Below, piece by piece: positions 1-43,384 of a stretch of DNA of 43,384 nt. The stretch spans positions 1-43,384 of the forward strand of contig JAITDD010000022.1 of assembly GCA_031282725.1 (NCBI GenBank), read 5' to 3'. Below the pieces are notes generated by a model. The model had not been told where the DNA came from. It ran no database searches and saw only the letters and a program-made list of their open reading frames with translations. The translations under genes were made by a program, and so were the position numbers. Origin of the DNA: Mycoplasmataceae bacterium (GTDB lineage Bacteria; Bacillota_I; Bacilli_A; Mycoplasmatales; Mycoplasmoidaceae). Position 1 is the stretch's first letter, and every line of letters begins with the position of its first letter.

Positions 1-186
1 TCTTCTGATAAGATTAATATTAAACTTGTGAATAAATTACTAGATGAATACTATGAATGATTTAATAATGTTAGAATCCAAAAAAATAAGCACGAAAATC
101 AATATTTTATTCCTAACAAAAAACTACAAGATTACATAAAAATTTACTCCGAATATAATAAAAACACCGAATCTGTGCAAAAATAA
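1..186 (+). CDS. 3' end of an unidentified protein
   Basis: An open frame enters from the left edge and stops at TAA 184-186, with one TGA read as Trp at 58-60. The 61 visible residues are charged and aromatic-rich and match no family I recognise. In the same frame the triplets after the TAA (187-266) still read like protein, so the gene may once have been longer and been cut by a nonsense change. Only the C-terminal part is visible. Confidence 0.45.
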
Positions 187-240
187 TCAACAGGTTTAGA
201 AGTTTTCGAAGAAAGTGGATTGAGAATTGAAAAAGATAAA

Positions 241-306
241 TTACATTTTTGTCATATTTTCTTAACACTTTTGTATATTTTTACATTTTTGTCATATAAT
301 TATAAT
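241..306 (+). promoter_or_regulatory. Promoter region with a 17-bp direct repeat
   Basis: The 17-mer TTACATTTTTGTCATAT occurs at 241-257 and again at 281-297, exactly 40 bp apart. The second copy supplies a -35-like TTTACA and runs into two TATAAT boxes (295-300, 301-306). The ATG of the ATPase gene is at 311. Two identical copies spaced about four helical turns apart look like paired sites for a regulator, but they could also be a duplicated promoter. Confidence 0.5.
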
Positions 307-310
307 AGTT

Positions 311-1537
311 ATGTCAAAACTAATCAAACGTCCAATCTATATCGATAAAATTAAAAAATTCATTAATGATGACGTAGTTAAAATTCTAATCGGCATTAGA
401 AGAAGCGGAAAATCTGAATTGCTGAAATTAATAATGAATGAAATTTTAAAACTCGCAGATAAACAACATCTAATTTATATTAATTTTGAATCAGCGGATT
501 TTTTTGATATAGATAATTATCAAAAACTATCAAAATGTATCAGTAAATTAATGATTGATGAAAAAAAATATTATATTCTTTTAGATGAAATACAACATGT
601 TGAACATTGAGAAAAAACAATTAATTCGCTAAGATTGAAAAATACCGATATTTATATCACTGGTTCTAATTCAAAGTTATTGTATGGAGAATATGCGGCA
701 TTGCTTTCAGGGAGATATATTTCTTTTGAAATTTCAACTTTGTCATTTAAAGAATTTATAGACTTTAGAAAAGAAAATAATTTCACTACTAAAGATTTTT
801 TAAATGAGTATATCAAAACAGGAGGGTTTCCGTTATTTTCCACAATAGAATATGACGACGAACAAATTGAGATATTACTGAATGATTTACATCGTTCAAT
901 TGTTATTACCGATGTTACTACACAATACAAAATTACGAACACCTCCTTATTAGAACGAATAATATTATTTATCTATAACAACATCGGAAACGTTTTTTCA
1001 GCCAGAAAAATAGCTGATTTTCTATTGAGTAATAATAAAGAAAAAACTAATGTTTCTAAAATTATTGAATATCTAACTTATCTTGAAAACGTGTTTGTTA
1101 TTAAAAAAGTTAAAAGGTACAATATTAATGGGAAAAAAATATTAGAAACTAATTGTAAGTATTATTTATCTGATCATAGTCTACAATATGCGGTTGGAAA
1201 ATTTCAAAAAACGAAACTTCCGGGAATTTTAGAGAATATAGTTTTTAACGAATTGATAAGGAGAGGATATAAAGTGTTTGTGGGAAAACTTAACGAAAGA
1301 GATGACAGGGAAATTGATTTTATTGCTGAGAAAATCGCTAATAATGAAAGAATATATATCCAGGTCTGCAAAGAATTCAATTCACGTGATACTATTAAAC
1401 GAGAATTTGGTGTACTTTCCGAAATAAAAGATAATTTTCCAAAGTACGTTGTTACTACTGATGAATTTTGACAAGAATCAATAGAAGGAGTTAAAAGTAT
1501 TCACTTACATGATTTTTTACTACTTGAAAAATTTTAA
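311..1537 (+). CDS. AAA ATPase of the DUF4143 family
   Basis: A 408-residue protein with TGA as Trp at residues 100 and 387. Walker A GIRRSGKS is at residues 28-35 and Walker B ILLDE at about 89-93, followed by YITGSNSKLL (sensor region). The C-terminal half is the DUF4143 domain, with a PD-(D/E)XK-like pattern (REIDF at about 333-337, then IYIQV). Length and domain order match the family. These ATPases are common accessory genes of unknown cellular role, often near mobile DNA. The gene is intact, unlike the two relics of the family at 7777-8058 and 25163-25619. It starts just after a TATAAT box, with no ribosome binding site. Confidence 0.9.
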
Positions 1538-1575
1538 GCAATATCAATGTATTTTTTAAATATATCCACAAAAAT

Positions 1576-1735
1576 CTAAGCAATTTTATTCATAAATTTA
1601 TTACTTAACGACAATGGTTTCTTTTTTTCTTTATCAATTTTTTGTTCAATATTTTTTTAGATTCATCAAGAATTTGTTTTTCACTTTCGTATTCTTGTTC
1701 AATATCAAAACATTCATTTTCTTTAAAATTACACT
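1576..1735 (-). pseudogene. Short decayed coding remnant
   Basis: Read on the minus strand, this stretch gives a glutamate- and lysine-rich sequence (ENECFDIEQEYESEKQ, then ILDESKK). One frame later it continues as IEQKIDKEKKKPLSL and ends at a stop at 1576-1578. The join falls in a run of A and T, which suggests a frameshift. Composition is protein-like but no family is recognised and no start is visible. It may equally be chance coding potential in A-rich DNA. Confidence 0.3.
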
Positions 1736-1777
1736 AGGCCATCAAAATCGGAACACACCTTTTTTATATATAATAGG

Positions 1778-2506
1778 TTGAATAATTATTTAAATCCAAA
1801 AAATGATAAATTTGTAACTACCGCAATGTTAAATAAAGAAATATTGCCAGAGGAAAAAAATAAAGTAAATTGTTTTAATTGTTTTATGATTGTTTTTAAT
1901 TATGATGAAAAAGCACAAAACCAAAAATGTTTTAGTTTTTCAAGCCCCAAACCAGATGATAATGGAAACGATTTACGGTATTTCAGATTACCAAATCGAC
2001 AAAAAATAATGTTAAATTCCGTAGTTAATATTTCAACCACTTATCTTTGTGTTGTTGATTTTCCTAAAATGATAGAAAATGAAAAAAATCCCAATGTTAA
2101 GAAAAATTTAGAATTCACTCGTATAAGTTTTAACTTTGCAAATCGGTTTAAAAATGAAATCTTAGAACTATATGGAATTATTAAAAATAATCTTCCGACC
2201 ATAAAGTTTAATAAAAATAATGTTCAATGAGCCCACAAAACAATGATTGACGATAACAAACAAAAAGAATTTTGTAACCGCGAAGTGAAATTAATTAATG
2301 ATTTTCAAAATAAACCTGTATATGATAAAAAACTAAGTCAAAAAGATAATTTAAAAAATGAACTTGAATGAACAAAAATGATAGAAAAACAAAAGAAAGA
2401 ACAATTACTAGCTATTGATTCTCGTATCTTTCATTTGCAACAAACTGCAAAACAATTGGAAGAAAAGATTAAAGGATTAGCGAACTATAGCCAATTAACA
2501 CTGTAG
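1778..2506 (+). CDS. Hypothetical protein upstream of the recombinase
   Basis: An open frame of 242 codons with TGA-encoded Trp at 2228 and 2369. It starts at TTG 1778, right after TATATAATAGG; no ATG is available near the start. The C-terminal 70 residues form a Lys/Glu/Gln-rich coiled coil. The N-terminal part has a partial second copy at 3648-3794. Only about 5 nt separate its TAG stop from the open frame of the tyrosine recombinase, in another phase. The two may have been one fused gene or a translationally coupled pair. No family is recognised. It probably belongs to the same accessory element as the recombinase. Confidence 0.5.
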
Positions 2507-2511
2507 TTTAA

Positions 2512-3414
2512 AATCCTAACGTTAATAAAAAATACACTTATTATTACTATTTATTCAAGAAAAATAAAGATACTTGTTTTACAAGAAAATACAAAAACAA
2601 CATTGAAAATGTGAATAAATTAATTAAAGGTGCTAAATGTAATAACACAGGAACGAAAATTGTATGTGGTTTTAATTGAGCATTTGATTTATTTAATGGG
2701 AAAAAACATAATCATAAACTTATTATTACCCGTCCTAAAGAAATTTCTAAATTCACAACAAGATTAGATTTATCACAAATTCAACAGATTGAAACTAATT
2801 TCCAAAATTGAATAAAAGATGTGAAAAGAATTTTGCTTTGTAAACAAGAAAATACTAAAATAGCACGAGAAAAAATATATCATTGTTTTAAATCATTAAT
2901 AAACTCTGGGATGAGGGTTGGAGAATTGAGTTCGATCGATTTTACATATGAATGTAGTAACAGGATTATTGAGAATCAATTTACTGAAAAAAAAGTGGTA
3001 GAGATTATTATCAACACAGAAAAAACCAAAAAGAAAAGAGAAATTTATATTCCTTATGAAAGCTACGAATTTTTCATTAAACACAAATTGAAACTTAATC
3101 GAGTTATGATTCAATGTGGATTTGATGTATTCAAAAAATGAGCTAAATTTAGTTTTAAATTTACTTCGCATAGTTTAAGAAGAACATTTGCAACAAGTGC
3201 TTATGGATTAGGGATTGAGATTGATTCAATATGTATGAGTTTAGGAAACAGTCATAAAGTTTGCTGTGAACATTACATTTTATCCTCTATGCGAAATTTT
3301 GACACTTTTGAAATTGTTAATGGTTACCACGATGGGAGAATCATTAAAACTGGAAATTTGCATTTGAATAAAAATTATTTAAAGGTTAAAGATAAAACAG
3401 ATAATCTCGGCTAA
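2512..3414 (+). CDS. Tyrosine recombinase, start not evident
   Basis: The frame is open from 2512 to TAA 3412-3414, with three TGA-Trp codons. All catalytic positions of tyrosine recombinases can be seen: Arg in GMRVGEL, a Lys in the beta-hairpin region TEKTKKKREIYI, HSLRR (His and second Arg), GNSHK in the LGHSS-like box, and the nucleophile Tyr in CCEHYI. No ATG precedes the catalytic domain. The first candidate starts are GTG at 2611 or a frameshifted fusion to the ORF ending at 2506, so the N-terminal arm-binding part may be damaged. Mollicute enzymes of this family resolve chromosomes (Xer) or invert surface-gene promoters; which applies here is unknown. Confidence 0.75.
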
Positions 3415-3426
3415 TGCAGATTAAGT

Positions 3427-3460
3427 TTTACAAGACAGTAAAATGATTTTTATATATAAC
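3427..3460 (+). promoter_or_regulatory. Putative promoter of the structured RNA
   Basis: TTTACA at 3427-3432 is a -35-like hexamer, followed after 18-20 nt by TATATATAAC (3451-3460). This would start transcription at about 3464, which is exactly the first paired base of the RNA fold. A similar TTTTTATATATAATAGG occurs before the ORF at 1778. Confidence 0.45.
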
Positions 3461-3463
3461 ATA

Positions 3464-3559
3464 GGTGTACAGTTATTGTATGAGGCGTTAGTAACTTGCC
3501 ATGCTAACTAGTGACACCAGGATGTCCGAGTTACGGTGCTATCTCGCTGATTGCACACC
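3464..3559 (+). ncRNA. Putative structured RNA with a four-way junction
   Basis: The stretch 3481-3540 is 50% G+C (30 of 60 bases by count), about twice its surroundings, and has no sensible reading frame. By hand it folds into one closing stem and three hairpins. P1 pairs 3464-3475 with 3548-3559 (11 pairs, one mismatch). P2 pairs 3487-3493 with 3502-3508. P3 pairs 3513-3516 with 3523-3526. P4 pairs 3527-3530 with 3543-3546. It is not tRNA, tmRNA, RNase P, SRP RNA or any riboswitch I can recognise. It lies 50 bp after the recombinase stop. Function is unknown; it could be a small RNA or a recombination-related DNA structure. Confidence 0.55.
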
Positions 3560-3576
3560 ATCAATGAGTAGTAAAA

Positions 3577-3606
3577 ACGAAATTTTGTAATCGTTCGTAT
3601 ATTTTG
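3577..3606 (+). terminator. Weak terminator-like hairpin after the RNA
   Basis: ACGAA (3577-3581) can pair with TTCGT (3594-3598), and ATATTTTGG follows. The stem is only 5 bp with a 12-nt loop, so this is a poor terminator and only suggests where the RNA could end. Confidence 0.2.
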
Positions 3607-3647
3607 GTTAGATGAAAATAATTCAGAACATTACATAAATAGGCTGA

Positions 3648-3794
3648 AACCCAAAAAATGATAAATTTGTGACTACTGCAATGTGAAATAAAGAAATATT
3701 ACCAGAAGAAAAAAATAAAGTAAATAGTTTTAATCGTTTTATGATTGTTTTTAATTATGACGAAACTAAAACACATCAAAAATGTTTAGCCTAA
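3648..3794 (+). pseudogene. Truncated duplicate of the 1778 ORF
   Basis: These 49 codons repeat the N-terminal part of the ORF at 1778 (its copy is 1793-1939). By manual alignment there are about 17 differences in 140 nt. The frame begins NPKNDKFVTTAM and runs to FMIVFNYDE in both copies. It then diverges and hits TAA at 3792-3794. There is no start codon. The structured RNA lies between the intact element and this fragment, so the layout is partial copy, RNA, recombinase, full copy when read right to left. Confidence 0.75.
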
Positions 3795-3848
3795 TTTACA
3801 ATCATTCTTTTTTGATAATGATAAGTGATTAAAAACTTTAAACTTCTA

Positions 3849-5219
3849 TTAATTTGTTAGAGCAACAGATGCCGTCAATGAAACATCAGAATTTGCAACA
3901 ACAGGAGCAGGAATAACTGGCACTTGAACTCTTACTGCTTGTTGTGCTGCTAAACGAGCCTGATTTTGAGCACTTATTTCGGCATAATAAAGATCACTAT
4001 ATGATTCTCTTGTTTTTTGTTGTTTAAGTAATTCGGTTTGATATATTTTTTTGATTTCTCTTTTAATTCGTCATTCTTTTAAAAATCAATCGTTTTTATG
4101 TTTTTTTGCAATATTATCAGCTTGGGTTAAAACTTTAAAAGAAGCTTCTTTCATATTCTTCATAGTTTGGTCGACATATTTTTTAGCAGCTTTTTTTTCA
4201 GCGGAGTCCGCACTAACTCGATCGCTTGATAATATGCATTTGCAAAACTTATATTGAAGAGTGCCAGTACCACTTGTTCCTGTCGCTAAAATTTCTGTTT
4301 CAACTTCTTTTTTAGCTTTAATTATTGTATTTAAAACGATATTTCTAGAAGTGTTTAAAGAACATCCATCTTCGGTTTGCAAATTTGGTCTACCAAACAA
4401 AATTCTATAAGATTTATCTAAACTTCGATTTTGATTTAAACTTCGCATAATTTTGTCAGAAAAATCATACAAACTTTTTAATAAAATATTTGAAGTGCCA
4501 TTAGCGGTAGCATTTTCGTATAAAGAAGACAAAATATTTATAGAACTAATCGTTTGGGATTGAGATTGCACAGGTTTGGTAACCCCAGTTAATAATTTAG
4601 TAGCTAAGCTAAAAGTGAATTGTTCATCTGTTTGTTCATTTCCAGAAATTAAACGTGTTGAAATAACATTGCAATAAAAATTATCAAATATCGTAACTAA
4701 TAAATTTGAATTTTGCAAAGAATCAAGCAATTGCGAAAAAAAATTGTTCTTTTTAGCAACGGCTTCACTAAATGTTGGATGGGCAAGGATATCGGGATTA
4801 TCACGGTGATGGTTTTGATAATCGGTAAAAATTGTTGTCTCTAATTCATTGAGTGGTATATTTTGAGCTTGTTTTTGAAATATGGTCATTAATGTTTCTG
4901 TATGAGAAAAAATAGGTATCATTACTTGCATGTTTCTCGGACTAGGCGATTTAAGAATAAAAAGAACGAATTTGTTATATATTAGATTTAAATCAGCTAT
5001 TTCGTTAGGAGACAACGAATAAAGAATATCCTTCGTTTCGTCAGTACTTACATGCGAATATGGTAAACAGTTTGTGGTAATGAGTTCTTCGTTAAGAGAA
5101 TGTAGCATTTGACTCATGTAATCAGAATTTACTTCAATAGGTAGATTATCATTAGAAACAGAACTATTTGCTAATAACAAATCAACTTGTTCTTTATAAG
5201 TGTCAATAACTTGAGACAT
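3849..5219 (-). CDS. Hypothetical protein, 456 residues
   Basis: A continuous frame with TGA-Trp codons near the C terminus. It starts at ATG 5219, nine nt after a TATAAT box (TTG at 5240 is a weaker alternative). There is no signal peptide or membrane segment. It is rich in Ser, Thr, Asn and Leu, with an Ala/Lys-rich helical stretch followed by a Gln/Ala-rich tail (QNQARLAAQQAVRV) ending in a Pro/Val-rich segment. No domain is recognised. It is the last gene of a minus-strand series of unknown proteins (3849-8765). Protein-like composition over the full length makes it a real gene; its role cannot be inferred. Confidence 0.75.
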
Positions 5220-5354
5220 ATATAAAAAATTATATATCAATTAATTTGACTATTTAGAATAGATCTTTATGGAGTTTTAACACAATTTTTTAGTCATTTT
5301 ACTAAGATGAAGAAGCATCGATAATTGCGGTTTAATTTAACAGATTGATAGAAA

Positions 5355-5495
5355 TTACACAATCATTAATAATTCAAGCTTATTCGGTAGATATATTTTT
5401 TTACAGAAACCTTCGATTTCGCAGTCAAGTAAAAATATATTGATAGTATGATTTTTACCAGAATCTAACAAAGAAATGATAGAAAACAAAGTCAT
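5355..5495 (-). CDS. Possible 46-residue protein
   Basis: The ATG at 5495 overlaps the TAA stop of the upstream gene as TAATG, the same coupling seen at 21229, 23537 and 31385. The product begins MTLFSIISLLDSGKNH and contains two Cys and a basic C-terminal half. No family is recognised. The coupling and unbroken frame support it, while its size and lack of homology argue caution. Apart from it, the 5220-5494 interval holds only the promoter of the next gene. Confidence 0.35.
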   Translation of the reverse strand: MTLFSIISLLDSGKNHTINIFLLDCEIEGFCKKIYLPNKLELLMIV

Positions 5496-6187
5496 TAACT
5501 TTCTTCTTTTTTAACAAGCTTTTTATCGGGTTTGGATGAGTTTTCTAGTTTAAGTCGTTCAAACTCAAGATGTTGGATTTTCTTTTCATATTCATCAATA
5601 ATTTTCATATTTTCAGAATTCTTTTTTACAAGAGATTGGTTGAATTTGATTAACTCTTCGTTTTCGATAATCAATTGGTGGTTTTGTTTTTTATATTTTT
5701 TTAAAGTTTTTGAAAGTTCTTTTGCTTGTTTTTTACTTTTCTCCAACTTTATTTTTTTAATCTTTTCAACAATGACATTCGGTTTTTTGATAATAATCGG
5801 AGCTTTTGGTTTTGGCGGAGGAACAAATAAGACTTCACGGATATTGTTAAGATTATTGACGATAAGTTCGTAAGCTTGCATTGGGCAAATAGGTTTCACT
5901 TTTAATATTTTAACACAATAGGATCAAGCTAAAATTTCTTGGTTCGTCGGGTTTGGCGAAAATTTTATAGGCATTGTGAAATTGTAGAAAGGAATTTCGC
6001 CATAGAATTTGTGTTTAACAGTTTTAGTGATTTTAAAAATAAGCTTTTTCCCATTAACAGTCATAATTTCTCCTTCATTTTTTAAACTATCTTCAAAATC
6101 ATGATAATCAAAAAAATCGATTCTGGATGCTACTTTATTTAATATCTCAGGAGTAAGGTATAATGAACGTTTTTCTTCAAGATTCAT
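5495..6187 (-). CDS. Hypothetical coiled-coil protein, 230 residues
   Basis: A single frame joined by a TGA-Trp codon at 5924-5926. I chose ATG 6187 because it follows the upstream stop (6198) and a TATAAT box (6197-6202) by nine nt; an earlier ATG at 6229 would overlap the upstream gene. The N-terminal half is a mixed globular region. The middle has a proline-rich hinge (VPPPKPKAP) and the C-terminal 90 residues are a Lys/Glu-rich coiled coil. No membrane segment. The hinge plus coil suggests a structural or scaffold protein, perhaps acting with the membrane protein encoded just upstream; this is inference. Confidence 0.65.
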
Positions 6188-6197
6188 AATGGTTAAA

Positions 6198-7682
6198 TTA
6201 TAGTTTCTTTCGCAAATTAATTTTAGCATTTAGACTTTCAATGTTCAATTTCATATTAGAAACACTTTCGATAGTATCACATTTAACATAAAGAATGTAC
6301 AGTAAATAATTTCGGTCATTAATTCTTTTTGCAAATGATTTTTCAATAAGATCTGCAGTTTGGTCTACTATTTGTAAGGACTGGTATAGGTTGGTAGTGT
6401 CTTCCTTTTCTTGTTCAATCGCTTGATCTAAAACTCCTTTGCTGCTCAATGTTTTTTTAATACATCAAGGCAATTGTTCAATGAAAGCAAAATCATTGAA
6501 TACTTCTTTTCCTTTTACATGAACCATAAATCGGACATTCTCAACTTGGGAGTGCATTTGCTTGATTTTTTTAACAACTCCAGTAACTTTAGAAGATAAT
6601 AGGTTCTTTATAAACAATCCGACAATAACAGTTACAGTACCGATAGGAAGAATGATAGACATAATTAAATCAAGGTTTACACCGTTATAGTTTAAGAAAA
6701 ATCCTTTAAATCATGTGTATGTATTTTGGAATATCATCACAAAGATTAAATAGTATAAATCACTTCTGTTAACCTCAAAGTCGTCTAAATCGATATTAAA
6801 GTTTTTCACTTTTTTGGCAATATTTTTGAAAACTAGGGTATGCATTACTCACATAAATAATCAATAAATAACCGCAAGCATCGTTGTGATGAAATTGAAG
6901 AATGCAAAAACTAGCGCTAGATTAGTAACAAAGGCTGTAATAGTGTTGAAATAGAACATTGAAAATTTGTAAGTTTTAGCAGGATAAGGATTGATACCAT
7001 ACTTTTTATTCTTATTTTTCATTAAATAAACATTGATTCCATTAATAACAAGCATAATTAAAGCAACAAAGGAAATTAATGTGGTTATAGCGGAGTAAGA
7101 GAAAGTGAGAGAAATGTTGTTTCAATATCCATTTCATCCATCAATAGGCAATGTGGTACTTGGGATCGTTCTACTTCCAGGTAAGAATCAAAGAAGAGAC
7201 ATTCCGATTCATAAAGAGTTTTTTGTTCAACTTCAATCTCCTTCTCCTCCTCCTACTAATCATGAAGTCATTTGGTTGTAGGATAAACTAAGATTAGCGG
7301 CTCCGGTTATACAACCATCACCAATAGCTTTTCTGATTTGGTCAATGTTGGCAAATTTAATATAGCGATAGGGAATAGAAGGATCAATAAACAAACCGTT
7401 AGTGTCTATTAAAGTACTAATAGGAGTGAAATTTATACCATTCTCTGATATTTCAAGGTTCTTATAAGGTATTGTGAAAGCAGATGTTGGATTTGCATCA
7501 ATTCCTATAATTCTATAATCGTGAGTAAGGTTAGTAATGTAAGATTTGTCATGAAGAATAAGAATAAAACAAACAAAAGAACCAAAAAAGAAGATAAATC
7601 AAAGAACAGCTTTAATAATACTCATTGGGTCGATAATGATGAAATTATTAAGAATTATTTTTTTGCTATTTTTTTGACTCAT
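6198..7682 (-). CDS. Multi-pass membrane protein, 494 residues
   Basis: One continuous frame once about ten TGA codons are read as Trp; with the standard code it shatters into four pieces. Starts at ATG 7682, 11 nt after TATAAT. An N-terminal membrane segment (about residues 17-35) is followed by an extracytoplasmic-looking loop of some 150 residues with a Gly-rich stretch (WLVGGGEGDWSW), then four or more membrane segments. The C-terminal 130 residues are soluble and partly helical. No known family is recognised. The large outside loop suggests a surface or transport-related role, but nothing proves it. Confidence 0.75.
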
Positions 7683-7776
7683 TAACTATTTTTATTATAA
7701 AATAACACTAAATCAGAGAATCCACATTTTTGATTAGGTGCTGAAAACTGGAACTGTATATTTTAAATGAAAGGTT

Positions 7777-8058
7777 TTATTGCAACCAATTAATTGGAAA
7801 AACATACATATCTTTTTTAAATACAGAAAACTCTTTTGCGCACCAAATCAAAGTCATTGGACCTATTTTATTTTGTAAAGGTTTTAAAATTCCGATATTA
7901 GAGAAGTGTTTATCTTGAACTGTTGATATTTTTTTAATTTCAATAATGTCTTTTTAAATATTCTTTTTCGCAAAAAATATGTAAAATTGGGGAATTGGTT
8001 TTTTCGTCGTTTGAATTTTGAAGTTATTTGATTTTATTTTTTTAATAATTTTTCGATA
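7777..8058 (-). pseudogene. Relic of a DUF4143-type ATPase C terminus
   Basis: A minus-strand frame of 94 codons with an in-frame TAA at 7954-7956 and a terminal TAA at 7777-7779. After the internal stop it reads DIIEIKKISTVQDKHFS, then IGPMTLIW and YVFPINWL. This matches the end of DUF4143 proteins, where an (I)E(I/V)K nuclease-like strand is followed by a final 'iPl' strand. There is no start and no ATPase domain. It fills the 7683-8087 gap, where I see nothing else except the promoter of the 7682 gene. Confidence 0.5.
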
Positions 8059-8087
8059 GATTTAACACTAATGTGACAAATAAAATC

Positions 8088-8765
8088 TTAATCGTATTTT
8101 TCTTCCATTTCATCTCTTATTTGGTTAATGTATTCATTAGCTCTTTTATCGCAGATTCTTTTTAATTCTTCTTTTTCTTTCTTTTCAAAAATATCTCAAT
8201 TAAATTCTGAAATCCTTTTGCTGTTTCTTATGATGTCCAATATTATTTTTCGGCATTGAACATTGATATTTGTTAAAGAAACATTTTTGATTAAAGCAGG
8301 CATATGAAGATTTACTGAAGCTTTTAATATTTCGAACTTTAAAGCATACTCGGCCAGGATTTTAATTTCAGAAATAGAATAGTGTTTGTTGTTATAAGCA
8401 AATATCTTTTTTCTTAAAGGAATATAAATTTGGCAAACATCTTCATCAATCGTTGTAATAATGTAATCTGTGTAACAACGAATGAGGCATAAAATATCAT
8501 TAATCGTTTGTAAACTCTCATTAAATTCTTTTTGTGAAATAATAGTGTCACATCAAGTAAGAGAAAGCTTTTTATCATAGCATTCGTGGTGCACTTTTAA
8601 AAAACGAAGAAGAGTGGAAACTGAGCGAGTAAAGTTTTGAATTATCGAGACAACTCCATATGTTAAAAAACTAACTCCATCATTTTGCATCATGATTTTT
8701 CTAGCTTCATCTTTTATGTTTACATTGATTATTTTTTCTTGCAAAGTTTTTTGTTGTCTTCTCAT
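8088..8765 (-). CDS. Hypothetical protein, 225 residues
   Basis: A continuous frame with TGA-Trp codons at 8553-8555 and 8196-8198. Starts at ATG 8765, 13 nt after TATAAT. The protein is soluble, predicted mostly helical, with a charged start (MRRQQKTLQEK) and a highly charged Lys/Glu C terminus. It contains several Cys but no clear metal-binding cluster. It resembles no family I know. It is the first gene of the minus-strand group of unknowns and is divided from the next one by a decayed ATPase relic. Confidence 0.7.
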
Positions 8766-8806
8766 ATTTTACGATGGTATTATATGGCAAAAAAAGACGA
8801 AGAAAA

Positions 8807-9925
8807 TTATTTATTACAAAGAATCACTTTTTTAACAATTCCACCGCCCAAACAAATCCCATTTTGATATAAAACTGCAAACTGACCATTTGTTACAGAT
8901 AATGTTTTTTCATATTGAAGAATTATGTTATCTTTTTTAATCTCAAAAGTCCCTTTAATTAGTGTTTGACGATGACGGAAACGAATTAAAACTTCTTTTT
9001 CTTTTGGCGCCTCTTCATTAATTCAATTGAAGTCTTTAACAACACATTTTTCTGATGAAAGAAATTTTTCCTTTTCCTCTTCGCTTACAACATAAATAAT
9101 ATTTTTTTTCTTATCTTTTAAACAAACGTAATATTTTTGCAATAATCCTCCTAAATGTAATTGTTTATTTTGCCCGATAGTATAGTACATAATCCCAATA
9201 TGAGTTCCAACCTTTTTTTTCGTCACAATATCAATAACATCACCTTCCTTCGGTTTTATGTAGTTTTGTAAAAAGGAAGTAAATTTTCTTTCTCCTATAA
9301 AACAAATTCCTGTTGATTCGGTTTTATCATGGTTCGGAAGTCCTATTTGTGCTGCTATTTCTCTAACTTCTTTTTTTGTATATTTTTCAAGAGGGAAAAG
9401 ACACTTATCTAATTGTTGTTGATTTATTCAACAAAGGAAATATGTTTGGTCTTTTTCACTATCCTTCGCTAGAGTAAGATATTTTTTTTTATTAATAATT
9501 TTCGATCCTGCATAATGTCCCATTGCAATTAAGTCACAATTGAATTTTTCTTTTGCGTATTTTAAAAACGAACCGAACTTAATATATTTGTTACATAAAA
9601 CATCAGGATTGGGAGTTTCACCTTTCTTATATTCTTCTATAGTGTATTGAAAAACATTATCCCAATATTCTTTAATAAAATCAACTTTATAAACTTTGAA
9701 ATTTAATATTTTACTAACTTTTTCAACATCGGAAAAATCTTTGTAAACATTACATTGCTTATCTTCATTCTTTGTGTGTCCAAAAAAATCATTGTTTACG
9801 TAATTATCCCAATTTTGCATAAAAACTCCGATTACTTCATAACCTTGTTTTTGTAATAAATAAGCGCACACAGATGAGTCTACCCCCCCACTTATTCCAA
9901 GAACAACCCGCTTCTTTTTTAGCAT
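8807..9925 (-). CDS. mnmA: tRNA-specific 2-thiouridylase MnmA
   Basis: MnmA thiolates C2 of the wobble uridine (U34) in Lys, Glu and Gln tRNAs using ATP and a persulfide. The 372-residue length is typical. The PP-loop GISGGVDSS is at residues 10-18. The first catalytic Cys lies in NPDVLCNKYIKFG (about residue 111) and the second in STGICFIGE. The C terminus GICLGGGIV is also typical. TGA codons encode Trp. I prefer ATG 9925 over TTG 9931; it follows the shared -10 box by six nt. It is divergent from the amidohydrolase gene, with only 20 bp between the two start codons. Confidence 0.95.
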
Positions 9926-9931
9926 ATTCAA

Positions 9932-9939
9932 ATTATAAT
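9932..9939. promoter_or_regulatory. Overlapping bidirectional -10 box
   Basis: The palindrome AATTATAATT (9931-9940) holds TATAAT on both strands (plus 9934-9939, minus 9937-9932). The plus start (GTG 9946) and minus start (ATG 9925) are each six nt away. The two genes therefore appear to share essentially one -10 region and to be transcribed leaderless in both directions. Confidence 0.6.
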
Positions 9940-9945
9940 TTTAGT

Positions 9946-11229
9946 GTGATACTTTTAAAAAAATGTAATTTGGTTTCTTTGGACGAATCTTTAAATCAGA
10001 TTGAGTATGGGATTGATGTTTTAATAGATGAAGATAGAATTGTTCAAATTGGAAAAGATATCAAGATTAAAAAAGAAAAAGTAAAGGTTATTGATTGTTT
10101 AAATAAATATGTTTTGCCAGGGCTTATTAATTGCCACACACATATTCCAATGAGTTTATTTAGAGAAATTGTTGATGGATACGCTTTGCAAGATTGGTTA
10201 GAAAAAGCTATTTGACCTATCGAAAACAAGATGAACGACGAAGATATTTACAATTTTACCAAACTAAGCCTTCTTGAATGCTTACATGATGGAGTTTGTT
10301 TCATCAATGACATGTATTTTAAAGATGACATTATTATTAAAGCGATGAATAAAATAGGGGTAGATGGAATTACGACTTGTACTTTAATGGATATTGATGG
10401 AGAAGAAAAAGGAAATGAGAGATTAGTTAACTTTAAAAAGCTAGTGATAGAACATCCCAATAATAAGTTCAGTTTGTCGCTTCATGGTTTTTATACATGT
10501 TCCGAAGAATATATTAAAAAATGCATAGAATTAGCCAAAGAGTTAGATATTAAACTTGTTCATGTTCATTTTTGTGAAAACAAGAAAGAAGTTGAAACAA
10601 TCAAAGAAAGATATCAAGTAAAAAACCCAACCGATATCCTTATCAAATATTTTAAAGATTTCAAACTAATTCTTGCTCATTGTGTTGAATTAAGCGCGAA
10701 AGATATCACAAATCTTAAAACATTGGACTGTTCCGTTGTTCATAATCCAATCTCCAATTTAAGATTAGGGTGTGGTATTGCTAAAATTGAAGAAATGGTT
10801 AAGAATGGAATTAATGTTTGCTTAGGAACAGATGGACAAGGTTCAGGAAGTAATCTATCAATACTAAAATCAGCATCGTTCGCATCTTTATTACAAAAAG
10901 GGGCGAAAAAAGATCCGACAATAATGAAATCTTATGATGTTTTAAAAATGGGCACAATTAATGCAGCGAAGGCTTTGTGTATCGAAAATGATTATGGAAG
11001 TGTTAGTGTTGGGAAGAAGGCAAATATTTTTATTATGGATTTTAATAATATTCAAATGTTTCCTGTTAATGATGCGATTAGTGATATTATTTTCAATAGT
11101 CAAAGTGGGGATATTGAATATGTGATAATAAACGGGAAAATTGTAATGAAAGAAGGAAAACATGTTGATATCAAGAAAAATAAACTAATTAAAAAATGCA
11201 GTGAAAGATTAATTGAACTTAAGAAATAA
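9946..11229 (+). CDS. Amidohydrolase, MTA/SAH deaminase-like
   Basis: A 427-residue metal-dependent hydrolase of the MtaD/SsnA/TrzA group, which deaminates adenosine-type compounds such as 5'-methylthioadenosine or S-adenosylhomocysteine. Metal ligands are visible: HTH at residues 64-66 in INCHTHIPMS, His in HVHFCE (about 206-208), His in LAHCVEL (245) and Asp in LGTDGQGSGS (296). TGA-Trp lies at residue 90. The start is GTG 9946, six nt after TATAAT; no in-frame ATG fits. The substrate is not determined by sequence; guanine deaminase or chlorohydrolase-like activity is possible. Confidence 0.88.
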
Positions 11230-11236
11230 TCTTATT

Positions 11237-12031
11237 CTACACACTCGCTAATTTTAGTTTAGCAAATCCTTTATCAGCATAGTAATAAGCTATATATCCG
11301 AGTTCACATAAGATTGCAACAAATATTAATAAATAGAAGTTAGTTAAATATTGATCTTTTCCCGCCAAACTATAGAACGGTTCCGGATTACGATTGTACA
11401 AAACATATACCGGGCCATCAAATCCAGCAGCGAAGAAAAGTTGCGAATAATAGAAAATTATCAAATTCATCGCCAAGACTAATAAACTTGTGTAAAGAAG
11501 ATTATTTTTCTCTCGATACATCGGTTTTCTAATAACAAAAAAATGAGCAAGCAAAATAACTTGTGATATATGTCAGAAATAAGAATGTCATCAATAAATA
11601 GGATGTGGATCGGATGTAAAAAGAGAAGGAGTATCTAAACCAAGAATAAAAGTTAAAGAAGTAATAAAAAGGATGTAAATATTGAAGTTGTAGAAAACTG
11701 AATGAAACTTAGATTTTTTAGTGAAAATAGTTAAAGGAATAGAAATAAGAGTTACGGAACAGATATGAAAAATAGCATACACTCAAACATCATGGTCGTG
11801 ATAATAAAAAGCATAAACACTTTCTTTTACTACTTCTTCAATGACGAAAGCAATTCAATAAAAAAGAAGGAAATAGAAACTGAATTTAGATAAAGAAGCA
11901 TTAGTATCCTTATTTTTAGATTTAGCCACACGTATGTAAAGATAAAAAAATAGGTAAGTTAGTAAAAAAACAAAAACCGCTATTGATGAACAAACCAGGA
12001 TTTGACGTCATTCAAAACTCTTTGTAGTAAT
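11237..12031 (-). CDS. Integral membrane protein, TMEM164/YwaF-like
   Basis: About 264 residues with six to seven membrane segments and several TGA-Trp codons. The last half carries His/Trp-rich segments on membrane borders (HPIYWWHSYFWHISQ) and an RNPEPFYSLAG loop, a pattern typical of the YwaF/TMEM164 family. Its bacterial role is unknown. The stop is TAG 11237-11239. No ATG, GTG or TTG begins the frame. A TATAAT box at 12040-12035 (minus) is followed three nt later by ATT 12031, so a non-standard ATT start is my best guess. The gene is divergent from the helicase gene. Confidence 0.7.
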
Positions 12032-12034
12032 TAA

Positions 12035-12048
12035 ATTATATTTATAAT
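12035..12048. promoter_or_regulatory. Two divergent -10 boxes
   Basis: ATTATA at 12035-12040 is TATAAT on the minus strand for the membrane protein gene. TATAAT at 12043-12048 serves the helicase gene, nine nt before its ATG. They are two bp apart, so polymerases at the two promoters would exclude one another. Confidence 0.5.
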
Positions 12049-12057
12049 TTTGGTAGC

Positions 12058-13413
12058 ATGTTGTTTAATGAATTAAAGCTTAAACCGTTTATATTAAAAA
12101 CACTATCTGATTTAAAGTTTAAAGAACTGACAAAGATTCAAGAAGAAACAATTCCTACTATTCTTCATCATAAAAGTTTAATTATTACAAGCCAGACAGG
12201 AAGTGGAAAAACTCTTTGTTACTTAATTCCAACATTAAATGATATTGAACCTTCATTAAGAAAAACACAAACCATAATATTACTTCCAACAAAAGAATTG
12301 GCGAGACAAGTATATTCGAAATATTTGGAATTTATTAATAACGAACCTAGTATTAGAATAACTTTATTAATCGGGAACAATGATATCGAAAAGCAAAAAG
12401 TGTCGATACAGCATAAAGCACCACATATTATTATCGGAACCACAATTCGGATTTTAGAACTTCTTGAACAAAAAATAATTAATCGAGATATTAAAACAAT
12501 TATTATTGATGAAGCCGATATGTTAACTGACTCAGGTTTCATTCCTCACATCAATAAAATATTCGGTTTAATTAATAGCGAATCGTTACAAAAAATAGCA
12601 TGTAGTGCAACCACACATGAATCTTTCGCAAATCAATTAAGCAAATATTTGCAAAATACTAGGGTTGTGTCTACTTCTAAATCTATTTGAGCCAATCAAA
12701 ATGTTTCTAATAATATCGTTTATACTAGTGAGAATACTGATTCAATGAAAACATTGAACCTTCTTGTGAAACAAATTAATCCTTATTTCTGTATTGTGTT
12801 TTGTAATACTAAAAAAGAAACTATCGAGATTTTCCAGCATCTAACTTCCTTATTTCCTGAAAAAAAGATTGGAATATTACATAAGGACTTATCAACAAGA
12901 CAAAGAAAAAAAGTTTTTAATGAAATTAATACTAATCAATATCAATATTTAGTATCTACGGATTTAGGAAGTAGGGGAATCGATATTGTGGGAGCGGATG
13001 TTGTTATTTCTTATGGATTACCTGAGGATGATAAATGATTTATGCACCGAATAGGAAGAGTCGGAAGATATAAGGATAGTGGTTCATCTTTTGTTATTTA
13101 TCGAAAAGGAATTGATAATGTTATAATTCGTTTAACTAAGAAAAATATCGATTTCCATTATTATTTATTAAAAGGCGATTCAATGATTGAAAAACCATTA
13201 GAATTAAGAATGAAAAAAAAACTAATGTTCGATCAAAAAACTAATAATGCAATAAAAACAATTATTAACAAAAATAAGAGGGTTAAACCTGGTTATAAAA
13301 AGAAAATTAAGAACGAGATTTTTAAGATAAAACAGAAGATAAAACACAAATTCATTGAACAAAAAATCAAAAAAAATCTAATCTTTAATAATATTAAAAA
13401 TAAAAAAAAGTAA
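12058..13413 (+). CDS. DEAD-box RNA helicase
   Basis: An ATP-dependent RNA helicase of 451 residues. Motifs in order: Q-motif region FKELTKIQEETIP (21-33), Walker A SQTGSGKT (45-52), PTKELAR, DEAD (151-154), SAT (183-185), STDLGSRGIDI (motif V) and HRIGRVGR (motif VI, from 330). Two TGA-Trp codons split it under the standard code. After the helicase core comes a roughly 75-residue Lys-rich tail that probably binds RNA. It is likely the general cold-shock, ribosome-assembly or mRNA-decay helicase of this organism (CshA/DeaD type); I cannot choose between these. Confidence 0.93.
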
Positions 13414-13434
13414 AAACTATATAATATTTACATA

Positions 13435-13788
13435 ATGACTAGCTTAACAAACTACTTTCATACAGAATTAGCACAAGAATTTAAAGGTATAATAGGTTTA
13501 CTTGAGTCATATATAGGAAAAGCCGCCGCTAACGCTGTGTATGCTATTTTACTTGCAGTTATTAATCTAGTCGTTGTTTTCGTTATTATTCAACAAATTT
13601 TCAGATTATTACATGCATTACAAGAAAAAAATTCTGCTGATGAAAAAGAGAGAGCTGACGCTATGATTACTGTAAAAGGTTCTATCATAACTATTATTAT
13701 TGTTGGACTTGTATTTGGAGTTGGATTAAATGCATTTTTCGCTTTAAGCGAATTCTTTATTACAACAAGCAATGCCGCTACTAGTTAA
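13435..13788 (+). CDS. Small two-pass membrane protein
   Basis: A 117-residue protein with two hydrophobic segments (about residues 36-60 and 78-108) joined by a charged loop (EKNSADEKERAD). The N terminus is amphipathic. ATG follows TATAAT by nine nt. Size and hairpin topology recall VirB2/TrbC-type pilins of conjugation systems, but no secretion gene lies nearby and I do not claim homology. It is followed after 37 bp by another small membrane-anchored protein, and the two may act together. Confidence 0.65.
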   Translation: MTSLTNYFHTELAQEFKGIIGLLESYIGKAAANAVYAILLAVINLVVVFVIIQQIFRLLHALQEKNSADEKERADAMITVKGSIITIIIVGLVFGVGLNAFFALSEFFITTSNAATS

Positions 13789-13825
13789 ATATTTATAATA
13801 TTTGTAGTATAATCTTAATCGAAAT

Positions 13826-14509
13826 ATGTACAATATTTTTTATAATACCTTGCTCGCAGCTGGTACTCCAGCAAGTTCTACAACTATACCTTCCGCAGTA
13901 ATCCCTTTTCTTCTTATAGTTGGAGTGATTGCATTTTTCATTTATCAAAAAAAAAAGAAATCAAAAGAGGCAAACAAAAAAGCAAGCATTAGAAAAGAAA
14001 AAGATGAAGTTTGAAGAACAATAAAAGAGTTTGGAAAAAGTAATATTAATTCTGCAGGAGGAGAAATAATAAATCAATATGTTGCTAAAAGAACCGATAT
14101 CGATTATGTTTCGCCTCATCTATCACCTTTTTGTCGTTCAAATAAAAGAGCTGAGATTGATATTAGAAGATTATTAAATGGAAAAAAGAAAGAAGATTAC
14201 AATTCGAAAAGAGATTTATATGTTGTTTGTTTTCAGACAAGAAACATCAAAACTAACATTGTAAACCCGCCAGAAGCTTTTGAATGTGAAGTTGTGAAAA
14301 TTCCAGTCAGTAAAAAAGAAGTTAAACAAAAAATCGTTATTACTAGAAGTTTAGATTTTACAAAAGAAATGGAATGAATAGCTCCTTTACGTTCTATTGA
14401 ACAAAAAAAGATTGAAAAGAACGAAAAACTTACTAAAAAGATCGAAGAAAAAGAGAGAAAGAGGAAAGAAAAAAAGAAGAACAAGAAAAACAAAAAACAA
14501 TCTTCTTAA
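13826..14509 (+). CDS. Single-pass membrane protein with Lys-rich tail
   Basis: A 227-residue protein with TGA-Trp codons at 14012 and 14375. A short outside N terminus rich in Ala, Ser and Thr leads to one membrane segment (about 24-40) and a basic stop-transfer KKKKSK. A soluble domain of about 130 residues follows, then a Lys/Glu tail. No family is recognised. It has its own TATAAT box, 12 nt upstream. Its TAA (14507-14509) overlaps the stop codon of trpS on the other strand within one TTAA. Confidence 0.7.
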
Positions 14510-15516
14510 CGAATACCAATTTTTTTATAAACTAGATCTACTTTTTTACTAGCGGTTTTGCTTGCTTTTGCGGCATTGTCGGATAATATTTTTTTAATCT
14601 CTTTTGTTTTTTTACTTCATATTAAATATTTTTCTTTATAAGATTTGCAAAGATTTTGGATAAGAACAATTAGGTCTTTTTTAAAAAAAGAATAGTTAGG
14701 AGAAGATTCATATTTCTTTTCGATCTCTTCGTAACTTTTTTGGGAAATCGCTTTATAGATCGTCATTAAATTAGATATGCCAGGTTGATTTATGGGGTCG
14801 AAATGAACTTTATTTAAATTGTCAGTTAAAGCTTTTTTAATCTTCTTTTCTATATCTTCATCGGAATCTAACATTCATAAACACCCCTCTGGTTCACTCT
14901 TACTCATTTTCTTAACACCGGGATTATTTAAAGAATAGATTTTCTTTTCTTCTCCTTTGGTAATAACAGCTTCAGGTAAGACAAATGTTTCTCCGTATTT
15001 CTTATTAAACTTTTCCGCTATATCTCTTGTTAATTCCACATGTTGAGTTTGATCTTGTCCAACAATAACATATTTTGCGTCATAAAGAAGAATATCACTA
15101 GCCATAAGTGTTGGATAAAGAAATATACCACAAGGGATGGTAGAGGTTCCGTTAGCCATAGCGAATTTTTTTGACTTATCCTTATATTGAGTCATTCTTT
15201 CTAAAACACCAATTGATGTTTGACAAGTTAATACTCACATTAATTCAGTATGGGAAGGAACATCAGATTGGTTAAAGATAAGAGTTTTTTTAGCATCTAA
15301 ACCAGAAGCAATTAAAGAAAGAAGCAGGTTTTTACTGTTTCCCTTTATTGAATTGAAAGGATCGGTTAATCCATGCAAATCAGCGACAAAACCTATTAAA
15401 GAATCGTTTTTATTTGAATTTTGCATTTCCACAAAAGGTTTTAAAAAGCCAAGATAATGCCCGATATGAATTTTTCCGCTCGAACCATTTAATCCTGTAA
15501 TATAAACGGTTTTCAT
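14506..15516 (-). CDS. trpS: Tryptophanyl-tRNA synthetase
   Basis: A class I synthetase charging tRNA-Trp; in this code the product is needed for UGA as well as UGG. The 336 residues match the family. HIGH motif at 17-20 ([10 protein letters not shown]), KMSKS at about 203-207 ([12 protein letters not shown]), and [13 protein letters not shown] between them. Two in-frame TGA codons encode Trp, so the enzyme depends on its own product. It starts at ATG 15516, nine nt after TATAAT, and is divergent from recR. Confidence 0.96.
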
Positions 15517-15525
15517 GATACTAAT

Positions 15526-15552
15526 ATTATAAAAACAGCAATTTTTTATAAT
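15526..15552. promoter_or_regulatory. Divergent -10 boxes of trpS and recR
   Basis: ATTATA at 15526-15531 gives the minus TATAAT for trpS. TATAAT at 15547-15552 serves recR. The second is only two nt from ATG 15555 but 11 nt from the in-frame ATG 15564, which bears on the recR start. Confidence 0.5.
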
Positions 15553-15554
15553 TT

Positions 15555-16169
15555 ATGTGGAAAATGAAACAGCTAGCAAGTTTAGATAATTTGATAGATT
15601 TATTCTCTTCATTACCGCAAATTACAAAAAAACAAGCAAAGAACATAGCTCTTTATTTAATTAATAAAGACGAAGCATATATTGATAAATTTTTCCTAGC
15701 TTTAAAAAACTCAAAAAATAAACTTCATTTTTGTTCTCAATGTAATTGTTTAACTGAAAAAAATAAATGTGATATTTGTTGCGATTACACAAGAGATTTT
15801 TCAAAACTATGTATTGTGACTTCTAATGATGATTTGGAGAAGATAGAAAGTACCGAATCTTTTAAAGGTTTATATTTTGTTTTAAATAAAGAATTGGATG
15901 CAAAAAAGAATGCCGGATTTGAAGAAGATGTGTTGCATAAACTTTTAGATTTAATTTCTTTATACAAACCCAATGAAATTATTATGGCGACAAACTGAAC
16001 GCTTAACGGAGAACATACCGCAAGTGTTGTAAGAAAATATATTAATGATAGAATAAAATATCATGCAAACTTTTTCCGAATCGCTTGTGGACTTCCTGTA
16101 AATTCTTCCATTGATTATGCCGATCAGTTTACTTTAAAATATGCAGTGGAGAATAAAACGAAATATTAA
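15555..16169 (+). CDS. recR: Recombination protein RecR
   Basis: RecR works with RecO to load RecA on gapped DNA. The 204 residues show the N-terminal helix-hairpin-helix (LFSSLPQITKKQAKNIA), a C4 zinc finger (CSQC then CDIC) and a Toprim region with LNGEHTA. TGA-Trp lies at 15996-15998. ATG 15564 may be the true start: RecR normally begins a few residues before the LI..F..LP motif, and the TATAAT box is too near 15555. It converges with the esterase gene, leaving 39 bp. Confidence 0.92.
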
Positions 16170-16208
16170 ACTTTTATGAGATAGTTATTGTTTGTGTCCG
16201 AAGATTTT

Positions 16209-17804
16209 CTATTTGTTAAAGAAATTATCGATAAGCATATTAATGTAAGAAAAATTAAGATATGGTTTAAAAGAGACATAACCTTCTTGTTTATTACAAA
16301 AATGTATCGCTTTTTTATTTGATAATGTAAATGGCTTCCACCTCTTATCGCTTACTTTTCCTTTTTTAATGAAACTAAGTCAGTTATTTTCAATCTTTTT
16401 TTGCATCATTGAATCTTCTTTACTATCAAATTTGATGGTATTGAAAACAAAAGGTAATTCACTTGTATGGGTCGATGTTTTTGGTGCTTTAATAGGATAG
16501 GAAGATTTGTAACAGAAATTGTAAAGATAAACAGGTATCTTTTTAGAAGAGAACAATTGTGATAAAAAAACCATCGGGGTCGAAAAATAAAGAGTGATGA
16601 TTTTTTGGCATTGTAATAGATTAGCTTTTTTATCATAAAGTAAGTCTGTTAATTTTTCTTTATTCATTATTTTTTTCATATTTGAATATTCATCTTTATT
16701 TTTAAATTGGAATAATCTTTCATTAATGAAATGTTGATAAGAACCTATATCATTTGTTTCTTTCATATCTTTGGTGCTATCGCAGGAGGAGAATAGCAAT
16801 CCTTCATTTTCGTTTCATCCTAAAAGTAAAGGGACAGGATTAAAGGTGTTATTTTTTATTCGTTCTTTTCAATTATCAACTACCATTCATTCATCAGCAG
16901 AAGGCCCAAGCGGAGAATATTTTTTAAAATCATATTGCTCTTTTTTTATCATATCTCAACAAAAAACAGTGGCATTAACATAATCTTCTGGGGTAGGGTC
17001 TTTTTTATTTATCTTTTCATCAATCTTTTTGCAAATACTAATTTTTTGTTCATTTGAGGGACAATTTCATAAACAACCACTTTCCATAATTGCTTTTTGG
17101 AATAAAGGTTTTTTGTCTGATTGGTTAATTGGAAAGGCGACAGGGGAGAATAATAGGTTAGAGACACTAAAACTGCCAGCGCTCTCTCCTCCGACAGTGA
17201 TATTAGAAGGATCACCGTTAAAGTGACGGATATTTTGTTTGATTCATTGCAAAGCTTTTACTTGATCGCAAAGTCCTCAGTTCCCATTTGTATATATAGG
17301 ATTGTTATTAGGCGTAGTAGTAACAGTTTTTTTAGTTTTATCTTTCCAATAAAGTTTTTGTTCTTTATCATTTAATGCTTGACTTTGTGTTTGTTCGTTC
17401 GCGTAAAAACCAAATGCGTTAAGACGATAATTAATACAAACAACAACGATATCTTTTCTCATTAAATATTCACCATTGCATATTTCTTGGTTTGGTCCTT
17501 TAATCGCAAATCCTCCTCCATGGATTCATACAAAGACAGGAAGTTTTTTCTTTTCTTTATTTTCGCTCGTTCATATAGATAGGTTTAAACAGTCCTCGCT
17601 TTGATTAATATTGTTATCTGAGTGTTGGAATGCATCATTACGGTATTTCGTGCAATCTAGGGTAGTTTTTCAAGGTTTCAACGATAAAGGAAGAGAAAAG
17701 CGATTACAAGTTGCATAAGGAATAGAAAAGAACTTTAAATTTTTACCTTCTTTAATGCCTTTTATTTTGCCATTATTGATTTGGATTATTTTATTTTTTA
17801 TCAT
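16209..17804 (-). CDS. Type-B carboxylesterase/lipase
   Basis: An alpha/beta hydrolase of 531 residues, full length for the family. The oxyanion hole is in WIHGGGFAIKG, the nucleophile elbow is GGESAGS, the acid is near GWNENEG and the catalytic His is in STHTSELPFVF. No signal peptide is seen, so it is probably cytoplasmic. It would hydrolyse ester bonds of lipids or small esters. Many TGA-Trp codons. Its ATG (17804) lies 14 nt inside the end of the DivIVA-like gene, so the two are translationally coupled. Base use resembles its neighbours. Confidence 0.92.
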
Positions 17805-18261
17805 TAATATTTTTTGTTAGTTTTTCAATTGCTTCTGTTAAGTTTTTATTGGTTACACTAAGTTGATTAATAAGTTCTTGTTGACTATTCATTCTTTCTT
17901 CAAGTTTTTTGTTTAAATATTTTTCTTGATTTTTAGCGTTTATAGAACCATATCCTTGATCTTTTAAATTTCGGTTTTCGATTATTAAATCTTCTTTTTC
18001 TTTTTCAATTGCATTTTTTTCTTCCAAAGCTTTATTTAATTGGGATTCTAATAATTCGTTTTCCTCAACCTTTTTTTGGCAATGATGTAAAACAACTTTG
18101 ATATATTCACAAACTTTATCGAAGAAAGCATCAACATCATTCGAATCGTATCCATAACTTAAAGATTCAATAAATTTTTTATCCAATATTTCTTCAAGTA
18201 TTTTATCAATACCATTCCCAAACTTAATCAATCAGTCGTTTTTTTCTTTTTTAATACTCAT
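17791..18261 (-). CDS. DivIVA-like coiled-coil protein
   Basis: A 156-residue protein. Residues around 28-48 (KKFIESLSYGYDSNDVDAFF) match the DivIVA/GpsB N-terminal domain, where F....GYD..DVD.F precedes a coiled coil that senses membrane curvature and recruits partners. The rest is a Glu/Lys/Asn-rich coiled coil to the end. Starts at ATG 18261, two nt after the TAG of the lipoprotein gene, and overlaps the esterase start. In mollicutes, which lack a cell wall, such proteins may act in division or polarity. The lipoprotein-esterase context is unexplained. Confidence 0.75.
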
Positions 18262-18263
18262 AC

Positions 18264-20288
18264 CTAAAACTTAATCTTTGAAAAAATTGATGAGGTTAAG
18301 AAGTTTCAAAAAAAGTAATCATCGGGATTAAATTTATCTAGGTAAGAGAGTAATCGTTTATGTAATGGAAAATTATTTCAATAAATAAAATTAAAGTCGT
18401 GTTGTTTATCATTAGGAACAAATTTGATTGTTTGAGAACTGATGATTTTTTCAACTTTACAATCTTTATCACAGAAATATATTGAATATGCTGCAGCTGT
18501 GTCAGTAGGGAAAGAATTAGGCACTTGATAAACGGGGATTTTTAACATTTTATTTTCAGGAAGATTTAATTCAATATAGTGATCCTTACGACCGTCAGCA
18601 GGAAGTTCTGAAGTGTTAGTACAACTGAAAACTCCGTTGTTATAACTAATCCCTCAATTATCACTACTTGGTAAATCGTCACTTCCATTAATAGAAATTG
18701 TAGGAAAAGAATCGGTTATTTCATTAACTATGTTATTTCTTATTTCTAGAATTTTATTCGGTAAAATTAATTCAGAAACAACTCCTCCGTCACTTCTTTT
18801 AAAAGTGATAGCATCAAAACTTTTATAAAAATCATTAGCTAGAACATTAGTTTTATAAACAAATTGGTAATTTATAACATCAATGCCAGGAAAATCAGTA
18901 TCATTATAAAAGTGAATTGTGTATCTCAAAGGAGGTAAACCTAATAATCTTTTTGGTGCTTTATCTTGATCGATTGAAACCTCAATAATGGCATCAAATG
19001 ATTCAAAGGTTGAAGGAAGTTGGGATTTGTCGCATTCAATAACTCCGGTAGAAGAATCCATCTTTACATAAGAAGGAACATTGTTGCAAAATCGGTATTT
19101 TGTATAAAGATATAAAGGTTCAGAAACAGCAGAATTCAATGGGTCAAAATTTAAAGCATCAGCTGGGATTGTTAAATTATTATCAAAAATTAAAGGCACT
19201 AGCATCACATGTTTATTATCAACACCAACTTCAACTCCATCTACAAAATCAGAAATTTTCATTTTGTTAACTGTTTTATACTCGGGAATTTCAGGGGCGC
19301 AATAAGTTAAAACGAAATTAGATGAATAGCTTTGAGGATAGAGGAAGTGGCTTACGTTATCGGTGAAATTAAAGTAAAGAGTATTTGGATTATCTCCTAA
19401 ATAAAAGCTTCTATATTTTGAATTATCATTATCACGATCGAATTCTATGTTTGAACGGATTCTGTTTGTGGTTCTGTTTCCTGAAAAAAAATAATCACCT
19501 TCATAATTAGGATTTTGATTTAATCAACTTGATATTGTTGTATTGGTTAGGTTGAAAGCAAATTGTATTTCAAGATTATCAGGGTCGATATTAGCAGGGA
19601 ACATTTTTTTACTTTCCGGATTTGCTTCGTTAGAAAATAAATCACGTTCAAAATCACGATTGAAATAGAATAAGTTCCCTATTTGTTTTAATTCTTCACT
19701 AGTACAATCAGAAAATTCAAAATCTTTGTTAACATGATATAATTTCGTTTTTCCCATCATTGGATTTGTAAATTTGGTTTTAGGATCGAACCCTCAAGGA
19801 ATAATAGGAGATTCTGAAAAATTATTTTGGTTAATTTTAATTGAATGTTTATCGTATTCAGGAGAAGTAGAATGTAAAAGAAGAATAGTGTTTGTGCAAT
19901 CTTCAGTATCAAACATATTAAGCTTTTTGTTTTTGTTAATATTCAAAAGTCCTTTATACATTCATAACCCTTCATAGTTACGTAAATTTTTTGGTTCTTT
20001 ATAAGTTATTGAATCCAGATCTGTATCAAATTCAATATTAGCAGGGCCTAAAAAATAACCTGTGTTTTCTGGAAGAAAATCAAGCCAGAAATTTTCAGGT
20101 TGTTCAGAAGAAAAGATGTCGGGATTAAATACGATTCTCATTCCATTAAGATCATCATTTTGGCGATATTGACTTAATCAGTAGGAATTAGGATTACGAG
20201 AATCATTATTACAAGAAACAGAAAAAAGGATTGGAGTTGGGATTAAAATTAATGATGTTAAAACTAAAGGTTTTATTTTACTTAACAT
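18264..20288 (-). CDS. Surface lipoprotein, 674 residues
   Basis: The N-terminal signal peptide ends in lipobox SVSC with the modified Cys at residue 26, so the mature protein is a lipid-anchored surface protein. The body is rich in Asn, Asp, Phe and Tyr and in predicted beta strands. Segments such as VPSYVKMDSSTGVIECD resemble putative-Ig (He_PIG-like) folds. TGA-Trp codons are scattered through it. ATG 20288 follows TATAAT by six nt. It heads an apparent unit with the DivIVA-like and esterase genes. The ligand is unknown; adhesion or antigenic roles are likely but unproven. Confidence 0.85.
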
Positions 20289-20403
20289 GATATAATTATA
20301 TTTTAAATAAAAACGAAATTAACCCCAAATAATAACAGATTAATATAAAAAATATTAAGTTTTTTCGCCATTAATTTTAAAGATAGGTTATAATTATTTT
20401 GAT

Positions 20404-20489
20404 GCTTCGGTGGCGGAATGGTAGACGCAGTAGACTCAAAATCTACCGGTAGTAATACCATGTGGGTTCAAGTCCCTTTCGAAGCACCA
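20404..20489 (+). tRNA. tRNA-Leu (anticodon CAA)
   Basis: An 86-nt class II tRNA with acceptor GCTTCGG/TCGAAGC, a long variable arm, T-loop GGTTCAAGTCC and encoded CCA (20487-20489). The anticodon loop is CTCAAAA, giving CAA, which reads UUG Leu. It lies just before a small acidic protein gene. Confidence 0.96.
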
Positions 20490-20505
20490 TATATAATAAA
20501 ACCAA

Positions 20506-20739
20506 ATGATAAAAGCGACACCTCAACAACTTTACTGAATATGAAAACAAGAAGCCGGAATTAGATTAAATCCCGCGGACTTTCAAGACTTTTTATACCA
20601 TCAAGGTTTTCTAAATCAAGATGAAGATGTAGATTTCGATCAGTTAGGAGATTTATTTATGCAATATGGAAACGAGTATGCTATTTTTGCTGGATTAGAT
20701 TTTAACGATGACAATGGTGGAAACGATTGATCTAATTAG
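20506..20739 (+). CDS. Small acidic protein, 77 residues
   Basis: Hidden under the standard code because two TGA codons come early (residues 11 and 13, both Trp in LYWIWKQEAGI) and one near the end. ATG 20506 follows TATAAT (20492-20497) by eight nt. The protein is strongly acidic with a run of Asp near the end and Gly/Asn-rich C-terminal residues. There is no membrane segment. No family is recognised. Its TAG lies in the palindrome CTAATTAG, which also holds the stop codon of the convergent gene. Confidence 0.65.
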
Positions 20740-21229
20740 TTTGGACTTTTGTCTCATTATTTCTTAAATCAAAAACTCTAGTTCTAATAGTTTGGACGAT
20801 ATTGATAATTAAACAAATTCCGATAAAAAAGTAAGTGATGATAGAGAATAAGGTGTCAACATAAATCATTAGGAAGGAGAAATAAACAATAACGAAATTG
20901 AAAATAGTTAAAAAATCAAAGAAAGAAGTAACTATTCCAATAGAAACAAGAATAAAAGAGATAATGCAAAATGTTTTGGTTAATTTTAAATATTTATTAT
21001 CAAACCGATACATGTAAATAATCGAGATTACAAATAAAGAGAAAACCATTACGATAAGGTTAAAGGTGTAAAGTAATCATTTTAAAGTTAAAACTACCAC
21101 TCCTAGAATACAAGTTATAAAGAATACGAATAAACTAATCCCCAGTAACAAAGTAATAAATGATTCAATAATTTCAAGAATAATGATGTTATAGAAAGTC
21201 TTTTTAGAAATGTTTAGAATTTGTGCCAT
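20732..21229 (-). CDS. Membrane protein, 165 residues
   Basis: Four to five hydrophobic segments cover most of the protein, ending in a short charged tail (RTRVFDLRNNETKVQTN). ATG 21229 overlaps the TAA of the phosphodiesterase gene as TAATG, so it is co-translated with it. No family is recognised. A partner role with the membrane-anchored phosphodiesterase is possible from position only. Confidence 0.7.
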
Positions 21230-22353
21230 TATGATATTAAATAAAGTTCAGCATCGGTTGTAATCGCATCAAGTCCCATTACATCATATAAGGACCAAGT
21301 TAAGGCGTTATCAATAACATCGAAAGTTCATCCGCAAATCATTAAGTGTCGAGCATGAGAATAAGAAATTATTTTTTCATCAATCATCGCTTGCATTAAA
21401 GATAAACTATATCCTTCATCGATTAATTTGTAACATTTACTTATTGAATCTAGAGGAGAAACTAGGATTTGATAATAAGGTTTATCTTCTTGTGATTGAA
21501 TGGTTGAAACATAATTCTTTATCGCATCTAAATATTGGTGTCTAAAGGAAATAAAATTGCATCTAGATAAGAAAGTGGACGGAGTTTTCGAGTCTAATGA
21601 TTGAATTGGGAATTCACTAATTAATTTCGGCAAATCTTGTAATTGATCATTTGATAATAAAACAATACCATTTTCTTCAAATCCATTATCTTTATCTTTT
21701 AAATCAAGAGAGTTTTGTTTGATTTCAATAAAAGGATACATATCGTGAAATCAACAGATAGTAATATAGTCAGCAAAAGTGGGAATCACATAAGCTTGGT
21801 GTGTACGGGAAGAAGTTCCATCTGTTGTAGTTTCTCGATTATACAATTCAGGACTTCAACTTATTTTGCTAGGGGCGGTAGTATTTCATTCAAAACTATG
21901 GCGATATTTATTTTTAAAAGGAACACTTTTGTTATCTGCATCTAATTCTTTAAATTCAATTTCTTTTCAAGTCATTTCAGTAATCTTTCTTTTTTCATTA
22001 ACAAAGGGAGCCGGATCGTGAGAGATAACAGGAACTCCGTGTTGAAATTCATATTTTTCTCCAAAAACAAAGACAGTGTCATTAGCTTGTGTGTCGTCGG
22101 GTTTTGTAAATCAAATATCAGTTTCAATTCCGTTAAATAATTTGCTTGTCGCTGCTGCTAAAAAAGCTTCTGTTGTATTCGCCATATATTGAGAAGCGTA
22201 TCCGCGGTGAGCAATAATAGGAGTATTTTTTGCAGCATGAAAAGCATCGTAAATTTTGGTTTTTTTAGTAACGAAATAAGTTAATGAACAAGTGAAACAT
22301 GTCAACATAACACCCCCGCATACAATTGCTAACCCAAATATCTTTTTATTCAC
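21229..22353 (-). CDS. Membrane-anchored glycerophosphodiester phosphodiesterase
   Basis: A GDPD-family enzyme releasing glycerol-3-phosphate from glycerophosphodiesters. HRG is in IIAHRGYAS (about residues 46-54), the metal ligands in NGIETDIW, the catalytic His in VISHDPAPF, then FIEIKQ and a final LDAITTD. The usual ENT after HRG reads ANT. One N-terminal hydrophobic segment (about 7-28) would anchor it outside the cell. Length 374, with several TGA-Trp codons. It starts at GTG 22353, five nt after a TATATT box shared with rbgA on the other strand. Mycoplasma GDPDs feed H2O2-producing glycerol metabolism in some species; that is not shown here. Confidence 0.88.
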
Positions 22354-22358
22354 TTTTT

Positions 22359-22366
22359 AATATAAA
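22359..22366. promoter_or_regulatory. Overlapping divergent -10 boxes (gdpd/rbgA)
   Basis: AATATAAA contains TATAAA on plus (22361-22366, eight nt before the rbgA ATG) and TATATT on minus (22364-22359, five nt before GTG 22353). The start codons are 21 bp apart, the same design as at 9926-9945. Confidence 0.5.
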
Positions 22367-22374
22367 TACATTAT

Positions 22375-23175
22375 ATGATTAATTGGTTTCCGGGGCACAT
22401 GAATAAAGCCACAAAGAAGATAAGAGAAATCAAACCTTTAGATTTAATCATTGAAGTTGTAGATGCAAGAGCCATAGAATCAAGCAAAAATAACGAATTA
22501 ACTACAATATTAAATAAACCGGTTTTGACTATTGCAACAAAATCTGATTTAGCGACAAAAAAAGGAAACGATTCTGTTCTTATTGGAAGTGTTAATGATA
22601 AAAGTTTTAGAGAAGTAATTATTAAAAAATTGTATAAAATGTTTGAACAAAAAATTAATAAGTTAAAAGAAAAAGGATTATTTAAACCAATATTTTATAT
22701 TATGGTTGTAGGATTACCTAATGTGGGAAAAACCTCGTTAATTAATTTATTAGCAAAAAATAAAAAATTAGAAGTGCAAAATAAACCAGGAGTTACAAGA
22801 AGTTGTCAATTAATAAAAGTGAACGAGAACTTTTTTGTTTATGACACCCCTGGAGTAATGATGAAAAAAATTAATGAAGAAAAAGTTGGTTTTATTCTTT
22901 GTTTATTAAATATTATTCGTTCCGATATTATTCCTTTGGATGAAGTTAGTGAATGAGCTTTTAACTTTTACAAAAATAATTATCCTAAACAAATGGAAAG
23001 TTTTTTTTCTTTAAAAGATATCTCAAATTTATCTAAAGATGATTTTTTTATTCAAGTGGCAAATAAATATGGTTTCATTTTAAAGCAAGGAGGGGTTGAT
23101 ATTAAAAGGAGCATGCAATTCTTTTTAAACACAATAAAAGAAGGGAAAATATGCAAAGTTAATTACGAAAACTAA
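22375..23175 (+). CDS. rbgA: Ribosome biogenesis GTPase RbgA/YlqF
   Basis: A circularly permuted GTPase needed late in 50S assembly. The order of motifs is diagnostic: N-terminal INWFPGHMNKA, G4 TKSD (55-58), then G1 GLPNVGKTS (113-121), G2 Thr in PGVTRSC, and G3 DTPG (157-160). A C-terminal ANTAR-like helical part follows. The 266 residues are normal for the family, with TGA-Trp at 22954-22956. The stop overlaps the TAG of the convergent gene. Confidence 0.94.
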
Positions 23176-23537
23176 GCTGCTTTTTGTTCAATTTCTTTAA
23201 CATCTTTTTTAAACTGTTTTACGAAAATAAATATGATTCAGCAAAGATAAAAGTTGGCTATAGGAATTAGCGAGAATAGCTTAAATTTTTTTACATAATC
23301 CTCAGAAGGAAGAACATACAATTGTTTTTTAATGAGTAAAGAAATAATCATCGAGAAAAAATACAATAAAACAAAACTTGTAAAACTTGTAGTGATGAAT
23401 CATTCTCATCCTTCTGTTTTGTTAATATAGAACAATGAAATAATAAGAGCAATAAACATAATAACTTCAATTAAGTTTAATCAGAAAATAGTAATAAGTT
23501 GAGGACAAACTTTTTCTTTTTCGTTGTAATATTGCAT
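23172..23537 (-). CDS. Small membrane protein, 121 residues
   Basis: Three hydrophobic segments and a basic, Lys-rich C terminus. ATG 23537 overlaps the TAA of the upstream gene as TAATG. Ends with TAG 23172-23174, overlapping the rbgA TAA. TGA-Trp codons occur in three places. No family is recognised; it is likely a partner of the membrane protein encoded upstream. Confidence 0.7.
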
Positions 23538-24352
23538 TATACAGCAGGGATTTGTGAAACAGGTTTTTTAGTTTTTGGTTCAAGTAATTCAATTAAGTAT
23601 TCAACACTAGTAGAACCTTGTTCTTTTTTAGGCACAGCAACTACTTTAACATGAGTTTTTTGATAGAGTGGGTATTTGCTTGTAAGGTCAAAGATTTTGT
23701 TAATAATATCATTCTTTTTCATAACAGGAGTATCAACAACGATTTGAGAAACTTCATTGATATTATTAACAGATTTTGTTTTACCTAAATGAAACATTCT
23801 CTCAATTTCTTTTCTTACTCTGAATGAGTCTAGTTTGGAAACAAAGATTTTTTCATAAGCGAAGAATTTACTAATTTCATCTTTAACTTTTAATGATGTG
23901 AATTGAATTTGTTTAGCTTTTTTAGGATGTTCTTTATAAATAATTTTATCTTTATATACGACTTTTTCTCCACCGCTTTGACCATTTTTAACGATACCTT
24001 TAGAAACTAATAAATCAGCAACATCGTCAGCCACTTTTTTGTATGATTTTAAAACTAGTGCAAAAACAAATAAGAAGCTAATACAAACAAGAATAAGTCC
24101 ACAAAAAGAAATATAAATTATGCTTTCATATTGTTGTAATTTTGGAACTTTAGAAAAGATTAATTCTAGTAAATCAATTTTTTCATTTTTAAGGAGTATA
24201 CTAAGACTTCCACAAGCTACAAAAACAACCATTAATAAAACAAGAATGAAAGTAATAATAGCTAATATTTTTACTACAAGAACAGATTTACTTTTAATTT
24301 CTCTAGTAGTTTTTTCTTGGTTAATTGCTGCTTTATTTTCGTCTTTATTCAC
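23537..24352 (-). CDS. Two-pass membrane protein with cytoplasmic domain
   Basis: A 271-residue protein. A charged N terminus leads to two membrane segments (about 25-55 and 78-102). The remainder, about 165 residues, is Lys-rich and soluble. No TGA is used in this gene. Start GTG 24352, nine nt after TATAAT (24367-24362). The topology (both ends inside) suggests an anchored regulatory or scaffold domain. No known family is recognised. Confidence 0.72.
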   Translation of the reverse strand: MNKDENKAAINQEKTTREIKSKSVLVVKILAIITFILVLLMVVFVACGSLSILLKNEKIDLLELIFSKVPKLQQYESIIYISFCGLILVCISFLFVFALVLKSYKKVADDVADLLVSKGIVKNGQSGGEKVVYKDKIIYKEHPKKAKQIQFTSLKVKDEISKFFAYEKIFVSKLDSFRVRKEIERMFHLGKTKSVNNINEVSQIVVDTPVMKKNDIINKIFDLTSKYPLYQKTHVKVVAVPKKEQGSTSVEYLIELLEPKTKKPVSQIPAV

Positions 24353-24524
24353 TATATATTAATTATAAGAAAATATTTGAAATAATTATTATTTCACGAT
24401 AAAGGTTTTTATTTTGAAAGAAAAATGTTGATTTTTGAGTTTTTAAATTTTAACAAATTCATGTTTTTTAGCATCAACAAGTGCGAAAGTCAGGAGAATG
24501 ACAAATAATAAATATTTATTTTTT

Positions 24525-24530
24525 TATAAT
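24525..24530 (+). promoter_or_regulatory. -10 box of lipoprotein gene
   Basis: TATAAT ten nt before ATG 24541, with no Shine-Dalgarno in between. The remaining 24368-24524 between the divergent genes holds nothing else I can identify. Confidence 0.45.
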
Positions 24531-24540
24531 ATTCGTATAA

Positions 24541-25143
24541 ATGTATAAATTACGGCTTTTGTTCGCTCTCCCTTTATCGCTTACACCTTTTTTTGTTGTA
24601 AGTTGTAAAAATAATGATACAAACTTTACTTTTCGCAATTCTGACGAAGTAACAGATTATCTTACAAAAAATGTAAATCGTTTAAACCCGACTGATGATG
24701 TATGAGATGTAAAAGATAATCCGGAACTTTATTATTCCAATATCTTTAATAACCTCAATATACAAAATATCATAAATATGTATTTCATTCCATTTGCTTA
24801 TGTTTATACTTATGAACCTTCTTCCATTATCAATTTAACTAAACATTCTTCTTCCGACGCTTCAGTTTCTGTTTATACAAAAATTAATTCTGAATTTCAA
24901 ACTGTGAGCGCTCGTGTTTCATTTCAAAAAACTGAAAATAGGAACTTATATATTACTTTTGAAATACAATCACCAAAACTTGGTTATCTTAAAACATTTT
25001 TTAACGGTTCCATAGTTTACAATATTGAATTTCTTTCTATCGATCTCAGTTCGGTTATTGTTCCTGGCGAAAAATTTCATTTATTTTCTTTTTATCCTCT
25101 AGATGTTGTTAATATTACCAATTCTTTAGTTCCGCACGGTTAA
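24541..25143 (+). CDS. Small surface lipoprotein, 200 residues
   Basis: A signal peptide with lipobox VVSC places the lipidated Cys at residue 22, followed by KNNDTNF. The mature part is Ser/Thr/Asn-rich and looks all-beta, with no further membrane segments. TGA-Trp at 24703-24705. It ends shortly before a decayed ATPase fragment, and it may itself be shortened: the C terminus (ITNSLVPHG) ends without an evident domain end. Function unknown. Confidence 0.75.
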
Positions 25144-25162
25144 TAAAAGATTTGTTTTTTAA

Positions 25163-25619
25163 CTTGAATTATTTTCGCTTTTCAGGAATCCTCTAAACCT
25201 GTTGAAAAATTTTGCTCAGATTCATTACTTAAAAAATGGCGAATTATGAGGTCAAATTCTAAAAACCAAATTCATTAACGATTTAAGATTTTATGGATTC
25301 ATGTTCGAAAATATGATTATTCGAGATTTGCAAACATTTTCTACAATAAGTGGATGAAAAGTGTTACAATATCGTGATAACTCTAATTTAGAAATTGATG
25401 CTATTTTAGAAATAAATCAAAACGAATATGCTGCTGTCGAAATAAAGCTAAGTAATTCATACAAATATGAAGCTGTGGAAAATTTAAAAAGATTTTATGA
25501 AAAAATGAAAAAAAAATCACATCCCTCCTAAGTTTATGGCAGTAATTGTAGGAGTTGGAAGTTTTACAGAAATTATTGATGGGGTTTATATTATTCCTTA
25601 TGAGTTGATAAAGAATTAA
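25163..25619 (+). pseudogene. DUF4143 ATPase C-terminal relic, frameshifted
   Basis: About 150 codons of the C-terminal DUF4143 domain: FYGFMFENMIIRDLQ, then QYRDNSNLEIDAI and YAAVEIKLS, which is the family's nuclease-like fold. The frame stops at TAA 25529-25531. Moving to the +1 frame just before, at a run of nine A, restores NHIPPKFMAVIVGVG and VYIIPYELIKN, ending at TAA 25617-25619. The ATPase half and start are missing. So the copy is 5'-truncated and has one homopolymer frameshift. Confidence 0.82.
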
Positions 25620-25771
25620 TACGATTTGGTTTTATTTTCTAAAACGAATTTTAATCGGTGACAATTTTCTTCTATTAAATAGGAAAGATTGTATTCGGAA
25701 ACTATTTTTTCTTTATCAAACAATATTTTTCCACAATATTTTTTGTGTAAATAAACTAATAATTCTTTCAT
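25616..25771 (-). pseudogene. Possible HipA N-terminal remnant
   Basis: A 51-residue frame from ATG 25771. MKELLVYLHKKYCGKILFD then EYNLSYL fits the N-terminal subdomain of HipA-type toxins (a short strand-rich start, then 'fsYd..yl'). It ends at 51 residues, so the kinase domain is absent. It overlaps the end of the upstream XRE frame by 16 nt, the usual antitoxin-toxin overlap. Complete small proteins that carry only this subdomain exist in split HipA systems, but no second part is nearby. Confidence 0.4.
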
Positions 25772-25975
25772 AACAAATCAACTTTTAAATCATATCCCAT
25801 CCTATTAATGAGATCTAAAAATAATCAAATGTTAGATTAAGTTTTCCATTTTCAATTAACGAAAGTCTAGTTCTTTGGATATTTAATAGGTTAGCTAATT
25901 CTTCTTGATTAATACTTTTATCTCGTCGAAAAACTTTTAAAAGATTGCTGATATCATTTAAATTATTAATTATAT
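25756..25975 (-). pseudogene. XRE-type HTH antitoxin, frameshifted (HipB-like)
   Basis: The minus frame reads LLKVFRRDKSINQEELANLL followed by NIQRTRLSLIENGK, a classic XRE helix-turn-helix. It hits TAG at 25816-25818. One extra T in the preceding T5 run would continue it into LDLINRMGYDLKVDLL, which is normal for HipB-like antitoxins, ending at TAG 25756-25758. No ATG, GTG or TTG start is visible. The frameshift could be decay or a sequencing error in a homopolymer. Confidence 0.6.
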
Positions 25976-26056
25976 AACATTTTTTTAAAATTGTACGTTT
26001 TATATAACATTTATTGATTTTTTAAAGGAGTCGTAATATAGTAACCTTATTAATTA

Positions 26057-26133
26057 TGGCGCACCCAATAGGAGTCGAACCCATAACCTTTCGATCCGAA
26101 GTCGAACGTTCTATCCAATTGAACTATGGATGC
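26057..26133 (-). tRNA. tRNA-Arg (anticodon TCG)
   Basis: A 77-nt cloverleaf on the minus strand with acceptor GCATCCA/TGGGTGC, D stem GTTC/GAAC, anticodon stem TTCGA/TCGAA, T loop TTCGACT and encoded CCA. The loop CTTCGGA gives anticodon TCG, reading CGA and probably other CGN codons. CGA is used in genes of this window. Confidence 0.95.
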
Positions 26134-26159
26134 GTAATAAAATTATATAATTATAATGT

Positions 26160-26642
26160 ATGTCGAAAGAATACCCTGTTGTTAAAAAAATATCATTAAA
26201 ACCTGATAAATCTTCTGATAAAATTCCAGCTAGATTAAATGCGTTAGTTACTGCTTTTATCGCCTTGGTTTTTTCGGTTTCTGCTTTTTTAATTTCTTAT
26301 TTTATTTCTCAAGATAACAATAATAAACCAAAACTAAATTGAAACGGTGGCTGAGAAATCTTTTCTTCTATTTTAACAATATTAAACGCAGTAGCTATTC
26401 CTTTAATTTATTTCTTTCTATTTTTAATTTTTTATAACAACCCAAAACACCGATTCTTTTTCCTTCCTTTTTGTATGCTTGTATTCCATATGTGTATCTA
26501 TTTATATTTATCAACAGACTTAAAAAACATTAATACTGGAATAGATAAACACTTCGCAACTAGTGCTACATTATCTGGTTTATTATTATTAAGTGCTTGT
26601 ATTAATATTCTATGTTCAAACCCAAAAAAACAACCTAAATAA
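26160..26642 (+). CDS. Four-pass membrane protein, 160 residues
   Basis: A charged N terminus, then four hydrophobic segments (about 27-50, 70-92, 97-118 and 130-148). Two TGA-Trp codons lie in the loop after the first segment. ATG follows TATAAT boxes by two and eight nt. The TAA is at 26640-26642 and folD starts one base later, so they are one operon. No family is recognised. Confidence 0.7.
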
Positions 26643-26643
26643 T

Positions 26644-27501
26644 ATGTCTATTATTAATGGAAAAAAGATAAGCGAAGATATTAAAAACGAATTAAAAGAA
26701 GAAGTTAAAAAATTACAAAATAAAAACATTAATCCTTCAATCGTTATTATTCAAGTAGGAGATAATCAGGCAAGCAGCGTTTATGTAAGAAATAAATTAA
26801 GATTGGTAGAAGAATTGTCTTTAAAAGGAGAACTTGTAAAATTTCCAGCAGAAGTTAATCAAGAAGAATTATTAAAAAAAATTAATGAATTAAATAATGA
26901 TAAAAAAGTTAATGGAATATTAGTTCAATTACCTCTTCCTAAACATATTAATGAAGATTTTGTTATTGAAAAAATAAATCCAATAAAGGATGTTGACTGT
27001 TTCTGTTTACAAAATATCGGAAAATTATGAACTGCTAAAAAAAGTATTAATGGCATCTTGCCTTGCACTCCTGCAGGTATTATTGAAATGTTAAAACGTT
27101 CACAAATAGAATTGAGTGGAAAAAATGTTGTGATTGTTGGAAGGAGTAATATTGTTGGAAAACCTCTTGCTGCCCTTTTTTTATTAGAAAATGCTACTGT
27201 TACAATATGTCACAGTCAAACAAAGAACTTATCACAAATATGTAAAAATGCCGATATTCTAGTTCCGTGTATTGGTAAAGCAAAATTCATTACTTCAGAA
27301 TACATTCATAAAAATCAGATTATTATTGATGTTGGGATCAATAGAGATGAAAATAATAAATTATGTGGGGATGTTGATTTTTATGATGTTAGTGATAAAA
27401 TTGCTCATATTTCACCAGTTCCTGGAGGAGTGGGGCCAATGACAATTATTATGCTTTTGAAAAACTTAATTACTGTAACAAAAATCCAAAACAATTTATA
27501 G
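26644..27501 (+). CDS. folD: Methylenetetrahydrofolate dehydrogenase/cyclohydrolase FolD
   Basis: A bifunctional cytoplasmic enzyme interconverting 5,10-methylene- and 10-formyl-THF for purine and fMet-tRNA synthesis. The 285-residue length is normal. Signatures: SSVYVRNK with the catalytic Tyr/Lys region, [24 protein letters not shown] (NADP site) and [10 protein letters not shown]. One TGA-Trp at 27028-27030. ATG 26644 gives the standard [10 protein letters not shown] start. Confidence 0.96.
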
Positions 27502-27556
27502 ACACAAAGCCTAAAATACTAATTTATTTTTATGTCTAATTATAATTATTTTATTA

Positions 27557-28255
27557 ATGAAATTGTATGGAAAAAAAGCTTTGTTAAATAACATTGAGAA
27601 TATCAATCTTGTTCGTTTGGTTCATAATGATAATGCGATTATTGATATTTTAAAAGAAAATAAAATTAAGTACATTTTTGTTAATCAGAACTATTTTAAA
27701 GCATTTGATAAAAATTTAAATCATCAATATATCGAATCAGAAACTGTTGAGAGAAATAATGAAACATGAGAAGAATTTATTAAAAATAGTAAACAAGAAA
27801 GAATGTTTGTTGTTATCTTAGATTCTTTACAGGATCCTTTTAATTTCGGTTCTATCATTAGAACTTGCGAATCTTTTAATGTTGATGCCATTGTTTACAA
27901 AAAAGATAATCAAGTACAGATTAATGATTTTGTCAAAAAAACAAGTCAAGGAGCAATAAACAACATTAGAATGTTCAAGGTAGTTAATTTGTCCAATGAA
28001 ATAGAATTTTTAAAACAAAATAAGTTCTGAATTTATGCTAGTGTTATAAATGAGAAAGCCTCCTCATACAATAATATAGATTACGACAAAAAAACTTGTT
28101 TAATAGTTGGGAATGAAGAAAAAGGAATTAGCTTATCTTTGCAAAAGAATGCAGATTTTTTAATTACAATTCCGACAGAAGGGAAAACATCTTCTTTAAA
28201 TGTCTCGGTGGCTTGCGGAATCATAATTTCAATGATTAAAATAAAACAAAAATAA
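27557..28255 (+). CDS. rlmB: SpoU-family rRNA methyltransferase (RlmB/TrmH type)
   Basis: A 2'-O-methyltransferase of 232 residues with an N-terminal substrate-binding domain and the SPOUT core. Motif 1: LDSLQDPFNFGSIIRTCE. Motif 2: LIVGNEEKGI. Motif 3: IPTEGKTSSLNVSVA, which forms the knot that binds S-adenosylmethionine. Two TGA-Trp codons. It most resembles RlmB (23S G2251), but TrmH-like targets are possible. The ATG is ten nt after TATAAT. Confidence 0.9.
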
Positions 28256-28265
28256 GGGGTTGTCT

Positions 28266-28961
28266 TTATTTAATTTCAGAAAACATGTTTGAAGCATCGG
28301 TTGTTGAAGGTGTAGAAGTTGGTTTTGTTCCAAACATTGAAGTGAAAGCTGTAATAGCATAGACTCGATCGATTAATTGTTGTTTAGTTAATGAAGAATT
28401 ATATGGTTTATCGGATTCTTTAATATATTTAGAGAAGAAGTTAATTATTTTTTTGTTCGCTTTTTCATTAACAAGGGAAGGATCTAAAAACTTAGCTTTT
28501 TGTGCAGGCGTACTTGGATCAGCGGGGTATTTAAATTCAACAGGGTATTCAATAAACAAGGAATCATCGAACGCTACAGTTCCTGTGTCATTAATTTTAA
28601 ATAAAGTTCAAAAAGGAACAATCGAGGAAACACTACTAAGATAAGGGAAAAGGTGGGTGTTACCTGATGATTCATCATTATCAACAAAAACATTATAATA
28701 AGCAAAACCGACAAAGTTAGCAGGAGTTGTTAAATCACATAATTTAGAAACGAATATATCGTATCCGTTTGTTGTTGATACTGAATCCTTTAAATTGTTA
28801 GGAGTTTGAACTGTGCCACTGTCAGATACATACCATGGCAGACTGGAATTAGTTTTAACATCAATCGTTTTGCAATTAACATCAATATCAGTTTTGGCGA
28901 AGTTTTTGTAATTTTTTCAACTTGGACATTTTTTTGCTACACTATTTACTTTTTCACTACT
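28266..28961 (-). pseudogene. Downstream half of the interrupted lipoprotein
   Basis: Exactly in frame with the lipoprotein gene upstream, 232 codons remain open after two in-frame stops (TAG 28971-28973, TAA 28962-28964). The composition is the same Ser/Thr/Asn/Asp-rich, beta-type sequence. There is no ATG or GTG in it that could start a separate protein, and no signal peptide. It ends at TAA 28266-28268. The upkeep of the frame suggests recent interruption or some readthrough. Confidence 0.7.
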
Positions 28962-28970
28962 TTATAATCA

Positions 28971-30083
28971 CTAGTTTTGATTAATAGAATGTTTAATATC
29001 TTTGTAATTGTAAAAACCAAAATTAGCGTTTTTTGCATTTATTAATATTGGAACAGGCATAGTGAATGTAGATGATGTTATTTTTCCTTTTGTATCAGTA
29101 GCAGTACTTGTTAGATAATTGATTCTTTTCGGGTTAAATATTGCGTCGTTACCAGCAGTATTTAGATGCGTGTTAACATCTGCTGCTGTAATTTCAGAAT
29201 CAGTATTTGCTCCGATATAGATCTTGTGATTTGAAGGAGTTTGATAATAACCACCAGTATCGCTAAGTATATTGTATAATTGAGTAGAATATAAAATATT
29301 TTTGACATTAGTTTCGATAAAATTGCTATTGATAGTGTCATAGCCAAGTGAAATTAAAGGACCAGGACCAAAATAATTTGAAGCGAAAGAAAAATCAATA
29401 GAATCGATATCGAACTTTAAACTATCACTAAGACTAAAACTGTTAATATTAGAGAAAATAAAATCATAAAAATTTTTTGATTCGTAGTTAATTAATTTTG
29501 CATCAGTGGAAGTTGTAGGTGTAGAAATTTGAGGGTGGGTTCCAAATAAAGCATTCAATCATGTTTCTCGATTTTCCTTGTGAGGATTTGTGGCAATGGC
29601 AGGTTGGGATAAAAATGTAAGGAAAGTTTTAAAATAGTTAGAAATAGAAGAAGAAATAGTTTTTACAGAATTGTTTAAAGCAATAAGACCGAAATTTTTA
29701 GAATCATATAAACCGTTTTTTAATTTAGACTCAAAATAGAAGGGAAGGTTTCAATTAAATGATTCAGTTGGTTCAATTTTGTCATCTTTAAAGGCATTAG
29801 GACGAGAATATATTCAACTAGAACCATCATTTTCATCAACAATAAATTTATTAACAGACAAATCGGACATATTAAACAACGCTTTATCAGGTGAAGTTTG
29901 TTTGAAAGAAGAAGAATTGTATTTGTTTAAATCGTAATGGTCAGATAAAGTTGTTGGGTCAAAAATAGATTGTCCATATATTGCAAGAGGCATAAAATAA
30001 TATGTAGCTTGAGCGCAACTTGTTAGAGGCACAATAAAGGTTGCTAATAACGGGAAAAAACTAAATAAAAATAATTTTTTCAT
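28971..30083 (-). CDS. Surface lipoprotein, interrupted C-terminally
   Basis: A signal peptide with lipobox LTSC puts the lipidated Cys at residue 23. 370 residues run to TAG 28971-28973. An earlier in-frame ATG (30152) would give a Lys-rich leader unlike a signal peptide, so I chose 30083, 12 nt after TATAAT. The body is Asn/Ser/Thr-rich with no domain I can name. The sequence continues in the same frame beyond the stop, so the full ancestral protein was about 600 residues. It is likely an antigen or adhesin. Confidence 0.75.
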
Positions 30084-30108
30084 AATATTGTTTATATTAT
30101 ATTTTTTA

Positions 30109-30957
30109 TTAATCTCATTCGTATTTTTTTGTTTTACCGCTACTTTTTTCATCTACTTTTTTATCAGATTTTTCTTTAATTTCGTTTTTAATTTGTTCCT
30201 TAACTTCTTCTGCTGTTTTTTCGCTAGATTTGCTTTTTGTTTTTTCAGTTTTCTTTTCTGATTCTTTAACCTCTTCTGTTACTTTTTCACTAGCTTTACT
30301 TTTACTTTTTTCGGATTTTTTTTCCTCATCATCTTTATCATCAGAGGCAGGTGTTGGGGTTTTTTTAACTTGTAACAATCTTTCATGTAATAATTTATTT
30401 TGTTTAATATAGTTAAATAAAAAGATACCACCAGAAGTAACTCCAAAAATAATTCCTACCAAAGAAAGAGCATTAAAGAGAATATATAGGGAGCAGTAAA
30501 TAATATTGGTTCGATAAAATTTATACTCTTTTAACATTGCGGATTTGAACGAATTAACCATAATAAAACAGAATCAACAAAAACATGGAATAAAAGCGGG
30601 GAAGGTGAGCGGGGATTTTTCAGGATTAAAGAAAGGAGTGTCGAGAACTTTTGTTGAAATAATATCAATTACTTTTCAAGTTAAGGAGTGAATAGTAGAC
30701 ACAACACTAATGGAGTCAAGATTGTATCCCGCAACAACAATATCTCCTCTTTTTCATCCAAATATTAAGAAAAAAATAGTTAATAAGGCCGCAAAAAATA
30801 AAACTCAAAAATTCATAATAGAAACCAATTTTGCAGTAATAAAAGACTTAGTTGAAATTTTCATCTCAATTAAGATTACTTCTTTAAAAAAATCCTTTTC
30901 TTTATTTATCAATTTTCGTCCTTTTAATTCGTTTTTTTGATTAAGTTGCTCGTACAT
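30109..30957 (-). CDS. Membrane protein with repeated charged tail
   Basis: A 282-residue protein with four hydrophobic segments in its first 190 residues. The long C-terminal tail is almost only Lys, Glu, Ser and Thr and contains an imperfect tandem repeat (SEKSKSKASEKVTEEVKE, then TEKTKSKSSEKTAEEVKE). The tail is probably cytoplasmic and disordered or coiled. ATG 30957 follows TATAAT by six nt. Several TGA-Trp codons. No family is recognised. Confidence 0.72.
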
Positions 30958-31025
30958 AGTTAAATTATAACCTATTAATAGGTAAAATCTTAAATAAAAA
31001 AACGAGCATAAAAATGAAATTATAT

Positions 31026-31031
31026 TATAAT
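31026..31031 (+). promoter_or_regulatory. -10 box of rpsS
   Basis: TATAAT six nt before the rpsS ATG. This ribosomal operon therefore starts with its own promoter at rpsS rather than upstream at rpsJ. Confidence 0.5.
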
Positions 31032-31037
31032 ATTTGT

Positions 31038-31385
31038 ATGGCATACGTACGATACGCAGGGAAAGCTCGAAGAAGTGAAGGTTTAAGTTATGTTGATCCG
31101 GTCTTAAAGAAAAAAGCTGATGCAATGTTGACAAGTTCTATAAAAAAACCTATTAAAACCTGAAGTCGTCGTTGTTCTATCCACCCTGATTGAATAGGAT
31201 TAACCTTTTCTGTTCATAACGGGAAAACCTTTATCGATGTTCATATTACTGACGATATGATAAATCACAAACTAGGCGAATTCGCTCCTACAAGAACTTG
31301 AAAAGGCCACTCTTCTAACAATAAGGCTGCTGATTCTAAATCTGCTGCTACTTCTTCCCCTTCTAAGGAGGTTAAAAAGAAATAA
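31038..31385 (+). CDS. rpsS: 30S ribosomal protein S19
   Basis: Core signatures are clear: [16 protein letters not shown], then [19 protein letters not shown] and KGH. The N terminus is diverged; family members usually begin SRS.KKGPFVD, here [10 protein letters not shown] after a 12-residue extension. The C terminus carries an extra 18-20 residue Ala/Ser/Lys tail. Two TGA-Trp codons. 115 residues against a usual 90 or so. It is followed directly by rplN in a TAATG overlap. Confidence 0.94.
31365..31372 (+). promoter_or_regulatory. Shine-Dalgarno of rplN
   Basis: AAGGAGGT, 12 nt before the rplN ATG and inside the last codons of rpsS. It is the only near-perfect Shine-Dalgarno seen in the window, so internal operon genes can use one while first genes are leaderless. 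Confidence 0.55.
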
Positions 31386-31753
31386 TGATTCAAGTACAAA
31401 CAAGAATGGTCGTTGCTGATAATACTGGAGCTAAAACTGTTCAAGTTATCAAAATCCCTGGAGCTTCTAAACCGCACTATGCTCATATCGGACAAGTAGT
31501 TAAAGTTGTTGTTAAAGAAGCTTCTTCTGATGCCACTGTAAAAAAAGCAGCTATGGCATTAGCAGTTATTGTTCGTACCAAAAAAGGTGTTAAACGAGAC
31601 AATGGAATGAAGATTGCTTTTAGCGATAATGCTTGTGTTATTGTAAAAGCTGATAAAACCCCTGTTGGTACTCGTGTTTTTGGACCAATCGCTCGTGAAG
31701 TTAAAAACTGCGGTTTCGCTAAAATTGCTTCATTAGCTACTGAGGTTATTTAA
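31385..31753 (+). CDS. rplN: 50S ribosomal protein L14
   Basis: 122 residues, the standard length. [19 protein letters not shown] and the C-terminal GPIAREVK are diagnostic. It binds 23S rRNA near the S12/S19 side and the bridge to the small subunit. In most bacteria it starts the spc operon after rpsQ. Here it is fused in transcription to rpsS, overlapping its stop as TAATG. Confidence 0.96.
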   Translation: MIQVQTRMVVADNTGAKTVQVIKIPGASKPHYAHIGQVVKVVVKEASSDATVKKAAMALAVIVRTKKGVKRDNGMKIAFSDNACVIVKADKTPVGTRVFGPIAREVKNCGFAKIASLATEVI

Positions 31754-31764
31754 TTTTTTATTAA

Positions 31765-32202
31765 ATGATCACAATTATCGTTATCGGGAAAAAGTCAGAT
31801 TATGATTCTTTTATCTCAAATTATGAAAAAAGATTAAAACAACCTTTTGTCATCAAATGAGTAAAGATTGAAAACTCGAAAAAAAGTGGTAACGAGGCTA
31901 GAATTGAAGAAAGTAGTAAAATCCAAGAATGCATCAAAAAAGAAGATTATGTCATTCTTTTAGATGAAAGAGGAAAGCAGTTGAACAACGAAGGGTTAGT
32001 TGAAAAAATTATTAAAACGAAAAATGTTACCTTTATCATCGGTGGTTCTTATGGTTTATGTCAAAAGATTTATGATAGGGCTAATTTTATGTGAAAATTA
32101 TCAGATCTGATCCTTCCTTACGAATTGGTACGCTTAATTTTAACTGAACAAATCTATCGAAGTCAATGTATTTTTTCCTCTCATCCTTACCACCATAAAT
32201 AG
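31765..32202 (+). CDS. rlmH: 23S rRNA pseudouridine(1915) methyltransferase RlmH
   Basis: A 145-residue SPOUT methyltransferase acting on the assembled 70S ribosome. LDERGKQLNNEGL and FIIGGSYGLC are the family's SAM-binding knot, and the C terminus is the conserved RSQCIFSSHPYHHK. Two TGA-Trp codons. It sits 11 bp after rplN, so it is probably in the same operon. Confidence 0.95.
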
Positions 32203-32271
32203 GAAAAATTAACCCATTTTTTAAACCATTTTTTTTAAATAAAAAATCTACATATAATAAATTAACAAATC

Positions 32272-32982
32272 ATGAGAAATTTCAAAACTTTACTATTCAA
32301 AAATAACCAAATAAATGTGCAATCTCCTTTATACAATATGTTTAAAAATGATTTCGTTTATCATTCTGGTGCAATCGAGGGATTAGTCTTTATTATGGAC
32401 GATGTAAATTGCGAGAACAATGAACAAAAAAAGTTTAATCACAATCTGTATATCTCCGAGTGTTTTGACTTTGTTTTGCAAACTTATAGCGAAAAAATTA
32501 GCGAGAAATACATCAATTCACTTCACACGATTCTTTTAGAGAAAAAAGTTATAGAAAATATCGTTCAATTTGATAGATACCGAATCGATGAAATTACTAT
32601 TAATGAACGAAAAAAACCGAACAACGAAAAGATTAGAGAAATGATGAATGAACTTATAACGAAATATCATAAAGAAAAGATGAGCTTAATCGATATCGCA
32701 AGATTCCATTGTCAGTTCGAAAGAATTCATCCTTTTCCTCATGGAAGTGGAAGTGTTGCGAGATTGATTATGTTAAAACAATGTTTACAAAATAATGTAA
32801 AACCTTTTGTGATAGAAGATACTAATAAAGTGTTTTATCGAAATGGTTTTGTTTTCTATGATACCACAGATAAACCTGATGGAATGAAACGATATTTAAA
32901 AAACCAACAAATGAAGTTTATTAGTAAATACAAAGCGATGTATTACAAACTCTTTAAAGAAGAGTGCGGAAAAGAATATTAA
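32272..32982 (+). CDS. Fic-family protein with degenerate motif
   Basis: A 236-residue protein. The Fic loop at 153-164 reads HPFPHGSGSVAR where active AMPylators have HPFx(D/E)GNGRxxR. The catalytic His is kept, but GNGR is replaced by GSGS. An N-terminal HSGAIEG (31-37) matches the (S/T)xxxE inhibitory helix. It may be an inactive or altered-specificity enzyme such as a phosphotransferase or phosphorylase. No antitoxin gene is next to it. The ATG is 13 nt after TATAAT. No TGA codons. Confidence 0.82.
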   Translation: MRNFKTLLFKNNQINVQSPLYNMFKNDFVYHSGAIEGLVFIMDDVNCENNEQKKFNHNLYISECFDFVLQTYSEKISEKYINSLHTILLEKKVIENIVQFDRYRIDEITINERKKPNNEKIREMMNELITKYHKEKMSLIDIARFHCQFERIHPFPHGSGSVARLIMLKQCLQNNVKPFVIEDTNKVFYRNGFVFYDTTDKPDGMKRYLKNQQMKFISKYKAMYYKLFKEECGKEY

Positions 32983-32986
32983 GATA

Positions 32987-33958
32987 TTAAAATTTATTTA
33001 AGAATTTTTTATTGAATTTTCTTATCTCTTCGTTATTCTTTACTTTCAAGAATTTATCAACAAAGTTTTTGATATTCCTTTTTTCAATTTCATCTTTGTG
33101 AATAAAGGTGAATATTTCAACAAAAAGGCAGTATTTAATTATTTGATATTCATCCCCATATTTACAAGTTCACCCTTTATAAATTCTTCTTACATCATAA
33201 CTGAAATCTTCTCAAGGGAAAATAGGTCTGTTGATAATGGAATTTTTTTCTGATTTTGTTAATTTTTTTGTTTTTAGTTTTTTGTTGAAGAAAGCGGCTC
33301 TTTTTTTAAAAACATTTTCTAAGTGAGAAAGGTATTGAGGGATTTTTTCATATTGGAATAGTGCATAACGATTAAAGTATTCCACATCTTTTCGCGATAT
33401 TTTGTCTTGAAGAATCGGAATTATTATAGATCAGAAAAGGAATATTAAGGAACACATGAAAATATAAACGATAACCTTTGTGTCTGTATACCAAGCCCAA
33501 TCCTTTTTATTATCAAAATCCATTAACCCTCAGAATATTGGAGCCATACTTGCCATAATTGCCGTAATAAAATTAAAGATACCAACAATAATAGAACAAT
33601 TGTCGATAGTTTTTCCGGTTAATATTATCGGCATATGCACTTGAACTCTTTGGTGGGTTTTATAGAATCAGATGCAAGTTAGAGGGATACAAACAATAAG
33701 GATAGTAAAAGAGACTAAAATAGAAATAATAAAACTTCAAGCAATCTTTTTTTCAGAAGAATCATCTTTTTTAAAAGGAATTTCTTGATCTGGAAAAATA
33801 AAAACAAAAACGAGACTAATGGAAGCAATTAAAAGGAAAAGGATTGTAACGATGATAAAAGTTTTTTCATACTTCTTATTAGCGATAATCGAATTTTTGT
33901 AATTTTCGACTTCACTCAATATTTCATGATTAGTTAAGATATTGACAGGTTTTTTCAT
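32987..33958 (-). CDS. Membrane protein, 323 residues
   Basis: A continuous frame with several TGA-Trp codons. Four hydrophobic segments (about 34-55, 75-95, 110-132 and 150-172) are followed by about 150 charged, soluble residues rich in Lys, Phe and Tyr. ATG 33958. It lacks a nearby TATAAT; the closest one is about 45 nt upstream, so it may have a short leader. No family is recognised. It converges with the Fic gene, leaving four bp. Confidence 0.72.
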
Positions 33959-34024
33959 TAAAATAGAGTTATTTTTTGTGTGTATTTATTAACTAAATTA
34001 TATATTTTATCGAAACGGTATTTA

Positions 34025-34030
34025 TATAAT
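34025..34030 (+). promoter_or_regulatory. -10 box of the giant surface protein gene
   Basis: TATAAT six nt before GTG 34037. An ATG at 34035 lies in another frame that closes after 14 codons, so the -10 position supports GTG. Confidence 0.5.
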
Positions 34031-34036
34031 AAATAT

Positions 34037-37000
34037 GTGCAAATCCCGACATTTGATATCCCTTTTTCTGGTCTAGATTTTTTGCCGGATTTTTTCCCCC
34101 TTCTTGTATTTTTTTTAATAATAATTATTTCAGTAGCATCCGCCCTTGCTTTTAATTGAAAAAAAGCTGTTTTTATTTCTTCTTGACTTTTTATTTCCTA
34201 TGCTCTTACCTTAATTTTGACATCTACTGTGGCTCCTAATATTCTTCCTGGAGTTGTAAAACCCTTGCTTTCTAATTTCTTGTCAGGAGGAGCTTTTGAT
34301 GTCGAATTTACTGATAAACAGATTAATGATTTATATTTCTTATTTATCCCGGTTTTTTATTTTGTTATTTTTCTTTTAATTATTTTAATTCTTTCGCCTT
34401 TTTTTATTATTCTTCTTGCCGTATTCCACGGATGAATTAATAAAGAACATCGAAAAGCTTATGTGAAAATTGAGAATGGGCAAGTTAAACGAGTGGTTCA
34501 GGTGAAAAAAAGTATTGGCGGAGTTACTAGATTAGTTTCCTGCGGTCTTGTTTTAGCTTCTTCTATCCCTCTTGCATCCGCTGGATTTGATTTCACTTCT
34601 TTGATTAGTAAAAAATCTGATAATTCAAAAATAAATCAATTTTCTAATTCGTTGACAAAATTTCATGACTTCTTAAATTGGAAAGTTGAAAACGGAGATG
34701 AGGCAAGAACTTTATTGGATGGATTAATGAAATCATTTAGTAAGAAATATGAAAACAAATATTCAGTAATAACAGGAAAAGATAACTTTGGGAATGAAGG
34801 TGAAAAATATAAAATTCAAGAAAAAACATATTCTCCGATAAATGCTTTCGTTAATATCTTTATCGATCTTTTTTCTAATCTTGCTATTCCCGGTAGTTTT
34901 GAAAATCCAATGCAAGCCATTGAACAATTATGATGAGGCGTTAGTGAAGAAAAACCGATAGGAGTATCTGACGCAATTCATGCAACACAAATGATTATCG
35001 GGCAGATGAACCAACATCAGTACAACTCTTTAACTGACAATATCGATGAAGAAATCGATACTTCATTAAACAATCACATTGAACCAATTGATGAGATATT
35101 TCAATCGCCAAAATTACTTGACTTATTCTCTGATTTAGTAAGCCAATTAGATATTTCATTAGGAGATATTAGTCCAAATTTCATTATCGCATATATCTAT
35201 TTCGTTTTAATCGCAACTGGAAAACTATTAAGTACAAAAAATAATACGATCCATGATGATCTATCGGATACAGATATCTCTCAATGAGAAACTATCAAAA
35301 ATGAATATAAAGAAGCAATATTATTTTCCACTCCTCCTGGAACAGAATTGATTGGTCAAATGGATATTACTTTGTACGACTTATTGTGTATCTTTAATCC
35401 ACTTACTGACTATTCTTCTTTTACATCCGCAGGTGATCTTTCTTCATTAACATCAAATATTAATATGCAAACCTTACTTGAAAAAAAGATATATGGTTCT
35501 TTTGTTCCTCGAGCAGGTTCTTACATCTATCAAATGGAAGTTTTAAACGAGAATAATAGACTATATCTTTTTGATAATCAGAAAATATTCAAATTGAGTG
35601 ATGGAACAAGTATTAAGGTTTTTCCTTTGATTAAATTTGAAACTCAAGAAATCCCTTTAGATATTGGCGAAATCGATATTAACGGATCAAAGATAACAGC
35701 TCCTAGTAAAATCCAATTAAATCTAAAAATAGGAAGTAAAAGTAACGAAGAACCTTTAATCGATTTTTCTAATATGTCACTTTCAAAAAACAATAGTAAA
35801 AAAACATCAAATTATGGTGGTACACCAGCTCCTGAAGTTACAACAATAAATTTAACAATTCCAATGATATTTCTAAATAACGATGACGAGAAAAAAGCAG
35901 TAGAAAAAGCTAATGAAATGAATATTAGTGTAGTTGATAATCCTGTATATGCCTTAATCGGTGCTTTTGATCAACAATTGAGTTTAGGAGGAAATTATAA
36001 TAGTAGCGGAAATTACATTAGTGAACATAATCTTAAAATTAAATTGCCAACCGATTCAGGGATAGGTCAATTTGTTTACAGGGCTGATGAATGAGATGTT
36101 AAATGTAGTGGAGATAATTTACAAGATTACGGTCTATTGTTTAATGCCAATTTGAATGGAGGTGGTGTATCAAGTGTAACTGATACCATCAAAATTCCTT
36201 TCACAGTAGATAAACCGACCGAAGGAAGTACACCTTTAAAACCGAATAAAATATGCACCAGCGGAACTTTTGTCATCCAAGTTAAATATACTCCAAAAGA
36301 AACAAACAAAGAATATGTATCTGATTATGTAGGAATTATCAATATTATCCCAACATCTATGATTGCGCCTATGACAATTTCTGAAGACAAAGGAGTGACA
36401 CAACCACCTGGTGTGTTCACTGAAACTACAGGTATGGGATTGCCACAAATTATCATTTCTCCTCAACCTACATTCTCGGGTACGCTACCTGGAACGCTTG
36501 GAGAAGGCAATGCATATACTGACAAAGTATTTTGATGGAACGACCCTTCTATTACTGGTGGTGGTAATTCTATAAAAGTATTCGACGGCGAACAAGTTAC
36601 TATTAGCGGAATATCACCTCCTGCTGCTGACGTCACCGTTGATGTTGTGTCCAAAGATCCAATAATCGCTCCAATGTTGCTTGACTTAGCAATCATATCA
36701 GGGTCATCAGCAAATACGAACGATCCTATTCCTAATTTTACAGCATCAATATTTCCAAGTAACACTTGATTAAAAACTGGTGCATTAGAAGGAAGCGATA
36801 CTAAAAGCAACATTAGTATTGTTGATAATTATAGTAGTATCGATTCAATAAAGGGAGGGATGTATTTTATTAATTTTAAATACGCTCCAAAAGTAGAAAC
36901 ATCAAATAAAAATCCTGAATATTATCCTATACATGCTGATTTTCCCGGTCTTTATTTTTCTTTGCCTAAATTAGAAATTACCAACATTGATTTTGCTAAC

Positions 37001-38197
37001 CAAATTCAACAAGCTTTTATGGAACAAAAATTCGATTTATACATGCCACAAATTTTACAAAAAACAATTAATGCTGATACAAGTGCTGTAACATACGAAA
37101 ATATACCTGATAAATTTATTCGTCTTGCAAAAGGAGTTAAGTTACAAGATGATTTATATCACGTGCATGTTTATAAATTTGAAAATATAACACTAAACGA
37201 TTTAACAGCCGAAGGAGCTTTTTTTAAATTAATATTCGATCCTAAAGACTTCACATGTAGCTCATGAGCTACACGAACAGATATAACCGCAAACCTTTAT
37301 GATAATAATGAAACCCCGGATGCAGCAATACAATCCGATTCATTAGAAACTGACATATCTCCTATGTGTGATGAATTTAAAGATACTAGTTTCCCTGATG
37401 GAGTTTGTATTAAAAAAAGCGATGATGATAAATGTTTTTATTTATCTGGTACTCCAAAAGACTCCGAATGAGGTTTATATCGAATAATACCAAATATAAG
37501 TCTTATTAATGAAGAATATGTTGACACATGTGGAATTGTTTTCCCTTTCTTTGTTACAGACACTAACATTGTTGATATTAATGCAACAAATACTAGCGAA
37601 AAGATTGATAAAATGTTTTCTTATAACGATGTAGTTTCGTCAGAAAAAGGAGAAACCAAAGAAGTTAAATTAGATTTTAAAGTTGGAGATGTCAAAATAG
37701 AAGACGAAGACACTAATCTTAATGTTACAGTGAATGTTGACACTACTGAACTTGGAGGTAAACCGATGGCAAACACAGGAATCAATGATGGTTTTACAAT
37801 TGACAAAATAACTTCTGGAGATAATCAGGGAATATATCTTAAATTTGACCCTTCTAAATTTGATCAAGGAGTAACTACAAAAGGAAACTTCGTAATTAAT
37901 GTTAGTTGGAAAAATCCAGAAAATGGAGTCGTATATTCAGGTTCTTTTGTCCAAGAGTTTATTGTTTACGGAACAAAAAAAGAATACGAACAATATCAAA
38001 AATATGACGGATGTAAGTTCTTCACTAATGATAAATGTTTTATAAAATTACATCAAAAAGGTAAACCGAATAATTTAGGGGAAATGATTGGAGATGCTTT
38101 TGCAAAACTTTTCCACACTGATGATGTTGATAAAAACAAATTGTATAAAAACCTTTGTGATATTTTACTTGAAAATCTAGTATTTAAATTCGAATAA
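34037..38197 (+). CDS. Giant membrane-anchored surface protein, 1386 residues
   Basis: One frame of 1387 codons, the longest in the window, with many TGA-Trp codons. Four hydrophobic segments near the N terminus (about 20-39, 44-65, 100-133 and 165-185) are followed by about 1200 residues with no further membrane segment. These are rich in Thr, Asn, Asp and beta strands and presumably lie outside the cell. Several regions repeat a pattern like G.F.I.V.Y.P....YVSDYV and GNFVINVSWKNPENGVVYSG, suggesting tandem Ig-like domains. GTG start six nt after TATAAT. Probable adhesin or motility-type surface protein; no named family. Confidence 0.82.
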
Positions 38198-38210
38198 TAA
38201 TTTAGCTTAG

Positions 38211-40112
38211 CTATATCACTATTCTTGTTCTTGCCATCGTTTCTTCCTTTTTTATTATCCTTTCGCAGTATTGAGATGATAATGAATCCAATTGTTGCAT
38301 GTTATGTCTTGAAAGAAAAGTCATTGTTTCTGTCATAGTTTTATATTGTTTAAAAAAATCTCCTCCATGCTTTTTTGCTTCTTTATTTATTGAAGGTCTT
38401 TGGAATTGTTTCTGAGTTATATTAAAGAAGGAATTGTTTAAATAGATTTGGACGGAAGCAAGAGTGTGGACTTCTTTATCTTCATTTTTTGAAAATTCAT
38501 TTTGAAGAAATAAGGATTGTTCTAACAAAATACTTCTTGCCTCCTCCATTTTAGATAATGCAAAACTTTTAGCTTCAAGAAAATGTTGAGGAAGAGTGAA
38601 ATCAAATGTATCAAATTGCGGATAACTTTTTAATCTATCTTTTAATAATGAGACGCAATCTGCATCTACTAATGAGAGGAAGTGAAAGAATTGAACTAGA
38701 GAAGATGCTGTTTTTTGAGCAAACATATGTTTTAAATAATTGATTTTGTCTTCTTTCAGTTCTATCCTTTCATATTCTTGGACCGAAAAGGAAAAAGGAT
38801 GGTTACTATTTAAAAAAGACGGAGTGGTGCATAATTGTTGCGTATACATATCTTGTAAATTTTGCGTGAGTTTTATTTCTTTCAAAACACTTTCTTCATT
38901 GAGAAAATCGATCCCGTTAGCATTGCATAGTTCAATAATTTCATAACTTCTTTTTTCCATATTAACCATATCTTCGCTTTCCACCATTATGTCTTCTTCT
39001 TTTATTCTTAAATTTTTTTTCAATTCTTGGATTAAAGAAGGGAATAAGCTTTGGGCAAAAATTTGTGTTTTTAGTTTTAAATAGTAATTGGATTGGATGG
39101 CGGCTTCATCAAGAGTTTTTTGAAAATTGGTGCATAATGTTTTTTTAGTTTCTTCTACGATTTGTTCAAATACATCTGGATGATCAAATGCGATATTTTC
39201 ATTTTGTATAAAAAGGGTTGTTTTCATTATTTTTTTAATATAGTATTGTTTCTTTAATATTTCTATAAATTCAGCATTGTAAGAAACGATATCTTCAGTT
39301 ATTTTTAAAAAGTCAGATTCTTCTACCGGAATAAATAATGAGGTTTCGTGTTCATTAAATTTGACTGACGAAAAAGAATAAGTTCCATCTTCCTGTCTTT
39401 CTGCCACTAAATTGCTTCTTCTGATAAATTCTTTAATAAAAGTTTTTTCACTTTCTTTCGTTTGGTTTAGCTTTAAAGAATAAGAAAAAGATAAAAGTTC
39501 GTCGAATAATAAATCTTTATTAAATCCATATTCACTCATATTTGATAATTGTATTCGGGGGATTTGTTGGCGAAAAATATGTGTCCTTACTTTCAATATC
39601 TGATTGATTGTATAATCATATTTTGCTCTAAAACGAGAAGATAAAAATGAGACTTGTTCATACGCATTGGTGAAATCTGTGTTTGGGTGAAAAACTCTTT
39701 TATAACGATCAAAAGTAGCGCCACTTCTTTTTTTAAAAATAGAGAATGTGTATCTTTTGTCATCAAAAATTCCACTATCAAAGAATCCATCTTTTCACAT
39801 TGATTTTTCAATCATAGTTTTTATTCTTGCTTTTTCTTCATCATCCTTCATTTCTTTTTTATCTTGAAAAACTTCTACATGCCATTCATATTTATTTTGT
39901 AAAAAATCGCTCGTCTTAGCAAAAGAATCTTCTGTTTCTTCATTAAACAAAACAATAGTAGATTCATCATGCACCATATTAAAAGAAGGGCCGAAAATAA
40001 AATAATCTTCTTCATTAATTAATCGTAAAACATCAAGATGCATAACTTCTTTTTGTAACGAATACATTGAACAGGGTCTTACATAAATCTTGTACGAAAA
40101 AGTGCTTGGCAT
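38211..40112 (-). CDS. Hypothetical protein, 633 residues
   Basis: A continuous frame with one TGA-Trp at 39795-39797. ATG 40112 follows TATAAT by six nt. There is no signal peptide or membrane segment. It is acidic-neutral and largely helical, rich in Glu, Phe, Leu and Ser, with many Met. An N-terminal globular region of about 200 residues is followed by long helical stretches. No motif is recognised. It converges with the giant surface protein gene, leaving 13 bp. Real by length and composition; function unknown. Confidence 0.75.
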
Positions 40113-40118
40113 AGCTTC

Positions 40119-40124
40119 ATTATA
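40119..40124 (-). promoter_or_regulatory. -10 box of the 633-residue protein gene
   Basis: ATTATA on plus, hence TATAAT on minus, six nt before ATG 40112. Confidence 0.45.
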
Positions 40125-40211
40125 GTGATATTTTTCAATACTAAGTTTTTAACAAAAAAGTAAGACATTTTCCTCTAGTTTTATTTTTTTTATTTTATAA
40201 TTATCTTATAT

Positions 40212-40754
40212 ATGAATCAGAAAAAAATTTCTATTCATGCATATAAGTTTGATTCTAAATTATATCGAGCATATGAATTTCCCACTATAATTGACGAGAC
40301 AGACGAATATGTATGCGTTAGCACCACTTTATCTAAAGTTATCTATGTTCGTGATGGGAAAAATGTGTACTCTAAAATTAATCGACCAACAATCTGATTT
40401 TTTTTAAAGAATGAACTTTTTGATGTAATCTATTCTTTACGATTTGGTAAGATTTATTGTTACATTAATATTACAGGACCTTTTTTAATTGAAAATGACA
40501 CTTTAAAATATATTGACTTTGACATTGATTATCGAACAAAAGACATCACTGATAATGACGAATGAGAATTGCTAGATGTTGATGAATATGAAGTAAATAA
40601 AATCGAGATGAATTACCCAGAAAAGATTCAAGAAAAGATAATCGAAACAAAAGAAAAAATAATGCAATTAATTAAAGAAGGATATTTTATTAATCATTTT
40701 GCAAAATATATAAATGAATTAAAGGAAGAAGAAAAGGGAAGTAATGGCAATTAA
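40212..40754 (+). CDS. DUF402 protein, Ntdp-like nucleotide phosphatase
   Basis: A 180-residue protein matching the DUF402 family of nucleoside tri-/diphosphate phosphatases. Family landmarks in order: SIHAYKFDSKLYRAYEFP, TIWFFLKNELFDVI, YCYINITGPF, KYIDFDIDY and LLDVDEYEVN. The carboxylates of the last two segments bind metal. Two TGA-Trp codons, one in the conserved WFF. ATG ten nt after TATAAT. It overlaps the next gene by 11 bp, so they are co-translated. Confidence 0.87.
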
Positions 40755-41460
40755 ATTTAATAAAAATAGAACTAAGATTAGTGCGTGGGTTGATGCGATT
40801 GCTGCTGCAGTAAAAGGTAAAGATACCGAACTTGCATTAAAATTAATTAACGATGACAGTTATTATTCTTTACTTGAGCCAGAATTGCAAGAAAGAGTAG
40901 ATAATTTAAAAAAAGAATGTGAACAAACAATCAAAGAGTTAAAAGAGTTAGATGAAAAAAGAAGAAAAAATTCTATTATTGAGATTGAAAATTTCGTTAA
41001 ATACGATCGTGAAGATTTTAATTTAATGAAGGTGGAAAAAATGGGTGATTTTTTAGAAGATTACGGGATTAATTTACGACAAAACGAAATTGATATTTTT
41101 CGTTATTTTTTTTCTTCTAGAAGATTTGACATTTTCTATAAATATCAAGTTTGTGAATTAATGGATTATATAATCAAAAATGGAACAAAAATAAGACACT
41201 TCAATTTTGTGATCTACAATAATTCTTTTAAGAAATCATTTACTACAAATCCTTACGATTTTACACTTATCACTCCTTTTTTTGAAAAAGTAAAAGAATT
41301 AGCTTATGAAAAATACTTTAAAAATCCTTCAATGCTTTCGTATTTATACAAAAATATAGAAAATATGTGTATAAGAGCTTATAGATTTGTTCCAGAAACA
41401 ACACCTATAGAATTTTTCAATTTTATGTTGGAAACAATAATACCTGATAATCTTGATTAA
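40744..41460 (+). CDS. Hypothetical helical protein, 238 residues
   Basis: Starts 11 nt inside the DUF402 gene. The sequence is almost wholly helical and charged, with an early Ala-rich helix (AWVDAIAAAVKGKD) then Lys/Glu-rich helices. No membrane segment and no TGA codon. It faintly recalls mollicute helical-repeat proteins (DUF3196-like), but I would not assign it. Coupling to a nucleotide phosphatase is the only functional hint. Confidence 0.7.
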   Translation: MAIKFNKNRTKISAWVDAIAAAVKGKDTELALKLINDDSYYSLLEPELQERVDNLKKECEQTIKELKELDEKRRKNSIIEIENFVKYDREDFNLMKVEKMGDFLEDYGINLRQNEIDIFRYFFSSRRFDIFYKYQVCELMDYIIKNGTKIRHFNFVIYNNSFKKSFTTNPYDFTLITPFFEKVKELAYEKYFKNPSMLSYLYKNIENMCIRAYRFVPETTPIEFFNFMLETIIPDNLD

Positions 41461-41467
41461 AAAAGTG

Positions 41468-43105
41468 TTATTCAATATTTAAAACAATATCTTCAACTTT
41501 ATCGTTACTAATTTTCGCTTTTTCATCTTTTAGTTTAAAGAAAACGATATCCTTAAATTTACCAATAAGAATAAAGGTTTTGTTGTAACCATGTTTACAA
41601 AATTCGTATTTATTAATAATTTTAGAGTTTGTTGTTCTGAAACAATTAATAGTATTAGAAGAAGTTAAAGGAAACATTTCAACATATGGAACTGCAATAT
41701 TGTGTCCGTGAACATGTACATATTCAGTTCCAGAAACAGAATAATGGGTTAATGTATCAAATGAAACAACATCATCGTCATAAGAATTAACAAGATGACA
41801 CATATCAGCATTAGCATCAGCTTTTTTATTCTTGAAGCCTTGATATTTTATACTATGAAGAATAGTTCCTAATTCACTAAAAGAAATAGATAAATCTTTT
41901 TTTTCCTCAATTTTATTAAACTTTTGGTATGCGGGAATAGTTAGAAAAGGCGCGAGTTTAAAATATATGGAACGAAAAAAGGAGAAGTAATCGTTGATAA
42001 AACTTTCTTTAATAAATTCGTAGTCAAAGTGGAAAAGATAAGGAGGTATGTAATCGTTAATTAAATTTTCATTTAAAACAGAAGAGGAAATAAAATTAAT
42101 TGAACCAGTTTTTTTATAACTTAAAGCCGAAACATATCCGCTTTTAATCAACTTAACCATTTCTTCTTGACAAAGAGGCGTAAAAAGGAAGCGATATAAA
42201 ACTTCATCATTCCTACTTGAAGGAAACTTTTTATCAAACTCGCGATTCTCCATATTTAATAATCCTCTTGTACTTCCAGGCATTGAAAAATTAAGTTTTT
42301 CGGCAATTGTTTTTGTATCAATTAACGCAAAAACAGGACTTATTCGATAATCTATAAAAGTTTTTCGTACAGAAGCGGTAAGAGTATTAAAAGATGGTGT
42401 GGAATTTCTACTATTAATTCCAGATTGAAGAGTAATAGAAGCTGTATAAGTTTTCATTCCTATATATCTTTGTTTTGTGTTAAATATTAAAAAAGGATTA
42501 TTATTAATATAACCGGAGATTAAATTGATTACTTCAACTTTTTTAAAAGAAAGGTCGAATTCTTTTTCATTTGTGATAGTTTGCGAAAGATTAAATTTAA
42601 AAGCGGGAAAAAGAGATTGAACTGTATTGAAATAGTTAGCTATATTATTTATTTTGTAAATATTTTTTAGTTGAGATTTGTTTTCATTAATGAGCTTATC
42701 TTTTTTTATTTGAATATTATCGAAAACATTTTTATTCTTTTTGCGTAGGTGAAAAAAAAGAATTACTAATGGAGTAAAAATAAGTGAAATTGAAATAAAA
42801 AGATAGAAAAGAGAAGAATTTTCTCCAGTTACAAGCAAATAAATAGCGATGCAAAATGAAGTAATATCAAGAAAAATTAAAAAGATTGCAAAAAATTGAA
42901 ACAATGCTCTTTTATTATTTACAGATTTTTGCTGTTTTTCGTAAGTGTATATTTGTTTAGAATTAGTTTTGTTTAATTCATTACCTTTAATGTTGCTATA
43001 CTTATTTTTTTCTCAAAAGTCAACAACAGCTTTCTTAAATGATTCTTTATTATTTTCAAAATAATCAACAACATGTAATTGTAGATTTTCATTTTTTTCA
43101 TCCAC
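41468..43105 (-). CDS. Membrane protein, 545 residues, DUF3137-like?
   Basis: The start is GTG 43105, six nt after TATAAT (43117-43112); the frame is open from there to TAA 41468-41470 with one TGA-Trp. Two adjacent hydrophobic segments (about 67-90 and 95-115) separate a small N-terminal part from a large soluble domain. Elements such as VEVINLISGYINNNPF followed by strand-rich segments resemble mollicute DUF3137 proteins, but the match is weak. The soluble domain probably faces the cytoplasm. Function unknown. Confidence 0.72.
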
Positions 43106-43178
43106 AAATCAATTATATTATTTAAAAAAAACTACTAAAAAGTTAACTTTTTGTTTTTTTGACGCTATATATATATGT

Positions 43179-43384
43179 ATGGTTAAAAATAAAAAACCCG
43201 AAAAATCAACGAGAAAATTGGTACCTTTTGGCAAACCACTTGAGGCACAAATTGTGAAAAAAACTGGAAATGTTGTGGTTATAATTATTAATAAAGAGTT
43301 AAACCCAGAAATGTTTGAAACAGGTAATGATAAAAAATTCGATTCATTTCTTAAAATGTATTTAGAAGATAAGAAACAAAGAGA
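43179..43384 (+). CDS. 5' part of an unidentified protein
   Basis: Starts at ATG 43179 after TATATATATATG and runs off the right edge; 68 codons are visible. It begins with a Lys-rich segment (MVKNKKPEKSTRKLV), then a short hydrophobic strand (NVVVIIIN). No family is recognised from this part. Confidence 0.5.
   Translation, partial: MVKNKKPEKSTRKLVPFGKPLEAQIVKKTGNVVVIIINKELNPEMFETGNDKKFDSFLKMYLEDKKQR

What the first reader, a model, noticed from the sequence alone, without database searches (positions are those of the whole stretch)
3464..3559. GC-rich four-way-junction RNA beside a tyrosine recombinase
The 60 bases from 3481 are 50% G+C in very AT-rich DNA. They have no reading frame and fold by hand into one 11-pair closing stem plus three hairpins. 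A promoter-like TTTACA/TATATA places the expected start at the first paired base. I recognise no known RNA class. It is flanked by the recombinase and by a broken copy of the recombinase's partner ORF, so it may be part of a small mobile system or an abundant mollicute RNA.
Basis: partly seen in the sequence, partly recalled or inferred. Interest (0 to 1): 0.75.

Follow-up and report, generated by a model that had tools for sequence, protein, structure and literature searches.

The report
Pseudoknot RNA antitoxin of ToxN-like toxin
The GC-rich stretch encodes a real, repeated, pseudoknotted RNA that lies just upstream of toxin genes distantly related to ToxN, so it is most likely the RNA antidote of a toxin-antitoxin system, but in an unusual single-unit form instead of the usual row of short repeats.

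Summary
The feature is real. Six clear copies (plus one decayed) of this ~95-nt element occur in the same genome, built from interchangeable left and right halves. Instead the P4 loop pairs with the 3' end as an H-type pseudoknot that covaries over 13 homologues. The "partner ORF" is a very divergent ToxN/AbiQ-type endoribonuclease (profile-profile score 51 against 12-16 for decoys; SS-x-K active-site motif kept). In relatives a promoter and a structured RNA precede most of these genes, at five loci with a terminator between. Best explanation: a type III-like toxin-antitoxin module with this RNA as antitoxin. Unlike described type III systems, none of 17 loci has tandem antitoxin repeats, whereas 8 of 17 canonical ToxN loci show near-perfect ones in the same test. 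The tyrosine recombinase looks like a local neighbour. In this window the RNA is intact and both toxin copies are damaged. Toxicity and neutralisation are untested.

The parts
3427..3456 (+). promoter-like TTTACA / 18 / TATATA, placing the transcript start at about 3463
   Evidence: read from sequence; stronger -35/-10 pairs (10-11 of 12 matches) at a similar distance in relatives L137, L143, L149, L150, L151
3464..3559 (+). proposed RNA antitoxin, whole element (left arm 3447-3507, shared core 3508-3528, right arm 3529-3564)
   Evidence: 6 copies in the genome with exchanged arms
3487..3508 (+). hairpin P2, GTTAG 3487-3491 with CTAAC 3504-3508
   Evidence: replaced by fully paired different stems GACG/CGTC, GTATATT/AATATAC, GAAGT/ACTTC in other copies
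3513..3526 (+). hairpin P3, GACA/TGTC with conserved loop CCAGGA (CYAGGN)
   Evidence: GACA/TGTC versus TGTG/CACA in relatives; one copy (C23) is weaker
3527..3556 (+). H-type pseudoknot: S1 CGAG 3527-3530 with CTCG 3543-3546; S2 GTGC 3536-3539 with GCAC 3553-3556
   Evidence: 13 homologues, 96.6% of cells paired, 6 of 9 pairs with double changes, 0 of 500 shuffles
3564..3791 (+). decayed ToxN-like gene start (frameshifts and early stops; matches only the first ~74 residues)
   Evidence: tblastn and HMM matches in two frames
1772..2506 (+). second ToxN-like ORF copy, lacking its N-terminal ~17 residues and its RNA leader
   Evidence: 69-76% identical to the C20 copy from residue 18-20 on; no RNA upstream
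2611..3414 (+). tyrosine recombinase (PF00589); neighbour, probably not part of the module
   Evidence: its relatives are not accompanied by the RNA

Best explanation
The element is the RNA antitoxin of a type III-like toxin-antitoxin module of a mollicute. A promoter ends just before it, and the RNA (about 95 nt: hairpins P2 and P3, then an H-type pseudoknot) is the first part of a transcript whose second cistron is a divergent ToxN/AbiQ-type endoribonuclease. By analogy with ToxIN, the toxin would cleave the transcript near the A-rich stretch after the pseudoknot, stay bound to the released RNA and be held inactive; when transcription stops (for example in phage infection) the RNA decays and the toxin is freed. 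Shown here: the RNA structure, its position and orientation, the promoter pattern, the ToxN relationship and the retained active-site motif. Inferred: binding, neutralisation, processing and any defence role. In this window the RNA is intact while the toxin gene next to it is broken, as in a decayed module.
For: (1) ORF1 family against 17 ToxN_toxin (PF13958) proteins: hhalign score 40.8, P 1.7e-5; with two distant members added 51.3, P 3.6e-7, colinear along the protein; 100 column shuffles reach at most 16.3, reversed 13.5, recombinase-family decoys 12-15. The SS-x-K motif aligns with the ToxN active site (Thr52, Ser53, Lys55; PMC8860590). (2) A structured RNA precedes the gene at 17 loci in nine genomes of two genera; three toxin genes of G016 lack this type. 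(3) Pseudoknot covariation: S2 is GTGC/GCAC, GATGC/GCATC, GAGGC/GCCTC, GACAC/GTGTC; 0 of 500 shuffles reach it. (4) Five loci have an intrinsic terminator between RNA and toxin, the type III layout (PMC5086642). (5) RNAs survive where the toxin is decayed or absent (window, C28, C23, G050, G053).
Against: No tandem antitoxin repeats at any of 17 loci, a defining feature of described type III systems (PMC5086642). No terminator between RNA and toxin in the window or in most close copies. No single-sequence Pfam, PADLOC or PDB match to ToxN, so the relation rests on profile-profile comparison. The only structure model allowed (single damaged sequence) is unusable, pLDDT 43. No expression or toxicity data. 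The genome is a 75% complete draft, so toxins at contig ends cannot be judged intact.
Confidence: 0.72

Rival explanations
1. The RNA is a cis-acting leader (autoregulatory operator or riboswitch) that controls translation or attenuation of the ToxN-like gene and is not itself an antitoxin.
For: At many loci the pseudoknot ends 4-24 nt before a start codon, and in class Z a terminator follows, as in attenuators. The absence of repeats fits a leader as well as an antitoxin.
Against: The coded protein belongs to a family whose known upstream RNAs are antitoxins. RNA copies persist without a toxin gene downstream, two at contig C28 and one at C23, which a pure leader would not need.
Confidence: 0.15
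2. The element is the crossover site of the neighbouring tyrosine recombinase: arms are exchanged at the shared 21-bp core, shuffling promoters or cassettes.
For: Three left arms and three right arms are combined around CTAGTGRCACCAGGNNGTCCG, the core holds a short inverted repeat, and the recombinase is adjacent in the window.
Against: Relatives of the recombinase in 17 other genomes are not accompanied by the element, and genomes with the RNA but no recombinase exist (G021, G054). Pseudoknot and hairpin pairs covary across genomes. In G007 the join lies elsewhere (after CACGAG). Ordinary homologous recombination between copies explains the mosaic.
Confidence: 0.06
3. The element is an independent small RNA (trans-acting regulator) that has been duplicated beside toxin genes by chance.
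For: Own promoter; three copies without a toxin gene.
Against: Homologues in nine genomes lie directly 5' of ToxN-like genes, and in two more of their remnants, on the same strand.
Confidence: 0.05

Closest known systems
ToxIN / AbiQ-antiQ (type III toxin-antitoxin; ToxN, PF13958)
   Same: RNA upstream of and co-oriented with a ToxN-family ORF, one promoter, RNA pseudoknot, sometimes a terminator between; active-site SS-x-K kept
   Different: antitoxin is one ~95-nt unit with two or three hairpins plus one pseudoknot, not about 3-6 tandem 34-36-nt repeats (PMC5086642); toxin too divergent for Pfam; several toxin loci per genome (G007 about ten); mosaic antitoxins
CptIN (type III)
   Same: H-type pseudoknot antitoxin of ordinary duplex stems, ToxN-like toxin fold (PMC5086642)
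   Different: CptI is a repeated unit with a one-base loop 1; here loop 1 is 4-5 nt and there are extra 5' hairpins
AbiF with its structured ncRNA (RCd22; Abi_2 family)
   Same: a structured ncRNA 5' of a toxin gene acts as antitoxin by binding the protein (PMC12373285)
   Different: AbiF is an Abi_2/AbiD/F-family protein, not ToxN-like; its RNA carries two abiF motifs (Rfam RF03085), which do not match here

Membership tests
Type III toxin-antitoxin (ToxIN/AbiQ) | toxin of the ToxN family/fold | tested here: met
   profile-profile score 51.3, P 3.6e-7 against decoys 12-16; the fold itself could not be modelled
Type III toxin-antitoxin (ToxIN/AbiQ) | active-site residues (Lys33, Thr52, Ser53, Lys55 in E. 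coli ToxN) | tested here: met
   S/T-S/G-x-K of ORF1 aligns with SSPK of ToxN; S76 and K79 nearly invariant in A5; an R in the RP motif lies in the Lys33 region
Type III toxin-antitoxin (ToxIN/AbiQ) | RNA antitoxin gene upstream on the same strand under one promoter | tested here: met
   17 loci; transcription itself not tested
Type III toxin-antitoxin (ToxIN/AbiQ) | antitoxin folds as a pseudoknot | tested here: met
   covariation for class X; class Z 97% paired but only 4 sequences, weak statistics
Type III toxin-antitoxin (ToxIN/AbiQ) | tandem repeats of the antitoxin unit | tested here: not met
   none at 17 loci; 8 of 17 canonical ToxN loci give 97-100% repeats in the same test
Type III toxin-antitoxin (ToxIN/AbiQ) | Rho-independent terminator between antitoxin and toxin | tested here: inconclusive
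   clear at 5 loci (L138 twice, L139, L141, L151), absent at the window and most others
Type III toxin-antitoxin (ToxIN/AbiQ) | toxicity and neutralisation by the RNA | not testable with these tools
   needs expression in laboratory E. coli
Tyrosine recombinase attachment site | site accompanies the recombinase in relatives | tested here: not met
Known Rfam RNA family | match at gathering score | tested here: not met
   the control shows that Rfam also misses canonical ToxI

The most novel reading that the evidence does not exclude
A new subtype of RNA-protein toxin-antitoxin system in which a single composite RNA (hairpins plus one pseudoknot) replaces the tandem repeats, and in which recombination between paralogous loci swaps the 5' and pseudoknot halves, so that new antitoxin-toxin specificities arise within one small mollicute genome.
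Probability: 0.3. Interest if true: 0.75.

Novelty: new variant of a known kind. Interest (0 to 1): 0.62.

Why it matters
Tandem repeats are treated as a hallmark and search criterion of type III systems (PMC5086642, PMC8860590), so a repeat-less branch would have been missed. It would offer a minimal one-RNA, one-toxin pair to study, a way to ask what the repeats are for, and a defence or addiction module in mollicutes, for which the paper search found no description.

Tried and rejected
Four-way junction with an 11-pair closing stem: not conserved. tRNA/tmRNA: none here. Attachment site of the recombinase: rejected on relatives. HMM search of PDB sequences with the family profile: nothing.

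Full report
OBSERVATION. The stretch 3464-3559 is as described: 50% G+C (3481-3540) against 28% for the window, stops in all six frames, a promoter-like TTTACA/TATATA just upstream. On its own it folds no better than shuffled sequence (z -0.58), so the hand-drawn fold alone proves nothing. The proof that it is a real unit comes from copies. The genome (G000, an unnamed mollicute draft of 876 kb, 75% complete; that its family is Mycoplasmoidaceae is my inference from the genome sizes of its relatives) holds five further copies with E from 1e-38 to 8e-7 and another, decayed one.

MOSAIC COPIES. Aligned, the six copies are combinations of three left arms (A: window, C20b, C23; B: C35; C: C28, C20a) and three right arms (1: window, C35, C28; 2: C20a, C20b; 3: C23) joined at a common core CTAGTGRCACCAGGNNGTCCG, window 3508-3528. 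In relative G007 three copies likewise share the left half and differ in the right half, with the join a little further 3'. This is what recombination between paralogous copies gives.

THE PARTNER ORF. The ORF beside the recombinase has relatives in ten genomes of two genera of the family, this genome included, and in no other genome among 395 sampled across the class. Pfam, PADLOC, PHROGs and PDB sequence searches give no credible match. A profile of the family compared with 17 ToxN_toxin proteins collected by PF13958 from other genomes scores 40.8 (P 1.7e-5); 100 column-shuffled versions reach at most 16.3 and the reversed one 13.5. With two distant family members added the score is 51.3 (P 3.6e-7, probability 93%), while comparisons with the recombinase family as decoy give 12-15. 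The alignment is colinear: the N-terminal Y..YI..L..F, the RP strand, the SSPK motif, the I.IP strand and the long helix. One of the ToxN proteins used aligns to solved ToxN and AbiQ (4ato, 2xd0, 7d8o, 4glk), where Thr52, Ser53 and Lys55 of this motif belong to the active site (PMC8860590). I therefore take the ORF as a remote ToxN/AbiQ-type endoribonuclease.

THE RNA. Upstream of the ORF in relatives (G007 with eight such loci, G013, G014, G021, G022, G001, G052, G054) there is again a structured leader, in several with a near-consensus promoter ending just before it. The most widespread 3' unit reads S1 CGAG - TTATA - S2 GATGC - TAT - S1' CTCG - TTGATC - S2' GCATC, an H-type pseudoknot. Over 13 sequences 96.6% of cells pair, six of nine pairs show double changes (four of five in S2), and none of 500 shuffles nor any slid register comes near. 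In the window S2 is GTGC 3536-3539 with GCAC 3553-3556. Two further classes exist: Y (CCGG-type S2: C23, L135, L137) and Z (GAGTC..GACT crossing GGG..CCC: L138c, L139, L141, L151; 97% paired but too few sequences for statistics). The structure was first seen by eye in these same sequences, so the slid controls flatter it somewhat; the double changes do not depend on that. P2 and P3 are also replaced by different but paired stems in other copies.

HOW IT WORKS. Known type III systems have promoter, antitoxin RNA, terminator, then toxin; the toxin cuts the RNA into pseudoknot units and is held inactive by them (PMC5086642). The present loci show promoter, RNA with pseudoknot, toxin, and at five loci a strong terminator between. 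RNA copies outlive their toxin genes: window, C23 (next gene UPF0154-like by eye), C28 (next gene fmt), G050 and G053. This is what is expected if the toxin is lost first. Binding, processing, toxicity and a defence role are inferred, not shown.

WHERE IT DIFFERS. Described type III antitoxins are tandem repeats, 34-36 nt in the ToxIN family (PMC5086642). In one simple test, 8 of 17 canonical ToxN loci gave 97-100% identical repeats, none of the 17 loci of this family did. A defining feature is thus tested and not met, so I do not file it as a ToxIN member; I call it type III-like, a new variant that probably works the same way.

THE RECOMBINASE. Relatives of the recombinase occur in 17 other genomes, without the RNA next to them; the closest (G004, G016 C49) have nothing of the kind downstream. 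Two genomes have the toxin gene and RNA but no recombinase relative (G021, G054). The adjacency in the window looks local.

LIMITS. Draft genome, contig ends cut several copies; no intact toxin can be proven in G000 (C20b is open to the contig end); no expression data; no usable structure model; literature limited to the open papers held, in which I found no repeat-less type III system and no mollicute case.

Noticed in passing
L010 (G000 C28:20250-20560, minus strand): Two RNA copies in tandem between fmt and valS, one decayed, with no toxin gene.
   Followed up: partly
L147 (G016 C39:16300-18200, minus strand): Two ToxN-like genes preceded by an identical shorter, possibly pseudoknotted leader AACACCAGCGGGTAAGGTGTCTTACACCTAACC; a third (L148) has no evident RNA leader.
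   Followed up: no
L138 (G007 C9:1-3469): Three ToxN-like genes in a row, each with its own RNA leader, of more than one class.
   Followed up: partly
L195, L157, L196 upstream of the ToxN-like ORF: Leaders carry CCTCCTTTC, complementary to a Shine-Dalgarno sequence, in their 5' part; could sequester a ribosome site.
   Followed up: no
window 311-1537 and L007 9047-10399: ATPase genes (AAA/DUF4143-like by eye) beside the RNA loci in both contigs.
   Followed up: no
L174, L178, L179, L186 (same-order genomes): Ordinary PF13958 ToxN genes occur in other genomes of the order; L174 has 43-nt tandem repeats upstream, the other three none by this test.
   Followed up: partly
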